Assembly: GCF_000023325.1 (NCBI RefSeq)
Contig: NC_012785.1
Coordinates: forward strand, 868,001-932,000
Direction: 5' to 3'
Origin: Kosmotoga olearia TBF 19.5.1
GTDB taxonomy: Bacteria; Thermotogota; Thermotogae; Petrotogales; Kosmotogaceae
Length of the DNA stretch: 64,000 nucleotides
The position numbers and the translations under genes were made by a program. This document shows positions 1 through 64,000 of the stretch, piece by piece; within the stretch, counting starts at the first letter, position 1; each line of letters opens with the position of its first letter. Under the pieces are notes generated by a model, which saw only the letters and a list, made by a program, of their open reading frames with translations, searched no databases and was not told the DNA's origin.

Positions 1-47
1 TCCGGTATCTCAGAAAGAATCTTCTTAATGTTCTCCTTTATTCCCAT
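1..47 (-). CDS. 5' end of a gene, possibly YggS-type PLP homeostasis protein (partial)
   Basis: The minus strand has a GGAGGTG ribosome site followed by ATG at 47. An open frame runs off the window edge and reads MGIKENIKKILSEIP. This resembles the N-terminus of YggS/PROSC-family pyridoxal-phosphate-binding proteins, which begin with a short helix of this kind before the PLP lysine strand. Only 15 codons are visible, so the family call is weak; the existence of a gene start is better supported. A TATAAT-like box at 71-66 on the same strand could be its -10 element. It is divergent from the acetyltransferase at 240. Confidence 0.5.
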   Translation of the reverse strand, partial: MGIKENIKKILSEIP

Positions 48-118
48 TAAAACACCTCCATAAAAATTATAGCGCAATCAGTAGGGACGTTTTACAAAAT
101 AACCGAATTTTCTATTAA

Positions 119-147
119 TTGGTGGTTCGCTATCCTGATGATATAAT
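119..147 (+). promoter_or_regulatory. Promoter for the acetyltransferase/amidase operon
   Basis: A -35-like TTGGTG at 119-124 lies 17 bp from an extended -10, TGATATAAT, at 139-147. It is the only strong promoter-like pair upstream of the gene at 240 and would leave a leader of about 85 nt. Confidence 0.5.
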
Positions 148-239
148 TTTGAAAACCCAATTCAGATAATAGACCTTTCCATTCCAAAACCATTCAACAG
201 AAGTGAAATACTGTCTATAGCTGGTAGAGGGGGGAGAGA

Positions 240-779
240 ATGCTTGAGGGAAAATCTGTCAGGCTAAGGGCTTACAGAAAAGAAGATGTTGAATTAGCAT
301 GGAAGTACATCAACGATCCTGAAGTGAAAAGTTATTTGGTTCCAGGAATACCCTTTCCCATGACTCTGGAAGAAGAGTACAAATGGTATGAAAACTTGAG
401 TTCTTCGAAGGATACCTATAACTTCGCCATAGAAAGGATAGAGGATGGTCAGTATATAGGTGGCTGCGGAATCAACGAAGTCAACTGGAAGAACAGCTAC
501 GCTTACGTCGGGATCTTTCTGGGTAAACCTTACTGGTCTAAGGGTTACGGTACAGAAGCCATGAAATTGCTGCTCAGATTCATTTTTGAAGAGATGAACC
601 TTAATAAAGTGCTCTTAAATGTCTATTCCTTCAACGAGCGCGCTATAAGAAGCTATGAAAAATGCGGGTTCGTAGTAGAAGGCCGTTTGAGAGAGCAGAT
701 TTTTAGAAAAGGAAAATACTACGACGAAATAATTATGGGGATTTTAAGGCGAGAATTTCTAAGAACTATCTCTGATTAA
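240..779 (+). CDS. GNAT family N-acetyltransferase (RimJ/RimL-like)
   Basis: 179 aa. The fold is that of RimJ/RimL-type acetyl-CoA N-acetyltransferases: an N-terminal LRAYRKEDVELAW segment, a central IGGCGINEV strand, and an acetyl-CoA loop region GKPYWSKGYGTEAMKLLLRF (about residues 95-114). The late SFNERAIRSYEKCGF motif and the C-terminal EGRLREQ are also present. Such enzymes acetylate protein N-termini or small amines; the substrate cannot be read. A G-rich ribosome site lies just before the ATG. It is the first gene of an apparent operon with the amidotransferase 21 nt downstream. A second paralogue-like GNAT (31145-31627) ends in the same GILRREF peptide. Confidence 0.85.
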   Translation: MLEGKSVRLRAYRKEDVELAWKYINDPEVKSYLVPGIPFPMTLEEEYKWYENLSSSKDTYNFAIERIEDGQYIGGCGINEVNWKNSYAYVGIFLGKPYWSKGYGTEAMKLLLRFIFEEMNLNKVLLNVYSFNERAIRSYEKCGFVVEGRLREQIFRKGKYYDEIIMGILRREFLRTISD

Positions 780-800
780 CAAATAGGAGGTGTCGCCCAA

Positions 801-1466
801 TTGAAAGTATTTCTGGTAGTTTCCCTTCTATTACTTTCAATAAGCATATTTGCTTTGAACAAACCTATAGCTCTACTTTTAAACGACGGAGACTATCTAA
901 ATACTACCTCTCTCATAGAAAAAGCACTTAAAGATCTCAAAGTTGATTACAAGCTTTACAGAACTTTTCTCGGAGAATTCCCGGAAAAAGGAAGTTATTC
1001 GGGCATAATTTTGAGCGGTGGAAGTGATATGAGCGCTTTTTTTAATAATGATGGAAGCGCGAAAGAAACGGTAAAACTAATAACGGAAAGCAATGTCCCT
1101 GTTCTGGGGATATGTATGGGACACCAGCTAATTGGTAAGATCTACGGAGCATCTCTAATCTATCTCGAAGAACGCGGCTGGATTGAGGTAAAAGAACTGA
1201 AAGATAACGTTCTTTTCACAGGCTTACCGGAAGTCTTCAATGTCTGGGAAAATCACATGTATACTCTCAATAAAGTTCCCGAAGATTTCGAACTCCTCGC
1301 TATCGGTGAATCCGGTTCCATTCAAGTGATAAAACACCGTGAAAAGCCAATTTACGGCGTTCAATTTCACCCGGAAAAGGGCGACAACAAGAAATTTAAT
1401 CATGGTTTCATGGTGCTTTTGAATTTCATCACTCTGGTGGAATACTATGACTCTAAGTCTTATTAA
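801..1466 (+). CDS. Exported class I glutamine amidotransferase-like protein
   Basis: 221 aa, TTG start behind a perfect AGGAGGTG site. Residues 1-18 form a hydrophobic signal sequence ending in IFA. The rest is a class I (triad) glutamine amidotransferase domain: nucleophile Cys105 in GICMGHQLIG, and His190/Glu192 in GVQFHPE. In this family the triad releases ammonia from glutamine, normally in the cytoplasm and for a synthase partner. Here there is no synthase domain and the signal suggests export or membrane attachment, so a stand-alone amidase or peptidase role outside the membrane is possible. The triad is intact. It lies between a GNAT and pyroglutamyl peptidase, 26 nt from the latter. 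Confidence 0.75.
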   Translation: MKVFLVVSLLLLSISIFALNKPIALLLNDGDYLNTTSLIEKALKDLKVDYKLYRTFLGEFPEKGSYSGIILSGGSDMSAFFNNDGSAKETVKLITESNVPVLGICMGHQLIGKIYGASLIYLEERGWIEVKELKDNVLFTGLPEVFNVWENHMYTLNKVPEDFELLAIGESGSIQVIKHREKPIYGVQFHPEKGDNKKFNHGFMVLLNFITLVEYYDSKSY

Positions 1467-1492
1467 AGTTGTAATTTCGTGGAGGTGATAAG

Positions 1493-2089
1493 GTGATACT
1501 GCTCAGTCATTTCGATGCTTTCGGTGAAGATAGAGAAAACTCCACAGAAATACTGTTAAGTACCTTTAAAACCCGGAACAATGTACAAGTCGTCAAACTC
1601 CCTACTGTTTTCAGAAAAAGTGGTGAGATACTTATAAAAGAAATCGAAAAGACTAAACCTTCTGCAGTGGTCATGCTGGGACAAGCCGGTGGTAGAACGG
1701 CTGTAACCCCGGAAAAAGTGGCTATAAACATTATGGATGCAAGGATAAAAGATAATGAAGGAAACAAACCCTGTGATGAGCCTGTGGTTGAAGGTGGACC
1801 AACCGCTTACTTTTCCACTCTTCCTGTAAGAGAAATAACTGAAAAACTCAGGAAAAACGGAATTCCCGCTGCTATTTCCTACACAGCGGGGACTTTTGTA
1901 TGCAACAGCCTTTTCTACCAGATTATGCATTACCTATCTGAAAATGATTTAAGTATAAGAGCTGGATTTATTCATTTTCCGTATCTTCATCGGCAGGTAG
2001 CTGAAAGACCGCAAATACCTTCCATGGGGCTTATCGAAATGCAGCGGGCCATGGAGATAATCCTGGAGGTCGTGGAGGCCAAGCTATGA
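1493..2089 (+). CDS. pcp: Pyroglutamyl-peptidase I (peptidase C15)
   Basis: 198 aa, GTG start 5 nt after GGAGGTGAT. Pcp removes N-terminal pyroglutamate from peptides in the cytoplasm. The sequence starts with the family's SHFDAFG strand-turn. The catalytic triad can be placed as Glu74 (TPEKVAIN), Cys137 (YTAGTFVCNSLFY) and His161 (GFIHFPYLH). Length is close to the usual 200-215 aa. It overlaps the next gene by 4 nt (ATGA), so the two are probably translationally coupled. With the neighbouring amidotransferase and nitrilase it suggests an operon handling glutamine, pyroglutamate and amide products of peptide breakdown (inference). Confidence 0.9.
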   Translation: MILLSHFDAFGEDRENSTEILLSTFKTRNNVQVVKLPTVFRKSGEILIKEIEKTKPSAVVMLGQAGGRTAVTPEKVAINIMDARIKDNEGNKPCDEPVVEGGPTAYFSTLPVREITEKLRKNGIPAAISYTAGTFVCNSLFYQIMHYLSENDLSIRAGFIHFPYLHRQVAERPQIPSMGLIEMQRAMEIILEVVEAKL

Positions 2090-2820
2090 AGATAGCAATA
2101 GCGGAAATTGCACCTTTCTGGGAATCCAAGGATGAAAACAAAAAAATGGTGAGTGAGCTCTTCAACCAAGCCCGTGCTGGAGAAGTTGAACTCCTGCTAT
2201 TTCCAGAGATGACCCTCACAGGTTTTACTATGAACACATCCATGTACGATGATGGAAAAGACCTGGAATTCTTCAAAGAAAATGCAGAAAAATATGGAAT
2301 TGCCGTTGTTTTTGGTCGTATTGTAAAGCACAAAGATTCATTCTATAATGCAGCTACCTTTTATGATCCTTTCACGAAAACCACAATGGATTATTTCAAA
2401 AGAAAACTCTTTAAATACGGAAAAGAAGATCAATATTATACACCTGGAGACAGAGCGAGCAGATTCAGGTACAAAGGGATAGAATTTTCACCCTTTGTTT
2501 GCTTTGATCTGAGATTTCCGGAATTATTTCGTGATGCGAAGGGTGCAGATGTTTTCATCGTCATTGCCAGCTGGCCTGAGAAGAGAAAAGACCACTGGCA
2601 CACCCTCTTAAAGGCAAGGGCAATAGAAAACCAGACTTTCATATTCGGTGTAAATCGTTCAGGTGAGGATCCTATCACCACCTACGATCATCTCTCAATC
2701 GCTTTTGATTACTACGGTAACACGCTCAAAGCGATATCTCATGAACCGTTGAAAATCTACAATATTACAACAGAGATGCTCCAGGATATGTATCGCTGGA
2801 GAGAAAGTTTTCTGTTATGA
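2086..2820 (+). CDS. Carbon-nitrogen hydrolase (nitrilase superfamily, omega-amidase-like)
   Basis: 244 aa. It has the nitrilase-superfamily Glu-Lys-Cys triad: Glu41 in FPEMTLTGF, Lys107 in YFKRKLF and Cys139 in FVCFDLRFPELFR. Length and motif spacing match the Nit2/YafV-type omega-amidases, which hydrolyse 2-oxoglutaramate and similar amides. Other amidases of the superfamily share these motifs, so the substrate is inferred. It is the last gene of the operon, overlaps pcp by 4 nt, and is followed by a repeat relic and a bidirectional terminator. Confidence 0.82.
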   Translation: MKIAIAEIAPFWESKDENKKMVSELFNQARAGEVELLLFPEMTLTGFTMNTSMYDDGKDLEFFKENAEKYGIAVVFGRIVKHKDSFYNAATFYDPFTKTTMDYFKRKLFKYGKEDQYYTPGDRASRFRYKGIEFSPFVCFDLRFPELFRDAKGADVFIVIASWPEKRKDHWHTLLKARAIENQTFIFGVNRSGEDPITTYDHLSIAFDYYGNTLKAISHEPLKIYNITTEMLQDMYRWRESFLL

Positions 2821-2900
2821 GAATCGAGATCCGGGATTCGGTGAGAACTGTTTCACAATAGCTATATGTGACTTTGTCACGGCCGTGGTAACTTCGTTAT
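2821..2900. repeat. Degenerate fragment of the hairpin-array repeat
   Basis: The spacer between two convergent genes begins with GAGAATCGAGATCCGGGATTC, the terminal-repeat type seen at the larger repeats, and contains the mini-hairpin GTGAC-TTT-GTCAC followed by GGCC. This arm is the same as in the copies near 19500, 49680 and 61510. It is judged a relic of the family. Confidence 0.55.
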
Positions 2901-2904
2901 TAGT

Positions 2905-2940
2905 AAAAAAGGAATCCGGCAAGCGCCAGATTCCTTTTTT
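2905..2940. terminator. Bidirectional intrinsic terminator
   Basis: A perfect 12-bp stem AAAAAAGGAATC / GATTCCTTTTTT (2905-2916 with 2929-2940) has a further 3-bp GGC/GCC top. The T tract on either strand serves both the nitrilase gene (plus) and the ABC permease gene (minus), which converge here. Confidence 0.85.
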
Positions 2941-4015
2941 AATTCGTTGTAAGTCTTCCAAACAACGGGACGGCAAGGGAAAGTGTCACGATTGCGAATA
3001 TAACTAGCATAACCACATCATTTGATACGTTAGATAAATTGCCTCCGAGTATCATTACTTTTCTGAGTGCATCAGCAGTGTAAGTGAGCGGGAAGAACTT
3101 CGACAAAGTTTGCATGAACGACGGCATCTGTTCCACAGGAAAAAACACGCCTGAAAGGAACATCATGGGGAATGAGATGGTTGTAAGCACCATTTGACTC
3201 GTTTCCTGATCCGGTGCTCCAGCTGTTACGATTATGCCGACCCCGATAAAACTAAATATACCAAGAATCAGTATAAGTAATGTTAAAAGCAAAGAACCGT
3301 GGAGAGTAACACCAAACAGCAATACCGCCAAAGCCAGTATGATTATAGCCTGTAAAATCCCTCTCACAGTTTGTGCAAGGGTTTTGCCAAGAACGATAGA
3401 AGACCTCGGGATAGGAGTTGCCAGAATTCCATCGAGAGTTCCTCTTTCTTTTTCCATAGTAATTGCAGCCGCTAAACCGTTAACAACACTCATAATTGCA
3501 ACCATAGCCATTATTCCGGGTGCCATGAATTCATAGTAATTGAATTCGCCGCCTCCTGGATTTTCTATTTCAACATCAAATTTTCCTCCCACACTCCCAA
3601 GGGAAGCACCAATAGACGAGGTTACTCCCTGAGCAGCAGCCATGGCTATTTGAGGGTTAGAGGGGCTGGGAATCAGTTTTATAGAGGCCTCTTGTTTTCT
3701 CAGTACCGCGGTTAGAAATCCCTCAGGAATTACCAAGGCAACGTCAACTTTTTCCTCAAGGAGGACCTCTCGGAGTTCCTCTTCACTTTCAACGAAGACG
3801 AAATTTTCGCTTCCTTTGCTTTCTATCATCTTTTTAAAACCTTTATCTAGAGAATAAACAGCAATCTTTATGTTGTCCCCGGATTGCACTTTTGGAAAGA
3901 TGTATCCGGTTATGAGCATCATGAAGACAGGCATAACAAGAAAGGCAAATATTGCTGTCTTGCTGCGGAAAAAGTATTTTAGATCTTTTATAGCTATTTG
4001 TACCGCGTACTTCAT
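2939..4015 (-). CDS. ABC-2 type exporter permease
   Basis: 358 aa membrane protein of the ABC-2/YhgE-DrrB type. There is one N-terminal TM helix (about 18-40), a 130-residue extracytoplasmic domain, then five hydrophobic segments. The central MEKERGTLDGILATPIPRSSIVLGK is the conserved cytoplasmic coupling region of this family, and an SGVFFPVEQMPSFMQ turn lies between late helices. It overlaps the ATPase gene by 4 nt and forms an exporter with it; drugs, lipids or polyketides are typical cargo, but the substrate is unknown. It is the third gene of the PadR-ATPase-permease operon. Confidence 0.88.
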   Translation of the reverse strand: MKYAVQIAIKDLKYFFRSKTAIFAFLVMPVFMMLITGYIFPKVQSGDNIKIAVYSLDKGFKKMIESKGSENFVFVESEEELREVLLEEKVDVALVIPEGFLTAVLRKQEASIKLIPSPSNPQIAMAAAQGVTSSIGASLGSVGGKFDVEIENPGGGEFNYYEFMAPGIMAMVAIMSVVNGLAAAITMEKERGTLDGILATPIPRSSIVLGKTLAQTVRGILQAIIILALAVLLFGVTLHGSLLLTLLILILGIFSFIGVGIIVTAGAPDQETSQMVLTTISFPMMFLSGVFFPVEQMPSFMQTLSKFFPLTYTADALRKVMILGGNLSNVSNDVVMLVIFAIVTLSLAVPLFGRLTTN

Positions 4016-5001
4016 GAATGCATCATCCTTCTCCCTATGAATTTCATTTTCTTAACTGCCTGGTCGCGCATCTCGTGGCCTGTGAGTTTGATAAAAACAT
4101 CCTCAAGGGATGGTTCAACACTCTTTATCGATATGATTTTGAGCGAATGCTTCGCAAAAAAGTTTGTTATAAATCCTACAGCGTTATCGCATTTCATGAA
4201 TACCCTGATCTCTTCTGTCGATCTGCTTATTACCTTTTTCACACAATCTATACTCGACAGTTTCTCTACTATCTCGTTATTTATACCGGGTACTTCAAGA
4301 TCGAAAATTTCGTCATCTGAATCTTTCAGAAGCCTTTTAAGATTTTTGGGGGTATCGAGAGCCACTATTTTCCCGTGATCGATTATCGCTATTCTATCGG
4401 AAAGCATATCCGCTTCCGTCATCATATGCGTGGTAAGGATAATAGTACGGCCTTCGTCATTCATTTTTCTTATGAATTCCCTGATGGCTCTCGTGGTCTG
4501 AGGGTCGAGCCCTAAAGTCGGTTCGTCGAGGAAAATGATTTTGGGATCGTGTAAGAGAGCTCTTATAACATTGATTCTCTGCCTCATGCCGGTGGAAAAC
4601 TTACCAACCATCGTGTCTTTCCATTTGAGCATATCCACCACCTCGAGAAGTTCGAGACAGCGCTTTCTAGCTTTTTTATCATCGAGTCCGTTTAACTTTG
4701 CGAAGAACATGAGATTTTCCATGGCAGTGAGTCTGTCATAGAGTATCGTTTTTTCTGAAACCAGTCCGATCTTCTCTCTCACTTTTGATGGTTCCCGCAA
4801 AATATCATAACCTGCAACAATTGCTGTTCCTGAAGTTGGACGGGTTAGAGTGGTTAGTATTCTTATGGTTGTGGATTTTCCAGCACCGTTCGGACCGAGA
4901 AAACCAAGTATCTCTCCTTCGTTGACTTCGAAAGACACCTGATCTACGGCAAGAACTTCCTTGAAACGTTTGGATAGATCTTTAGCTTCAATTACCTTCA
5001 T
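4012..5001 (-). CDS. ABC exporter ATP-binding protein (DrrA-like)
   Basis: 329 aa. Walker A GPNGAGKST near residue 36, signature FSTGMRQR, Walker B IIFLDEPTLGLDP and the switch His in ILTTHMM are all intact. A C-terminal DUF4162-like extension after about residue 225 is typical of DrrA/ABC-2 exporter ATPases. It overlaps the PadR gene by 14 nt and the permease by 4 nt, so the three are one transcription unit. It would power the adjacent permease. Confidence 0.92.
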   Translation of the reverse strand: MKVIEAKDLSKRFKEVLAVDQVSFEVNEGEILGFLGPNGAGKSTTIRILTTLTRPTSGTAIVAGYDILREPSKVREKIGLVSEKTILYDRLTAMENLMFFAKLNGLDDKKARKRCLELLEVVDMLKWKDTMVGKFSTGMRQRINVIRALLHDPKIIFLDEPTLGLDPQTTRAIREFIRKMNDEGRTIILTTHMMTEADMLSDRIAIIDHGKIVALDTPKNLKRLLKDSDDEIFDLEVPGINNEIVEKLSSIDCVKKVISRSTEEIRVFMKCDNAVGFITNFFAKHSLKIISIKSVEPSLEDVFIKLTGHEMRDQAVKKMKFIGRRMMHS

Positions 5002-5500
5002 TTTCTTTTTCCACCTCAGCTTTTAAGTTTGTTAGAATTTCGATTAAAGTGTTTAGTTCCGATATTAATTCATCGATGTGAGAGCCTTTTTTCCAGTTTG
5101 TCTTGTGGAGTTTTAACATTACCTTTCCTATATGTCGCTTAACAATTCCAGGAATGCTTGAAAAATTTTCGGGGAAGATGTCCTTACTTTTCACACCAAC
5201 CAGGCGCGCCAGGGACTCAGCGAATTTTCTGTGGCTATTGACTAACTCTGCACGTTGGCTTTCGAGTTCCTCATGGATCTTTTTCCCTTTTTCGGTTGGA
5301 TAATATAGCTTCCTTTTTCCTGAAGTTTCTGAATAGATGAGCCCATCAGAAACAAGCTTGTTCAAGACAGGATAAATTGAACCAGGAGACGGTTTAAATC
5401 CCATTTTTTCCTCAATGAGTTCCATTATTCTGTAACCATGTACAGGATACTTTTTCACCACGATACCCAGCACAGCAAATCTGAGAAATCCCTTGTTCAA
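4988..5500 (-). CDS. PadR-family transcriptional regulator
   Basis: 170 aa, TTG start behind GGAGGCGA. The N-terminal PadR winged helix is clear: LRFAVLGIVVKKYPVHGYRI, then GFKPSPGSIYPVLNKLVSDGLI and the wing KRKLYYPTEKGKKI. A charged C-terminal helical region serves dimerisation. PadR/LmrR proteins usually repress a linked multidrug exporter and are relieved by the drug. The two downstream overlapping genes are exactly such an exporter, so autoregulation from the palindromic sequence at 5508-5545 is likely. Confidence 0.88.
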   Translation of the reverse strand: MNKGFLRFAVLGIVVKKYPVHGYRIMELIEEKMGFKPSPGSIYPVLNKLVSDGLIYSETSGKRKLYYPTEKGKKIHEELESQRAELVNSHRKFAESLARLVGVKSKDIFPENFSSIPGIVKRHIGKVMLKLHKTNWKKGSHIDELISELNTLIEILTNLKAEVEKENEGN

Positions 5501-5507
5501 GTATATC

Positions 5508-5550
5508 GCCTCCGATATATCGGTTTCGATATATTATATCAGAGCTTATT
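5508..5550. promoter_or_regulatory. Candidate operator/promoter of the PadR operon, duplicated at 8016-8050
   Basis: Immediately upstream of the PadR start lie the palindrome CCGATATATCGG (5512-5523), then TTTCGATATATTATATCAG. The block TATATCGRTTTCGATAKATTATATYAGAGCTT recurs with a few changes at 8018-8050 upstream of the elbB-like gene. Both the inverted symmetry and the duplication argue for a regulator site; which protein binds is not visible. Confidence 0.45.
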
Positions 5551-5645
5551 GAGTAATTCAAGATTATAAAGACGGAAATTTTTTGCAGCAACTCGAATCA
5601 TTGAATAACTCACACGGGATATAAGCATGATAGGGGGGGATTCTA

Positions 5646-5770
5646 GTGAAAGTGGGCCTCCCTTTATCGGGTTGCAGCTTAGGCGATGGTACATTTCTGA
5701 CATCCAAAAAATGTACGAAATTATGGTGGGTATTGACAAAATGGTGAAGGCGTTGCAGGAACTAAGATAA
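5646..5770 (+). pseudogene. Internally deleted duplicate of the elbB-like gene
   Basis: The first 16 codons (GTG start, peptide MKVGLPLSGCSLGDGT) and the last ~80 nt of the gene at 8202 are present. About 529 nt, matching 8249-8777 of the intact-length copy, are missing. The two ends join at a single shared C (GGTAC/CATTTCTG). A 6-A tract replaces the 7-A tract of the other copy, so the tail is also out of frame. The leader (G-rich ribosome site, TTCTAGTGAAAG) and the downstream TTGATGCCGGGCACACC also match the other copy. It is a relic of a duplication that included the promoter. Confidence 0.85.
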
Positions 5771-5789
5771 TTGATGCCGGGCACACCGA

Positions 5790-6020
5790 CATTCTCTTCT
5801 TTGAAGAGGGAATTCGTAAGAAACAACGAATTCAAGAATCTCGAAGACTTGTGTGAAAAACTGAAGGTATATCTGTCTTTTTACAACAACCTGAGGCCTC
5901 ATGCGTCATTGAAATACCAAACAACAAGATATTATACTGAATTCTCTAGCCACAACGAGCCTGTGTATGTAAATCCTTGATGTTGCTCTGATTTTGTCCA
6001 ATATTTGGGGGTCAGACCGC
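5790..6020 (+). mobile_element. Remnant of an IS transposase (integrase-core C-terminus) and IS end
   Basis: The open frame to 5980 encodes the C-terminal end of an rve-type transposase: FSSLKREFVRNNEF, then FYNNLRPHASLKYQTT. The Y/F-NN-RPH-SL-Y-TP signature is typical of IS3/IS481-like integrase cores. The N-terminal 80% (DNA-binding domain and the DD of the DDE triad) is missing. The following TTTGGGGGTCAGACCGC resembles an IS terminus. The remnant abuts the deleted elbB copy, so IS activity may have mediated that deletion. Confidence 0.72.
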
Positions 6021-6061
6021 ATCGAGAGTCCGAGAGTTCTTTTTCACCTCAAGTCACGCGG

Positions 6062-6067
6062 TATAAT
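6062..6067 (+). promoter_or_regulatory. -10 box upstream of degV
   Basis: TATAAT at 6062-6067 (followed by a second overlapping ATAATG) sits 38 nt upstream of the degV ATG, just after the IS remnant. No convincing -35 was found. Confidence 0.4.
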
Positions 6068-6104
6068 ATAATGTTTTCTATCCTCAAGTATTGGAGGGAT
6101 CCGT

Positions 6105-6926
6105 ATGATAAAAATAATTACCGACAGCTCCTGCGACCTGCCTGATGAACTTATTAAGAAATATGAAATTCGTACGGTACCGCTTTCAGTTGAGATCGAA
6201 GGAGTACGTTATACCGAGCGTATTGACATTACCCCGGAACAGTTCTGGGAAAAGATGAAACGAGCTCGCTCTCTCCCAAAAACCTCTCAACCATCTCCCG
6301 CTCTCTTCGCTGAAGTTTTTAAGAAAGTTACTAAAGAAGGTCATGTACCTCTTTGTATAACAATTTCCTCAAAGTTGAGTGGTACATACCAATCAGCAAT
6401 GCTTGGAAATGAATTGGTTGGTAAAAAGGCCGTTGTCTTTGATTCCCTTGCCGGTTCACTTGCTCATGGTATCCAGGTGCTTATGGCTGCTCGACTCGCC
6501 ACCGCTGGTAAGAAGATGAAAGAGATCTTCGAAGCTCTTGAAAAATACAGAGAATCGGTAAAGATAATAATCCCTCTGGATACACTGGAAAACATAATAA
6601 AAGGCGGGAGGCTTAACAGAGTTCAGGGCACTGTCGCAAAACTGCTCAATATAAAGGTAATCCTTCACGGGGTAAAGGGTGAGGTTAAAATGCTCAAGAA
6701 AGTGCGCGGAAAAAAACGCTTCAGAGAAGCGATACTGAAAATTATAAACGGTTTGAACCCTGAACCCGGAAGGATATTCGGCATAACCCATGTGAACAAC
6801 ATAGAAGATGCGAATTATTTCAAAGAAATTCTCGAAAAACAATTCAACTCTGAAGTAATCGTCAATGGCATGGGGCCGACCTTTGCAACCTACGCCGGCC
6901 CGGGAGGCCTTATACTAGCCCTTTAG
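6105..6926 (+). CDS. DegV family fatty-acid-binding protein
   Basis: 273 aa, with GGAGGG before the ATG. DegV proteins bind fatty acids and are presented to the fatty-acid kinase FakA. Family hallmarks are the N-terminal IITDSSCDLPDEL, the PKTSQPSPALFAEVFKK segment contacting the lipid carboxylate, SSKLSGTYQSA, and the C-terminal GPTFATYAGPGGL. Length is typical (about 280 aa). It is monocistronic by spacing, and no fakA is in the window. Confidence 0.9.
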   Translation: MIKIITDSSCDLPDELIKKYEIRTVPLSVEIEGVRYTERIDITPEQFWEKMKRARSLPKTSQPSPALFAEVFKKVTKEGHVPLCITISSKLSGTYQSAMLGNELVGKKAVVFDSLAGSLAHGIQVLMAARLATAGKKMKEIFEALEKYRESVKIIIPLDTLENIIKGGRLNRVQGTVAKLLNIKVILHGVKGEVKMLKKVRGKKRFREAILKIINGLNPEPGRIFGITHVNNIEDANYFKEILEKQFNSEVIVNGMGPTFATYAGPGGLILAL

Positions 6927-7021
6927 CTATTCTCTGTCAGGAAATTCATAGTTCTCCTCTAAACTTCTGCCTCATACTATTGAATGTTTATTTAAAAAGC
7001 AACGGAAGCAAATAATACTAT

Positions 7022-7249
7022 TTATGGCGTAATACTATCTTTATCCTCTTCAACATATTCAAGGATATCTCCTGGCTGACATTTCAATTCCCTGCAAAGA
7101 GCCTCAAGGGTAGAAAATCTGATTGCCTTTGCCTTTGAATTTTTTAGAATCGAAAGATTTGAAACAGTAATTCCCACTCGCCTAGAAAGCTCGTTGAGGG
7201 AAATTTTGCGTTTCGCCATCATCACATCAAGATTCACAATAATGGGCAT
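7022..7249 (-). CDS. Cro/CI-type HTH regulator (YozG-like)
   Basis: 75 aa, nearly all one HTH_3/HTH_26 domain: MAKRKISLNELSRRVGITVSNLSILKNSKAKAIRFSTLEALCRELKCQPGDILEY. These small regulators are usually found beside DUF2975 membrane proteins, as here (10 nt spacing). ATG follows AAGGTGAAACT. The pair is thought to form a membrane-linked control unit in other Firmicutes and Thermotogota, but the signal is unknown. Confidence 0.85.
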   Translation of the reverse strand: MPIIVNLDVMMAKRKISLNELSRRVGITVSNLSILKNSKAKAIRFSTLEALCRELKCQPGDILEYVEEDKDSITP

Positions 7250-7259
7250 AGTTTCACCT

Positions 7260-7820
7260 TCATATCGTCAGGTCATTCTCTTCTTTATATTCTTTGGCAG
7301 TCTTAAAAATCGCCGTATAAATTAGAATAAGTAATCCAACAAAAACTGTTGCAGGATTTATTCTATAAGTGGCTATTAACTCAACTTCGCTCGAGAGATC
7401 TTCAAAATAACTTGCCAGCATGAACCCTCTGAAAAGGTCATAGAAGGAACTTGTAACAGCGAATAGTAGAACAAAAATTCCCGTCCATCCCATAGATCTT
7501 ATATTCCTGTCTGTGAAGACTTTACCTTTTGCAAATTCCTTGAAGATATTTTTTAGGCAATAGAGAATTCCTATGAAAATTAATCCTGAAATCCATAAAC
7601 TTATATAGACCAAGGGATATTCCAAAACCGCTGTAGCATTATTGACCCTAACAGCGAATCCAGGATAATTAAAAGAACTTTTAAAGCCGTTGGCCTTGAA
7701 CCAATCAGGAAACATATACACAAGAAAGCTCAGGAACAGACCTATGAAGGCTACAATGATACTCAACTTGATAACCACATAGAGAAAAGAAGATATCGAT
7801 TTTTTTCCAACATACCTCAT
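7260..7820 (-). CDS. DUF2975 family membrane protein
   Basis: 186 aa with four hydrophobic segments (about residues 13-35, 65-88, 110-130, 152-172) and a short charged C-terminus. The size, the topology and the partnership with a YozG-like regulator fit DUF2975 proteins. Strong AGGAGGG ribosome site. No catalytic motif is visible; it is likely a membrane partner controlling the downstream regulator. Confidence 0.75.
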   Translation of the reverse strand: MRYVGKKSISSFLYVVIKLSIIVAFIGLFLSFLVYMFPDWFKANGFKSSFNYPGFAVRVNNATAVLEYPLVYISLWISGLIFIGILYCLKNIFKEFAKGKVFTDRNIRSMGWTGIFVLLFAVTSSFYDLFRGFMLASYFEDLSSEVELIATYRINPATVFVGLLILIYTAIFKTAKEYKEENDLTI

Positions 7821-8201
7821 AATATTCCCTCCTGAAAATTTGTTTTGTCAGAGATATCATAACACGTGATTTTATGTAAATCAAGATATATTTATTGAAT
7901 TTCGATAAATTTTTCGTTTTTTTCAAAAAATTAGAGTAAAAACAGAGTACCGGGATCTGAAATCCGCAAGAGCCACTTTGCGGCAGAAATGCAGGGCTAT
8001 GCCCTGGAGACTCAGTTATATCGATTTCGATAGATTATATTAGAGCTTGTTAGCTTATTGGACAATTCAAGTCTCTAAATTTGGAGAAAGACGAAAAATT
8101 TTTATGTGGCAGCTCGAACCATTGAATAATTCACATGGGAAACGCTAAAATATATCTGCAAGAATCCTTAGGATGTAAGCAGAATAGGGGGGACAATTCT
8201 A
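7821..8201. other. 381-bp intergenic region with repeat relic and duplicated operator
   Basis: The left part is AT-rich (7850-7930) and contains TTGAATTTCGATAAATT, resembling the operator core. At 7948-8015 is a degraded hairpin-repeat fragment (GGATCTGAAATCC, GCCAC-TTT-GCGGC, AGGGC-TAT-GCCCT). At 8016-8050 the PadR-type operator/promoter block is duplicated, followed by leader sequence shared with 5540-5645. No gene was seen. Confidence 0.6.
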
Positions 8202-8856
8202 GTGAAAGCGGGCATTCTTTTATCCGGTTGCGGCTTAGGCGATGGTACTCAGATCGAAGAAGTTATGCTTACATATCTATCTCTAGATAAGTACGGAATA
8301 GACTATATAACCTTTGCCCCTAACGAAATGCAACATGATGTAATCGATCATTATACGGAAAAACCTCAAAATGAAAAAAGAAATATATTGATTGAGTCTG
8401 CACGAATCGGTAGAGGAAAAATCTGCGATATAAGGGAAGTCAGTTGCAAAGATATAGATGCCATTATAATTCCTGGAGGTTTAGGGGTATTCAAGAACCT
8501 ATCCACATTCATAGTAGATAAAAAGTCCTTCACGGTTAATAAAAACGTTGACGATTTATTGAAAGCCATGTATTTATCAAAAAAGTCTATTGCTGGAATA
8601 TGTGGAGCCGTTATTTTGATAGCTAAGAGTTTGTCGCAGCATGTTTCTGACTTAAAGGTTGCTACGGCTAACGATGCGTATGGGGAATTACTCTCAGAAC
8701 TCAACGTTAATGCTGTTAATTGCTCCGCAAAAGAATGCGTGATAGATAGAAAAAAACAAAGTAGTAACTACCCCCGCATTTCTGGCATCCAAAAAAATGG
8801 ACGAAATTATGGTGGGTATTGACAAAATGGTGAAGGCGCTACAGGAACTGGGCTAA
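8202..8856 (+). pseudogene. ElbB-like DJ-1/PfpI glyoxalase, frameshifted at a poly-A tract
   Basis: ElbB family proteins belong to the DJ-1/PfpI superfamily of about 217 aa. The N-terminal MKAGILLSGCGLGDGTQIEE, the IIIPGGLGVFKNLS loop and the nucleophile elbow AGICGAVILI (Cys134) are present. After codon 185 (CVIDRKK) the frame shifts: seven A at 8750-8756 instead of six. Reading with one A fewer gives the expected family tail, VVTTPAFLASKKMDEIM through KALQELG, ending at TAA 8854-8856, and a total of 217 aa. As written the protein ends at 8822 with an unrelated tail. This is a recent mutation, a sequencing error, or rescue by slippage. Confidence 0.85.
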
Positions 8857-8872
8857 TTGATGCCGGACACAC

Positions 8873-9125
8873 CTGGGCGAGAGCTTCGCTCTCAGAAGCT
8901 GATTTGTTCTTGAGATCCTGAATCAAGTTTAGGATGACAGAGCAGACTTACAGAGTCTGAGGTTTTGAATCGCCTCAGGTGCTAATCACCGGCGAAGCCG
9001 GTCGTGTCAACTGCAAAGCAGTTCGTAACAACTCCGAAGGAGTTCGAGACAATCCCAAAGGAATTCGTGTTCGCTGCGAAGCAGTGCGTAGCGGCTATCT
9101 CGGTTCTCGGATTCTCGGGCTCTCA
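8873..9125. repeat. Hairpin-array repeat, copy D
   Basis: This copy lies between convergent genes. It holds GAGAGC-TTC-GCTCTC (8879-8893), a GATCCTGAATCAAGTTTAGGATGA palindrome (8914 onward), CTGAGG/CCTCAG, then five hairpin units starting at 8988, 9009, 9030, 9051 and 9072, exactly 21 bp apart. The units are ACCGGC-GAA-GCCGGT, AACTGC-AAA-GCAGTT, AACTCC-GAA-GGAGTT, AATCCC-AAA-GGAATT and CGCTGC-GAA-GCAGTG, with 6-bp spacers of the type CGTRAC. It ends in the family's terminal sequence GCTATCTCGGTTCTCGG. Confidence 0.85.
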
Positions 9126-9133
9126 TGTTTTTG

Positions 9134-9478
9134 TTATTCAACAAATTCCGTATATTTTTTACTCGTACCTTTTGCTTTATCCACGGGGTACTTTCGCGCG
9201 TTCTTTTTCATCTTTTCCCGCACTGCATCCTGAAGGTTTATACCCAAATCATGAGCAAGTATGACCAAATAAGCGTATATATCTGCTATTTCATCTTTTA
9301 TCTTATCCAGCTTTTTTTCCACAATTTCTTCTATCTCTTCATCTTTAGCCCATTGAAAAAGCTCAAGCAGTTCGGCTGATTCAATCACTATAGACGCAGC
9401 AAGTGTGCGGGCATTGTGAAATTGCTTCCAATCCCTTTCATCCCTGAATTTTATGATTTCCTTTTCGATAGAATCCAT
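9134..9478 (-). CDS. MazG-like nucleotide pyrophosphohydrolase (RS21-C6/dCTPase type)
   Basis: 114 aa, all-alpha NTP-PPase of the MazG-like superfamily. The metal-binding EXXE12-28EXXD pattern is visible as ESAELLELFQW followed by KDEIADIYAYL. N-terminal FRDERDWKQFHNARTLAASIVIE is typical of the iMazG/RS21-C6 group that hydrolyses dCTP or other non-canonical dNTPs (house-cleaning). AAAGGAGC precedes the ATG. A larger MazG is encoded at 37634. Confidence 0.85.
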   Translation of the reverse strand: MDSIEKEIIKFRDERDWKQFHNARTLAASIVIESAELLELFQWAKDEEIEEIVEKKLDKIKDEIADIYAYLVILAHDLGINLQDAVREKMKKNARKYPVDKAKGTSKKYTEFVE

Positions 9479-9530
9479 TTTTTGCTCCTTTCAGATATTC
9501 TTGGTTGCTTCATATTTATTCTATTAAGAA

Positions 9531-10040
9531 TTAAATGATGTTGATATATCCTGACTCTGACAATTTTTTGAGAATCTCATCGATTGAACCAGCTATGATT
9601 CTTGCTGTGGCACCCCAGACTACGAGGCCGGGAAATCTGTATCTTATGGTTTCTTCCCCGGATGGAAGCAGTATAACTTCTTCCTTCGTTTGTTGAAATA
9701 GAGAAAGTTTAACGAAAATAATCACTTCCACTTCATTGCGATTCAATACGAATTCCCTTTTATTTAGAAGTGCAAGAAATGGATGAACTTCGATCCTTGA
9801 CATAAGTGTTTCCGTCATTTTCAAGCTGTGAACAAACAATACGTTATCACGGCTCACCCCGATCTCCTCTTCCATTTCTCTTAGAGCCGTTTCCAGTAAT
9901 TCTTCTCCGTTCTCACGGATACCTCCAGGAAAACTGATCTGTCCAGGGTGGCTTTTCAGCTTTCTGGAACGCCTCGTTAGAATTAAATACGGTTCGTCTT
10001 CGAGGCTAACAACCGGAACGATAACAGCTGCTTTCTTCAA
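9531..10040 (-). CDS. Nudix hydrolase (CoA-pyrophosphatase-like)
   Basis: 169 aa with a complete Nudix box GGIRENGEELLETALREMEEEIGV (about residues 40-63) and the preceding LTRRSRKLKSHPGQISFPGG, which is the UPF0035-type signature of CoA/acyl-CoA pyrophosphatases such as NudL/PCD1. TTG start behind GGAGGAG. It is upstream of the MazG-like gene in the same orientation (52 nt), so two nucleotide house-cleaning enzymes may be co-expressed. Confidence 0.85.
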   Translation of the reverse strand: MKKAAVIVPVVSLEDEPYLILTRRSRKLKSHPGQISFPGGIRENGEELLETALREMEEEIGVSRDNVLFVHSLKMTETLMSRIEVHPFLALLNKREFVLNRNEVEVIIFVKLSLFQQTKEEVILLPSGEETIRYRFPGLVVWGATARIIAGSIDEILKKLSESGYINII

Positions 10041-10091
10041 TACAACTCCTCCAACGGTTTATCTTATTGAAAAATATAGCACGAAAAGAGC

Positions 10092-10100
10092 TGATATAAT
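10092..10100 (+). promoter_or_regulatory. Extended -10 promoter element for the thioredoxin gene
   Basis: TGATATAAT at 10092-10100 lies 31 nt upstream of the ATG at 10132. A transcript start near 10107 would favour this ATG over the upstream one at 10117. Confidence 0.5.
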
Positions 10101-10131
10101 AGCCGTCGAATATTTTATGAAAGGGGATCTT

Positions 10132-10449
10132 ATGAAAGAAATATCCTTTTCGGAACTGAAAAATGAAATGAATAAGGGACTTGTGTTAATTGAAGTATTT
10201 ACACCTACATGTGGTGTTTGCGCAGCTGTTCAGAGAAAGCTCCAGAAAATCGAGGAAAACTACCCTGAGTGGAAATTCTATTCCATAAATATGCTGGATA
10301 ACCCCGAAGTTTCCGGAGAGTTCACTGTTTTCACGGTTCCCACAATTATTGCCTTTCACAATGGAAAAGAACTTAATCGCTGGGCTAGAAACTTTGGGAT
10401 ACACCAGATAACGGATTACCTTGATAGGTTAACGAAGATGCTGGGATAA
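10132..10449 (+). CDS. Thioredoxin family protein
   Basis: 105 aa thioredoxin-fold protein with redox motif TPTCGVCA (CGVC) near residue 26, and cis-proline in FTVPTIIAFHNGKEL. The CGVC site replaces the canonical WCGPC, as in several thermophile thioredoxin-like proteins. An ATG 15 nt upstream (10117) is possible, but AAAGGGG lies inside that extension and is well spaced for 10132. Cytoplasmic; probable disulfide reductase or carrier. Single gene. Confidence 0.85.
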   Translation: MKEISFSELKNEMNKGLVLIEVFTPTCGVCAAVQRKLQKIEENYPEWKFYSINMLDNPEVSGEFTVFTVPTIIAFHNGKELNRWARNFGIHQITDYLDRLTKMLG

Positions 10450-10654
10450 CTAAACAATCTGAATAATCTTCCGCTACATTCTTTCACATCCAGGCACCCC
10501 ATCTTTTTTGGCTATCTTCTCTAATACTGGAGAAGACTTTTCCTAATGTTCACTCTTCAAATGGATCTTAGACTTTCTATAAGAACTATTCATAAAACTT
10601 TTTTATATAGCATTATATTGTATAATCCCGTGTATCCAGGAGAGGAGGGATGGT

Positions 10655-11008
10655 ATGAAACAATTTGTGGCTTTTTTAGTCATCTTTGGTTTGGCTACAG
10701 CGGCTTTTGCGGGGATCGCTTCTGTTGCTGATGCTGAAAGACTTGCAAAAAAGCATGCCAAAGAAGATGTAAGGGTGGTAGGTACAGTTTTTCTTGGTAT
10801 GTGTTTTCCTATACTTACTCCCGTGGTGACGCTCACTAAAACATTTAGTGTTCCAGCCGAAAGGCTAGCGGTAGCTCAATCTTTTTCTGATCCCAACATC
10901 ACGTCACACTACATTAGCACTTATAAAAAAATACGGAAGACAACAGCGTTATTCTGGGGATTCGTTGGAACTATTATCGATGTGATATTGGTATTCCTAT
11001 CATACTAG
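10655..11008 (+). CDS. Small membrane/exported protein, function unknown
   Basis: 117 aa. An N-terminal hydrophobic signal-like segment ends AAFA, a second hydrophobic stretch spans residues 44-62, and a third covers the C-terminus (97-116, ending FLSY). It is probably a two- or three-helix membrane protein. AGGAGAGGAGG ribosome site. A TATAAT lies at 10621-10626. No family recognised. A strong terminator follows, so it is monocistronic. Confidence 0.65.
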   Translation: MKQFVAFLVIFGLATAAFAGIASVADAERLAKKHAKEDVRVVGTVFLGMCFPILTPVVTLTKTFSVPAERLAVAQSFSDPNITSHYISTYKKIRKTTALFWGFVGTIIDVILVFLSY

Positions 11009-11038
11009 ATTCAGTCTAGCCCGGATAAGAATCTTAGC

Positions 11039-11070
11039 AGACGGGATATTTTGGTTTCCCGTCTTTTTTT
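11039..11070 (+). terminator. Intrinsic terminator
   Basis: Stem GACGGGA (11040-11046) / TCCCGTC (11057-11063) followed by seven T. It ends the small membrane protein gene. Confidence 0.85.
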
Positions 11071-11288
11071 ATTATACGTTTCGTGAGGGATTCCTATCGG
11101 TGAAGCTAGATTCATACACACACCAGAGTGCTCCCCAAATCTCTGAAGATAAAATCTGAAAATAAATGAGGTGTTTATCATCCATTATTGTGCAATAGAA
11201 TTTTTTCTCTTATTTTAATACTTAGCTTTTAACAGAACAACGGGTATAATGAAGTAAGAATGCTAACTTACGCGATAGAGGTGATGGT

Positions 11289-11945
11289 ATGAAAAAGGAG
11301 TTAATACTTTTGCTGCTTTTGATGGCATCGATTGTTGTGTTAGGACAAATTGAATTTGTGGAACCCATGCTCTTGCCTAATGGAGTTGGTAAAGTTTCTT
11401 TGGGGATTGACCCGTATTTAAGATATGGAATACTGGATATCATGGAAGTTGGTCTTGATCCTCTTCCATACATTAAACTGGGGACCAACATCGGAGATTT
11501 CTGGGCATCCATTGGTTACGGGTATTTTCCTGCCTTTGCTTCGTATGATCAGACAAGTACAGTATTTGTCGGGATAGGTTACTATCCCAGAAGGTTCTCC
11601 GCCAGTGTCTGTGCTATGTATTCCGAGAAGGAAGACTATGACTATACTTCACCAGATCCTACGATGACTATTGTCACGGGATTGTCCGTTGTAAGTGAAA
11701 TAAAATTGAATAACCTGGAGAAAAAGGGCAATATAAAATTCATCGCCGGTTACAACTACAATATGAACACATCTGAAAATAATTATTTCGTCGCCCTGAA
11801 TGCAGGAAGTTTCTTCGATTGGAACTGGTGGATATTCAGGGAATTATATATCTACGGCGGCATAGGCACAGATCTCCCCTTTGAAGATCTAAGCAGTATC
11901 GGTATTATGGCAGATATTGAAAGTGTGTTCCAGTTTTTCAAATAA
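11289..11945 (+). CDS. Signal-peptide-bearing putative beta-barrel/outer-sheath protein
   Basis: 218 aa. Signal peptide MKKELILLLLLMASIVVLG, then alternating aromatic/hydrophobic strands (LGIDPYLRYGILDIMEVGLD, ASIGYGYFPAF, VFVGIGYYPRRF, IKFIAGYNYN, LYIYGGIGTDL) and a C-terminus ending in F-Q-F-F-K. This strand-rich pattern with terminal Phe is what one expects of an outer-membrane beta-barrel. In Thermotogota it would sit in the toga (inference). No named family recognised. TATAAT at 11245-11250. Confidence 0.6.
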   Translation: MKKELILLLLLMASIVVLGQIEFVEPMLLPNGVGKVSLGIDPYLRYGILDIMEVGLDPLPYIKLGTNIGDFWASIGYGYFPAFASYDQTSTVFVGIGYYPRRFSASVCAMYSEKEDYDYTSPDPTMTIVTGLSVVSEIKLNNLEKKGNIKFIAGYNYNMNTSENNYFVALNAGSFFDWNWWIFRELYIYGGIGTDLPFEDLSSIGIMADIESVFQFFK

Positions 11946-12022
11946 AGTAAAATCTGAAAATCGAGAATTTGAGACTATATAAAATCGGGTTTAGGGTCTG
12001 GGCTCCAGGATATAGAAGGCTC

Positions 12023-12067
12023 AAAAAATAGCGACAGACATAAAAATAAAGTCTGTCGCTATTTTTT
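12023..12067. terminator. Bidirectional intrinsic terminator
   Basis: Perfect 17-bp stem: 12023-12039 (AAAAAATAGCGACAGAC) with 12051-12067, and an 11-nt A-rich loop. It serves the barrel-like gene (plus) and the FtsX permease gene (minus). Confidence 0.9.
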
Positions 12068-14560
12068 CTACTCTATGGTATTTATAGCCTCGACTATTTT
12101 CAACCTGGAAAGTCTCTTTATAGGAGCTATGGTAGCAAGAATCCCTATCAGAATGCTAGCAGCAATAGCTCCAAAAATCACCAGTAACGGGAAAGACCAG
12201 GTCAAGTAACTTAATTCTTTCTTTGCCAGGTGATAGAGGATATATGCAAGACCCGTTCCAAGCAACGTTCCCCAAGCAGCACTTATTATTCCAAAGATAG
12301 CCCCTTCCAGAACAACCATCTTTTTCAATTGGTTATTGCTGGCGCCCACCGCCCGCATTAGCCCAAATTCCCGCCTTCGCAGAATGATATTGCTGTTGAG
12401 AGTGTTAATAACGCTGAAAAGTGCTATAAAGGCAATCACAGCTGTTATTCCGTAGATCATTATAGCGAGTTCGTTTTTTGATTTTTTCAGTTTTTCGATC
12501 TCCTTTTCATAGGAGTTCAGGGTTGTTCCAGAATATTGGAACGCTATTCTCTCCAGTTGATTTCTTATCAATTCCAGATCGGCTTTCGAATCACAAAAGA
12601 TATCCACGTAATTATAGACATCGATACCTTTATTTCCTGAAGTTTCTCCCATGATGGGAACTCTGAAATATTCCGAAACCTTTTTATCCAAAGTAACCAG
12701 CTGCAAACCGGGTGATCTCACATCCATAGTTGTCAAGAATCTTTCTACCACTGCTGCCACAGTGAAATCATAATCAAGGGTTATCAGCTTCATTTCTTCG
12801 TTGAGATATCTTATTCTCAGTTGAAGTTTATCTCCGGGTTTCAGATTGAATCTTTCGCTATCTCTTCTGGTGATTATTACCAGGTCCTCTCTCTCAAAAT
12901 CTCTATCACTTATAGAACCGCTTATAAGTTCAGTATTCAATTCTTCGAGACCCTGGGCATTGTATCCCAGTAAATCTGATTGAACCGGATATTTACCGGT
13001 TTCTGGATCTCTTTGCCTCTCAAAAACTCCATCCATGAATTTAGAGATTATCGAACTGTCGTTAACATCCTCTTTTTTAAACATTGCCTGAACTATTGAA
13101 TGCCTGGCAGCTACTACTTTGTTTACTCCATCAATAGAAGCTATATATTCAACCTGGGACGTACCCGGACCATTTCTGGCACCCCAGCCGCTGCTAAGGC
13201 TGAAGTCAGATCTCATGTACATCCCTACCAGTCTATCCAGATCCATACTCGCAAAGAAAATGGTGGAAACGATAAAAAGTGTTACCGACATTATCATAGA
13301 TATAATCGTGATAAGCGTTCTGCTTCTGTTCCTCAATAGATTCCTACAAGCTAATTTTCCGGTGGTACCAAACAGCGTTCCAAAGACACGAGTAAGTAAA
13401 CTGTTTTCGGAAATTTTATCTGGCTTCCAATAAAAACGTATAGCCTCTATTGGCGATATCTTGCCAGCCTTTACGGCCGGACCTAAAACAGAAATCCACA
13501 CCATAATTATCCCTAACAATGCACTCATAGCTATTATCCATGGTTCGATGACAACTGTTTTAATCTCTATGTTCAAACCAAGAGTGCCTGTAAAGATTAC
13601 CAGAGAGGCCAAAACGAATCCAAGAAACAAACCTAAGGGAATAGCTTTCAAACTCAGTATTGCAGCTTCGTGATACACTATCTTTCTGATCTGGGAAACG
13701 GTGGCCCCTGCAGCCCTAAGCAATCCGAAATCCCTTATTCTCTCAAGTACAGAAATATTTATTATGTTGTAGATCGATACCGATGCTGCTATGGCTATCA
13801 TGAATCCCAAAACGATAACAATAAAATTCGTTTTAGCTTTATCTCTAAGGCTTTCGATAAGTACTCTATTCAGCTTCAGCCTATCTTCAAAGCCAAGAGA
13901 CTCAGCAAGAGTTTTACACTCTCTTTCAAGATTGGATTCTGACTTCAGCCTAAAATATGCGTTTGGTGTAATACCGATAATTTCAGGCGGAAGTCCAATG
14001 TATCCATATGCAAAGTTTGTACGAGTTGTAAAACCGTCCTTCGCAATCCCTACTAACAGATATTTTCCTGTTAATTCCTGCGGGGTGACTACTTTGGTTT
14101 TTATCTTTATTTCTATGGTTTCACCGGGGATGAGCTGAACGCCCAACAATTTTAGTGCTGTTTCTTCAAGCACAATTTCTTCGCTGTTCTCCGGCCAGCG
14201 TCCCGCAACAAGTTCCTTTCCAAGCATGTTTAAAGCTTCAGTATTGCAGTGTTGAATCATTATCTGAGTATCTCTTTTTAATCCTTCAACAAAACCTATC
14301 TCATATACAACCCCCACACTGTCGACCTTTGCATGGTGCTTTAATACCCTCATTTCATCCTCGGAAATATTTTTGACAACTGCGTGATAACTTCCGGTCA
14401 TATCTTCTATATTTCTTTTAGAAGCTGCCTGAATATTGATCCCTAATATTGAAACAGCCGTTATAAGGGCAACAGCAAGCGTAATCCCTATTATGGTATA
14501 GCGAGTTCGCCGTTTCTGGCTTTTAAGATATTTTCTGCTTAAATCCTTATAGCTCCTCAT
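12068..14560 (-). CDS. ABC transporter permease with two FtsX domains
   Basis: 830 aa. N-terminal TM (about 21-43), a large extracytoplasmic MacB_PCD-like domain, three TMs around 245-365 (first FtsX domain), a cytoplasmic connection, TM near 410-435, a second extracytoplasmic domain and three C-terminal TMs (about 700-815, second FtsX domain with EFGLMRAVGASNNQLKKMVVLEG). This is the duplicated LolE/YtrF-type layout. It follows an MJ0796/LolD-class ATPase by 9 nt and a two-component system, and together they resemble peptide-antibiotic sensing and resistance modules. Confidence 0.88.
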   Translation of the reverse strand: MRSYKDLSRKYLKSQKRRTRYTIIGITLAVALITAVSILGINIQAASKRNIEDMTGSYHAVVKNISEDEMRVLKHHAKVDSVGVVYEIGFVEGLKRDTQIMIQHCNTEALNMLGKELVAGRWPENSEEIVLEETALKLLGVQLIPGETIEIKIKTKVVTPQELTGKYLLVGIAKDGFTTRTNFAYGYIGLPPEIIGITPNAYFRLKSESNLERECKTLAESLGFEDRLKLNRVLIESLRDKAKTNFIVIVLGFMIAIAASVSIYNIINISVLERIRDFGLLRAAGATVSQIRKIVYHEAAILSLKAIPLGLFLGFVLASLVIFTGTLGLNIEIKTVVIEPWIIAMSALLGIIMVWISVLGPAVKAGKISPIEAIRFYWKPDKISENSLLTRVFGTLFGTTGKLACRNLLRNRSRTLITIISMIMSVTLFIVSTIFFASMDLDRLVGMYMRSDFSLSSGWGARNGPGTSQVEYIASIDGVNKVVAARHSIVQAMFKKEDVNDSSIISKFMDGVFERQRDPETGKYPVQSDLLGYNAQGLEELNTELISGSISDRDFEREDLVIITRRDSERFNLKPGDKLQLRIRYLNEEMKLITLDYDFTVAAVVERFLTTMDVRSPGLQLVTLDKKVSEYFRVPIMGETSGNKGIDVYNYVDIFCDSKADLELIRNQLERIAFQYSGTTLNSYEKEIEKLKKSKNELAIMIYGITAVIAFIALFSVINTLNSNIILRRREFGLMRAVGASNNQLKKMVVLEGAIFGIISAAWGTLLGTGLAYILYHLAKKELSYLTWSFPLLVIFGAIAASILIGILATIAPIKRLSRLKIVEAINTIE

Positions 14561-14569
14561 TGTCCCACC

Positions 14570-15265
14570 TCAAAAGAACGATTTTTGTTTTGACTTAATG
14601 TCCTGACAGATAGCCCCATCTTCAATTCGAATAATTCTATCGGCAGTTTCAGCTATTCCGAGATCATGGGTAACCATCACCATAGTTTGGTGATACTTCT
14701 TGAGTGTTAATCTGAGAAGGTCCATCACCTCTTCACTGTTTTTGCTATCAAGATTCCCGGTGGGCTCATCAGCGAAGATTATCGAAGGCTTGGCAGCGAG
14801 TGCACGGGCTATACTAACCCTTTGTTGCTGTCCTCCCGAAAGCTCAGAAGGCATGTGGTCCATCCTATCCGCAATCCCCAGAAGCATGAAAAGTTCATCT
14901 ATATAACTCTTGTCAATTTTCCTCCTGTCTAAAATTAAGGGAAGTTCTACATTTTCACGAGCGTTTAACACCGGAATTAAATTATAAAATTGAAAAACAA
15001 ATCCGATCTTTCTCCGACGGAAAACAGAAAGTTCTCTTTCTGACATTTCTGTGATATCCTTGCCATCGATAATAACACTTCCTTTTGTTGGATTATCGAA
15101 ACCAGCAAGAAGGTGCAGCAGAGTGCTCTTTCCTGAACCGCTCGGCCCTACAACTGCTACAAACTCCCCCTCTTCTATCACAAGGTTTGTGGGTTTCAGA
15201 GCAATTACTTCATTATTCCCTTTACCATAGCGCTTTTCAAGATTGATCGTTTTTAGAATATGCAC
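14570..15265 (-). CDS. ABC transporter ATP-binding protein (LolD/MacB class)
   Basis: 231 aa. Walker A GPSGSGKST, Q-loop FQFYNLIPVLNARENVELPL, signature LSGGQQQRVSIARAL, Walker B IIFADEPTGNLDS and switch His in MVTHD are all intact, in the wording typical of the LolD/MacB/BceA class. GTG at 15265 has AGGAGG 7 nt upstream; a longer frame to 15295 would include that ribosome site, so the GTG is preferred. Partner of the FtsX permease downstream. Confidence 0.92.
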   Translation of the reverse strand: MHILKTINLEKRYGKGNNEVIALKPTNLVIEEGEFVAVVGPSGSGKSTLLHLLAGFDNPTKGSVIIDGKDITEMSERELSVFRRRKIGFVFQFYNLIPVLNARENVELPLILDRRKIDKSYIDELFMLLGIADRMDHMPSELSGGQQQRVSIARALAAKPSIIFADEPTGNLDSKNSEEVMDLLRLTLKKYHQTMVMVTHDLGIAETADRIIRIEDGAICQDIKSKQKSFF

Positions 15266-15337
15266 AACGATTCCTCCTCTTCGACATTCGTACATATATT
15301 TTGAGGAGCGTACCTTCAGTTTGGCTTAAGTAAAAGA

Positions 15338-16594
15338 TTAAGATTTCTTAAGGTGATCTCGGGGAAATTCCAGAATGAACTCTGAGCCGGTGCCTGGAAT
15401 AGATTTAATACGTATTTCTCCGTCGTGGCGCTCAATGATTGCCTTTGAGAGTGTTAATCCTATTCCCGTTCCATTTCGATTTATAATTAAAGCTTTTCTT
15501 CCGCGATAGAATTTATCGAAAATGAAGGGCAAATCTTCAGGCTCTATACCGATTCCATTGTCCTTGAAGATAAGTTTCATGTATGCATCATTTTCAACTA
15601 ATTTGATTTCTATTCTCCCGTTTTCTGGCGTGTAATCGATGGCGTTTTTTAAGATGTTTTCAAGAGCCTGGCCAAACCAGTTGGGGTCACATTGAAACCT
15701 GAAAGACTCGGGTAAGCTAAAAATTATCTGGTGATTCTTTTTCCTCCACCTGGGCTCCAGTACCTGTACTGTTTGTTTTATGAGTTCAGGAAGTTCGATA
15801 TCCTTCATGTTAAGCTTTACTTTCCCTATTTCCAACCGGGATATATCCAGAAGGGTTTGTATGAGCCACTCCATTTTGTTTTGTTCTGCAAGACTTCTCT
15901 CTAAAAACTCACGTTTCTTTTCCGGATCGATGTTATCCGAAAGCGAAAGTTCTATCATGAGCTTCATAGAAGCCAGTGGCGTCTTTAGTTGATGCGTCAT
16001 CTGAGAAATGAAGATTCTTAGCTTTTCTTTTTCTGCATTTAAAGCTTCTACTGTCAATTTCAGCCTTCTTACCATTTGATCAAGCTGCGTACCAAGAATA
16101 GCAAGATCTCCTTCCTCCAGAGAATCAAAGGAATAGTCGTAATCTTCATTCATCACAGCATCGGCACCAAGTGAGTACTCACGAAGTGTCTTATAAATTT
16201 TCGAAAGCTGCCCGGAAAATATGATTAAAATAAAAAATGCACTACATACCAAAACACATAGAGAAAACAGAACAGATCGGAGGAAAGAGATATTGAATGC
16301 GGCATTACCTAGAAAATTCCCTTTGGCATAACCATATTTTATCGCTATGGATAAACCCTTTTGATAGTACCTTTCTGACCCTTTTTCAAAGAATAAATCT
16401 TCTTTTCCTTTTATTTCTGGTATTTCTTCTGTAAGTCTTCCCAGTAACTCAAGCCTTTCTTTCTCTACCCCAGCATAAAGTCTCTTATAACTAAAAAAGC
16501 AGAAGAAGCTAACAATAAAAGCAAAAAAAACTACACAACCCACAATTAACCAGAGTGTTCTTCTGAAATCCCTGTTATCTAAAAGCTGTACCAT
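15338..16594 (-). CDS. Sensor histidine kinase
   Basis: 418 aa. Two TM helices (about 12-36 and 103-127) flank a ~65-residue extracytoplasmic loop. Then comes a HAMP-like linker, the H-box MTHQLKTPLASMK with phospho-acceptor His201, N-box ENILKNAIDYTP, G1 FKDNGIGIEPED, F-box IFDKFYRG and G2 GTGIGLTLSKAII. All catalytic boxes are intact. The ATG at 16594 overlaps the TAA of the regulator gene (TAATG) and has GGTGG behind it. Cognate regulator is the upstream gene; likely target is the ABC module that follows. Confidence 0.92.
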   Translation of the reverse strand: MVQLLDNRDFRRTLWLIVGCVVFFAFIVSFFCFFSYKRLYAGVEKERLELLGRLTEEIPEIKGKEDLFFEKGSERYYQKGLSIAIKYGYAKGNFLGNAAFNISFLRSVLFSLCVLVCSAFFILIIFSGQLSKIYKTLREYSLGADAVMNEDYDYSFDSLEEGDLAILGTQLDQMVRRLKLTVEALNAEKEKLRIFISQMTHQLKTPLASMKLMIELSLSDNIDPEKKREFLERSLAEQNKMEWLIQTLLDISRLEIGKVKLNMKDIELPELIKQTVQVLEPRWRKKNHQIIFSLPESFRFQCDPNWFGQALENILKNAIDYTPENGRIEIKLVENDAYMKLIFKDNGIGIEPEDLPFIFDKFYRGRKALIINRNGTGIGLTLSKAIIERHDGEIRIKSIPGTGSEFILEFPRDHLKKS

Positions 16595-17274
16595 TATTCT
16601 CGCCACCTATATCCGAGTCCTCTTACGGTGAGTATGTGCTCTGGCTTTGAGGGATCGTCTTCTATTTTTTCTCTGAGTTTTCTGATATGAACGGAAAGAG
16701 TGTTATCATCCACAAAATCACTTTCTGTATTCCAGACATATCCCAAAAGCTGATCTCTGGTTAGAATTCGTCCAGCGTTATCCATAAGGGCAAACAAAAG
16801 CCTAAATTCTACCGGAGTCAAGTGCTGTTCAGCATCTTCAACCATGAGTTTCTGATTCACTATGTCGAGACGTATCTGACCTGAAATCAGGTATCGGTTA
16901 ACAGTCTTTTTACCTTCAATCCTTCTGAGATTTGCTCTGATTCTGGCAACGAGTTCTTTTAGCTTAAATGGTTTAGTTATATAGTCATCAGCTCCCAGCT
17001 CGAGGCCCATGACTATATTTACCTCTTCATCCCTGGCGGTGAGGAAAATAATGGGCAAATCCGAATAGGTCCTTATTTCCTTGCACAATTGAAAACCGTT
17101 CCCATTCGGCAACATAACATCCAGGAGTATGAGATCGAAGTCTTTTTCGTCAATACGCTTTCTTGCTGATTCGAGTTCTGTTGCAACCTCCACAAGAAAA
17201 GCTTCCTGTTCTAGAGCATATTTGATTCCCATTGCAAGTGTCTCATCATCTTCTACAAGCAATATTTTTTTCAA
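16594..17274 (-). CDS. OmpR/PhoB-family response regulator
   Basis: 226 aa from the TTG at 17274, which gives the usual MKKILLVEDD start with GGAGG 7 nt upstream; ATG 17280 and TTG 17289 are in frame but badly spaced. Receiver domain: acidic pair EDD, phospho-acceptor Asp52 in LILLDVMLP, Thr in IIFLTARDEE, Lys in DDYITKPFK. C-terminal winged helix ends RGLGYRWRE. Its stop overlaps the kinase start by 1 nt. It probably controls the downstream ABC genes. Confidence 0.93.
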   Translation of the reverse strand: MKKILLVEDDETLAMGIKYALEQEAFLVEVATELESARKRIDEKDFDLILLDVMLPNGNGFQLCKEIRTYSDLPIIFLTARDEEVNIVMGLELGADDYITKPFKLKELVARIRANLRRIEGKKTVNRYLISGQIRLDIVNQKLMVEDAEQHLTPVEFRLLFALMDNAGRILTRDQLLGYVWNTESDFVDDNTLSVHIRKLREKIEDDPSKPEHILTVRGLGYRWRE

Positions 17275-17356
17275 AGCCATTCCTCCCAACTAAAAAGATG
17301 ACAGACACTATTTTCTGTGTCTGCCTTCTTTTATTGCTTTTAACTGGAATCCAATT

Positions 17357-18376
17357 TTAACCAAAAACCTCTTCTAGACGACTGTCGAAGAGGGGATAAT
17401 CTGTTTTTTTGTTCTCGTTGAGATAAGTTGCAGCGTTATTGTACACTCTAACGTAGATTGCAGGATTTTCGACTACTCCCAGCACTTCTCCGTCTCCACC
17501 GGCACGATAAATGGCCTCGATTGTCTTAATACCTACCATATTTATCGCTCCAAAGGTTTTACTCATATGTTTCGAAGCCCACCCAAAAAATTCCTCGGTG
17601 GTTAGTTCATCATTAAGTAATTTGAGCATCACATCATTTACTTCCTGAAAATAGGATTTCCATCTTTTTAGATCGCTTTGATAATCAGGGTTATCTTCGA
17701 ACCCTATAAGCCCTTTTTCGGGATCTCCTCCCACGCAATAGTAAGCTATCCCTTCACCTGCCAGACCAGCGATCAGTTCCGCAAGCATGTTCTTGTTTGC
17801 AGGAAGTTGTCCTGAAAGTAGTGTGTTTTCTACAATACCGTTGAAAGCGATATGATGGAGCTCATGGGCAATCGTGCTCGCTACCTTGTCCAGCGATTTT
17901 GAAATATGTTCGAGATCGAGGGTTATGTCATTTCCCACGAAATACCCACCGCTGTAACCAGTGAAGATGATAAAAATCCTTGGCTCGAAATCTATCCCCT
18001 GAGGCAAAAAACGTTGCAGTTTTTTCTGAGCAAAATTCGTTATTTCTTCCTGCTTCTCCTTTAGTTGTTTGAGAAAGGATTCAAGTTCGTCCAATCTGTC
18101 AAATTTGTCTTTCAGGTTCTTATGAAACTCGATGAGAAAGTCATTCTCACTCGAGAGGTTTTCCCTGTCGAGGTTGAGGAACACATGCTTGAGATCTTCA
18201 GGCATAATATTAGCGTTTGAGCCATCTGGTCTGTTGTAATGCTTTATCATTTGTTTTATAGCATCGTGTGATAGTAATTTGTCAATTGTTTGAGGGTTAA
18301 CAGCAATGCCTTTTTTTACATCATGGAACAGCTCAATCATGTAATCAATTGGCTCAAAATCGAAACTAACTTTCAT
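17357..18376 (-). CDS. Putative zinc-dependent peptidase (DUF5700-like)
   Basis: 339 aa, no signal peptide. The central helix STIAHELHHIAF gives a gluzincin HExxH motif (His171, Glu172, His175). A later LAELIAGLAGEGIAYY helix, 22-33 residues on, can supply the third ligand Glu. The N-terminal 130 residues are helical and charged. The arrangement resembles DUF5700/DUF2268-type putative Zn proteases. The substrate is unknown. It stands alone between the response regulator and a membrane protein gene. Confidence 0.6.
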   Translation of the reverse strand: MKVSFDFEPIDYMIELFHDVKKGIAVNPQTIDKLLSHDAIKQMIKHYNRPDGSNANIMPEDLKHVFLNLDRENLSSENDFLIEFHKNLKDKFDRLDELESFLKQLKEKQEEITNFAQKKLQRFLPQGIDFEPRIFIIFTGYSGGYFVGNDITLDLEHISKSLDKVASTIAHELHHIAFNGIVENTLLSGQLPANKNMLAELIAGLAGEGIAYYCVGGDPEKGLIGFEDNPDYQSDLKRWKSYFQEVNDVMLKLLNDELTTEEFFGWASKHMSKTFGAINMVGIKTIEAIYRAGGDGEVLGVVENPAIYVRVYNNAATYLNENKKTDYPLFDSRLEEVFG

Positions 18377-18472
18377 TTTTGTGACCCCCTTCCCCTTTTT
18401 TACAAAAATCCAGTAAGATTATATCAATGAAGTAAAGGGATACAAAAACAGCGGTTATTTCAATGAGAGTAC

Positions 18473-19330
18473 CTAATAAACAACCGGTTTGTTATATTCA
18501 ATTTCGGTAACCTCAAACTTAAACCATGTGAAATCCCCGGTTTCAAGTTTCCATGTAACTTCTCCCATAGTAGGGATCTTTATGCCATCGAATTCTTCAT
18601 AATTCCCCATAGTAACCGACCATGTTTCCAATGAGTATTGTCCATCATGTTCCCTGTATCTTTCAGCAACAAAGTTAATAACTTCGCCCTTATCGTTAAA
18701 GGTAAATACTCCAGAAGCTGTTATCCCTCCGTAACTCATGGTGGTTTTTGCTGAGTTCGTATCGATTTCTTCCCAGGTAATGTAGCTGCTTAAAGCCGCT
18801 GTTGGAAACCATACCATTTCAGCAAGATACCGCAACAACGTGCCCTGATCCATTTCTTTCCCTTTAGAATCCGCGACCGGGATTAATGAAAGAACCTTGA
18901 TAAGCATATTTCCTTTGCCTTTATAATACTTATCCCTTCCAACAATATAAAATAACGGAGCAGCTTTAATTCTGGCTTTCCAGATAAATCCGGGTTCATC
19001 TATCGTAAAATATTGCTCTGCTTCCACCGGCATCCATGATTGTTCTTCCTTCAACCTCATTATCGCTTTTTGTTTTAAGCGAACTGCTCTGATTTTTTCT
19101 TTTTCAACTACCTGTGAATATTTCAGCCATTTCTGGACCGGTATTGGTAACTTCTCTAAATCTGATTTTTGAATGATCCCATCGCTATCTTCTGAATTAT
19201 CAGCAAATAACTCTTTCACTTCTCTTGCCACTTTCTGGTTGAACAGCAAGTTTGCTATAAATATTACTGTGATAATCAGGAGGATTATAGTTGCCAAAAT
19301 ACTAAGTATGACAAGTACTACCTTGCCCAC
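18473..19330 (-). CDS. Membrane-anchored DUF6544-like protein
   Basis: 285 aa from the GTG at 19330 (AGGAG 8 nt upstream). Starts MGKVVLVILSILATIILLIITVIF, a single N-terminal TM helix, then a soluble domain with PVQKWLKYSQVV, KQKAIMRLKEEQSWMPVEAEQYFT and a C-terminal YREHDGQYSLETWSVTMGNYEEFDGIKIPT stretch, which fits the DUF6544 (formerly DUF6920) family of unknown function. A longer open frame extends upstream to 19570, but that extension is read from the hairpin repeat and is not credible as protein. Confidence 0.65.
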   Translation of the reverse strand: MGKVVLVILSILATIILLIITVIFIANLLFNQKVAREVKELFADNSEDSDGIIQKSDLEKLPIPVQKWLKYSQVVEKEKIRAVRLKQKAIMRLKEEQSWMPVEAEQYFTIDEPGFIWKARIKAAPLFYIVGRDKYYKGKGNMLIKVLSLIPVADSKGKEMDQGTLLRYLAEMVWFPTAALSSYITWEEIDTNSAKTTMSYGGITASGVFTFNDKGEVINFVAERYREHDGQYSLETWSVTMGNYEEFDGIKIPTMGEVTWKLETGDFTWFKFEVTEIEYNKPVVY

Positions 19331-19375
19331 GTCATCAGCTCCTTTTTTCACTACCCGTTCATGTACTTTAAAAAA

Positions 19376-19690
19376 CGAGAACCGGGAATCTGAAAGGGTT
19401 AGCATAGCTGTCCGAAATGCAGGGCTGCGTCCAGGAGGCTTGCAGACGCTGTGCGCTGCTTCGCAGCGGCTGCGCTGGGCTCCGCCCAAGCTATGCGTGA
19501 CTTTGTCACGGCCATGCGTCTCTTCGAGACGGAGTAGAACACGTTTTAATCCGCTGCAGGCGCGTACCAACAGCGAAGTAGTTTATAACAACCACGAAGT
19601 GGTTCGAAATAACTCCGCAGGAGTTCGTGTCAATCCCGAAGGATTCGTATCCGTTGCGAAGCAGCCTTCTCGGATCTCGAGTTTGTTAAT
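19376..19690. repeat. Hairpin-array repeat, copy E (inverted relative to H and I)
   Basis: This copy fills the gap between prfA and the DUF6544-like gene. Four units start at 19569, 19590, 19611 and 19632, exactly 21 bp apart, with AACCAC-GAA-GTGGTT and AACTCC-GCA-GGAGTT intact. The rest (19430-19560) is the reverse complement of the right half of copies H and I: TGCGCTGC-TTC-GCAGCG, GTGAC-TTT-GTCAC and CGTCTC-TTC-GAGACG. The right end CTTCTCGGATCTCGAG is the family terminal sequence, directly after the prfA stop. Confidence 0.85.
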
Positions 19691-19692
19691 CC

Positions 19693-20778
19693 TCACGCAG
19701 TTGTCATTTCCTCAAGAAGTTTTTCCAATTTTATATTGATATCCGCTTCTGCCAATTTAGCAATCAATTCGTCTAAATCACCATCGAGTATGTCCTGAAG
19801 CCTGTAGGTTGTGTAATTAATCCTGTGATCTGTAACCCGATTTTGAGGGAAATTATACGTTCTGATTTTCTCGCTTCTTTCTCCGGTACCGATTTGCGAA
19901 CGCCTTTGTTGGGAAAGTGTGCTTTCCTGCTGACTTCTGTACAAGCTATAAAGCCTTGCCCTCAATATCTCCATCGCTCTCGCTTTGTTCTGGTGCTGCG
20001 AACGTTCGCTTTGAACAGTTACAGTTATTCCCGTTGGAAGATGAACAATTCTTACCGCCGATTCTGTTCGGTTAACGTGTTGCCCTCCAGCTCCTGAAGA
20101 ACGGAAAGTATCTATCCTGAGTTCTGAAGGATCTATCGCAACATCTACTTCTGAAGCCTTAGGCAATACCGCAACCGTTGCAGTAGAAGTATGAATTCTT
20201 CCACCAGACTCTGTTTGAGGAACTCTTTGAACCCTATGAACGCCGCTTTCGTACTTGAGCTTTCTAAAAACATCTTTGCCCTTTATCTGAAAAGTGACTT
20301 CCTTAAAGCCTCCCAAATCAGTTTCATTGCTTTCAAGGGTTTCAACTTTCCAGCTGTTTCGTTCGGCATAGCGCGTGTACATTCTGAACAAATCACCTGC
20401 GAACAACGCTGCCTCTTCACCACCTGTACCGGCTCGTATTTCTACGATAATATCTTTGCCACCAAGTTCATCAGGAATCAGGAGAAATTTCAAGTTGAGT
20501 TCAATCTGTTCAATTTCTTTTTGAAGTTCAGCGATATTTTTCTCCGCTTCTTCTCTTTCTTCAGGTGATAAGAGTTCTTTGATCTCCTCCCATTCCTGTA
20601 ACTCCTGTTTTTTAGAAGCGAGAAGATCATAACTTCTGGAAATCTCTTTGAGTTCCGCATGGCGTTTGCTTAGTTCCATAAGTTTCGAAGGATTTCCTAC
20701 AATAGAAGAGTCTGACAATTTTGCTTCAACCTCTTCAAGCTGTTTCTTAAAGAGTTCGATCAGTTTTTCCAGATTCAT
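19693..20778 (-). CDS. prfA: Peptide chain release factor 1
   Basis: 361 aa. RF1 recognises UAA/UAG and triggers peptide release. The GGQ motif is at residues 231-233 ([12 protein letters not shown]), and the stop-codon reading tripeptide is PQT at 187-189 (RVPQTES), RF1-type rather than the RF2 SPF. Length and domain order are standard. It overlaps the upstream PilT-type gene by 4 nt (ATGA). Its stop lies 3 nt from a hairpin-array repeat. Confidence 0.96.
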
Positions 20779-21830
20779 CGCATTAGCCTCCTGGAAATAG
20801 CAATTGGGTCTCTGGCATAATTCTTGACCTGTTCTAAATCAATCATTCCTTTTTTGTAAGCATTGAGAAGCGCATCATCGAAGGTTATCATTCCTAGTTT
20901 CGCACCCGCTTGCATCATAGACTCGATCTGATGGAATTTCTTTTCTCTTATCAGGTTCCTTATAGCCTGGTTTACAACCATAATCTCGATTATCGGAATA
21001 CGTCCCTTTTTATCTTTTCTTTTAAGTAACCTCTGGTATATTACAGCTATAAGCGTATTGGCTAACTGCATAGCTATCTGGTTCTGCTGGTGCGGGGGAA
21101 AAACTCCAACGATCCTTTCAGGCGTGGTAGCCGCGGAGTTTGTATGGATGGTTGAGAACACAAGATGTCCCGTTTCAGCTGCGGTCATCGCAAGTTCCAT
21201 GGTTTCTGGATCTCGCATCTCACCAACGAGTATAACGTCTGGATCCTGTCGCAAAGCGTATTTCAACCCATTGGCGAATGAATTTGTATCCGCTCCAAGC
21301 TCTCGTTGATGGATTAGTGCGTGTTTAGGATCAAAGACATATTCGACGGGATCTTCAATTGTTATGATATGGACGCTTCTTGTTCTGTTTATAAATTCTA
21401 GCATTGCCGCAAGGGTTGTTGATTTACCACTACCCGTTGGCCCAGCTACGAGTATCAACCCTTTATCGGGTGTACAGAATTCCTTGAACAGTGCTGGGTA
21501 TCCCCATTCATCTATTGTTTTAATTGTTCTTGGAATAAGCCTGAGGGCTATTGCGGGAAGTTTGTTGGCATAAAAGAGGTTGCCTCTGACTCTCGAGTGA
21601 CCGAAGGAAAAAGAGAAATCGATCTCTTTTTTATCAATATCGGTCATCTCCATTCCCGTTAGTTCCTTTAATTCGGAAAGTATAACCAGCATTTTTTCAC
21701 GATCAATTAAAAGAGTTTCATCGGTAATGAGGTCGCCATTTACTCTATATTTCAATTTTTCTTCAGTCGTTATATGAATATCGCTAGCATTGTACAATTC
21801 ACCCTTTTCGAGTATTTCATTGATAAGCAT
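20775..21830 (-). CDS. PilT-type twitching ATPase
   Basis: 351 aa from ATG 21830, which follows AGGAGGTGGGGG; a longer frame from 21869 would read through that site. Secretion-ATPase features: N-terminal [22 protein letters not shown]-like domain, Walker [11 protein letters not shown], Asp box [12 protein letters not shown], Walker [12 protein letters not shown] and His box [14 protein letters not shown]. PilT hexamers power pilus retraction. No other pilus gene is in the window; the partner gene is prfA, with a 4-nt overlap. Confidence 0.92.
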
Positions 21831-21942
21831 AGAATCCCCCACCTCCTTCTGACTTATGGATTTTAACATATTGATTTAACAGTTAAGTATTAATGAAAAG
21901 CTAAAATCGGATGAGAAGCGTTTATAGGAGGTCCATACTGCG

Positions 21943-23376
21943 ATGTATTACGAATTGTATCTCCGTTCCTTTGCTGATGGAAACGGTGACGGTATAGGCG
22001 ACTTGAAAGGAGCTACAAAAAAGCTCGATTATTTAGCGGAATTAGGTGTTGATGGCATATGGCTTCTACCAATAACATCATCACCTGCTTATCATGGATA
22101 TACCGTTACGGATTATTACAATATAAACCCTACATATGGTGACATAAAAGACCTGAAAACTTTTCTCGACGAAGCCCACAAAAGAAAAATAAAGATTCTT
22201 CTGGATATACCACTAAATCACACATCTCCAAATCACATCTGGTTTCAAAGAGCCCTTGCTGGTGAGAAACCCTATGTTGATTGGTATCTGTGGTTAAGAA
22301 ATGAAAAGTGGTTGAATGCCAGACGCCCCTGGGACGGTCAACCGGTCTGGAGCAAGCTGGGAGGAAAATGGGTATACACGTTATTTGGCCCGGGCAGTCC
22401 TGACTTAAATTATGAAAGCCACTCACTCTGGGAAGAGATAAAGAGGGTTCTTGCTTTCTGGCTCGCAATAGGATTTGACGGTTTTCGATTCGATGCAGCC
22501 AAGCACATATTCGATTTTTCTATGGAAAAGGGATACTGTGAATATCAGCATGATCGTAATATATCTTTCTGGAAAGAAATGATCGATTATTGTAAAAAAA
22601 TCAACCCGCATAGTATATTTATCGGTGAGGTTTGGGATTCTAAAGAGATTGTCGATATGTACTCTTCCGTTTTTGGTATGGGATTTAACTTCTCTTTGTC
22701 CTATGTGATAAAAGAATCTGTTTCGGAATTATCGCCCTGGAGGTTGGTGGAAGGCGTTAAAAATACTATGTCGAACTATTTCGATGAAAACAGGAACTAC
22801 GACTTCGGAATCTTTCTTACCAATCACGATATGAGTAGGCTGGTTACCTATATGAATGGAAATAAGGAAAAAGCCCTGTTAGCACTTTCAACGCTTGTTT
22901 CCCTTCCTGGTGTACCGTTTCTTTATTACGGTGAAGAACTGGGAATGGAAGGTGAATACAGAGAGTTTTATAACGAGGAACAGTTGGAACCTTTCCAGTG
23001 GTTTGAAGCGGGGTACGGCCCTTTGCAGGCAGAATGGAAGGCTTGCGGTAAAAATCTGCCGTACAAGGGAATATCTCTTGAATATCAGCAAAACGTCGAT
23101 AACTCATACTATCAAAGAGTCAAGAAATTATTTGAATTCCGAAAACAAAATTCATGGATAGAAAACGCAATGATACTGGAGATGCAAAATTCAGATGGAT
23201 TAGTTAGTATAGAATTGGTAGGTAACGGAAAAAGTGCAATGTTTATTCATAACTACACGATGGGCGAAAAAATAGTAGACAAAAATAAAGATCCTATACT
23301 TCTTAATGGTTATCTAAAACATGGAGAAGAGTTTTTATTGGGACCTTTAAGCTCAGCGGTCATCATCCATAAATAA
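21943..23376 (+). CDS. GH13 alpha-amylase family glycosidase (cytoplasmic)
   Basis: 477 aa, no signal peptide (starts MYYELYLRSFADGNGDGIGDLKG). GH13 conserved regions: LLDIPLNHT (region I), GFDGFRFDAAKHI with nucleophile Asp184 (II), FIGEVWD with acid/base Glu229 (III) and FLTNHD with Asp296 (IV). The C-terminal ~80 residues form a small beta domain. It acts on alpha-1,4 glucans or maltodextrins inside the cell, in line with cytosolic amylases of Thermotogota; exact specificity is unclear. AGGAGGT ribosome site. Confidence 0.93.
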   Translation: MYYELYLRSFADGNGDGIGDLKGATKKLDYLAELGVDGIWLLPITSSPAYHGYTVTDYYNINPTYGDIKDLKTFLDEAHKRKIKILLDIPLNHTSPNHIWFQRALAGEKPYVDWYLWLRNEKWLNARRPWDGQPVWSKLGGKWVYTLFGPGSPDLNYESHSLWEEIKRVLAFWLAIGFDGFRFDAAKHIFDFSMEKGYCEYQHDRNISFWKEMIDYCKKINPHSIFIGEVWDSKEIVDMYSSVFGMGFNFSLSYVIKESVSELSPWRLVEGVKNTMSNYFDENRNYDFGIFLTNHDMSRLVTYMNGNKEKALLALSTLVSLPGVPFLYYGEELGMEGEYREFYNEEQLEPFQWFEAGYGPLQAEWKACGKNLPYKGISLEYQQNVDNSYYQRVKKLFEFRKQNSWIENAMILEMQNSDGLVSIELVGNGKSAMFIHNYTMGEKIVDKNKDPILLNGYLKHGEEFLLGPLSSAVIIHK

Positions 23377-23422
23377 AAAATGGGCCAGCTGGCCCGTAAA
23401 AAAAGGAATAGGGGGGCAAGTT
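23377..23422 (-). ncRNA. Candidate C-rich small RNA 2 (or orphan minus-strand terminator)
   Basis: The minus strand carries TTGAAC (23450-23445), 16 bp, TATAGA (23428-23423), then ACTTGCCCCCCTATTCC, a T tract, and the perfect stem GGGCCAGCTGGCCC followed by ATTTTTT. No minus-strand gene precedes it, yet the hairpin has a U tract only on this strand. The CCCCCCTATYCC motif is shared with the candidate at 46804-46872. A start around 23416 would give a ~40-nt transcript. The same DNA could hold a plus-strand -10 (TATAAT 23425-23430) for the next gene. Confidence 0.35.
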
Positions 23423-23492
23423 TCTATAATTTTGACTTGTGAAAGTTCAAAAGAGTTCATCTATTTCAAAAGTTTGTGGAGGAAACAATTAT

Positions 23493-24440
23493 ATGGAGTA
23501 CAATAACAGGGATAAAATCGCGAATAAAGGATCTATCGTCGGAGTCGTAGGAAATCTCATTCTTTCTGTCGGAAAGATTGTTACCGGCTTATTTACGGGA
23601 AGTATGGCTATCCTCGCTGATGGTCTTGATTCTGCCATCGATGTGATGACATCCATGGTTACCCTCGCATCAACTAGAATCGCAAGCAAACCCCCAGATA
23701 GAGAACACCCTTACGGCCACGAAAGAGCTGAAGCGATAGCAGCGAAGATTATTGCTATGATTGTTCTCTTTGCTGGTGGTGAACTTGCCATTACTTCGAT
23801 TAAAAAGTTGTTTTTAGAAGCACCTGTAATAAATAACCTTGGCCTCGTTTTAGGAGTCGCATTGATGTCGGCTCTGGGAAAATATTTTCTTTACAGATAC
23901 AAACTCAATATTGGAAAGAAGATAAACAGCAGCGTTTTCATCGCTGATGCGGTAAATATGAGAAGTGATATACTTATATCCCTTTCTGTTTTTGGTGGAA
24001 TATTTCTTATTATGTTGACAGGGTTAACTATCCTGGACACAATAGTGGGATTGATTGTTTCCGCCTTTGTTATAAAAAGCGCTGTGGAAATATTCTTACA
24101 GAGCAGTACAGAACTGATGGATGGGATTCCTGGCAACGACAATATTTACAAAAGAGTCTTCGAAGCGGTAAATACAGTTGAAGGCGCTTCAAATCCACAC
24201 AAAGTTAGAATCAGGAAAATGGGGCATAAATATCTCGTAGATATGGATATTGAGGTTGATGGAAACCTTACCGTACAAAAAGCCCACGAAATCGCAAAAG
24301 AGATAGAAGAAGCTATAATGAACAATGAGAAGAGCGTTTATGATGTACATGTTCATATCGAACCTCTTGGGAACATCGAATCTGAAAATTTCGGTATATC
24401 CGTTGAAACAACCAGAAAAGACCGACATACTAAAGGATAA
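23493..24440 (+). CDS. Cation diffusion facilitator family transporter
   Basis: 315 aa from ATG 23493 (GTGGAGG upstream lies inside the longer frame, which is therefore rejected). Typical CDF: about six TM helices, metal site GSMAILADGLDSAIDVMTS in TM2 and FIADAVNMRSDIL in TM5, and PPDREHPYGHERAEAI between TM2 and TM3. The cytoplasmic C-terminal domain has the metal-binding VHVHIEPLG. It exports Zn, Mn, Fe or Co; the ion cannot be told. It precedes the HD-GYP gene by 25 nt. Confidence 0.92.
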   Translation: MEYNNRDKIANKGSIVGVVGNLILSVGKIVTGLFTGSMAILADGLDSAIDVMTSMVTLASTRIASKPPDREHPYGHERAEAIAAKIIAMIVLFAGGELAITSIKKLFLEAPVINNLGLVLGVALMSALGKYFLYRYKLNIGKKINSSVFIADAVNMRSDILISLSVFGGIFLIMLTGLTILDTIVGLIVSAFVIKSAVEIFLQSSTELMDGIPGNDNIYKRVFEAVNTVEGASNPHKVRIRKMGHKYLVDMDIEVDGNLTVQKAHEIAKEIEEAIMNNEKSVYDVHVHIEPLGNIESENFGISVETTRKDRHTKG

Positions 24441-24465
24441 AGCCTTTTTATGGAGGGTGTTGCAA

Positions 24466-25953
24466 ATGCCGGATACAATAGGTAAAAATACCCGTGATTT
24501 CATTCAGCAATTTCATCAACTATTTATTGAACTTTGCGAAGTTATGCCAAACAGTTTCAACGATCTTATAACCGAAGCACTTAAGAGAACAACTGATTTT
24601 CTTGAAGTTATAGAGGTTTCAATTGCTTTTGAAGAAGAAAACGGGTTAAAGATTTTAACCTCCAATAATACGAAAGAACTCTTACAAACTTACCAGAACG
24701 AGGCACTCCAGAAACTTGTTTTTACCGATAACGGAATGAAGAAGTTGGCCATAGAAAAAGCGAAAAAACTCATGCCATGGCTCACACATTCCGGGGGCAC
24801 ACTTTGCATTGTGCCGCTAAACACCGTAAAAAATAAACTTGCCTTCATATACATTTTGATGGATAATTTTTCAGAAAGTGTGGAGTTTAATCCGCAGTTC
24901 GTTGAATATATAAGCCTGTTTTTTTCCACTCTGCTGCTCTTCTCAAGAATCGGGGGTATAAAAGATTTGATTGAAACCATATTTACTCAGAGTCCTCACC
25001 CAATGTGGTTACAGAATAAATCAGGAGAGTTTCTACTTTTCAACAACAGGTTCCTGAAACTCTTAAAAAAATCCAGAAACGAGTTGAAGGGAAAGAAACC
25101 CGCTGAAATACTTTCCGGCAAGGACATAAACATATTTTATGAAATATTTGAGCAAGCACTCAGGGAGAAAAAAACTATCACAAAAGAATGGATAACAGAG
25201 ACTTCTGGAATTCCTAAAGCTTACCAACTGATAGAAGTCCCTTTTAAACTGGGTAACGATTATTTCGTCACCGGTATTTGTGTAAATAAAGAACAACAGG
25301 AAAAACTCAAGCGCGAAAATGCTCAGCTTAAGAATGCTCTTGTTAATAGCCTCGCAATTCAAGCTGAAAATGTTCTGGAACAGGCAGATTTACATCTCGA
25401 ACTGATATCCGAATGCTCGGCGATTATAGCTTTCCAACTTAAAGAGACGGGATATAATATAGACTCAGCCTTTCTTGCCAACATCCGGCTTGCTTCAAAG
25501 CTTCACGATATTGGGTTCCAGAAAATCCCGGAGAATATACTGAGAAAACCAGTCAAACTAAACCCAAACGAATGGCAGCTGCTGAAAAAACATACTATTG
25601 CCGGTGCTGAATTCTTGCGCAAGCTCCGCGAAGAAAACTGCCCTCAAAACCTTCTCTTAAAGATGGCCGAAAGCATCGCCCTAAACCACCACGAGTGGTA
25701 TGATGGAAGTGGTTATCCATGTTCTTTAATTAGAGAAGAAATCCCTTTAGAAGCAAGAATCATTGCCATTGCAGATACTTACAGCGCTTTAAGGGTTGAT
25801 AGACCTTACCGAAAAGCGAAAACACATCCTGAAACCCTTGAGATAATAAAAAATGAGGAAGGAACGCATTTTGATCCAGAAATCGTTGAAGCGTTTATGA
25901 AGGTAGAAAGCGAAATAGAAGCATTGTTTGAAAGAATGCTTGAACAGTATTGA
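24466..25953 (+). CDS. PAS/HD-GYP domain protein (putative c-di-GMP phosphodiesterase)
   Basis: 495 aa, ATG at 24466 with GGAGGG. A GAF-like N-terminal region (to about 160) and a PAS domain (about 170-290, IFTQSPHPMWLQNKSGEFLLFNNRFLKLL) precede a C-terminal HD-GYP domain: LASKLHDIGFQKIPENILRKP (HD), KKHTIAGAEFL, LNHHEWYDGSGYP (HHExxDGxGYP) and IIAIADTYSAL. Metal and GYP residues are intact. It probably hydrolyses cyclic di-GMP or a related signal in response to a PAS/GAF-sensed cue. No TM segment, so cytosolic. Confidence 0.88.
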   Translation: MPDTIGKNTRDFIQQFHQLFIELCEVMPNSFNDLITEALKRTTDFLEVIEVSIAFEEENGLKILTSNNTKELLQTYQNEALQKLVFTDNGMKKLAIEKAKKLMPWLTHSGGTLCIVPLNTVKNKLAFIYILMDNFSESVEFNPQFVEYISLFFSTLLLFSRIGGIKDLIETIFTQSPHPMWLQNKSGEFLLFNNRFLKLLKKSRNELKGKKPAEILSGKDINIFYEIFEQALREKKTITKEWITETSGIPKAYQLIEVPFKLGNDYFVTGICVNKEQQEKLKRENAQLKNALVNSLAIQAENVLEQADLHLELISECSAIIAFQLKETGYNIDSAFLANIRLASKLHDIGFQKIPENILRKPVKLNPNEWQLLKKHTIAGAEFLRKLREENCPQNLLLKMAESIALNHHEWYDGSGYPCSLIREEIPLEARIIAIADTYSALRVDRPYRKAKTHPETLEIIKNEEGTHFDPEIVEAFMKVESEIEALFERMLEQY

Positions 25954-25989
25954 CAACGTTATTACATATTTAGTAAAGGGGGAATTTTT

Positions 25990-26580
25990 GTGGGAAAACT
26001 TGACGGTACCAGAACACTTGAAAACCTTATGAAAGCTTTTGCTGGAGAATCTCAAGCAAGAATGAGGTACACCTATTTTGCCTCCATCGCCAAAAAAGAA
26101 GGATACGAACAGATAGCGGCGATTTTTCAGGAAACGGCGGATAACGAGAAAGAACACGCAGAACTCTTTTACAAACATATTGTTAAAAACGTCGATGAGC
26201 TTCCCGTTACTATCCATGTAGATGCCGATTACCCGGTTGAGTTGCGTAGCACTCTTGAAAACCTAAAGGCGTCAGCTACTGGCGAAAACGAGGAGTGGAC
26301 AAAACTCTACCCAAAGTTTGCCGACATCGCTGAAGAAGAAGGGTTCAAAGATATCGCCAATACATTCAGACAAGTCGCAAAAGTGGAAGAAAGGCACGAA
26401 GCAAGATATCTAAAGCTGGCAAAAAACGTAGAGGAAGGAAAAGTGTTCAAAAAAAACAAAAAAGTTCTCTGGAAATGTAGAAACTGCGGTTATGTTCTTG
26501 AAGCTGAAGAAGCACCGGAAAAGTGCCCCGCCTGCCAACATGCGAGAAGCTACTTTGAACTTTTTGTCGAAAACTATTGA
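25990..26580 (+). CDS. Rubrerythrin
   Basis: 196 aa, GTG start after GGGGG. N-terminal four-helix diiron domain with FAGESQARMRYTYFA, ADNEKEHAELFYKHI, FADIAEEEGFKDIANTFRQVAKVEERHEARY (the Glu and ExxH ligands). C-terminal rubredoxin domain WKCRNCGYVLEAEEAPEKCPACQ with two CxxC pairs. It reduces hydrogen peroxide in the anaerobic cytoplasm using rubredoxin/NADH systems. Monocistronic, closed by a strong terminator. Confidence 0.96.
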   Translation: MGKLDGTRTLENLMKAFAGESQARMRYTYFASIAKKEGYEQIAAIFQETADNEKEHAELFYKHIVKNVDELPVTIHVDADYPVELRSTLENLKASATGENEEWTKLYPKFADIAEEEGFKDIANTFRQVAKVEERHEARYLKLAKNVEEGKVFKKNKKVLWKCRNCGYVLEAEEAPEKCPACQHARSYFELFVENY

Positions 26581-26600
26581 AAATTGAAATAGCTGGAAAT

Positions 26601-26630
26601 AAAAAGGGGGATGGATAATCCCCCTTTTTA
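26601..26630. terminator. Bidirectional intrinsic terminator
   Basis: Stem AAAAAGGGGGA (26601-26611) / TCCCCCTTTTT (26619-26629) with a 7-nt loop. It lies between convergent rubrerythrin and PEPCK genes; the PEPCK stop overlaps its right arm. Confidence 0.88.
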
Positions 26631-28283
26631 TTCAAGCTCCACAATGAGCTTTTCCAGACTTTCCAGAACCTCTGGAGGTAACTTATCAAAACCGCCTCTC
26701 TCGCTTTCTTTCGAAATCACGAAGTTAATTCTGTCCTTTATCCTTTTCTCCAGCAAATCTTTATAATCTTCATCACTGAAATCAGGTATAAACCCTTCAA
26801 CTTCGAGTATTTCAAAATCACTGAATTTTCCCCATTTTTTAAACTTTGCGCTTCCTTCAATTATGCTTTCTAATAGTGAGAGTGTAAGCTCCTTTGTAAC
26901 CTTCTTATCGAGGAAATAACCGGTATTGAATATGTAACACGCAACATTTCGCGATTCAAAAAGTTCCTTAAAACCATAGTAATCATGAGAAAGCGGATAT
27001 GTTCTGAAAGGATTCGCATACGGTTCAAATACAAGCGCATTCATATCAACGCCAGGGGGGAGTCTTTCGGCGGAGGTTCTCTTTGTTGCGAGAGTCGCTC
27101 CCATCGCAGATGCCAGGATCGGGTTGGTCACCTTAAGTACGGGAGGCAGACTATTATCTTTCATGAGCCAGATGATCGCGCTGACGGGTTCATCAAACTT
27201 ATCCACTCTGTTCGGAGACCATAAACGCGACTTTATCGCCCTACCGTTACCATTCCGGATATCTTCAGTTACAATAACCACCTTTCCCTTATCATCGAGG
27301 GTCGCACCTACATTCTGAACACTGAGAAGGTATTTGTTGTCTGGAGATGTTAAAGGATAGTCGGCTGTCTTATCGAAATAAGACGGCTCAAGAGCCACCG
27401 AAGAACCGTCCTCAAGGGATATTATGAAGGCGTCATCATGCAAAATGGTAACGTCGTATTTATCACCGTGATGTGCATGGGTGATGGTGGATTTCCCGGA
27501 ACCAGAGAGCCCGAAAACACCAACAACGAACTTCCTGCCGTCAGGAAGGTTGTACCGCTTTTGCCCGCCATGGCATGCTACGTACCCATTTCGGCTGGCA
27601 ATGCTCCAGGCGAGCGTCAACGTTCCCTTTTTGAACTCCCCAAAATAGCGCATTCCGAGTAAGGCAGCGCAGTTATGCTCTGTATCGAAGAAAGACAATC
27701 CCAGAGGGTGCTCAGGGTCAGACCAATCCGGATCAGAAAACACAAAGATATCGCCCTCATTTTCGAAGATTCTTGAACGCCTGTACATCTCAATATAGGT
27801 TTCGGTCACAGGCTGAAAATTCAGAAGCCAGTTATACAAAAGGTTCTCATACCCTTCAGGAATCAATATATGAGCTCTTACGATGAAATCCTCATGAAGA
27901 CCAACAAAAGCCTGCGCATGATATAGGTTGCGATATCTCGTGTTGTACACAGCCTCTCTCAGCAAAGAGGCATACTTGTCAGGATTCACACCTTTCTGAC
28001 CCAGTATTCTTCTGGCAGCAGCGGCTCTTCCGTAAACCGCTCCATCATTGAAGAGAAGAACCTTAGACCCTGGGTCAAGCCCAAGTTTCTCCGGTTCAAA
28101 AATCTCTAAATCTGTAACAATAGTTCCGGGTGAGTTTTTTGCAAGTTTGTACGCTTCTTTCAGAGAAGTAACATTAACAACATTGTTTCCATAAAAAGGT
28201 GTTTCTATCGTGACTCTAAACCTCGAAAAAAGTGGGTTTTCCTTTCTTACATCTTCCCTTTTTACCCCGGAAATAGTTGCCAT
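26628..28283 (-). CDS. pckA: Phosphoenolpyruvate carboxykinase (ATP)-like
   Basis: 551 aa. The P-loop GVFGLSGSGKSTITHA and DDAFIIS (kinase-2) are the PEPCK nucleotide and metal sites. EPSYFDKTADYP, NTILASAMGATLATKRTSAE-like and the C-terminal PYANPFRTYPLSHDYYGF stretches fit the divergent ATP-type PEPCK found in Thermotogota and relatives. The enzyme interconverts oxaloacetate and PEP. ATG 28283 has a G-rich ribosome site (GGTGGGGGG) that lies inside the longer frame, so the shorter start is chosen. Flanked by terminators and alone in its unit. Confidence 0.82.
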   Translation of the reverse strand: MATISGVKREDVRKENPLFSRFRVTIETPFYGNNVVNVTSLKEAYKLAKNSPGTIVTDLEIFEPEKLGLDPGSKVLLFNDGAVYGRAAAARRILGQKGVNPDKYASLLREAVYNTRYRNLYHAQAFVGLHEDFIVRAHILIPEGYENLLYNWLLNFQPVTETYIEMYRRSRIFENEGDIFVFSDPDWSDPEHPLGLSFFDTEHNCAALLGMRYFGEFKKGTLTLAWSIASRNGYVACHGGQKRYNLPDGRKFVVGVFGLSGSGKSTITHAHHGDKYDVTILHDDAFIISLEDGSSVALEPSYFDKTADYPLTSPDNKYLLSVQNVGATLDDKGKVVIVTEDIRNGNGRAIKSRLWSPNRVDKFDEPVSAIIWLMKDNSLPPVLKVTNPILASAMGATLATKRTSAERLPPGVDMNALVFEPYANPFRTYPLSHDYYGFKELFESRNVACYIFNTGYFLDKKVTKELTLSLLESIIEGSAKFKKWGKFSDFEILEVEGFIPDFSDEDYKDLLEKRIKDRINFVISKESERGGFDKLPPEVLESLEKLIVELE

Positions 28284-28534
28284 TATTGATCCCCCCACCA
28301 GAATACGCCAAGATTAATTTACCTTTTAGCACAAAGAGAATAACACACATTTGAAAAGTACTTAAAGGTTAAAAATGCTGAATTAATGCCACAAATAAGA
28401 ATTAAGGCCTTCTATATTTGTAATGTAAAACATTGCGAAGGTTTGTTTGAGTATGCGGGAGTAATTAATATACATGTGTTGCTTACAAAATGCTAAAATG
28501 AATTAGATCAAACAGATGAAAGTTGGTGATCTCC

Positions 28535-29845
28535 TTGTTGAGTTGGATTATCACACTGGTAGCGCTTGTGGTTACAATCATAATGGCTATCTCGGCTTTA
28601 AAATTGTACAAAGAACTGAAAAAAAACATCGAGGAAAAATCGAAATTCGAACACTACCGTGAAGAGAATCAAAATCTGTTGAAAGAAATAGACTCCCTGA
28701 GAGCCGAAAACGAACATCTAAAGATCGAGAAAGCAAAATACGAGAAAGACATAGAATCACTCGATGATAAACTGAGCTGGCTTGAAAAAGCAAAGGAAGA
28801 ACTCGAAAAGAACTTTAAAGCTCTCGCAAGCGATGTCGCGTTGAAAAATACTGAGAGCTTCCTGAATCAAGCAAACGACAAACTTAAAGGCCTTATAGAC
28901 AATCAAAAAACCGAACTTGAAAAACTCCTTGACCCTCTGAAAAATAACCTAGATACTCTTCAAAACAACATCAGAGAGATTGAAAGCAAGCGTGAAAAGG
29001 CCTATGGCGGTCTTGAAAAACGCCTTGAAGAACTGTCGCGGGTACACAATGAACTGCAGACAGGTATTACAAAATTAACCTCTTCTCTGAAATCCACCAC
29101 CGCACGGGGACGCTGGGGAGAATTCCAGCTTAAGAGAATCGTTGAACTTGCGGGAATGACTGCTCACATAGATTTCGAGGAACAGGAAGTTACCGAGGCC
29201 GGAAGACCCGACATGATAATAAAATTACCCAACGGTGGCGTTATTCCCGTAGATGCAAAGGCACCGTTAAACGCTTATCTGGAAGCAATGGAATGCCAGA
29301 GCGATGAGGAAAAGAAGAAAAAACTCAACGAACACATCAAAAACCTGAGAAAAACCATTACAAATCTCGGTTCCAAAGCTTATTGGGAACAATTCCAGCA
29401 ATCACCAGATTTCGTAATCATGTTTGTTCCTTTAGAAGCAGCGGTGAGTGCCGCTTTTGAAATGGATCCCACTCTTCTAGAAGACGCAGTTAAAAGAAAG
29501 GTTCTCATAACCACACCAATAACTCTCCTGGCTTTGTTGAAATCAGTCGCTTACGGTTGGCAACAATTCCAGCTCACGGAGAATGCCAAGAAAATAGCAG
29601 AAGAAGGCAAAGAATTGTACAAAAGGCTCAGTAAATTTCTGAACGATGTCGACACAGTCGGAAAGAGATTGAAGTCACTGGTACAGGCTTACAACACAGC
29701 CGTCGGTTCACTGGAAACCCGACTACTCCCAAGAGCAAGAAAATTCAAAGAGTATTCAGAGATAGAAGGAGAAGAACCCGACATTCAGCCGCTGGAGGTT
29801 GACCCCAGACCAATAAACGCCCCAGAATTAAGCGAAGAGGAATAG
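28535..29845 (+). CDS. rmuC: RmuC family protein
   Basis: About 436 aa. N-terminal TM helix (LSWIITLVALVVTIIMAIS), a long coiled coil (residues about 30-190, repeated KELKKNIEEK-type heptads), then the RmuC domain ARGRWGEFQLKRIVELAGM, GRPDMIIKLPNGGVIPVDAKAPL and FVIMFVPLEAAVSAAF. The D-K (VDAKAP) resembles a PD-(D/E)XK nuclease core. RmuC limits inversion of short repeats in E. coli, which is of interest given the hairpin repeat beginning just after its stop. Start is ambiguous: TTG 28535 suits the GGTGATC ribosome site; TTG 28523 and 28538 are alternatives. Confidence 0.87.
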   Translation: MLSWIITLVALVVTIIMAISALKLYKELKKNIEEKSKFEHYREENQNLLKEIDSLRAENEHLKIEKAKYEKDIESLDDKLSWLEKAKEELEKNFKALASDVALKNTESFLNQANDKLKGLIDNQKTELEKLLDPLKNNLDTLQNNIREIESKREKAYGGLEKRLEELSRVHNELQTGITKLTSSLKSTTARGRWGEFQLKRIVELAGMTAHIDFEEQEVTEAGRPDMIIKLPNGGVIPVDAKAPLNAYLEAMECQSDEEKKKKLNEHIKNLRKTITNLGSKAYWEQFQQSPDFVIMFVPLEAAVSAAFEMDPTLLEDAVKRKVLITTPITLLALLKSVAYGWQQFQLTENAKKIAEEGKELYKRLSKFLNDVDTVGKRLKSLVQAYNTAVGSLETRLLPRARKFKEYSEIEGEEPDIQPLEVDPRPINAPELSEEE

Positions 29846-29849
29846 GCTC

Positions 29850-30210
29850 TGAGATTCGAGAACCGAGAGTCCGAGATAGCCGCTGCGCGGCGGATACGAA
29901 TCCCTTCGGGATTGACACGAACTCCTGCGGAGTTGTTTCGAACCACTTCGTGGTTGTTATAAACTGCTTTGCAGTTGAAAAAATTGATACTTAAAACGAT
30001 AACCGTGATCCGAGAGTCGCTATTGTAGGGGCACAACATGCTTATAACTCGAGATCCGGGAAGTTAAGAGCTGTAGATCCTGAATCAAGTTAAGGATGAT
30101 AGCTTTGCCAAACGTCACTTCACCAGCTGACAGCGTTGCAAGCCTCAACCTTGTGAGTGTCAGCCTCTGCAAGCGTCCGGAGCGTAGCTCCGCACTTCAG
30201 CCGCGGAGCG
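29850..30210. repeat. Hairpin-array repeat, copy F (with other palindromes)
   Basis: Starts 5 nt after the rmuC stop with GAGAACCGAGAGTCCGAG-type terminal sequence at about 29858, then CCGC-TGC-GCGG. Four 21-bp units follow, starting at 29899, 29920, 29941 and 29962: AATCCC-TTC-GGGATT, AACTCC-TGC-GGAGTT, AACCAC-TTC-GTGGTT and AACTGC-TTT-GCAGTT. Further right are half of the GTAGGGGCACARCATG palindrome (30027), a GATCCTGAATCAAGTTAAGGATGA palindrome (30073), and CGGAGC-GTA-GCTCCG plus GCCGC-GGA-GCGGC (30178-30212) followed by a run of 8 T, which may act as a terminator. Confidence 0.82.
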
Positions 30211-30251
30211 GCCTCGTTTTTTTTACATGCGTTTCCCTGTAACTGTTATGG

Positions 30252-30260
30252 TGATAGAAT
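30252..30260 (+). promoter_or_regulatory. Extended -10 element for the DUF89 gene
   Basis: TGATAGAAT at 30252-30260, 30 nt upstream of the TTG start at 30291 and just downstream of the T-rich end of the repeat. Confidence 0.4.
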
Positions 30261-30290
30261 TATGTCAGTACAGGACAGGAGGAGATAGTA

Positions 30291-31145
30291 TTGAGGAGTT
30301 CTATCGAATGTATTCCGTGTAATATGAGTTCGTTGATCCGTATCCTGAAAAAAGCTAATGTGAGCCCTGAGGCGCAGCAGAAAGCGGTTAAGAGATTCAT
30401 GGAGAGGCTCTTAAGTCTCGATAGTTTTGATCTGACTCCTGTTCATATGGGGCACGAGATAAGGTGCGTTATCTCCGAGCTTTTTGGAGAAGTTGATCTG
30501 TACCGCGAAATGAAGGATTCAGCTAATGAGTTGCTACTTTCTCTGTATGATGATTTGAAAGCTGAAGTTTTGAAATCTTCAAATCCTATCGAAACTGCTT
30601 TGAGATTTTCTGTTGCCGGTAACATCATAGATTTTGCGCCGGGGCATGAAATAAATGTTATGAGAACCCTTAAGGAATCCATTAAAACGGGGTTTGCGGT
30701 CAATGACCTCGACAAACTTTTGGCAGATCTGGAAAAGGCAAAGAGTATCCTGGTAATAGGGGATAATTGTGGAGAAGCTGTTCTGGATAAACTTTTTCTT
30801 GAATTGCTTGATATCCCTGTTAAGTACTTCGCTGTAAGAAGTGCCCCTGTTCTCAATGATGTAACTATCAGGGAAGCGAGGCTCATAGGTATCGAAGAGG
30901 TCGCAACTGTTATAGAAAGTGGTACCAATGCTCCGGGCACGCTTCTAGACAGAATTACTCCGAAGTTCAAAGATATTCTTTACAGTTCTGATGTCGTTAT
31001 CTCTAAAGGCCAGGGAAATTTTGAGAGTTTAAGTGATCTGGACAGGGAGATCTATTTCTTGTTAATGGCAAAATGTGATGTGGTCAGCGGTTATATCGGA
31101 GTTGAAAAGGGGAGCTTTATCGCTTTGAAAGGGGGCAAGCGATAG
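30291..31145 (+). CDS. DUF89 (ARMT1-like) metal-dependent damage-control phosphatase
   Basis: 284 aa, TTG start behind AGGAGG. The N-terminal ECIPCNMSSLIRIL CxxC is typical of archaeal and thermophile DUF89 proteins. The metal/phosphate site segments are SVAGNIIDFAPG, VIGDNCGEAVLDKL and VISKGQGNFESLSD. DUF89 enzymes dephosphorylate damaged phosphometabolites such as fructose-1-phosphate-like glycating species. The stop overlaps the next start by one nucleotide, so it is coupled to a GNAT acetyltransferase. Confidence 0.87.
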   Translation: MRSSIECIPCNMSSLIRILKKANVSPEAQQKAVKRFMERLLSLDSFDLTPVHMGHEIRCVISELFGEVDLYREMKDSANELLLSLYDDLKAEVLKSSNPIETALRFSVAGNIIDFAPGHEINVMRTLKESIKTGFAVNDLDKLLADLEKAKSILVIGDNCGEAVLDKLFLELLDIPVKYFAVRSAPVLNDVTIREARLIGIEEVATVIESGTNAPGTLLDRITPKFKDILYSSDVVISKGQGNFESLSDLDREIYFLLMAKCDVVSGYIGVEKGSFIALKGGKR

Positions 31146-31627
31146 TGCTTATTCATGATGGTGAGCTCATTTTGCGCTCTACAACAGCAGACGATCCCGA
31201 ACTAAAGAAACTCCAGGAAGATGCGAGGATACTGAAGCATATGTCGGAAACGAGGATGTACCCTTTTGCTATGCCCTCTCAGATGAGCTTCAGGATAGAG
31301 TCCGAAGGTAAAGTAATCGGTGAAGTCTCGTTGAAAACGATACGCTGGTTCAATCGGAAGGCGGAGATAAGTATATTCATCGTCCCGGAGTACCAGGGAA
31401 AGGGTTATGGGAAACGTGCCTTAAAGAAGATTATGGAACTTGCTTTCGGTACTTTCAATCTTTACCGCCTCGAAGCGGAAGTTATGGAATTCAATGAGCC
31501 TTCTATAAGACTCATGGAAAGCCTCGGGTTCAAACTCGAGGGAAGATTAAGGGAAGCGAGATACGTTGACGGTAAGTACTGGGATATTCTTCGCTATGGA
31601 ATTTTAAGGCGAGAATTTGAAGGTTGA
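31145..31627 (+). CDS. GNAT family N-acetyltransferase
   Basis: 160 aa, GTG start overlapping the DUF89 stop (TAGTG). Acetyl-CoA loop VPEYQGKGYGKRALKKIM (about residues 80-97), then NLYRLEAEVMEFNEPSIRLMESLGF and EGRLREARYVDGKYWD, the RimJ-like C-terminal block. The start of the hairpin repeat region follows at once. Substrate unknown; the partner with a metabolite-repair phosphatase suggests a small-molecule target (inference). Confidence 0.85.
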   Translation: MLIHDGELILRSTTADDPELKKLQEDARILKHMSETRMYPFAMPSQMSFRIESEGKVIGEVSLKTIRWFNRKAEISIFIVPEYQGKGYGKRALKKIMELAFGTFNLYRLEAEVMEFNEPSIRLMESLGFKLEGRLREARYVDGKYWDILRYGILRREFEG

Positions 31628-32175
31628 GATGCTTTGAGCCGCTTCACAGCTAAAGTGCAGAGCTACGCTCCGGACGCTTGCAGACACTGCCAGTTAGTGA
31701 AGCGACACGAACCGCAAGCGGTTGTTGCGAACTCTTTCAGAGTTGTTTCGAACCACTGCGTGGTTGTTCCGAACTGCTTTGCAGTTGAAAAAACTGATAA
31801 AACTGATTTTACAAAAGCCAACTTGTCATCCTGAACTCGATTCAGGATCTCGTACTGAAGCGCGGAAAGCATGCGCAGATGCTGGAATTGCCTTTGGCAA
31901 TGACGCTTGGAATCGCTGTTGCGATTGATGCTTGGAATCAGTTTCGCTGATTGATGCTTGGAGCGGCTACGCCGCTGAGTAAAGGGCACAGCATGCTGTG
32001 CCCCTACAATAAATTCGGATTACGGATTAAGTCTGGAATGAGCAATTTTGGCAACTGTTTCTTATTTTAAGTAATGTCAACTCCGAAGGAGTTCGTATCA
32101 CTGGCGAAGCCGGTCGTGACAATCTCGAAGAGATTCGTGCCGCTGCAAAGCAGCTTTCTCCAGTCTCCAGCACCC
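31628..32175. repeat. Mosaic repeat region G (three hairpin families)
   Basis: A 548-bp spacer with no gene. (1) 31710-31786: units AACCGC-AA-GCGGTT, AACTCT-TTC-AGAGTT, AACCAC-TGC-GTGGTT and AACTGC-TTT-GCAGTT at 20-21 bp. (2) 31829-31856: TCATCCTGAACTCGATTCAGGAT palindrome. (3) 31868-31975: hairpins AGCAT/ATGCT, ATTGCC-TTT-GGCAAT, ATCGC-TGTT-GCGAT, ATCAG/CTGAT and GCGGC-TAC-GCCGC joined by TGATGCTTGGA. (4) 31983-32008: palindrome GGGCACAGCATGCTGTGCCC. (5) 32079-32155: units AACTCC-GAA-GGAGTT, ACTGGC-GAA-GCCGGT, AATCTC-GAA-GAGATT and CGCTGC-AAA-GCAGCT. Confidence 0.85.
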
Positions 32176-32198
32176 GCTCTCGTTCTTTGTCTCAATCA

Positions 32199-33125
32199 TC
32201 AAAGTCGCTCTACCTGTACATCTTTCATAAGTTTTTCGACATCTTTTTTATGGCAAAGTTCTGTACCGGGTGTTATTACTGTAGCACTGCTGGCCGCGCC
32301 CGCCACCCTGAGAGCTTCTTCGATAGGTTTTCCTGCTTCTCTGTACATACAGTAAGCGGCAAGGAAACTATCGCCAGCACCAACTGCACTTTTAACCGGA
32401 ACTTCAGGAACGCTAACACGATAGAGTGAATTATCGACGTAACAAAGAGCTCCGTCTTTTCCCAATGTCAGCAGAATCTCGTTTATCCCGTACTTCTTGC
32501 TTACCTCTATTAGCGCGTCTTTCAGTTCTTCGTGACTTTCAGGTACTTTTCCATAAAGGCGCGAGAATTCATGAAGATTGGGCTTAATCCCGTCTGGTGG
32601 GCATTTTATCCCCAGCATTAAGGGTTTCCCGTCTGAATCGAGGTATACTTTTGCGCCTCTTTTTTTAGCAAATTTGCAAATTTCCAGGTAAATAGAACTT
32701 TTTATTCCTTTCGCGAGGCTTCCGGAGAGTATCAAAAAATCTCCTTGCCTGAGTAAGGTATCGATAGTCTTTATAATCTTCCTTTCTTCTTCATCGGATA
32801 CTTCCGGTCCCGGGAGGCTCATACGGTACTGTGTGTTGCCCTTTTGAAGTATGGTGTTGACCCTCGTTTCTTTGTGGGTGAAAACCGAAGCGTAAACGAC
32901 ACCCTCTTCATTGAGCATTTTTTGTATGATTTGTCCCGTATGCCCACCGAGTAATGCAATAGCGACTGAATGGCCTCCGAGTTCATTTATAACGCGCGAA
33001 ACATCGATTCCTTTACCAGCAGGATAATCACTAACTTTTTTAACACGAACAGTATCGTCTTCTATTAAATCATCGATGTAAAGGTATCTATCCAGACATG
33101 GATTTAGTGTTAAAGTGAAAATCAT
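32199..33125 (-). CDS. PfkB-family sugar-phosphate kinase, probable 1-phosphofructokinase
   Basis: 308 aa from ATG 33125 (MIFTLTLNPCLDRYLYIDDL; GGAGATGACAGG upstream). The N-terminus TLNPCLD and the GKGIDVSRVINELGGHSVAIALLGG block are the tagatose-6-P kinase/1-phosphofructokinase subgroup of PfkB. The C-terminal anion hole and catalytic Asp lie in VPVKSAVGAGDSFLAAYC. KPNLHEFSRLYG is also conserved. No PTS gene is nearby, so fructose-1-P or tagatose-6-P specificity is inferred. The frame continues upstream to 33203, overlapping the next gene, but the ATG is preferred. Confidence 0.87.
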   Translation of the reverse strand: MIFTLTLNPCLDRYLYIDDLIEDDTVRVKKVSDYPAGKGIDVSRVINELGGHSVAIALLGGHTGQIIQKMLNEEGVVYASVFTHKETRVNTILQKGNTQYRMSLPGPEVSDEEERKIIKTIDTLLRQGDFLILSGSLAKGIKSSIYLEICKFAKKRGAKVYLDSDGKPLMLGIKCPPDGIKPNLHEFSRLYGKVPESHEELKDALIEVSKKYGINEILLTLGKDGALCYVDNSLYRVSVPEVPVKSAVGAGDSFLAAYCMYREAGKPIEEALRVAGAASSATVITPGTELCHKKDVEKLMKDVQVERL

Positions 33126-33129
33126 CCTG

Positions 33130-33489
33130 TCATCTCCTGAACATATCCGTTCTGTCTTCATCGTGCAGGATTTGCATATATCTATGTTTCGCAGTCTCGG
33201 CAAGCTTGGCTATTATCTGCTCCAAATCACTGTTATCGAAATAGCTCTCAAGCATCTCTCTTAAAGGTTTATCGAAATGGAAAGGTATTTCTTCTTCCGG
33301 TGCAAAGCTAATGTGTTCGATATGCCGCAGATCAAGATCAGGCACGATTTTCTTTAATAGCTTAAAAGTGGTATCTATAAAAACATCGACAACCTGAGGT
33401 GGGTTTTTCGCTTCCATGAGCTTTTCCCTGTATTCACTTTCGATCTCTTTTAATTCTTTAACATGAGAAAAGAACTTCTTTTCTCCCAT
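33130..33489 (-). CDS. Conserved-type hypothetical protein, helical, function unknown
   Basis: 119 aa from ATG 33489, 5 nt after GGGGGTGA; a GTG at 33513 overlapping the rsmE stop is an in-frame alternative. Charged, predicted mostly helical: FFSHVKELKEIESEYREKLMEAKNPPQVVDVFIDTTFKLLKKIVPDL, then a region around HIEHISFAPEEEIPFHF and a helical C-terminus ending TDMFRR. No TM segment, no known motif. Sits between rsmE and the PfkB kinase with 4-nt gaps, clearly in the same operon. Confidence 0.6.
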   Translation of the reverse strand: MGEKKFFSHVKELKEIESEYREKLMEAKNPPQVVDVFIDTTFKLLKKIVPDLDLRHIEHISFAPEEEIPFHFDKPLREMLESYFDNSDLEQIIAKLAETAKHRYMQILHDEDRTDMFRR

Positions 33490-33509
33490 TATTTCACCCC
33501 CTGACTTCT

Positions 33510-34205
33510 TCACATTCTTCCAATAGAGAAATTTACGAAACTTAAAGAAGCTATCACAGCCGTCTCCGTTCGAAGGATTCTCGACCCAAGAGAAACGGAA
33601 ATGGAGTCTTGCTGCATCTCACGGATTTCCTCTTTGGTGAAACCACCTTCAGGTCCTACTATTATCCGAACAACATTCGACCCTCTTATTTTCTCTTGCA
33701 AGGTAGAGATGCTCTCTTTCTTAAAGTCCAGGAAAATATTCAAATCATCCGAATTGAACCGTGGCAGTTTTTCGTGGATAACTACCTCAGGTAAAAAGGG
33801 ATTAACACTTTGCTTGGCTGCTTCTTTCACTATTCTACGAAATTTTTCAACTTTTCTTTGATCAACTCTGGCTACGGTCCTCTCACAATTGAAGATCTCT
33901 ATTCGATCCGCACCAAGCTCCGTACTTTTTTCTAAAATCAAACGGAGCCTTAGCCATTTCATAGACGCCACAGAGACGATAACAGTTCTATCGTCGTGAT
34001 GGAAGACCTTTTTTGATAGCATTCGTCCGACAGAGTAATTCTTTGAAAGCTCCTGGAGAACAAACTCATAGAGTGTGCCTTTACCATCAGTGGCAACAAG
34101 CTCATCACCTGGTTTTACACGAACAACCTTCATATGATGAGCTTCAATCTCATCAAATATAAGTCGTTTTTCTTCAACCCTTTCGACAAAGAAAGCGTTT
34201 GGCAC
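33510..34205 (-). CDS. rsmE: 16S rRNA (uracil-1498-N3)-methyltransferase
   Basis: 231 aa, GTG start immediately after the serS stop. RsmE is a SPOUT methyltransferase acting on assembled 30S subunits. Evidence: N-terminal PUA-like HHMKVVRVKPGDELVATDGKG, ILEKSTELGADRIEIFNCERTV, the knot segment VRIIVGPEGGFTKEEI and SLGSRILRTETA. Length is typical (about 230-245 aa). Operon with serS and the OstA-like gene. Confidence 0.93.
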   Translation of the reverse strand: MPNAFFVERVEEKRLIFDEIEAHHMKVVRVKPGDELVATDGKGTLYEFVLQELSKNYSVGRMLSKKVFHHDDRTVIVSVASMKWLRLRLILEKSTELGADRIEIFNCERTVARVDQRKVEKFRRIVKEAAKQSVNPFLPEVVIHEKLPRFNSDDLNIFLDFKKESISTLQEKIRGSNVVRIIVGPEGGFTKEEIREMQQDSISVSLGSRILRTETAVIASLSFVNFSIGRM

Positions 34206-36141
<1,936 letters not shown>

Positions 36142-36145
<4 letters not shown>

Positions 36146-36603
36146 CTTGCGTTCCCCCTTAAAGTCTCGCTACTATCCATCTTGTTTAGAAGTTCTTTTA
36201 AAATTTGCTTCAATTCTTTAGCTCTATCTCTATCGAATTTTGAAAGCACTGTTTGAAGGTATGCGATCCTTCTTTCGATAACCTTTTCGATAAGAGCCCT
36301 CCCCGATTCAGAAATATCGATTATGTAAGCTCTCCTGTCAACATCAGAACGCTTCTTCTCCACAAATCCTGCATCTATAAGCCTTGATACCAAACCTGTC
36401 GTGGTACTTTTTGTTATTCCAAGTACCCTGCTTATGTCACTCATTCTTCGCTTTCCACCAAAATAAAGTATCTGGAGCACATCAAATTGGGCAGGTGTTA
36501 TGGGAAAGTCCTTCAACACCTTTCTTCCTTCACGTTTTATCTTTATGTATATGGATCTCAGAGTTTGTTCTATGTCTCTAGCTGTTCTTTTACTTATCTT
36601 CAC
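36142..36603 (-). CDS. MarR-family transcriptional regulator
   Basis: 153 aa. Winged HTH: ITPAQFDVLQILYFGGKRRMSDISRVLGITKSTTTGLVSRLIDAGFVEKKRSDVDRRAYIIDISESGRALIE, with the conserved DxRxY wing. N- and C-terminal helices serve dimerisation. First gene of the operon MarR, OstA-like, serS, rsmE, unknown, PfkB, all overlapping or within a few nt, so it may autoregulate an essential gene (serS), which is unusual. Confidence 0.9.
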
Positions 36604-36934
36604 AATCGCGCCACCTCTGCTTCAAGTTCTAGAAAAATTATAACATTACATCCTAACCTTCAAAAAATGCCAGGGGAAGCTACTCATAGAAGTATGTTTT
36701 TAATTGCTGTATAATCAAATTACTGACCATTTCTGTACCGGGAACACCTAACAGGCAACACTGGTTATGATTCCACGCTCTTTGATAAACCTATACTAAA
36801 AATGCTCATGTCTGTTTTATCTATACATATCAGGAACATTATACAATGGAACAGATACAACAGTACCAAGGAAAGGAGGCGCAACCCCTCTCTTCTTTTC
36901 TCTAAGATGAAGAGTACCCGAATGTTGAAACCTT
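36604..36934. other. 331-bp divergent intergenic region
   Basis: Lies between the divergent MarR operon and rnhB. No gene recognised. A TATACAAT-like -10 is at about 36841-36848 and AAAGGAGG at 36873-36880. That ribosome site is 55 nt from the rnhB ATG and is followed by a pyrimidine tract (CCCCTCTCTTCTTTTCTC) that could pair with it. A 12-codon ORF (ATG 36908) ends within the rnhB start region. Confidence 0.4.
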
Positions 36935-37618
36935 ATGAGATGTGAAAATACAGAAGAACTGCTTGATTTTGATAGAATGTACATTGAGAAGTTTGGCGTG
37001 ATAGCGGGTCTGGACGAAGCCGGACGTGGCCCTTTAGCGGGACCTGTTGTAGCAGCAGCGGTTATCCTCGGCGAAAAAATTGAGGGATTATTCGACTCGA
37101 AAGCACTAACTGAGAAAGTCAGAGAAGAACTATTCGATAAGATTATAAAAAAAGCAAAGGTTGGTATCGGACTATCCAGTCCCGACGAGATAGATACATT
37201 CAATATCTTTGAAGCAACGAAACTCGCCATGAATCGTGCCATTAAAAAATTACCAATACAACCCGATTATGTGATTATCGATGGAAAACACTTGAAGTTG
37301 AACAACAGAGGTGAGTGTATTGTTTCCGGAGATCAAAAAAGCGCTTCCATAGCTGCAGCCTCTATTGTGGCAAAGGTATTCAGAGATAGATTGATGAAAG
37401 CATTGGCAGTGCTCTATCCTGAATATTCGTGGGACAAAAACAAAGGTTACGGTACCGCAGAACATTTGAAAGCTTTAAAAATCTACGGCCCAACCTTGTG
37501 GCACAGATTAACCTTCAGCCCGGTAAAGGCGCTGCTCAACAGAGAGATCGTTTTATCTTGGTTGCAAAATGATGTCATATCTGAACGAAGGCTTTTCAGA
37601 GTTGGAATGTTGTTTTAG
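36935..37618 (+). CDS. rnhB: Ribonuclease HII
   Basis: 227 aa. Removes ribonucleotides and RNA from DNA hybrids. Catalytic motif GLDEAGRGPLAGPVVAAAV (Asp-Glu), YVIIDGKHLKL, and SIAAASIVAKVFRDRLM are RNase HII-specific. A stop in the same frame at 36926 fixes the ATG at 36935, although no Shine-Dalgarno sequence precedes it; translation may rely on a leader ORF or be leaderless. Followed by mazG 15 nt downstream. Confidence 0.95.
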   Translation: MRCENTEELLDFDRMYIEKFGVIAGLDEAGRGPLAGPVVAAAVILGEKIEGLFDSKALTEKVREELFDKIIKKAKVGIGLSSPDEIDTFNIFEATKLAMNRAIKKLPIQPDYVIIDGKHLKLNNRGECIVSGDQKSASIAAASIVAKVFRDRLMKALAVLYPEYSWDKNKGYGTAEHLKALKIYGPTLWHRLTFSPVKALLNREIVLSWLQNDVISERRLFRVGMLF

Positions 37619-37633
37619 CGGAGGTAGAATCGC

Positions 37634-38404
37634 GTGGAAACCGGAAAACGTTTTGAAAAATTGGTTGAACTGATGCGAATACTCAGAAGTAAAAAGGGTT
37701 GTGAATGGGACAGAGAACAAACGCATGAATCTCTGAAACCCTATCTTATAGAAGAAGCATACGAGGTTCTCGCTGCCATCGATAAAGGTAACGATGAAGA
37801 ATTTGCCGAAGAATTAGGTGATCTGCTGCTTCAAATCATCTTCCACAGTCAGATAGCATCAGAAAGAAATGCTTTTACCATTGATGATGTCGTGGAAACA
37901 CTGAGTGATAAACTCATCAGGCGTCACCCGCATGTTTTTGGTAATGCTAAAGGGTACTCCTATCAACAATGGGAAAAGATAAAAGCAGAAGAAAAGGGAA
38001 AGAAAGAGATCTCTGCGATTGGAGAAATAAATCACGCTTTACCAGCACTCAGCCTTGCTAGAAGAGTACAGGAAAACGCCGCTGCAGTCGGCTTCGATTG
38101 GGAAAATCTTGAAGATGTTACGGAAAAAGTCGAAGAAGAATGGAGCGAGCTCATGAACGCCATTAAATCTGGCGACAAGAAAAAAATAAATGAAGAATTC
38201 GGTGATTTACTCTTTTCCATGGTCAATCTCTCAAGATTCATAGAGGTTGACCCCGAGGTAAGTTTGAGAAAAGCAACGGAAAAATTTATGAACCGATTCA
38301 GGGCTGTTGAGAGTCTCATAAGAGATAGGAATCTTGAAATCGACAAGCTTTCTTTGAAAGAACTTGATGAACTCTGGAATGAAATAAAGGAGGGTAAACA
38401 ATGA
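37634..38404 (+). CDS. mazG: Nucleoside triphosphate pyrophosphohydrolase MazG
   Basis: 256 aa, GTG start after GCGGAGG. Tandem MazG domains: the first with LRSKKGCEWDREQTHESLKPYLIEEAYEVLAAI and EELGDLLLQIIFHSQIA (ExxE and ExxD metal sites), then RRHPHVFG, the second with VEEEWSELMNAIK and EFGDLLFSMVNLSRF. It hydrolyses (d)NTPs to monophosphates for house-cleaning. The stop overlaps the next start (ATGA). Confidence 0.94.
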   Translation: METGKRFEKLVELMRILRSKKGCEWDREQTHESLKPYLIEEAYEVLAAIDKGNDEEFAEELGDLLLQIIFHSQIASERNAFTIDDVVETLSDKLIRRHPHVFGNAKGYSYQQWEKIKAEEKGKKEISAIGEINHALPALSLARRVQENAAAVGFDWENLEDVTEKVEEEWSELMNAIKSGDKKKINEEFGDLLFSMVNLSRFIEVDPEVSLRKATEKFMNRFRAVESLIRDRNLEIDKLSLKELDELWNEIKEGKQ

Positions 38405-39372
38405 AAAAATTCCTTGTGATTTCTCTTTTGGTGTTATTTTCCGCTGGTATATTCGCCACTTCGGAAATTAATCCCGACAAAACTACTCCGGTCGCTACTG
38501 TCAATGGAGAACCGATAACCATGTACGAGTTTCTTGCGGAAGTAATGCCAAATTACATGGAAATTGCCAAAAAAGTGGAAGAAGTCGATCCGTTGTTTTC
38601 TGAGGTTTTAACTTCAACAGAAGCCGGAAAGACGCTTCTTACAGAATATGAGAAACGAGTACTCGCAAAGATGATCGAAAGAAAACTCTTCCTTCAGCTT
38701 GCAAAACAGCTTGACGTTGCCATCGATATGCAAGCTCTTAAAGAGAAAATTCACAATATCATCATACAAAATCTCAAGGAGAATAACATAAGTATTGAAA
38801 TCGCCGATTTATACTACACGCTTAAAGGCTATACTGGTGGTCTTGAGATGTACGAAGTCAGAGTTTTGAACGAAACCGCGTATCGTCAAACTTATGACGC
38901 TATCTATCAGGCTCTGACTTCCGATGCTACCGTTACCGAGGAAGAGATCGTTCAGTATTACAAAGCAAACAAAAAAATTGTCTTAAAAATAAAGGGGTTT
39001 GACTCCTTCGCTCCCGCGTATACTTTCTTAAACAACGCAAAGGCTTCCGATGATCCTGTATCCCTGTTCGACGTTGAAGACAGGGAATATACATTCGAAA
39101 ACCTGATAAAAGAAACGGGAATTAGTACGGATACAGCTGTTTTCCTGTTCGATGAGTTTAAAAAAGGCCTGTATCCAAAGGTCATTAGCACTGAAACCAA
39201 ACATTATGTTGTGTATCTTTCGGGAGAAAAATCTCTCGAAGAGCTTCGTGATGAAATTTCCAAAAAGCTTCTAGAAGAGAAAAAGAAGAACATATGGAAT
39301 ACCTTTATCGAACAGTATTTTGTTCCTTTCAGGGAACAGGCAATAATCGAAGTTGGCGAAATAGGAGGATAG
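38401..39372 (+). CDS. Exported SurA/PrsA-like chaperone (SurA_N domain)
   Basis: 323 aa. Signal peptide MKKFLVISLLVLFSAGIFA. Then VATVNGEPITMYEFLAEV, the SurA/PrsA N-terminal signature, and a long helical region (QLAKQLDVAIDMQALKEKIHNIIIQNLKENN). The middle has a helical insert and a diverged PpiC-like segment (VVYLSGEKSLEELRDEISKKLLEEKK). No intact parvulin active site is visible, so a chaperone role in the periplasm/toga is favoured over isomerase. Between mazG (4-nt overlap) and the DUF59 gene. Confidence 0.75.
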   Translation: MKKFLVISLLVLFSAGIFATSEINPDKTTPVATVNGEPITMYEFLAEVMPNYMEIAKKVEEVDPLFSEVLTSTEAGKTLLTEYEKRVLAKMIERKLFLQLAKQLDVAIDMQALKEKIHNIIIQNLKENNISIEIADLYYTLKGYTGGLEMYEVRVLNETAYRQTYDAIYQALTSDATVTEEEIVQYYKANKKIVLKIKGFDSFAPAYTFLNNAKASDDPVSLFDVEDREYTFENLIKETGISTDTAVFLFDEFKKGLYPKVISTETKHYVVYLSGEKSLEELRDEISKKLLEEKKKNIWNTFIEQYFVPFREQAIIEVGEIGG

Positions 39373-39375
39373 AAC

Positions 39376-39681
39376 ATGGCGGCTGTGACAAAAGAACAGG
39401 TGATGGAAGCTCTCAAAGAGGTTTACGACATGGAAATCGGCTTTGATATTGTTAGCCTTGGGCTTGTATATGGTGTTGAGATAGACAACGAAAACAACGT
39501 TAAGGTAACCATGACGCTGACCACACCAATGTGCCCTCTTGCAGGCTTTATCATCGAGGATGCCAGAAGTAAGGTTCAACAGATAGAAGGTGTCAACAAA
39601 GTTGATGTTGAACTGACTTTCGATCCACCATGGACACCCGAAAAAGCTTCTGACGAAGTAAAAAAAATCTTTGGAATATAA
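39376..39681 (+). CDS. MIP18/DUF59 family metal-sulfur cluster assembly factor
   Basis: 101 aa. Whole length is one DUF59 domain: EVYDMEIGFDIVSLGLVYGVEIDNENNVKVTMTLTTPMCPLAGFI with the conserved Cys in TPMCP, and the C-terminal VDVELTFDPPWTPEKAS. SufT/MIP18 proteins assist maturation of Fe-S enzymes. The typical DPE is replaced by DME/DIV here. It sits 3 nt after the chaperone gene and 2 nt before prmC. Confidence 0.92.
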   Translation: MAAVTKEQVMEALKEVYDMEIGFDIVSLGLVYGVEIDNENNVKVTMTLTTPMCPLAGFIIEDARSKVQQIEGVNKVDVELTFDPPWTPEKASDEVKKIFGI

Positions 39682-39683
39682 GA

Positions 39684-40532
39684 ATGAAACTCAAAGAGTT
39701 GTTTGAAGGAATCACGTTCGAACTCAAAGAAGCGGGGATTGAAAATCCTCGCTTCGTTACTTTTACTTTACTTGAAAGTATTGCAATGATAGAAAAACAT
39801 AAAGTGTTTGTTGATACTGCCACAGAAATCGATACAAAAACCTGTAAGCTTCTATTCGACGCGGTGAAAAGGCTAAAGGCTGGTGAACCGCTGGATTATA
39901 TCATTGGCTGGAAGTATTTTCTTGGAGCCAAGCTTAACCTTGATTCAAGGGTTCTAATCCCAAGGCCGGAAACAGAGGAACTCGTGGAGATGATCATAAA
40001 CGAGCATAAAGGTAAGAACGTAAAAGCCTTCGCAGACGTAGGCACCGGTAGCGGTGCCATAGCAATCGCTCTAGCAAAACACTTCCCAGCATCAAAGATC
40101 TACGCCACCGACATCTCCAAACCAGCTTTAGAACTTGCATTCGAAAACGCGAAAATCAATGGAGTAGAAGGAAGAATAGCCTTCCTTCACGGGAAAAATC
40201 TTAACCCCCTTGAAGCTTATATGGATGAAATAGAAATTATAGTTTCAAATCCACCGTATGTGAAAACCACGGTCCTTGAATCACTCGATAAAAGGGTCAA
40301 AGACTATGAGCCTATAATCGCTTTAGATGGCGGTGAAGATGGAATGAATTTTTTCAGGGAGTTTATAAAAGTTCTCCCAGAGGGAAAATTCGTGTATCTT
40401 GAAATTGCCACTTACTCCCGGAATCCGTTGAAAGACTTTCTTAAGAAATACCGGAAACGTTACACAGTCAAATTCAGAAGAGATCTCAGCGGTAAAATCC
40501 GGTTCGCTATACTTCGCCCAGAAGGGAAATAA
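39684..40532 (+). CDS. prmC: Release factor glutamine methyltransferase
   Basis: 282 aa. PrmC methylates the Gln of the GGQ motif in RF1/RF2 (RF1 is encoded at 19693). N-terminal helical substrate domain; SAM site FADVGTGSGAIAIALAKHFP; the catalytic NPPY in IIVSNPPYVK; RVLIPRPETEELV motif before it. C-terminus overlaps the convergent sir2 gene by 26 bp. Confidence 0.95.
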   Translation: MKLKELFEGITFELKEAGIENPRFVTFTLLESIAMIEKHKVFVDTATEIDTKTCKLLFDAVKRLKAGEPLDYIIGWKYFLGAKLNLDSRVLIPRPETEELVEMIINEHKGKNVKAFADVGTGSGAIAIALAKHFPASKIYATDISKPALELAFENAKINGVEGRIAFLHGKNLNPLEAYMDEIEIIVSNPPYVKTTVLESLDKRVKDYEPIIALDGGEDGMNFFREFIKVLPEGKFVYLEIATYSRNPLKDFLKKYRKRYTVKFRRDLSGKIRFAILRPEGK

Positions 40533-41256
40533 TCCTTTCTGAAAACTCTGCTAAATCGCACTCGTACTTCTTGTCTGCTATATAATCAAGCCCTGTTTCA
40601 CCCTGATTGATTATGAGCAATTTTGCTCCCTTTTGTTTTGCAAAGGTAGGTAAATGGGCCGCCGGATACACCACAAGGGAAGACCCCATGGTAATAAAGA
40701 GTTCAGCATTTTCCGAAAGGATGTAAGCTTCAGCCATGGCACTTTCTGGAAGAGCTTCTCCAAAGAAAACAACATCCGGTTTTATGAGTCCACCACAGGT
40801 ACATTTAGGAACATCACTTACTTCAAGCATTTTTAAAACGTCTTCCGCCGTGTAGCGCTTCCCACAGCTCATACAGAAGAATTTCTGAGCGTTGCCATGC
40901 AATTCAATCACTTTCTTTGATCCAGCTTTCTGATGCAAACCATCGATATTCTGGGTAATTACTCCTTCTATCATTCCTTTTTTCTCCAGCATTGCCAGTA
41001 ACCTGTGAGTGGCATTAGGTTCTTTGTTAAAAAGGTTGTGAATTCTATCTGCAGCAATCTTGTAGTACTCAGCCGGTTGTGACAGGAAAAAATCGAGATC
41101 AAAAATGTATTGAGGGAGTTTCTTATACAAACCTTGTGGCCCTCTGAAATCCGGAATACCGCTTGCAGTCGAAACTCCGGCACCGGTAAGAATCGCCGTA
41201 GATTCGGATTCATCCAAAAATTCGAGGAACTCTTCCGCCAATTCTTCCAGATTCAT
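40507..41256 (-). CDS. NAD-dependent protein deacylase (Sir2/CobB)
   Basis: 249 aa. Sirtuin motifs: GAGVSTASGIPDFRGPQGLY, TQNIDGLHQKAG, catalytic His in ELHGN, zinc site CMSCGK and CTCGG, PDVVFFGEALP, and GSSLVVYPAAHLP. Length is that of small bacterial class U/III sirtuins. It removes acyl groups from lysines using NAD. It is followed on the same strand by no close gene and overlaps prmC tail-to-tail; upstream is the DUF4897-like gene (12 nt). Confidence 0.95.
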   Translation of the reverse strand: MNLEELAEEFLEFLDESESTAILTGAGVSTASGIPDFRGPQGLYKKLPQYIFDLDFFLSQPAEYYKIAADRIHNLFNKEPNATHRLLAMLEKKGMIEGVITQNIDGLHQKAGSKKVIELHGNAQKFFCMSCGKRYTAEDVLKMLEVSDVPKCTCGGLIKPDVVFFGEALPESAMAEAYILSENAELFITMGSSLVVYPAAHLPTFAKQKGAKLLIINQGETGLDYIADKKYECDLAEFSERIISLLGEV

Positions 41257-41268
41257 ACCCCTCGTCTC

Positions 41269-41859
41269 TCAATCAAGAGGTTCAAAAATGACCTCCGGGA
41301 ATCTTATCACCCCATCTCCAGTCCACAAAAGAACATTGTTTTCGAGAATTTTAGAAGGTGTGGGTGTTGCGGATATGATTTTTGCATTTTTAGGCAAACT
41401 GAACGTCAGAAATGACTCGTCAGCCAGGTTTATTTCCATATCACCAAGTGATGTATTTACTTTCCCATCACTCACAGTAGCGAACCCTTTTACCACAGCG
41501 TATTCTTCGACTCTTACGACATCGTAATCCAGCTGAGTAGCTGTTGACTGAAAATCCTGAACAAGCATCGTTCTATTGACTTTGCTTGAAAGCCCATCAA
41601 GAGATTTCTGGAACTCGGATATCTTTTCGGATGCCGGCTTTTGAAATTGCTCCAGGAATTTTTCTATCTGTGATGGTTTTAAAAATTTCAGATCCACGGC
41701 ACTGTCCATGATAACGGTTCCATCAAAGGAATATCGATAATCACTGGTGTATCTTATTGTTTCCACTTTCAACCGGTTGGAATAACCTAAAAACATATTC
41801 ACTACAGTAACACCAATCATAACTACTAGCACAATTATTAGTAAAGTATTGAACTTCAT
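41269..41859 (-). CDS. Membrane-anchored DUF4897-like protein
   Basis: 196 aa from ATG 41859 (GGAGGTTCAAC upstream; the frame continues to 41904 but without a ribosome site). Single N-terminal TM (FNTLLIIVLVVMIGVTVVNMF), then an extracytoplasmic domain with YTSDYRYSFDGTVIMDSAVDLKFLKPSQIEKFLEQFQKP and a C-terminal strand-rich portion (AKIISATPTPSKILENNVLLWTGDGVIRFPEVIFEP). It resembles the Thermotogota DUF4897 family; the recollection is moderate. Function unknown. Co-directional with sir2, 12 nt apart. Confidence 0.6.
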   Translation of the reverse strand: MKFNTLLIIVLVVMIGVTVVNMFLGYSNRLKVETIRYTSDYRYSFDGTVIMDSAVDLKFLKPSQIEKFLEQFQKPASEKISEFQKSLDGLSSKVNRTMLVQDFQSTATQLDYDVVRVEEYAVVKGFATVSDGKVNTSLGDMEINLADESFLTFSLPKNAKIISATPTPSKILENNVLLWTGDGVIRFPEVIFEPLD

Positions 41860-41936
41860 GTTGAACCTCCTAATTTGATAGTTTCCACGAATATGATACC
41901 ACACCTCTGAAAACCTGACTGCTGGTTGTAGCGATG

Positions 41937-41964
41937 TTGTTGGAAATGGCGTATGTGTTAAAAT
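41937..41964 (+). promoter_or_regulatory. trpS promoter
   Basis: TTGTTG (41937-41942), 16 bp, TAAAAT (41959-41964) with an extended TG at 41956-41957. The leader to the trpS ATG is about 45 nt, too short for a T-box. Confidence 0.6.
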
Positions 41965-42014
41965 ATCATGGAAAGCAGCTTAACAGTGGAATTTACTATT
42001 TTGGAGGTGTCTAA

Positions 42015-42998
42015 ATGCGTGTCCTTAGTGGAATGCGTTCGACAGGAAAATTACATCTTGGAAATCTTACAGCCCTCGAAAGATGGGTCGAACTGCAGAA
42101 TGAAGGAAATGAATGCTACTTTTTTGTCGCTGATTGGCATGCATTAACTTCTCATATAGATTCTACGAATAATTTTGCCGGTTGGAGTCTGGACATTGTG
42201 AAGATATATGTCGCCGCTGGCCTTGATCCGGAAAAATCTGTAATTTTTATTCAATCTGCTGTGAAGGAACATGCGGAACTATTCCTTCTTTTCTCCATGC
42301 TGGTTTCCGTTTCAAGGCTTGAAAGGATACCAACTTACAAAGAACAGAAACAGCAAATAAATGATAGAGATCTTTCCAGCGCTGGCTTTTTGTTGTATCC
42401 GGTGTTACAAGCTGCAGATATATTGATGTACCGTGCCCATGGCGTTCCCGTTGGCGAAGACCAGGTTTACCATATAGAGCTTACCCGTGAAATAGCACGA
42501 AGATTCAACAACCTTTTCGGTGAGGTGTTCCCTGAACCTGAACCGATACTGGCAAAAGTCGCAAAACTTCCGGGAACCGACGGAAGGAAAATGTCGAAAA
42601 GCTACAACAATTTTATACCAATCGATACAGATGAAAAACAGCTCTGGAAAATGATAGCTCCTATGATGACCGATCCGGCAAGAAAGAGAAGGACGGACCC
42701 GGGTGATCCTGAAAAGTGCCCTGTTTGGGAATATCACAAAGCTTTTACCCACTCGCAGGAGGAGTTAGACTGGGTTGTTAATGGCTGTAAAACGGCCGGA
42801 ATAGGTTGTATAGATTGTAAGAAGCTTCTGCACAAGAATCTCAGTGCAAAGCTCAGCCCGATCTGGGAAAAACTGAGAGAGTTCGATAAAAATCCTGAAG
42901 AGGTGAAGAAGATAATTAAAGAAGGAAATGCTAAAGCTCGGGCGTTCGCACAGGAAACGATGAGACTCGTTTACGATGCTATGAAATTCGGGTGGTAA
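42015..42998 (+). CDS. trpS: Tryptophanyl-tRNA synthetase
   Basis: 327 aa class I synthetase. HIGH-equivalent GMRSTGKLHLGN near the N-terminus, YPVLQAADILMYRAHGVPVGEDQVYHIELTREIARRFN, and KMSKSYNN. The sequence carries a CxxC-like pair GIGCIDCKK near residue 262. GGAGGTGT ribosome site. Operon head for scpA, scpB and rluB. Confidence 0.97.
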   Translation: MRVLSGMRSTGKLHLGNLTALERWVELQNEGNECYFFVADWHALTSHIDSTNNFAGWSLDIVKIYVAAGLDPEKSVIFIQSAVKEHAELFLLFSMLVSVSRLERIPTYKEQKQQINDRDLSSAGFLLYPVLQAADILMYRAHGVPVGEDQVYHIELTREIARRFNNLFGEVFPEPEPILAKVAKLPGTDGRKMSKSYNNFIPIDTDEKQLWKMIAPMMTDPARKRRTDPGDPEKCPVWEYHKAFTHSQEELDWVVNGCKTAGIGCIDCKKLLHKNLSAKLSPIWEKLREFDKNPEEVKKIIKEGNAKARAFAQETMRLVYDAMKFGW

Positions 42999-43000
42999 TA

Positions 43001-43693
43001 GTGGAACAGATGAAACTTATATTCACGCTTCCAGAGTTTGAAGGTCCGCTTGACCTTCTACTCTTTCTTGTTAGAAAACATCGCGTGGATATAAGGTCGA
43101 TTCCCATAACGGTTATCGCAGATGAGTTTATCGTACACATAGAAAAGATGAAGTCTCTTGATATGGTTGTAACTTCCGATTTTTTGCTCATGGCATCGAC
43201 TTTATTGCAGATGAAATCAAAGGCACTCCTTCCAAGGCTAAGTCCAAAAGAGGCACAGGAACTTGAAAAACAACAGAAAGAATTGTACAGGCAGGTTGAA
43301 GAATATCAAACGCTTAAAGAACTATCAAAGCGGCTCAAGATAAAGCTCTACGAATCTTCTTCCTACGAAAGAGTCAAGGTCGATACCCCTGAAACAGTAT
43401 CATATTCCGAAGAATTACCACAAAAACTCGCAGAAGCTTTCAGAGCAATACTGAAGGAAACCGTAGAAAAAGAAAGAGTTTATACGATAACATCCGAATT
43501 GTACAGCGTAGAAGACAGAATGGAAGAAATAGAAAAGGAATACGAAGAAATTAGATTAATGGAAATACTTAAACAAAAGACCCGTATTGAAGTGGTGGTA
43601 ACCTTTCTTGCAGTTCTTGAACTTATTAAGCTTGGTAGGTACATAATAGTAACCCTCGAGCCCACGCCATTGTTCAGGAGGGTACATAAATGA
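43001..43693 (+). CDS. scpA: Segregation and condensation protein A
   Basis: 230 aa from GTG 43001 (GGTGG 5 nt upstream, inside the end of trpS). ScpA is the kleisin bridging the SMC dimer. Evidence: N-terminal FEGPLDLLLFLVRKHRVDIRSIPI, LLMASTLLQMKSKALLPR, and a C-terminal winged-helix VVTFLAVLELIKLGRYIIV. It overlaps scpB by 4 nt (ATGA). Confidence 0.94.
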   Translation: MEQMKLIFTLPEFEGPLDLLLFLVRKHRVDIRSIPITVIADEFIVHIEKMKSLDMVVTSDFLLMASTLLQMKSKALLPRLSPKEAQELEKQQKELYRQVEEYQTLKELSKRLKIKLYESSSYERVKVDTPETVSYSEELPQKLAEAFRAILKETVEKERVYTITSELYSVEDRMEEIEKEYEEIRLMEILKQKTRIEVVVTFLAVLELIKLGRYIIVTLEPTPLFRRVHK

Positions 43694-44307
43694 GTGAAGG
43701 GATCTCCAAAAAAGCAGCCATAGAGGCGATGATCTTCGCATCTCGCCAGGGAATTACCTCCAAAAAGATGGCGAAAATTCTTGAATTGAAGGAAAATCAA
43801 CTTCTCCTTATACTGGAAGAATTACAGGAGGAGTACGCCAATAATCCGAACCGAGGCGTCATTTTAAGACAGGTCAACGGGAAATTCAGATTCTACACAA
43901 AAAAAGAGGTACAAAAATATGTCACAGAAGTAATCAGACGTCCTATCGCAAGAATAACCGATTCTCAACTTGAAGTCCTTGCCATAGTCGCCATAAGAGG
44001 GCCTGTAACAAGGACCGATGTCGAGCTGATGCGCGGAAAATCCTCACAATCGCAGCTCCTCGAACTTCAAAAAATGGGACTTTTAAGGAAGAGGCGTTCA
44101 AAACTTCCTGGAAGGCCTTATCTGTATAAAGTAACCCAGAAATTCTATGATACCTTCCAGCTAAACGACCTTTCTGAAATAGTGGAGGGATTGGAAGGAA
44201 AAATTGTGGAAACGAAGGAGGTAAACCCTTCTGAAACTTCAGAGGTTTCTTCAACTGAACAGCCACCTGTCGAGGCGGAAAGCGGGGGAAGCGATAAAGG
44301 GAAATAG
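43690..44307 (+). CDS. scpB: Segregation and condensation protein B
   Basis: 205 aa, two tandem winged-helix domains: AAIEAMIFASRQGITSKKMAKIL and ITDSQLEVLAIVAIRGPVTRTDVELMRGKSSQSQLLELQKMGLLRKRR, GRPYLYKVTQKFYDTFQL. The last ~35 residues (NPSETSEVSSTEQPPVEAESGGSDKGK) are a low-complexity tail. The tail's DNA also encodes the N-terminus of rluB in another frame, with 77 nt shared. Confidence 0.94.
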   Translation: MSEGISKKAAIEAMIFASRQGITSKKMAKILELKENQLLLILEELQEEYANNPNRGVILRQVNGKFRFYTKKEVQKYVTEVIRRPIARITDSQLEVLAIVAIRGPVTRTDVELMRGKSSQSQLLELQKMGLLRKRRSKLPGRPYLYKVTQKFYDTFQLNDLSEIVEGLEGKIVETKEVNPSETSEVSSTEQPPVEAESGGSDKGK

Positions 44308-44947
44308 GGTTCTCATAAACGGTAAGCCCGTGACGGAACCATGGTTTGAAATTGATCCCGTAAAAGATTCGATCACACTCGACGGGAAGAAAGTAAGGCC
44401 CAGAAAGCAACAGCGAGTGGTTTATGCTTTGAACAAGCCGCGAGGTTATCTCAGTAGTATGAGCGATGATAGAGGTCGGAAGACAATTGCCGATCTTATA
44501 AAGGGGAAAATACCGGAAAAAGTCTTTCACGTTGGCAGGCTCGATATGGATACCGAAGGGTTGATAATCCTCACCAATGACGGTGAGCTGGCCAGAAAAC
44601 TCTCGCATCCTTCTTCTAAAATAAGGAAGACCTATGTTGCCAGGGTTACTGGAAAGCTGAGCCACCACGAAATAAAACGTTTGGAGAATGGCGTGGTTTT
44701 GAGAGACGGATTTAAAACTTCCGGGGCTTCTATCAGGGTTATTCGGGCTTCACTAAGAGATACCCTAGTCGAAATAATCATTCATGAAGGGCACAAAAGA
44801 GAAATCAGGGAAATGTTTAAAGTGTTCGACAAACACGTCCTTTACCTCAAAAGAACGGCTATTGGCAGCTTGAAGGTAGATATCGTTCCAAACCCCGGAG
44901 ACATAAAAAAACTAACTGGACAAGAAATACAAAAACTGCTAAAATAA
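44231..44947 (+). CDS. rluB: 23S rRNA pseudouridine synthase RluB-like, CTG start
   Basis: 238 aa if started at CTG 44231. The first GTG in frame (44330) would cut off half of the S4 domain. Upstream the frame reads KLQRFLQLNSHLSRRK, AIKGNRVLINGKPV, a complete S4 RNA-binding domain, up to a stop at 44222. The only plausible start is CTG 44231, 8 nt after AAGGAGGT (44215-44222). The catalytic domain follows: YALNKPRGYLSS, HVGRLDMDTEGLIILTNDG (catalytic Asp), KTYVARV and EGHKREIREM. The gene overlaps scpB by 77 nt. Confidence 0.85.
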   Translation: MKLQRFLQLNSHLSRRKAGEAIKGNRVLINGKPVTEPWFEIDPVKDSITLDGKKVRPRKQQRVVYALNKPRGYLSSMSDDRGRKTIADLIKGKIPEKVFHVGRLDMDTEGLIILTNDGELARKLSHPSSKIRKTYVARVTGKLSHHEIKRLENGVVLRDGFKTSGASIRVIRASLRDTLVEIIIHEGHKREIREMFKVFDKHVLYLKRTAIGSLKVDIVPNPGDIKKLTGQEIQKLLK

Positions 44948-45124
44948 AGCGCAATACTAGTTAAAAGCTGGTGAAAAGATGCATAAAACCATCTCCTTTA
45001 TTCCCACAAATTAATAACTTCTAGTACAGACCCTTAACTTTTATTCTTAACACCAACCTATTTAATTGAACCCGTTCAATTCGGGTAATTTGTCGTGTTT
45101 TGTGCCTTACGAGGAGGTGGTTTT

Positions 45125-46729
45125 TTGCTGCATATAAAAAATCTTCGAATAGAGTTCGATGAATTTATTCTGATAGATAATATCTCTTTCGATGTTGTTC
45201 CGGGTGAGGTTCTTGCTATAACAGGACCAAATGGTTGCGGGAAAACTTCTTTAATACGCGCCATAAAAGGAGAGCTTCCTTATGAAGGAACTGTGTTTGT
45301 CGAAAAGGGAAAGAAGATAGCCTTCGTACCTCAGGAAAATCCGGAGTCAAATGAAAGAGTTGTCGAATTTATTTTACAAGAGTTTCCGGAGATTCACCGC
45401 ATAAAGAAACTCCTGGAATCCCAAGTCGACGACCCGCTCATTTGTGCGAACCTGCTCGACGAATATGCCGGAATGAGTGGTTTCGAGCTTGAAGATCGTA
45501 TTGTAAGGGAACTTCTAAGATTAGGATTCGGAAGACAGGAACTCGAAAAAAGTGTTTCCGATTTTTCTGAAGGAGAAAAACGGTTACTCCTTGTAACCCG
45601 CGCAATACTTAAAGACCCGGATTTGATTATCCTGGACGAACCTACGAACCACCTTGACATTTCAATGATCATGCGACTGGAAGAGGAAATACTCAGGTTG
45701 AAAAAATCAGGAAAAGCATTTATCGTAATAAGCCACGACAGAACGTTTGTCGACAAAATCGCTGATCGGACGCTATTTATACAACGCGGAAAAGCGGTTA
45801 CGGTAAGAGGTGGGTTCAGCCTTATGAGAGCCCATCTTCAAAACAAATTTGAATCCGATTTAAGGCGTGCACAGGAAATCTCCCGAAAAATCCGGCAACT
45901 CGAGCAGGAGGTGGCCAGGCGAAAAGAGTGGTCGAGGAAGAAAGAATCTCAGAAAAAATTCGCAGACAAGGTAATGAACAAAGGGTACATCGGCAGGAAA
46001 TCTGCCAAACTGGCAAAAAGGGCGAGAGCTGTTGAGAAGAGGGTAGAAGAACTAATCGATAAATTGAAAGCCGAAAAGCCCTTCATCGAAAAAAGGTTGA
46101 AAATGCTTTTCCCGTATTATGAGGTTGCGGAAAGAAAATTGTTGAGCTGTGAAAATTTGAGCTTTTCTTACGATACGAAGGATTTATTCTCTGATATAAA
46201 CTTAGACCTAACCACTAAAGACAGAGCTGCAATAGTTGGGCCCAATGGAACTGGGAAAACAACCCTGCTGAAATGCTTGATTGGAGCCCTGAAACCAAAA
46301 ACAGGGCAGATTTATATGAACAAGAACGTAAATTGGGTTTATCTGCCCCAGAGAATCGAAACTTTTTTCCAGAAAGAGATCCTGCTGGATACCTTCATGG
46401 TTTTCGGCATATCTGAAACTGAGATAAGGACTATACTTGGGGCTGCAAAGTTCAGAAGGGAAAAGGTTTTTCAGCGAGTTGACACCCTGAGCAAGGGTGA
46501 ACTCACACGAGCTGCGATAGTATGGGCTACACTTTCTAAAGCTGAATTTCTGTTTATGGATGAACCGACGAATCACCTGGACATTGAATCTCTTGAAGTG
46601 CTGGATGTCTTAATCGAAAATTTCAAGGGAGGAATGCTGTTTATCAGTCACGACAGGCATTTCATCTCAAGGCATGCTCGAGAAGTGTATTATCTGTCGG
46701 ATAAAAAACTTTCGAGGATGAACTTGTAA
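45125..46729 (+). CDS. ABC-F family ATPase (ribosome-associated type)
   Basis: 534 aa from TTG 45125 (GAGGAGGTGG 4 nt upstream). Two ABC cassettes: Walker A GPNGCGKTS and GPNGTGKTT, signatures FSEGEKRLL and LSKGELTRAA, Walker B LIILDEPTNHLDI and FLFMDEPTNHLDI, switch His ISHDRTF and ISHDRHF. A basic, coiled-coil linker (about 235-335, QEISRKIRQLEQEVARRKEWSRKK) is the P-site tRNA interaction motif of ABC-F proteins. No TM region. Likely a translation factor acting on the ribosome; antibiotic resistance is possible but not indicated. Confidence 0.93.
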   Translation: MLHIKNLRIEFDEFILIDNISFDVVPGEVLAITGPNGCGKTSLIRAIKGELPYEGTVFVEKGKKIAFVPQENPESNERVVEFILQEFPEIHRIKKLLESQVDDPLICANLLDEYAGMSGFELEDRIVRELLRLGFGRQELEKSVSDFSEGEKRLLLVTRAILKDPDLIILDEPTNHLDISMIMRLEEEILRLKKSGKAFIVISHDRTFVDKIADRTLFIQRGKAVTVRGGFSLMRAHLQNKFESDLRRAQEISRKIRQLEQEVARRKEWSRKKESQKKFADKVMNKGYIGRKSAKLAKRARAVEKRVEELIDKLKAEKPFIEKRLKMLFPYYEVAERKLLSCENLSFSYDTKDLFSDINLDLTTKDRAAIVGPNGTGKTTLLKCLIGALKPKTGQIYMNKNVNWVYLPQRIETFFQKEILLDTFMVFGISETEIRTILGAAKFRREKVFQRVDTLSKGELTRAAIVWATLSKAEFLFMDEPTNHLDIESLEVLDVLIENFKGGMLFISHDRHFISRHAREVYYLSDKKLSRMNL

Positions 46730-46760
46730 AAAGGTGCGGGAAAATACCCGCGCCTTTTTT
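46728..46760 (+). terminator. Intrinsic terminator of the ABC-F gene
   Basis: Stem AAAAAGGTGCGGG (46728-46740) / CCCGCGCCTTTTT (46747-46759) with one G-U pair and six T. It overlaps the stop codon. Confidence 0.9.
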
Positions 46761-46803
46761 CAAAAGCAGGTTTTAGACGAATACAGAAGTTCAAAGGTTG
46801 AAC

Positions 46804-46872
46804 AAAAAAAGGGACCCTCAAGGGTCCCTGAGTGCTGTCTATCCAAGGGGGGATAGGGGGGTCGCACTCTAC
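46804..46872 (-). ncRNA. Candidate C-rich small RNA 1
   Basis: On the minus strand a TATAAT (46884-46879) is followed by a ~69-nt transcript beginning near 46872: GTAGAGTGCGACCCCCC. It folds as GAGTGC/GCACTC enclosing CTATCC/GGATAG, leaving CCCCC in an internal loop and CCCC in the apical loop. A second stem AGGGACCC/GGGTCCCT follows with seven T. This is a promoter, structured body and terminator layout, lying after the stop of the minus-strand ABC gene (46941). It could instead be that gene's 3' UTR and terminator; the internal TATAAT and C-rich loops argue for an independent RNA. Confidence 0.45.
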
Positions 46873-46940
46873 AAAAAAATTATAGTTTCTTACTATTACA
46901 GGTAGGTTTTCCTCCCGCTAAGGATTTTATGCTATTCACT

Positions 46941-47876
46941 TCACTCTTCTTTGAAGACTCTTCTCAACTTAACTTTTCCTTTCTTCGCAGATATAGCCTT
47001 CAGCGGTAGAAGCATCACAGCAGGTTGAGCTCTGAAAATTACATTGCATAAGGCTTTCTTGCTGTCATATGGGCTGGAATGAATGATTTCAATTTCTTCA
47101 CCATCTTCTGCTATTTCCACATCTTCCGGTCTGAACACTATATTTTCGATTCGATTGACCCCTAGCGGTGAAAAGATCTCCATAACTTCTATTGAAGGTG
47201 GGTTGGCGTAGAGCTCAACCGGATTCCCTGAAGCTATGAAGCTCCCTTTCTTCATCACGTAAACCCTGTCAGCTACCGCCATAGCATCTTCAGGGTCGTT
47301 GAGGACTATCACAACACAACGTCCCAACACCATGAGAAGTTTCTTCACCAGCGTACGCATTTCATTCCTGATTTTTCTGTCAAGTCTTTCGAAAGGCTCG
47401 TCCATGAGAATCAATTCAAAATTTCTGACAGTTTCTCTCGCTATTGCCGTTAACTTTCTTATTCCTGCCGGTAGTTTTTCTGGAAGCTTATCGAGATAGT
47501 CAGAAAGCCCATCGAGTTCTTGGGCTTTTTTTACTACCTTTCCTTCCGCTTCTTTGTCTTTTCGCAATCTGAGAGGGAAGGCCACATTTTCGAAAGTATC
47601 CAGATGAGGAAAAATAGCGTCATTCTGAAAGACAAATGCTATATTTCTCTCGTTTGGAGATAGAGCGGTTGCGTCCTTACCGGCGATGAACACTTTCCCA
47701 CCGCTTGGTTCCTGAAGGCCAGCTATTGCCCTTAAAAGAAGAGTCTTTCCACATCCAGAAGAACCTAGAAGAGCTACGATCTCATTTTCCTTAGCTTTCA
47801 AACTTACGGGACCAAGCTTAAAATCCCCGAGCTTTGCTTCAAGGAACTCCACTCTTAAAACATCTACACTATCCAT
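46941..47876 (-). CDS. ABC transporter ATP-binding protein with degenerate signature and H-loop
   Basis: 311 aa. MalK/PotA-like: Walker A GSSGCGKTLLLRAIAGLQEPSGG, Q-loop FVFQNDAIFPHL, Walker B ELILMDEPFERLD, and a C-terminal TOBE-like region (FRPEDVEIAEDGE). But the signature expected as LSGGQxQR reads LPAGIRKLTAIARE, and the switch His is Asn (VIVLNDPEDA). Such a protein could bind ATP but should hydrolyse it poorly, unless paired. The sugar ABC importer at 50971-53996 lacks an ATPase gene, so this may be the partner or a regulator. Followed by candidate sRNA 1. Confidence 0.85.
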   Translation of the reverse strand: MDSVDVLRVEFLEAKLGDFKLGPVSLKAKENEIVALLGSSGCGKTLLLRAIAGLQEPSGGKVFIAGKDATALSPNERNIAFVFQNDAIFPHLDTFENVAFPLRLRKDKEAEGKVVKKAQELDGLSDYLDKLPEKLPAGIRKLTAIARETVRNFELILMDEPFERLDRKIRNEMRTLVKKLLMVLGRCVVIVLNDPEDAMAVADRVYVMKKGSFIASGNPVELYANPPSIEVMEIFSPLGVNRIENIVFRPEDVEIAEDGEEIEIIHSSPYDSKKALCNVIFRAQPAVMLLPLKAISAKKGKVKLRRVFKEE

Positions 47877-47892
47877 AAGCCATCCCCCAGAG

Positions 47893-48126
47893 TTATTTAA
47901 AAAGATTGCCGATGAATCTCAGCAGCCATATTATCCCGCTGATAAGGCCACTCAAAACGAGACAGGTAGTAATTGGAAACCAGAACTCGAATCCATCTCT
48001 CGAAATGTGTATATCTCCCGGTAGCTTCCCGAAAGGAATCCCTATTTTTCTAAATAAAAAGACAGTGGCAGCCAAAATGAACGCTATTATTCCAATCTTG
48101 ATCAACAGCTTTTCTAAAAATTCCAG
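47893..48126 (-). CDS. DUF2905 family small membrane protein, CTG start
   Basis: 77 aa if started at CTG 48126, 8 nt after AGGAGG (48140-48135). Two TM helices (IIAFILAATVFLF and TTCLVLSGLISGIIWLLRF) flank the family's IPFGKLPGDIHISRDGFEFWFPI loop. The open frame continues upstream to 48177, but that part contains the ribosome site; the GTG within the site is too close. 77 aa is the usual size of DUF2905. 16 nt upstream of the degenerate ABC ATPase. Function unknown. Confidence 0.75.
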   Translation of the reverse strand: MEFLEKLLIKIGIIAFILAATVFLFRKIGIPFGKLPGDIHISRDGFEFWFPITTCLVLSGLISGIIWLLRFIGNLFK

Positions 48127-48206
48127 AGTGCACACCTCCTGGATCTTTCCAGAAAACAGGCGTTGGCATGTTTTCAATCCAATTATAACCCTTCATAACC
48201 CTTTGG

Positions 48207-48233
48207 TTGTGCAACCAAAAATTGTGGTATATT
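48207..48233 (+). promoter_or_regulatory. lysA promoter region
   Basis: Extended -10 TGGTATATT (48225-48233) with a TTGTGC at 48207-48212. The latter overlaps the small inverted repeat GGTTG-TG-CAACC (48205-48216), a possible operator. The leader of about 95 nt shows no lysine-riboswitch core. Confidence 0.4.
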
Positions 48234-48298
48234 AGTTGTAAGTATGAATACCTCTTTGTTGGTTGTACTCGGCTTCACAACTAACATAGCCAATTTAG

Positions 48299-49827
<1,529 letters not shown>

Positions 49828-49831
49828 GTTT

Positions 49832-50974
49832 TCAGTTCCCCTCATAAAATATTTCCAGAATACTGTTTTCAAAACCTTTGGCATCGGTTTTTGACTTTGA
49901 AAAGTTGTTTTCGAACAGTGAAAATACCACCATTTTCCCCGATTTTGTTTTCATAAAACCTGCCAATCCGGAAACTCCCGTAAGCGTTCCCGTCTTTCCC
50001 CAGACTTCAAAATCGAATCTCCCTTTTATTGTTCCATCATTTTTCGAATATGAAAGAATGTCGAGAAGTGTATCTCCATACTTTTTGTACATGTGCTTCA
50101 GGATTTCCACAACCAGTTTTGGGGAAACAAGGTTGTATCTTGAAAGACCAGGACCATCGGTGATCGTAAAATCGTTCACGCCGTACTCTGTGACACTTTT
50201 AACGGTTCTTATCAGGGCTGCTATGGAGTTGTTGATCGTTCCTTTTTTCAATACCTTTGCTCCCACTGTCCTGAAAATCTGTTCGGCTACCTGATTGTCG
50301 CTTACCTCGATCATGCTTTTCAGAATCTCTCTCAATGGTTTGGATTCGTGGATATAAGCCGGTTCGTGTTTTTTTGATATGTATTTGACAACCATTTCAC
50401 CTTTTACGGAAACACCCAGTTCTTCAAAGGTGCTTTTCAATGTCTCAAAAAATTTTCTGGTTAGTGTATACTGATCAATTCCAGAAGAGATCGATGGATA
50501 CGAAGGCCCTTTTATCGTAAGAGCGCCTATCATCGGATTGGGATCATCCCACATCCAACCTCTTCCATAGATCTCTTTTCTATCGAAAAGTCTGTCGTCA
50601 AGAATTATGTTATTTATCTCAACGATCTTCTTATCTTCCACTATTTTGGCTATGATGTCGTGAAGTGTGGATACGTAAATAGTTGGATCTCCGGAACCTT
50701 TTACCCCGAAATCTTCTCCGATCAAATAAAATTTCGTTTTGTAGGTGTATTCCAAACCAAGGTTTTCTAAGGCAGCTAACAGTGTAAATAACTTTGTGAC
50801 GGACGCTGGCGTAAACAGCTTTGTAGCGTTATACTGGGTAATAATTTCCCCTGTTTCGATATCTTCAACATAGATCCCAACGAATCCATCAAAGTTATCC
50901 ACAAGTTCTCTCACCGTATCCCCAAATATTGAGGTAGTTAAAAGGATGAAAATTAAGAAAATTACTTTTTTCAT
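49832..50974 (-). CDS. dacB: D-alanyl-D-alanine carboxypeptidase/endopeptidase (PBP4, S13)
   Basis: 380 aa. Signal peptide MKKVIFLIFILLTTSIFG. Serine penicillin-recognising motifs: TPASVTKLFT (Ser58, Lys61), SDNQVAEQ (SxN) and WGKTGTLTG (KTG). The segment between SxxK and SxN is long, as in class C PBP4, and carries SGDPTI-like and GRGWMWDDPNP features. It trims peptidoglycan stem peptides outside the membrane. First-listed of the salvage cluster by position but last in the transcript; overlaps the permease gene by 4 nt. Confidence 0.92.
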   Translation of the reverse strand: MKKVIFLIFILLTTSIFGDTVRELVDNFDGFVGIYVEDIETGEIITQYNATKLFTPASVTKLFTLLAALENLGLEYTYKTKFYLIGEDFGVKGSGDPTIYVSTLHDIIAKIVEDKKIVEINNIILDDRLFDRKEIYGRGWMWDDPNPMIGALTIKGPSYPSISSGIDQYTLTRKFFETLKSTFEELGVSVKGEMVVKYISKKHEPAYIHESKPLREILKSMIEVSDNQVAEQIFRTVGAKVLKKGTINNSIAALIRTVKSVTEYGVNDFTITDGPGLSRYNLVSPKLVVEILKHMYKKYGDTLLDILSYSKNDGTIKGRFDFEVWGKTGTLTGVSGLAGFMKTKSGKMVVFSLFENNFSKSKTDAKGFENSILEIFYEGN

Positions 50975-51810
50975 TCTTTAACAGCCCCTCTGACCAGACC
51001 GGATATGATTTGTTTCTGAAAGGCCAGAAAAACCACAATTACTGGAATAGTCGCAATACTCGAACCAGCCATCAAATGAACGTAATCAATTCCGTGAAGT
51101 GTGTTGAAATATGCGATTCCTATCGGAAGTGTCCGCATGCTATCGGTATTCGTGAAGATTAAAGGATATAAGAACGAGTTCCATGTGGTCAGGAATGTAT
51201 TGATACCCAGAACAGCTATTGCTGGCCTGGAGATTGGAAAAAGAACCCGGAAAAGTATTGTGAAATCCCCGCCACCATCTATTCGAGCAGCTTCGTCGAG
51301 GGATTTTGGCAGTCCGTCGAAATATTGCTTCATAAGAAAAATTCCGAATCCCTGAACTGCAAAGGGAAGTATTAAAGCCCAGTAAGTGTTATACATTGCG
51401 AGTTTTTTAATGAGTATGAAAAGGGGAATCATCAATACCTGTGCGGGGATCATCATTGTTGCCAAAATTATCAAAAGTACAAGGTTTGCTCCCTTGAAAT
51501 TCTTTCTGGACAATGCGTAAGCGACTATTGAATCGAGTATGATATTCAAAATGGTAACGGACACAGTGACAATAACGCTGTTAAGGAAATACCTGTTAAA
51601 ATTTGCGCTCTTCCAAACATCAACATAGTTTTTAAATGTAACTTCTTTCGGGATAAGGGTATCCCAGCTTGGGAGTATGTTGCCCTCAGGTTTTAGCGAT
51701 GTTGAAATCATTATATAGAGCGGAAACAGGGTTGTTATTAGCAAAAAAATCAAAAGTGAGTATGCGATTGTTTGGCGTAACCTGTATCTCCAGTCTCTTT
51801 TTATTATCAT
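50971..51810 (-). CDS. Sugar ABC transporter permease (MalG-type)
   Basis: 279 aa from ATG 51810 (AGAGGTGATATTGAT upstream; the frame continues to 51864 into the previous gene). Six TM helices; the EAA loop is EAARIDGGGDFTILFRVLFPISRPA. N-terminal TTLFPLYIMISTSLKP is typical of MalG/carbohydrate uptake 1 permeases. Pairs with the upstream MalF-type permease (7 nt) and the binding protein. No ATPase in the cluster. Confidence 0.93.
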   Translation of the reverse strand: MIIKRDWRYRLRQTIAYSLLIFLLITTLFPLYIMISTSLKPEGNILPSWDTLIPKEVTFKNYVDVWKSANFNRYFLNSVIVTVSVTILNIILDSIVAYALSRKNFKGANLVLLIILATMMIPAQVLMIPLFILIKKLAMYNTYWALILPFAVQGFGIFLMKQYFDGLPKSLDEAARIDGGGDFTILFRVLFPISRPAIAVLGINTFLTTWNSFLYPLIFTNTDSMRTLPIGIAYFNTLHGIDYVHLMAGSSIATIPVIVVFLAFQKQIISGLVRGAVKE

Positions 51811-51817
51811 ATCAATA

Positions 51818-52705
51818 TCACCTCTGATATCTGATAACCAGCTTCTGTATGAGCGTAAATGCAAGTATGATCATAAACAACACATAAGACATTGCAGCAG
51901 CGTAACCCATCTTCATTTTATGAAACCCTGTTTCGTAGAGATAATAAACAATCGTAGTTGTGGCTTTCAGCGGGCCACCCTGGGTCATTACATAAACTTC
52001 GATAAAGATCTGAAAGGACCTTATCGTATTTATAACGAGCACAAACAATAGCATTGGGGAAATCAGGGGTAATGTAACCTTTCTGAACAGATAGAATCCC
52101 TTTGCACCATCGATCGCTGCAGCTTCATAAATTTCCTGGTTGATTGATTGTAAGCCAGCCAGAAAAAGGATTGTATAATATCCGAAACTGGCCCAGATAT
52201 CCATTGCCATAATCGCAGGCAGCGCATATTTCGGTTCAGCGAGGATTCCTCTACCGTACCTTACAGAAGCTCCAAAGAATTTCATTAAAGCCGTTAAATA
52301 TCCATACGGTGAATAAAGATAAGAAAAGATGGTTGCTATAACTACCATCGAGGTAACAACAGGCATGAAATAACCTGATTGAAAAATTTGCTTCCCTTTG
52401 ATATTAAGGTTACTCACCAAAACCGCCGCTATCAGCAGTGCTATTATGGTTGTAATTGGCACAGTGCCAACCACAAAAATCAGAGTGTTTTTCAGAGCCT
52501 TCATGAAAGTTGGGTCAGAAAACAGTTTTATGTAATTTTTCAAACCAACAAAAGTAGGAGGTTTCCCTCTGATGGGGTTGTAACGGGTAAAAGACAAATA
52601 AAAAGAATAACCAACGGGATAGAGTTTGAAAGTTAGAAAAGAAACTATCCACGGTGATAGCAACAGAAAAATTTTGAGAGAATTTCTAAGTCTTTTACTT
52701 GCCAT
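51818..52705 (-). CDS. Sugar ABC transporter permease (MalF-type)
   Basis: 295 aa, six TM helices, EAA loop EAAAIDGAKGFYLFRKVTLPLISPM. N-terminal LLSPWIVSFLTFKLYPVGYSFYLSFTRYNP is standard for the MalF/UgpA family. ATG after GAGGTGG. It lies downstream of a strong hairpin with a T tract (52721-52751), so its expression is probably lower than that of the binding protein. Confidence 0.93.
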   Translation of the reverse strand: MASKRLRNSLKIFLLLSPWIVSFLTFKLYPVGYSFYLSFTRYNPIRGKPPTFVGLKNYIKLFSDPTFMKALKNTLIFVVGTVPITTIIALLIAAVLVSNLNIKGKQIFQSGYFMPVVTSMVVIATIFSYLYSPYGYLTALMKFFGASVRYGRGILAEPKYALPAIMAMDIWASFGYYTILFLAGLQSINQEIYEAAAIDGAKGFYLFRKVTLPLISPMLLFVLVINTIRSFQIFIEVYVMTQGGPLKATTTIVYYLYETGFHKMKMGYAAAMSYVLFMIILAFTLIQKLVIRYQR

Positions 52706-52720
52706 GTGGATACCACCTCA

Positions 52721-52751
52721 AAAAAAGGGGTGAGGTGGGAAGCCCCACCCC
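52721..52751 (-). terminator. Partial terminator/attenuator between binding-protein and permease genes
   Basis: Minus-strand hairpin GGGGTGGGG...CCC with arms GGGGTG/CACCCC and GGG/CCC, followed by TTTTTT (52726-52721). It sits 24 nt after the binding-protein stop and before the permease ribosome site. This would let most transcripts end after the binding protein. Confidence 0.75.
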
Positions 52752-52775
52752 ATTTTCTATTATTTGTTATCGCTA

Positions 52776-53996
52776 TTATTCGCCGTACTCTTCTTCAAAT
52801 TCTTCAAGAATTACGTTTATTTCTTCCGCTGCCATATCCATTGCGGACTGCGGATCTATTGTTCCGTTGTAAACCTCGGTTATGTACTGGGTGAGAATTT
52901 CCTGGATCTCAACCCACTTTGGATGTGCAGGGGGTGTCTTTGTGAACTGGAGTTGGTTCATGATAACAAAGAAACCGGGCTGGTTCTTAAAGAACTCGTC
53001 GTCTTTAACGCTTTTGTCAGCCGGAAGCAATGTCGGTATTCTTGAGGAAATAGCCATTGCGGATCTTTTTTCAACTATGAACCTGGCAAGTTTTTCAGCT
53101 TCCTTTGGATACTTGGTGTTTCTTGGGATAACAATAACCTCGGCACCACCAAACTGAGTTGGTTTTGACCACAACTTATCCGGTCTAACAAAAACAGCAT
53201 AACCGAAATCTAGTTCAGGAGCATCTTTCGCGAATGACTTGATTCTTCCAACATCGTCCATGATGATACCTACTTTTCCTTGCATGAAAGCCTGTCTTAC
53301 GTTGAGGTTCGAGTCTATCATGGAGTATTTTGTGAGTTTTTGAACGAAACTCAGCGCTTCAACAAATTCAGGAGAGTTTACAGCAGCGCTCTTCCAGTCT
53401 TCTGACAACACACTTCCGCCGTTTGACCATGCAAAGGGCAGGAATGTTTGCCATGTTGTGTACTGTCCTGTTTTGATTCCAAATCCAAAGATATCATCAC
53501 CTAATGCGTTGATTTTTTTCGCGGCATCCAGAAGCTCGTCCCATGTTCTCGGTGCTATTTCAGGATCGAGTCCAGCTTTTCTAAAGAGTTCTTTGTTGTA
53601 GAAAAGAATTCTGGTAGAAACAACCCATGGATAACCGTAATATTTACCTTTGTAGATTACAGGATCCCACATGTTGTACTTATCCAGCAGATCGCTGACA
53701 TCAACTTCAAGAAGCGCACCGTCAGCCGCAAATTGAGCGACCCATGTTGAACCGAGCTCCAGCACATCTGGTGTATCGCCAGCAGCAAAAGCAGTGACTA
53801 TTTTGTTGAATCCATCGGACCACGTCAGTCTTTCCATCTGTACCTCGATATCCGGGTTTTCCTTCATGAATTCTTCGATCACCGGACCCATCCATTTGTC
53901 AGACCAGAAATTCCAGAATTTGAGTACAACTTTACCTTCGGCAACAACCGCAAGCAAGCTGATAAGCAATACGGTTACCAGCAAAACACGCCTCAT
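52776..53996 (-). CDS. Extracellular sugar-binding protein (family 1)
   Basis: 406 aa from ATG 53996 (GGGAGGG upstream, inside the nagZ end). Signal peptide MRRVLLVTVLLISLLAVVAEG without a lipobox Cys. Mature part has the SBP_bac_1 features VLKFWNFWSDKW, FAAGDTPDVLELGS, RILFYNKELFRKAGLDPEIAPRTWDELLDAAKKI and GKVGIIMDD. By context the ligand is an amino sugar, chitooligosaccharide or muropeptide (inference). Confidence 0.92.
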   Translation of the reverse strand: MRRVLLVTVLLISLLAVVAEGKVVLKFWNFWSDKWMGPVIEEFMKENPDIEVQMERLTWSDGFNKIVTAFAAGDTPDVLELGSTWVAQFAADGALLEVDVSDLLDKYNMWDPVIYKGKYYGYPWVVSTRILFYNKELFRKAGLDPEIAPRTWDELLDAAKKINALGDDIFGFGIKTGQYTTWQTFLPFAWSNGGSVLSEDWKSAAVNSPEFVEALSFVQKLTKYSMIDSNLNVRQAFMQGKVGIIMDDVGRIKSFAKDAPELDFGYAVFVRPDKLWSKPTQFGGAEVIVIPRNTKYPKEAEKLARFIVEKRSAMAISSRIPTLLPADKSVKDDEFFKNQPGFFVIMNQLQFTKTPPAHPKWVEIQEILTQYITEVYNGTIDPQSAMDMAAEEINVILEEFEEEYGE

Positions 53997-53998
53997 GA

Positions 53999-55594
53999 CT
54001 AAATCCCTCCCTTTGTTAAAATGCACTCGCCTTTAAGTGGGGTGTTGTCAATCAAATAATCTAACAATCTAATAGCGAGATATTCATTCCAATCATATGT
54101 TGTTATATACGCATTAACCAACTCTTTGTCTTTGACAAAAAGATAATCGTAAGGAGATTGAATCGCAATCAAGAGGTTATTCTTGTTTTCGTGAATCAAC
54201 AGATTTACGAGTTCAGCGGAATACTTGTTTCTGTAGGTATCCATCGTGAATATTATTACCCCATCATAAGTACTTGCTTTTTTTATGGTTTTTATATATC
54301 TGTATGGGGTTGAGCGTAGATTGTATTTAACCAGTTTGAAAGTTATTCCTTCTTTCTTCAGTAAAGACGTTATGTATTCCCTGGTATAAGCACGCTCTTG
54401 AACAATCGATACACCCGGGTTATAGGGGAAGAAGATGAGATACTTTTTGTCCTTTTCCAGGGAAAAATTACCCTTGCACAGTGCTATTCCATCAGAAATT
54501 TCTTCCCAGATCTTTTCTACTTGTAGATCGAGTTCATTAAGTTCGGAAGCGTACGCTAACAGACGAAGTTTCGTGATTCTTTTAACCGCATTATCTATAA
54601 CTTCCTCAGGGATATTTCCGTTTTTTACTTCCTGGAGGATGTAATCCGCTACTTCCAGCTGAGTTTCTAAGTCTTTCCAGATGATGAACATATCAACACC
54701 GGCTAACAGTGATTGTTTCACCGCTTCTTTCACGGATTTACCTTCCGAGACTGCTTTCATAAGCATGTCATCGCTGATGATTACTCCATCAAAACCTAAC
54801 TTTTCTCTCAAATAGGAGATTATTTTCTTAGATATTGTGGCTGGAACGTTGTCCCAAAAAGGCAATAATATATGAGCAGTCATCAATGCCGGTATCTTAT
54901 TTTCTACAGCGATTTTGAAAGGGGACACATCAGTTTCGATAAAGTTGCTTTCAGGCTTATTGATAACTGGAAGTGAAGTATGGGAATCTGTATCCGTATC
55001 TCCATGCCCAGGAAAATGCTTTCCAACTGGAATAACCCCGGCAGAAAGAAGACCTTTAAAGAAAGCAACTCCATTCGTAGCTACCCTTGTTGGCTCGTTC
55101 CAGAACGATCGCACTCCTATGATTGGGTTAAAGGGATTTGAATTAACATCAAGTACCGGTGCGAAGTCCATATTGATTCCCAGATCTCTCAACGCTTTTC
55201 CCGTTAGATAACCTACTTTATAGGTTAATTCCGTGTCGTTTACAGAGCCCAACAGCATAGCATTTGGAGGTACAAAGATATCCCTGATTCTGGCGACCAT
55301 ACCGCCTTCCTGGTCAACGGCAACGAAAGGCGGGATATCATCACAGTGTGTTTTGATCTGTTCAACAAGTTCTTTTACCTGATCTTTATCTTTAACGTTT
55401 CGTCCAAAAATGACAAAACCTCTAACTCCCTTATCTATCAACAACTGGATCTGGTCATTGTAAGAGATTCCCTGAAATCCAAAGAGGAAAAGCTGTCCAA
55501 CTTTCTGTTCAATGGACATCATACTTACAAATTGAGAGAGTGTTAATGTTCCAAGCAGGAGCATCTTAAAACTTTCAGAAAACATCAAATTCAC
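53999..55594 (-). CDS. Beta-N-acetylglucosaminidase (GH3, NagZ-like)
   Basis: 531 aa. GH3 NagZ signature: GKHFPGHGDTDTDSHTSLPVI (residues 191-211, acid/base His/Asp pair) and nucleophile in GVIISDDMLMKAV (Asp275/276). A second domain of ~190 aa follows, as in two-domain Bacillus NagZ. Residues 1-25 are hydrophobic and may be a signal or anchor, but the true start (GTG 55594 overlapping the gntR stop, or ATG 55585) is uncertain. It cleaves GlcNAc-MurNAc or GlcNAc-anhydroMurNAc. Confidence 0.9.
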   Translation of the reverse strand: MNLMFSESFKMLLLGTLTLSQFVSMMSIEQKVGQLFLFGFQGISYNDQIQLLIDKGVRGFVIFGRNVKDKDQVKELVEQIKTHCDDIPPFVAVDQEGGMVARIRDIFVPPNAMLLGSVNDTELTYKVGYLTGKALRDLGINMDFAPVLDVNSNPFNPIIGVRSFWNEPTRVATNGVAFFKGLLSAGVIPVGKHFPGHGDTDTDSHTSLPVINKPESNFIETDVSPFKIAVENKIPALMTAHILLPFWDNVPATISKKIISYLREKLGFDGVIISDDMLMKAVSEGKSVKEAVKQSLLAGVDMFIIWKDLETQLEVADYILQEVKNGNIPEEVIDNAVKRITKLRLLAYASELNELDLQVEKIWEEISDGIALCKGNFSLEKDKKYLIFFPYNPGVSIVQERAYTREYITSLLKKEGITFKLVKYNLRSTPYRYIKTIKKASTYDGVIIFTMDTYRNKYSAELVNLLIHENKNNLLIAIQSPYDYLFVKDKELVNAYITTYDWNEYLAIRLLDYLIDNTPLKGECILTKGGI

Positions 55595-56343
55595 CTGGCT
55601 TTCAAAGTGACCCTGAGTTTAAAATTGTCCTTTCTGTAATTCGAGTAAACATATTCAATGGGAATTTTCTCCTGTGAAAAAGTGATACGAACAATCGATA
55701 AAACACAATCCCCTTCTTTTATTCCAAGGATCTTTGCTACGCTTTTTTCGGCATGAACTACTTCAATTTCCTCTTCAGCAAAAGTCGGATAAATCGAAAA
55801 CTCGTCTTTTAGAAGCTTATAGAGTGATTTGGTTGACATATCGTACTGTGAAATTTTTCTGAGTATGGGATATTTTGAAATATTCAAATATGCGTTCTCG
55901 ATTGATCTTGGGCGGTCACCTTCATATCTCAACCTGGATAAGAGCAGCACCTTTGCTTCACCAGAAATATGGAAAGCATCTGCAACTTTTTCAGGAGGTT
56001 TAACGAGTTTATTTGTAAGAACTTTCGACCAGGCTTTTTTTCTAATTTTTTCCATTTCCTCACTAAAGCCAGTAAGATGGGAAAGGTCAGAAATCATCTT
56101 GTTTTCTGCTACATATGTTCCTTTACCCTGTATTCTATATATTAAGCCCTCTTTTACCAGTTCTTGCATCGCTTGTCTAACGGTTAGTCTGCTTACCTTG
56201 TAATACTTTGCCAATTCCTCTTCTGGAGGCAGAGGATCGTTTGGTTTCAGCTTGTTATCTTCGATAAACCTTTTTAAGTTCAACTTTATCTGGTAATAGA
56301 GGGGAATCGGGCTACTTCTATCAACAGATTCCAAAACCTTCAT
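55591..56343 (-). CDS. GntR/HutC-family transcriptional regulator (UTRA domain)
   Basis: 250 aa. N-terminal GntR wHTH: PLYYQIKLNLKRFIEDNKLKPNDPLPPEEELAKYYKVSRLTVRQAMQELVKEGLIYRIQGKGTYVAENK; C-terminal UTRA effector domain with SRLRYEGDRPRSIENAYLN and EEEIEVVHAEKSVAKILGI. This group includes NagR/YvoA, which senses GlcN-6-P/GlcNAc-6-P. Here it is embedded between murQ and nagZ and probably represses the cluster; a candidate operator is at 56362. Confidence 0.92.
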   Translation of the reverse strand: MKVLESVDRSSPIPLYYQIKLNLKRFIEDNKLKPNDPLPPEEELAKYYKVSRLTVRQAMQELVKEGLIYRIQGKGTYVAENKMISDLSHLTGFSEEMEKIRKKAWSKVLTNKLVKPPEKVADAFHISGEAKVLLLSRLRYEGDRPRSIENAYLNISKYPILRKISQYDMSTKSLYKLLKDEFSIYPTFAEEEIEVVHAEKSVAKILGIKEGDCVLSIVRITFSQEKIPIEYVYSNYRKDNFKLRVTLKAR

Positions 56344-56361
56344 CTCCTTGTTATGATGTCT

Positions 56362-56377
56362 AGTTATATATACAACT
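56362..56377. promoter_or_regulatory. Candidate GntR operator
   Basis: Near-palindrome AGTTATATATACAACT with one asymmetric pair, centred 26 nt upstream of the gntR start in the murQ-gntR gap. Similar AT-rich dyad sequence (TATATATCA...TGTATAATA) is in the murQ/serine hydrolase divergent promoter region at 57366-57386. Confidence 0.35.
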
Positions 56378-56416
56378 TCATTTTATAAAAAAACTTCCAT
56401 CGAAGTCAAATTCTGT

Positions 56417-57328
56417 TTAATCAGCGTTATTGCCATTTGACAACATTTTGAGGGCCTCAGACAAAAATTCCGTGCGCTCAAGTACGTTATTACATTCCTC
56501 TTTTGTTTTCCCTGAGAGTACCATTAAAATAGCAAGCTTTGTTTTATTTCCTGATAGTTTCAGAAACTTCTTTGCCTCATCTTTGCTGATTCCTGTGACT
56601 TCAGAAATAATTTTGGTTGCTCGTTCTTCTAACTTCGTGTTGAGGATCTGGACGTCGACCATGTAATTTTTATAAACTTTACCGAGTTTAATCATAGTCA
56701 CTGTACTTATCATGTTTAAAACCATTTTTTGTGAAGTTCCAGCTTTTAATCTCGTGCTTCCTGTTATAACCTCTGGACCGGTTCGCAGTTTTATAACTAC
56801 ATCAGCCCATTGTGCTATTTCAGGATTTTCTACATTGGCAATTAACACGGTTCTACACCCTACTTCTTTTGCCTTTTTCAAAATTCCTTTCACATAAGGG
56901 GTGCGTCCGCTGGCGGTTAAACCGATCACGGTGTCTTCTTTTTTTACTCCGATACTTATCAAATCATTTACGCCGCCAATTTCATCGTCTTCTACAGATT
57001 CTACGGCTTTAAAAAATGCTTCTTCTCCTCCCGCCATCAACGGTAAAAATAGACCTTCATTGACTCCGAAGGTGGGAACGACTTCCGCTGCATCAATAAC
57101 GGCTAATCTTCCACTGGTTCCAGCCCCACAGTATATTACCCTTCCGCCTGATCTAATCGAGCTTACCGTCATGTCAATTACTGTTGCTATTTTTTCGAGT
57201 TGTTCAGCGACAGCTAAAGGTACAGTAGCGTCTTCGTGGTTTATAAGCCTGAGCATTTCGATCGTACTTAAAGAATCGATATTGTAAGACTTTGGATTTG
57301 ACTGTTCGGTTTCGAGTTTTTCTATCAT
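56417..57328 (-). CDS. murQ: N-acetylmuramic acid 6-phosphate etherase
   Basis: 303 aa from ATG 57328 (AAGGAGGAAAACT). MurQ removes the lactyl ether of MurNAc-6-P to give GlcNAc-6-P. SIS domain with GGRVIYCGAGTSGRLAVIDAAEVVPTFG, catalytic Glu regions (AGGEEAFFKAVESVEDD) and GLTASGRTPYVKGIL, GPEVITGSTRLKAGTSQKMVLNM. C-terminal UBA-like helices (ISKDEAKKFLKLSGNKTKLAILMVLSG). Typical length. Confidence 0.96.
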   Translation of the reverse strand: MIEKLETEQSNPKSYNIDSLSTIEMLRLINHEDATVPLAVAEQLEKIATVIDMTVSSIRSGGRVIYCGAGTSGRLAVIDAAEVVPTFGVNEGLFLPLMAGGEEAFFKAVESVEDDEIGGVNDLISIGVKKEDTVIGLTASGRTPYVKGILKKAKEVGCRTVLIANVENPEIAQWADVVIKLRTGPEVITGSTRLKAGTSQKMVLNMISTVTMIKLGKVYKNYMVDVQILNTKLEERATKIISEVTGISKDEAKKFLKLSGNKTKLAILMVLSGKTKEECNNVLERTEFLSEALKMLSNGNNAD

Positions 57329-57414
57329 AGTTTTCCTCCTTGTATAGGGTAAGTTTTTTATATTATTATATATCAATCTGTATAATACATAAGAGGTGGA
57401 GAGAGGTGGAGAAA
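57329..57414. promoter_or_regulatory. Divergent promoter region of murQ and serine hydrolase
   Basis: 86-bp AT-rich gap. Plus strand TATAAT at 57381-57386. Minus strand has overlapping TATAATATA-type sequences at 57374-57359. The dyad-like TATATATCAATCTGTATAATA could bind the GntR regulator. Confidence 0.4.
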
Positions 57415-58407
57415 ATGTGGGAAACAGTGGATAAGATCGTTAAAAGCGGAATAAACAAGATTTATCCGGGAGCTGTGTTGCTTGTTGGAAGACCTGGAGA
57501 GATATTATACGAAAAAAGTTATGGGACAATTGACGGAGTCAGAAAAACTCAATTGGATACTATATACGATATTGCCAGCCTCACAAAGGTTGTTGCAACA
57601 ACTACTGCCGTAATGAAGCTGTTTGAAGAGGGATTGCTGCATCTGAACGATAGGCTCGGTTACTTTTTGCCTGTTGAAGGAAAAAAAGCTGACATTACTA
57701 TTTTCCAGTTACTAACCCACACTTCAGGTATGGCACCGTATACGGAACTCTGGAAACATTTGAAGGGAAAGGCGCTGTTAGAGGAAATTCTAAAGATTCA
57801 ACCCGTTTATGAACCCGGAAAAATCGTGTATTCATGTTTGAATTTTATTACGTTAATGGCTGTTGTTGAAGCCGTTTCCGGGACATCGTTTGATGAATTC
57901 GTTTATTCGATTCTTTATCCTATAGGAATGAACAATACCTCTTTCAATCCTGAAAAATATGAAAATATTGCCCCAACGTCAATACGGGAAGGTAAAAGGC
58001 TCATAGGAGAACCTGATGATGAGCTTGCATATTACTTAGGTGGGGTCAGCGGAAACGCCGGACTCTTTTCAAGTGCACGCGATCTTTTTATCTTCATGAG
58101 TGCTCTGTTAAAAGGCGAAATCATGAGAAAGAAAATCGTGAATCTCTTTTCACAGCATGTTGTCGATTCAAACGGAAAAAGAAGACATCTTGGGTGGGAA
58201 GCACCTTATAATGGTTCAAGCGCTGGTGACATTCTTCTGCACTTGGATCATGCTTTCGGGCATACCGGTTTTACGGGGACGAGCATATGGTGTGATGGTG
58301 AGAAATTCGTTATCCTGCTCACGAATCGTGTTTTTATAAAGAGATTCAGTGAGGGAATTGGACGTATCAGGATATTACTTCACAACGTCGTTTTTGGAGG
58401 GTTATGA
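57415..58407 (+). CDS. Beta-lactamase-fold serine hydrolase (YbbE/AmiE-like)
   Basis: 330 aa from ATG 57415 (GAGAGGTGG). Class C beta-lactamase/esterase fold: SLTK at 55-58 (nucleophile Ser55), Tyr139 in KIVYSCLN (YSN-type, with Cys in the third place), and HTG near the C-terminus (GHTGFTGTSIW). No signal peptide. Bacillus clusters with murQ and nagZ contain a homologous amidase that strips peptides from MurNAc. By context the same role is likely. Confidence 0.85.
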   Translation: MWETVDKIVKSGINKIYPGAVLLVGRPGEILYEKSYGTIDGVRKTQLDTIYDIASLTKVVATTTAVMKLFEEGLLHLNDRLGYFLPVEGKKADITIFQLLTHTSGMAPYTELWKHLKGKALLEEILKIQPVYEPGKIVYSCLNFITLMAVVEAVSGTSFDEFVYSILYPIGMNNTSFNPEKYENIAPTSIREGKRLIGEPDDELAYYLGGVSGNAGLFSSARDLFIFMSALLKGEIMRKKIVNLFSQHVVDSNGKRRHLGWEAPYNGSSAGDILLHLDHAFGHTGFTGTSIWCDGEKFVILLTNRVFIKRFSEGIGRIRILLHNVVFGGL

Positions 58408-58408
58408 A

Positions 58409-59512
58409 GTGTGGGAAAAGTTTCTGAAACTGCTAAAAAAAGATGAACGGGTAGTCCTTGGTTTAATGTCCGGTACATCAGCTGACGGACTCGATATCGC
58501 TTTAGTCAAGGTCAGTGGTAAAACTCAAGATTTGAGGTTTTCCTTAGAATTCTTTAAATCTATCCCGTACCCAAAAGACCTACGAGAAAAAATTATTCGT
58601 GCATATAACCCGAATGTTTCAACCGTTAAGGATATCACGGAATTGAATTTTGCTCTGGCACGTGAGCATGTGAAAATGATTAAAGGTCTAGGCTTGCAAT
58701 TTGATTTGATTGGTTATCACGGCCAAACGGTTTACCATATGCCGGAAGCCGGTGCAACTTTACAATTAGGGGAAGCTGATGTTTTGGCTGTCGAACTTGG
58801 AGTACCGGTAGTCCATTCCTTTAGGACAAAAGACATGGCTCTGGGAGGACAGGGTGCTCCAATCGTTTCGTATTTTGATTGGGTGGTTTTTGGAAGAGAA
58901 AGCGGTACTGCTACATTGAATATTGGCGGTATTGCAAACCTGACTTATTTATCTAAAAAAAGAGAAAACGTTATAGCCTTTGACACGGGACCGGGTAATT
59001 GTTTGATAGACGTTGTTGTCAATAAGTATTACTCACAACCCTTTGATATTGATGGAAAGATAGCAAAAAAAGGCAAAATCCGCGATGATGTTATTGAATT
59101 GTTGATGATGAAAGACGCAGACTATATTGAAAAAAGCCCCCCAAAGACAACAGGAAGGGAAAGGTACAACGAAGAATTTCTGGATGGTATCAAATGCCCT
59201 CCAAAGGATCTTGTACGCACTTTGACCAGATTCACAGCGCTTTCCATTCATCTGAATATCAAGAAACATGTGCCAAAGACGAAAAAGTTAATCGTTACTG
59301 GAGGGGGAGCATTCAATCCTGTACTTACAGACGATATCCGTTCCTTTGGATACGAAGTTGAAATACCAGACAAAACCTTCGTCGAAGCGAAAGAAGCGAT
59401 CGCAATTGCTGTTCTGGCGAATGAGTTTTTGAACGGCGTCACTACAAATATCCCGAATGTTACGGGTGCAGAAAGAGAAGCGACGCTTGGAAAGCTTTCT
59501 TTGCCGTTCTGA
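58409..59512 (+). CDS. anmK: Anhydro-N-acetylmuramic acid kinase
   Basis: 367 aa from GTG 58409 (GGAGGG 7 nt upstream, inside the previous gene). AnmK hydrates and phosphorylates 1,6-anhydroMurNAc to MurNAc-6-P, the MurQ substrate. Motifs: GLMSGTSADGLDIALVKV, GYHGQTVYHMPEAGATLQLG, FDTGPGNCLIDVVV and VTGGGAFNPVL. Adjacent to the serine hydrolase (1 nt gap after the stop). Confidence 0.95.
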   Translation: MWEKFLKLLKKDERVVLGLMSGTSADGLDIALVKVSGKTQDLRFSLEFFKSIPYPKDLREKIIRAYNPNVSTVKDITELNFALAREHVKMIKGLGLQFDLIGYHGQTVYHMPEAGATLQLGEADVLAVELGVPVVHSFRTKDMALGGQGAPIVSYFDWVVFGRESGTATLNIGGIANLTYLSKKRENVIAFDTGPGNCLIDVVVNKYYSQPFDIDGKIAKKGKIRDDVIELLMMKDADYIEKSPPKTTGRERYNEEFLDGIKCPPKDLVRTLTRFTALSIHLNIKKHVPKTKKLIVTGGGAFNPVLTDDIRSFGYEVEIPDKTFVEAKEAIAIAVLANEFLNGVTTNIPNVTGAEREATLGKLSLPF

Positions 59513-59515
59513 TTT

Positions 59516-60319
59516 TTATATCATCCGTTCAACAAAAACAATTCCTGTGTAAAACTGAACATAATGTGAAGGAAGAAGGAATGGATGGTTTAACTCTATC
59601 ATCTTTTTCTGGATTTCTATCTGGTCTGTATCGTGTATTATGACGCATCCATGGCTTCTTCTAAGTTCTTTTGCTTTTGTTCCCCCATGAACGAGAATAC
59701 CGTCTCTGTTGACTTTGTAAATTCCAAGTGCGTATCCATATAAAGGTTGCCATAATCTGAACAGACCAGCTGGTCCGAATTTCTCTGGTGTATTCTTCAA
59801 AATCCCGGATTCATAGGAAGAAAGATATATGCCGATAGGTGTATCTCCGTTTTCGATCTTCTGGCTCTCTTCCGTTTTTGAATCATGCTGTCCGTGACCT
59901 CGAGCAAGACAGGAATAAATTTCATTCCCTTCTCCGTCGTAAAGGTGTAGGTTTCCAAGCTTGCTTCTGTCATCCGGAAGGGTGATTTTCAGGAAAAAAT
60001 AATAGCTGTTTTCCGCATATTTCGTGAGTTTCTTTAGTGTCTCGAAGCCGCAGTGTTTCTCCTTTATATCTTCCTCTTTTTTGAATTCAATCAAAGCGTC
60101 AAAGAAATCCAAACAAGCTTTCTGGTCTAGTGGAAATGGCGTACCGAACCCTCTGTAGAAGAGATACCTTGAGAGTAAGTATTTTGCTCTCCAAACATCA
60201 TTGCCTGTCATTTCAGGTTTTATTGTCCTGTGAAAAGGTTCAGGTAACGTGAAACCGCTTATCTCTCTCGTTATCGTAAATTCAAAGTCTGGATTGTCGT
60301 AAAAATACTTTTTTTGCAC
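59516..60319 (-). CDS. L,D-transpeptidase (YkuD) family protein without signal peptide
   Basis: 267 aa, GTG start behind AAGGTGAT. YkuD active site: GILVHGGTKAKELRRSHGCVII with His211, His223 and nucleophile Cys225. N-terminal ~120 residues are of unknown type (TGNDVWRAKYLLSRYLFYRGFG). There is no N-terminal hydrophobic segment, so it may act in the cytoplasm on muropeptides (for example as an L,D-carboxypeptidase) instead of crosslinking the wall. Convergent with anmK, 3-nt gap. Confidence 0.85.
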   Translation of the reverse strand: MQKKYFYDNPDFEFTITREISGFTLPEPFHRTIKPEMTGNDVWRAKYLLSRYLFYRGFGTPFPLDQKACLDFFDALIEFKKEEDIKEKHCGFETLKKLTKYAENSYYFFLKITLPDDRSKLGNLHLYDGEGNEIYSCLARGHGQHDSKTEESQKIENGDTPIGIYLSSYESGILKNTPEKFGPAGLFRLWQPLYGYALGIYKVNRDGILVHGGTKAKELRRSHGCVIIHDTDQIEIQKKMIELNHPFLLPSHYVQFYTGIVFVERMI

Positions 60320-60345
60320 GTTATCACCTTAAATATTTGGCGACA

Positions 60346-61299
60346 TCAATAAACAGGCGTCAAAGGTTTCTTTCCTTCGAGAACCGCGAGAACGTTTTTT
60401 GCTACGAGAACAGCCATGTTGTTTCTGGTTTCTACTGTTGCCGAACCGATGTGCGGCAGTAAAACCACGTTGTCAAGTTCCTTAAGAGCATACGGAACCT
60501 CAGGTTCGTTCTCATAAACATCCAGTCCCGCAGCAGCTATTTTACCCTGCTGCAAAAACTCTATCAAAGCTTCTTCGTCCACAACGGCGCCTCTCGATGT
60601 GTTAATCAGTACCGCTGATGGCTTCATGAGCTTCAATTTACTTCTGCTAAGGAGATGATAAGTTTCACTGGTCAGAGGTACGTGAAGAGATATAAAATCA
60701 GATTCCTTCAACAGCTGTTCCAAACTTCTGTACTCGACATCAAGATTTTTTTCCTCTTCACTTGTTAGAGGCCTTCTATTATGATATATAACTTTCATCC
60801 CAAAAGCTTGAGCCCGCTTAGCAACAGCTTTTCCTATCCTTCCAAGTCCAATTATCCCGAGAGTTTTTCCGTTCAGCTCAATTCCGAGGAACAGCTCCGG
60901 TTTCCATCCCTCGAAGAGGCCTTTCCTTACAAATTTATCTGCTTCAACAATCCTTCTAGCAGTGGCAAGCAATAGAGCCATTGCAAGATCGGCAGAGGCA
61001 TCTGTAAGAATATCCGGCGTGTTTGTAACGATTACTCCTTTTGCTTTCGCAGCTTCTATATCAATATTATTGAATCCAACAGCATAATTGGCAATTATTT
61101 TGAGTCTTGGAAGTGCGTTTATTATTTCAGCATCTATGTTATCGGATAAAAGTGTTACCAGAGCGGTCGCATCTTGTGCCCTTTCTATTATCTCTTTTTT
61201 CGAAAGGGTTCTATCTTCCTCGTTGACCTCAACATTGAATTTGCTCAGGAGTTTCAATCCTATTTCCGGAATCTTATAGGTTACAAAAATCTTTTCCAA
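60346..61299 (-). CDS. D-isomer-specific 2-hydroxyacid dehydrogenase (glyoxylate reductase-like)
   Basis: 317 aa from TTG 61299 (AAAGGAGGTAG upstream). NAD-binding GKTLGIIGLGRIGKAVAKRA with HNRRP, and catalytic Arg (INTSRGAVVDEEAL), Glu (DVYENEPEVP) and His (LLPHIGSAT). N-terminal MEKIFVTYKIPEIGLKLL and the ANYAVGFNNIDIEAAK block fit glyoxylate/hydroxypyruvate reductases. The open frame continues 24 codons upstream into hairpin repeat I, which is not coding. Confidence 0.93.
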   Translation of the reverse strand: MEKIFVTYKIPEIGLKLLSKFNVEVNEEDRTLSKKEIIERAQDATALVTLLSDNIDAEIINALPRLKIIANYAVGFNNIDIEAAKAKGVIVTNTPDILTDASADLAMALLLATARRIVEADKFVRKGLFEGWKPELFLGIELNGKTLGIIGLGRIGKAVAKRAQAFGMKVIYHNRRPLTSEEEKNLDVEYRSLEQLLKESDFISLHVPLTSETYHLLSRSKLKLMKPSAVLINTSRGAVVDEEALIEFLQQGKIAAAGLDVYENEPEVPYALKELDNVVLLPHIGSATVETRNNMAVLVAKNVLAVLEGKKPLTPVY

Positions 61300-61325
61300 G
61301 GGAACTACCTCCTTTCCTAAGAAAT

Positions 61326-61663
61326 CCGAGAACCGAGAGGACGAGAGTCCGAAAAAGCCACTTTGCGGCACGAATCCCTTCGGGATTGTTACGACCGGCT
61401 ACGCCGGTGTTGCGAACTCCTGCGGAGTTGTCGCGAACTGCTTCGCAGTTGACATGCGCCTGCGGCGGATTAAAGCATGTTCTATTCCGGCTCGAAGAGC
61501 CGCATGGCCGTGACGAAGTCACGCATAGCCTGGGCAAAGCCCAGCACAGCCGCTGCGAAGCAGCGCACAGCGTCTGCAAACCTCAACCTCGTGAGCGTCC
61601 GGAGCGTAGCTCCGCACTTCAGCAGCGTAGCTGCTATCTCAGATTCTCGGTTCTCGACTTTCA
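61326..61663. repeat. Hairpin-array repeat, copy I (near-identical to H)
   Basis: Same orientation and content as copy H. It starts GAGAACCGAGAGGACGAGAG, has GCCAC-TTT-GCGGC, then units at 61373, 61394, 61415 and 61436 (AATCCC-TTC-GGGATT, ACCGGC-TAC-GCCGGT, AACTCC-TGC-GGAGTT, AACTGC-TTC-GCAGTT). CGGCTC-GAA-GAGCCG, GTGAC-GAA-GTCAC, CTGGGC-AAA-GCCCAG, CGGAGC-GTA-GCTCCG and GCAGC-GTA-GCTGC follow. It ends CTCAGATTCTCGGTTCTCGA against the stop of the permease gene. Confidence 0.92.
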
Positions 61664-62944
61664 CTAATATCTTACCATCAAATATACACTGGATATGATC
61701 ATACTTACAAGGACAACCAGCATACCGTAAGCCATGAATTTCACGAAACTGATTTCTTTACCATAATATTTTTTGAGAACCGCGAGACCTATGATATTCG
61801 CCGATGCTCCGATGGGAGTGCCGTTACCTCCCAAACACGCTCCTAAAGACAGGGACCACCAGAGAGGATTCAGATTTGAAAAGGTTTCCGGGTTTATTTT
61901 TTTCATTGATTCTACTACAGGTATCATCGTAGCAGTGTAAGGGATGTTATCTATAAACGCTGAAATTACTGCTGAAGCATTTGTTATAAAGAGCATGGTA
62001 CGATGGTAAGAACCTCTTGAAAGTTTTATAAGTAAATGTGCAAAATTTTCCAGCACACCGGTTTCTTCAAGACCTCCAACTACAACAAAAAGCCCAATAA
62101 AAAACAATATCGTTGACCATTCTACTTCTTCCAGAGTTGCTTCTACATTTTTTCTGTCCATAATCGTTAGAGATAACGCTGCCATCAGAAGGGCTATCGT
62201 TGAACTTTCTAAATGTAACTCATGTTGAAAGAGAAAAAGAAACGTCGTAATGACTAGTAATACAATAGATATTCTGAAGTTTTTTCTGTTAGTAACTGCT
62301 TTGGTTAGTTCGATACCTTTTGCGTCTGTAAGATCTACACTGAGCTTTTTCCTAAGCAGAAAAATTATCATCGTATGGGTGGCGATGAATATGAGTACAA
62401 TTGCGGGACCAAGATTGACAATAAAATCCATAAAAGACAACCCCGCAGCGGAACCTATCATTATGTTTGGCGGGTCACCAATAAGCGTTAAGGCACCACC
62501 GATGTTTGATGAAAAAATTTCACCAAGCACCAAAGGAAATGGGTCAAGACCTACAGCATCAGCGATAGCAAGAGTAATAGGAACAAAAACAAGGATTGTT
62601 GTAACGTTATCAAGAATACTGGAAGCAAGGGCTACTACGCTAACCATATACAGATATAGTTTCACCATACTACCCTTCGAGAGCTTTAGCGCCAACGCGC
62701 CAAAGTACTCGAAGATACCGCTTTTTTTCATAACGGCTACGAAGATCATCATTCCTATGAGGAGAAATATGGTGTTGAAGTCAACGTATTCTTTGTAAAC
62801 AATTGCAGGATCTCTAAACACCCCAAAAATAAGCATGAAGGTTGCGCCAAATAAAGCAACAAGCATCCTGTTAAGCCGTTCGGTGATGAGGAAGAAATAG
62901 GAAATAAGAAAAATCGACACCGCTACAACTGTTTGATAACTCAC
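61664..62944 (-). CDS. ArsB/NhaD-superfamily ion permease (SLC13-like)
   Basis: 426 aa from GTG 62944 (GGAGATGATAGC upstream). About 11-12 TM helices. ArsB/NhaD/P-protein family features: GATFMLIFGVFRDP, DFNTIFLLIGMMIFVAVMKKSGIF, SSILDNVTTILVFVPIT, SNIGGALTLIGDPPNIMIGSAAGLSFMDF, and IDNIPYTATMIPVVESM, LGGNGTPIGASANIIGL. Family members move arsenite, Na+/H+ or dicarboxylates; the ion is not determined. Its TAG abuts repeat I. Confidence 0.9.
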   Translation of the reverse strand: MSYQTVVAVSIFLISYFFLITERLNRMLVALFGATFMLIFGVFRDPAIVYKEYVDFNTIFLLIGMMIFVAVMKKSGIFEYFGALALKLSKGSMVKLYLYMVSVVALASSILDNVTTILVFVPITLAIADAVGLDPFPLVLGEIFSSNIGGALTLIGDPPNIMIGSAAGLSFMDFIVNLGPAIVLIFIATHTMIIFLLRKKLSVDLTDAKGIELTKAVTNRKNFRISIVLLVITTFLFLFQHELHLESSTIALLMAALSLTIMDRKNVEATLEEVEWSTILFFIGLFVVVGGLEETGVLENFAHLLIKLSRGSYHRTMLFITNASAVISAFIDNIPYTATMIPVVESMKKINPETFSNLNPLWWSLSLGACLGGNGTPIGASANIIGLAVLKKYYGKEISFVKFMAYGMLVVLVSMIISSVYLMVRY

Positions 62945-62987
62945 GCTATCATCTCCATAAGAATTTTGACAGAACCAATTATACAAC

Positions 62988-63022
62988 AAAAAAAGTACGC
63001 GGCAGGAATATCCCGCCGCGTA
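62988..63022 (-). terminator. Intrinsic terminator of clpB
   Basis: Minus strand TACGCGGCGGGA / TCCTGCCGCGTA with 3-nt loop, one G-U pair, then CTTTTTTTG. Confidence 0.92.
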
Positions 63023-63044
63023 TGCCTTAGAACTTTCGAAATGA

Positions 63045-64000
63045 TTATTCTTCTTTGTAAATCTTTATGCCGAAATCATCGGCACCCACAACGACAACAT
63101 CGTTTTCAGAAAGCTCGCCGCTGATTATCATGTCGGCAATCTGTCCTTCCACATCTCTTTCAACGAGCCTCCTTATCGGCCTTGCGCCATATACGGGATC
63201 ATATCCTCTATCCGCAAGGTAATCGACGGCTTTATCGGTGTAACGCATGGATATACCCTGTTCGCTGAGTTTTTCCTCGACCTCTTTCAATCTCAATTTA
63301 ACGATCTCTCTCAGGTGCTCTTTGCTCAACGGCTTGAAGAACACGATGGCATCGAGTCTATTCAGGAACTCCGGTTTGAATGCTGACTTAAGTTTCTGTT
63401 CGACAAGTGCCGTTGTGTTTTCGTCGAATTTACCCTTCGTCATCTCTTCAGAACCCACATTACTGGTCATGATGAGTATGGTGTTGGAGAAATTAACGGT
63501 TTTTCCTTTTCCATCAGTTAATCTTCCATCGTCCATCACTTGAAGTAGAACATTGTGAACATCAGGATGTGCTTTTTCAACTTCATCAAGTAATATGACG
63601 GAGTAGGGTCTTCTTCTAACCGCCTCAGTTAATTGACCACCTTCTTCGTATCCGACGTATCCCGGAGGCGCACCAATAAGCCTCGATACAGAGTGCTTTT
63701 CCATGTATTCGGACATATCGATTCTTATCATCGCATCTTCGCTACCAAAAAGTATATTTGCCAGTGTTTTCGCAAGTTCCGTCTTCCCGACACCTGTTGG
63801 TCCAAGGAATAGGAATGATCCCCATGGTCGGTTCGGTGCTTTTAGACCAGCACGTGCCCTTCTTATGGTATGGGCAACCGCACTAACAGCCTCTTCCTGA
63901 TCTATGAAACGTTCGTGAATTAGCTTTTCGAGATTTTTCAATTTATCCCTTTCAGATTCGAGAAGTTTCCCGGCTGGTATTCCGGTCCACTGCTCGACGA
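63045..64000 (-). CDS. clpB: ClpB-type AAA+ disaggregase, C-terminal part (partial at window edge)
   Basis: 317 codons to the window edge. The frame remains open to 64000 (upstream residues [20 protein letters not shown], the sequence just before NBD2 of ClpB). NBD2: Walker [16 protein letters not shown], Walker [15 protein letters not shown], pore loop [13 protein letters not shown], sensor SNVGSEEM, arginine finger in PEFLNRLD, and [13 protein letters not shown]. No ClpX-type IGF loop for ClpP is visible, so the disaggregase is favoured over ClpA/ClpC. The internal TTG at 63941 is not a true start. Confidence 0.92.

Follow-up and report, generated by a model that had tools for sequence, protein, structure and literature searches.

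Paired arm changes in the 21-bp hairpin arrays of Kosmotoga olearia and their possible origin in the rewriting of DNA

Short hairpins arranged in tandem arrays in the genome of the thermophilic bacterium Kosmotoga olearia TBF 19.5.1 differ from one another by matched changes on both arms, and these paired changes are real and beyond chance. Judged by their sequences, the hairpins are best explained as units of a REP/BIME-like interspersed repeat, and either template switching with hairpin exchange re-makes the pairs, or selection acting on the DNA hairpins does, or both. The best reading, which we hold tentatively and at somewhat less than even probability, is that the hairpins of this REP-like repeat are regenerated at the DNA level, through template switching together with the exchange of hairpins.

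The stretch analysed, hereafter the window, is 64 kb long and corresponds to positions 868001-932000 of one 2,302,126-base contig. Each hairpin unit consists of a 6-bp arm, a 3-nt loop and a second 6-bp arm (15 bp), and with a 6-bp spacer it repeats at a strict tandem period of 21 bp. The window contains 61 perfect 6+3+6 hairpins where ten first-order Markov sequences average 23.1, 6+3 is the sole 6-bp hairpin size strongly in excess there, and tandem arrays occupy six sites. A BLAST search with the element at 61.3 kb gave 78 matches across the K. olearia genome, and 34 blocks of that genome (163,239 bases) hold 79 arrays with 273 units. Together with 15 further stretches and two relatives (G019 and G020), the pooled set comprises 158 arrays and 524 units, drawn from sampled stretches of K. 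olearia (374 units), G019 (102) and G020 (48). The arms are perfect in 397 of the 524 units pooled from the three genomes; because an array was detected as a perfect hairpin with a neighbour 21 bp away having at least five pairs, this paired share is partly built in. Loop content played no role in detection, but it served to orient the arrays. Among the 273 units of the own-genome set there are 28 perfect stem words, which mostly follow a set order, for example xGCYGC, AATCCC, ACCGGC, AACTCC, AACCAC, AACTGC, or CGCTGC, CTGGGC, CGTGAC and then CGGCTC, CGTCTC or CGCAAC. The arrays are intergenic, some of them directly 3' of stop codons.

Within the window, the hairpin on which the sequence-only reading centred is CGGCTC-gaa-GAGCCG at 61488-61502 (minus strand, with the GNA loop on the plus strand), which is preceded by the spacer ctattc and is the last unit of a four-unit array. 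This array, I-right (61488-61565, minus strand), reads CGGCTC, CGTGAC, CTGGGC, CGCTGC along the plus strand; it is accompanied by I-left (AATCCC, ACCGGC, AACTCC, AACTGC; 61373-61450, plus strand, period 21 bp) and by a two-unit array (CGGAGC, AGCAGC; 61600-61635, minus strand). H-left (49544-49621, plus strand) is a near-copy of I-left with two broken pairs in its first unit, H-right (49659-49736, minus strand) shows one-sided changes relative to I in the units at 49701 and 49722, and a two-unit array of CGGAGC and AGCAGC lies at 49771-49806 (minus strand). Array E (19454-19531, plus strand) consists of CGCTGC, CTGGGC/GCCCAA, CGTGAC and CGTCTC, and its second part (19569-19625, minus strand) is of class AAC with one imperfect unit. 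Array F (29878-29976, plus strand) reads AGCCGC, AATCCC, AACTCC, AACCAC, AACTGC, and a two-unit array of CGGAGC and AGCCGC/GCGGCC lies at 30178-30213 (minus strand). Array G (AACTCT, AACCAC, AACTGC) is at 31730-31786 on the plus strand and G2 (AACTCC, ACTGGC/GCCGGT, AATCTC) at 32079-32135 on the minus strand; a five-unit array at 8988-9086 (minus strand) holds ACCGGC, AACTGC, AACTCC, AATCCC/GGAATT and CGCTGC/GCAGTG.

Other repeats occur in the same regions. A hairpin repeat of the ATCCTGAA/TTCAGGAT type at 31826-31851, found also at about 8914-8935 and about 30076-30098, fits the CGTC-3 REPs of K. olearia as given in the available part of PMC3733652. A second hairpin series at 31900-31976 has the form GCTTGGAATC-NNN-loop-NNN-GATTGAT, with about 26 bp between units and differing stems, and the same element contains GGGCACAGCATGCTGTGCCC, a perfect palindrome, at 31984-32003. 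Element borders (61320-61350 and 61637-61660 in the window; 1850-2340 in L079) carry drifting CGAGA-type runs in units of about 7 bp that are inverted between the ends. G019 additionally carries GTTGTNC runs.

The sequence-only reading had claimed that corresponding hairpins differ on both arms at once, and its leading example is borne out: CGGCTC/GAGCCG at 61488 in I and at 49659 in H is CGTCTC/GAGACG in E, where 19517-19531 is thus a both-sided variant of 61488-61502. Array E is reverse-complemented relative to H, I and a copy at about 965 kb, with matching hairpin order and spacers, and this shared order makes CGGCTC versus CGTCTC a homologous both-sided change. At the hairpin homologous to 61488, the 965-kb copy carries the one-sided variant CGGTTC/GAGCCG. 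The contrast between AATCCC (29899, 61373) and AATCTC/GAGATT (32121) is also present as described, as is the wobble in H, where CTGGGC/GCCTAG at 49701 has a G-T in place of the G-C of I (61530), equivalent to an A-C mismatch on the opposite strand. The pairs cited for AACTCC (29920, 49586, 61415) versus AACTCT/AGAGTT (31730) exist, but their interpretation as compensation at one pair is ambiguous. Arrays F and G have the next two units and the tail in common after this position; an AACTCC unit is also found in G (32079), and AACTCT recurs and can adjoin AACTCC in one array, so unit exchange is possible. No both-sided change separates arrays H and I, which resemble each other more than any other pair in the window; their arms differ on one side at a time, at 49544 (two pairs), 49701 and 49722, and in the right-hand array 22 pairs are the same, two have changed on one side and none on both. 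Several slots hold words one pair apart (CGGCTC/CGTCTC, CTGGGC/CTGAGC, ACCGGC/ACTGGC and xGCCGC/xGCTGC), and one-sided intermediates between such words exist, for example ACCGGC/GCCAGT.

In a first alignment of 29 of 62 three-unit stretches (triples), prefiltered for at least 16 of 18 pairs, both-sided changes occurred at all 18 pairs, and the covariation score was 0.861 versus 0.055-0.127 with partners slid. The phylogenetic null, a scripted rough equivalent of R-scape and not R-scape itself, used a FastTree tree of one triple per array (107 distinct rows) built with the arm columns included, Fitch changes, and independent branch placement in 300 simulations. Against this null, 14 of the 18 pairs reached the smallest attainable p and 15 fell below 0.05; both-sided branch changes numbered 89 (77 of them Watson-Crick to Watson-Crick) where 13.0 were expected, with 124 one-sided changes. 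Arm covariation is thus far above the phylogenetic null, and the outcome that the sequence-only reading had named as its refutation does not arise. The strictest homologous series (22 rows) gave no single significant pair, with a total of 6 both-sided changes versus 0.5 expected; in the series that allowed a two-pair tolerance, neighbouring slots may mix.

Grouping the arrays by divergence (501 of the 524 units, 154 of the 158 arrays) adds a time course. As the distance in spacers and loops rises, both sides have changed at 0.64, 5.07, 7.17, 8.60, 10.84, 11.66 and 10.26% of pair positions, and one side at 1.92, 4.96, 4.13, 4.16, 4.99, 6.79 and 5.13%; in these bins the array pairs are non-independent, units with more than two changed pairs are excluded, and the last bin holds 13 pairs. 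Among the 558 positions of 35 reciprocal nearest array pairs, 16 had changed on one side and 10 on both. One-sided changes thus predominate in young copies and both-sided changes in old ones, from which it follows that pairs break first and matched changes then build up; this two-step pattern is equally expected under selection. Arm divergence per base, computed with no alignment-step filter and leaving out units with at least three changed pairs, was 0.0079, 0.0377, 0.0793 and 0.1258 where spacers diverged by 0.013, 0.068, 0.098 and 0.163 and the middle loop base by 0.066, 0.132, 0.328 and 0.333. The arms are therefore slower than the spacers and change at about 0.1 to 0.4 times the rate of the middle loop base, which may mean constraint.

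Part of the variation is a swap of whole units and not pairwise compensation: in the.15-.20 distance bin, 321 of the 1,027 units compared at matched positions are at least three pairs apart. These units, the same ordered words in other genomes, the coexistence of AACTCT and AACTCC in arrays and one clear hairpin replacement (see below) would all fit an account in which there is no compensation, the different stems being old separate words and the double changes being swaps of units or hairpins between arrays. We consider this account improbable, as it sits poorly with the slots whose words are exactly one pair apart and linked by one-sided intermediates, and with the ordinary one-sided arm substitutions seen between close array pairs.

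The loops proved far less free than the sequence-only reading had supposed. It is mainly the middle base that varies; one strand reads T-N-C/T in 498 of the 524 units, and the AAA and GAA listed as separate loops are the same loops on the other strand. In 420 of the 524 units the loop is TNC, that is, GNA on the opposite strand, mostly closed by C-G. A GNA loop with a few G-C pairs is described in the consulted part of PMC4686876 as extraordinarily stable in DNA, GCGAAGC melting at 78 degrees C. Nearest-neighbour energies from ViennaRNA did not favour the GNA strand; the folding tables seem to be without a GNA-triloop bonus. Breaks of the loop rule affect the first base alone in 7 units, the last alone in 7 and both in 12 (of 524), an excess of double breaks over independence (Fisher p 3e-15). 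Six of the 524 loops are exactly inverted: they read GAA or GGA, which are TTC and TCC turned round. These inversions may go back to a small number of old events, because K. olearia and G020 both have CGCAAC with a GGA loop.

In a folded RNA, G-U intermediates are expected to outnumber A-C on the transcribed strand. The wobbles observed here are strand-symmetric, the TNC strand carrying 34 and the GNA strand 44 (binomial p 0.31; pooled counts over T-first loops only, as for the mismatch counts, which cover 263 of the 273 own-block units), so that neither strand has a G-U excess over A-C. A search of the 64-kb window against Rfam at gathering thresholds gave no match. These two results speak against the idea that the arrays are transcribed and their hairpins kept for folding as RNA, for example at mRNA 3' ends. 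The hairpins are predicted to fold as RNA, some arrays do lie just past stop codons, and PMC3733652, in the part available, uses G-T pairs to argue for an RNA function of many GTAG repeats. Both array orientations are common, however (45 one way and 34 the opposite way among the 79 own-genome arrays); the loops obey the same rule as stable DNA triloops, and a UUCG tetraloop would be out of register, as C6 of the arm pairs with the base following the 3-nt loop. We regard an RNA role as very doubtful, and an RNA element was set aside on the symmetric wobbles and the lack of an Rfam match in the window. The sequence-only reading had offered either selected pairing or hairpin copying; selection in its usual RNA sense finds no support on these two points, and copying gains some from the loop inversions and one hairpin replacement.

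Specifically, regeneration at the DNA level could proceed as follows. A unit would fold while its DNA is exposed as a single strand, for instance at a replication fork, and the stable GNA triloop would make such folding frequent. A point mutation in one arm would create a quasipalindrome, and template switching would copy one arm onto the other, restoring the old pair or fixing a new one on both sides; whole hairpins would also be exchanged among units. RNA pairing would not be required, and selection on the DNA hairpin may contribute. Inversion of the loop only, with flanks keeping their direction, and arm homogenisation are published traces of template switching in the portions available of PMC8794818 and PMC8604942, the latter including a ttc to gaa case. 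Both are found here: the arms are homogenised beyond the null of independent change, which selection predicts likewise, and in the six inverted loops the flanks are in place. The published yeast inversions, as given in the same part of PMC8604942, had arms of more than 9 bp, and the 6-bp arms of these units count against template switching. A further case comes from the own-genome arrays at 1449528 and 1457947, in which a neighbouring unit and the spacers are identical and all five differences are confined to one still-paired hairpin; this looks like replacement of a whole hairpin, and the word CTGGAC of the 1457947 array recurs in G020. Regeneration by copying is supported by these inverted loops and by this hairpin-sized replacement in identical flanks. 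Three syntenic sites examined as orthologous had no array in common, and no one-step event was seen directly. A further point against regeneration is that different genera have stem words in common and vary in their spacers.

In a stronger form of this proposal, the hairpins would be kept perfect mainly by mutation, each unit acting as a quasipalindrome-correction hotspot at a stable triloop and the arms drifting as matched pairs with no selection for pairing. We find this form rather unlikely. If true, the arrays would record, in nature, compensatory evolution of DNA driven by template switching, and would caution against taking covariation by itself as proof of RNA structure.

The main rival to DNA-level regeneration is selection on the DNA hairpin itself, in which the units would be substrates of an enzyme that binds single-stranded hairpins, such as a Y1, REP-type transposase, so that intact stems spread and compensations of point mutations are kept for dispersal. 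We hold this to be unlikely, but it has several observations in its favour. The K. olearia contig carries two Y1 transposase (Y1_Tnp) genes, at 1341659-1342366 (L131) and 1355258-1355953 (L130), 95% identical to each other and nearest to the REP-associated tyrosine transposase family, and an array lies about 100 bp from one of them. In addition, the stem words and the loop rule hold from one genus to another, and among 17 family genomes the Y1 protein and the arrays agree in 14 (7 with both, 7 with neither, 1 with arrays only and 2 with the protein only; Fisher p 0.015, ignoring descent and with G018 scored positive from a short fragment at a contig end). Against it, the two proteins score 68.3 and 67.4 bits, under the family cut-off of 80; a GT[AG]G guide (GTAG or GTGG) lies 0-2 nt 5' of the hairpin, on either strand, in just 16 of 524 units; and the inverted loops are left unexplained. 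In G021, which is 83% complete, arrays are present and the Y1 protein had no match. Around the Y1 genes there are GGGGACAG-type inverted repeats nearby and decayed pieces of hairpin units at the 3' ends, and by the second gene only such decayed pieces are found. These inverted repeats resemble the TIR-flanked transposases of PMC3733652, which in the part consulted lists CGTC-3 REPs for K. olearia and describes its tyrosine transposases as not flanked by CGTC repeats. The link between Y1 transposase and arrays is one of co-occurrence, and the enzyme is an unproven candidate. Flanking the Y1 genes, 21 of 23 arrays at 1.236-1.341 Mb share one orientation and 17 of 18 at 1.381-1.427 Mb have the opposite one, a local switch of orientation near 1.34-1.38 Mb whose boundary was placed post hoc.

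Of 103 Thermotogota genomes, 12 had matches to a covariance model of three units, with 47 matches in K. olearia, 39 in G019, 28 in G020, 11 in G021 and 1-6 in each of the others. Stem words and their order are common to K. olearia, G019, G020 and two genomes of another genus. At one site, which follows the same gene in each genome, the arrays of G019 and G020 face opposite ways and use different words, and no array is present in the window, which indicates that arrays turn over. The 61.3-kb element had no match among plasmids, and one 25-base pattern had no exact match among viral contigs; the same pattern was found in three contigs of the species genomes, all Thermotogota MAGs, a result that concerns this one pattern and not other stem words, in a collection from which K. 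olearia is possibly absent. Array orientation shows no genome-wide clustering (27 like neighbours versus a shuffle mean of 34.0, p 0.96), and a replication-strand cause was rejected on that ground. The GNA strand is the sense strand at 33 of 50 co-directional arrays (p 0.033), a figure based on mechanical ORFs and rough gene contexts and not relied on here. K. olearia (L013, 1499-3087) and G019 (L080, 6441-8027) share a 1.6-kb stretch beside arrays at 97.9% identity; by eye it holds an ATPase-like gene, and its near-identity suggests a recent transfer along with an array. The neighbouring genes of L013 and L009, which by eye resemble an ATPase gene and a transposase gene, were dropped as candidate mobilisers.

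RNA structure is ordinarily proved by covariation. In these arrays covariation exceeds the phylogenetic null very strongly, yet the wobbles are symmetric and some loops are inverted, and this points to a DNA-level cause. If confirmed, the arrays would offer a natural system, in a culturable organism, for the rate at which hairpins are rewritten by template switching, and a test case for covariation methods.

No description of 21-bp arrays was found in the literature searched, some of it available in part. Compensatory stem change between REP subfamilies, with alternative complementary stem residues, is already in print (PMC3733652, in the part consulted); new, as far as searched, are the 21-bp arrays with their ordered units, the rule governing the loops, the symmetric wobbles and the inverted loops. 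A CRISPR array was rejected because neighbouring stems differ while the 6-bp spacers share a consensus. CGTC palindromic repeats occur in the same genome as intergenic palindromes, and a hairpin of their shape lies among the arrays (about 31826-31851), but they have stems of 8-9 bp and loops of 4-5 nt in the accessible text of PMC3733652, in contrast to the 6 and 3 of these units (searched as 6+3+6); a CGTC REP was rejected, its foot tag being present on the GNA strand in 48 of 524 units (8 CGTC, 40 TGTC or CCTC). The mini-hairpins of the d(GCGAAGC) type share the three-base GNA loop, mostly closed by C-G; in the part of PMC4686876 consulted they are a designed stabilising motif, whereas these are natural genomic arrays whose GNA stability is taken by analogy. 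Inverted repeats corrected by template switching are alike in arm homogenisation and exact loop inversion, and the published events, so far as the available parts of PMC8794818 and PMC8604942 describe them, are scattered among rRNA, microRNA and yeast genes, whereas in these arrays the target would be a family of dispersed repeats. The closest likeness is to REP/REPIN-RAYT systems and BIMEs, which are likewise short intergenic palindromes in many copies and clustered mosaics, with a related Y1 transposase in the genome. The scarcity of the guide led us to reject REP proper, and the arrays differ from REPs and BIMEs in their 6-bp stems, 3-nt loops, strict 21-bp tandem period and different, ordered stems; they thus extend the REP/BIME-like repeats known from the Thermotogota by a class whose units are ordered and recur every 21 bp.
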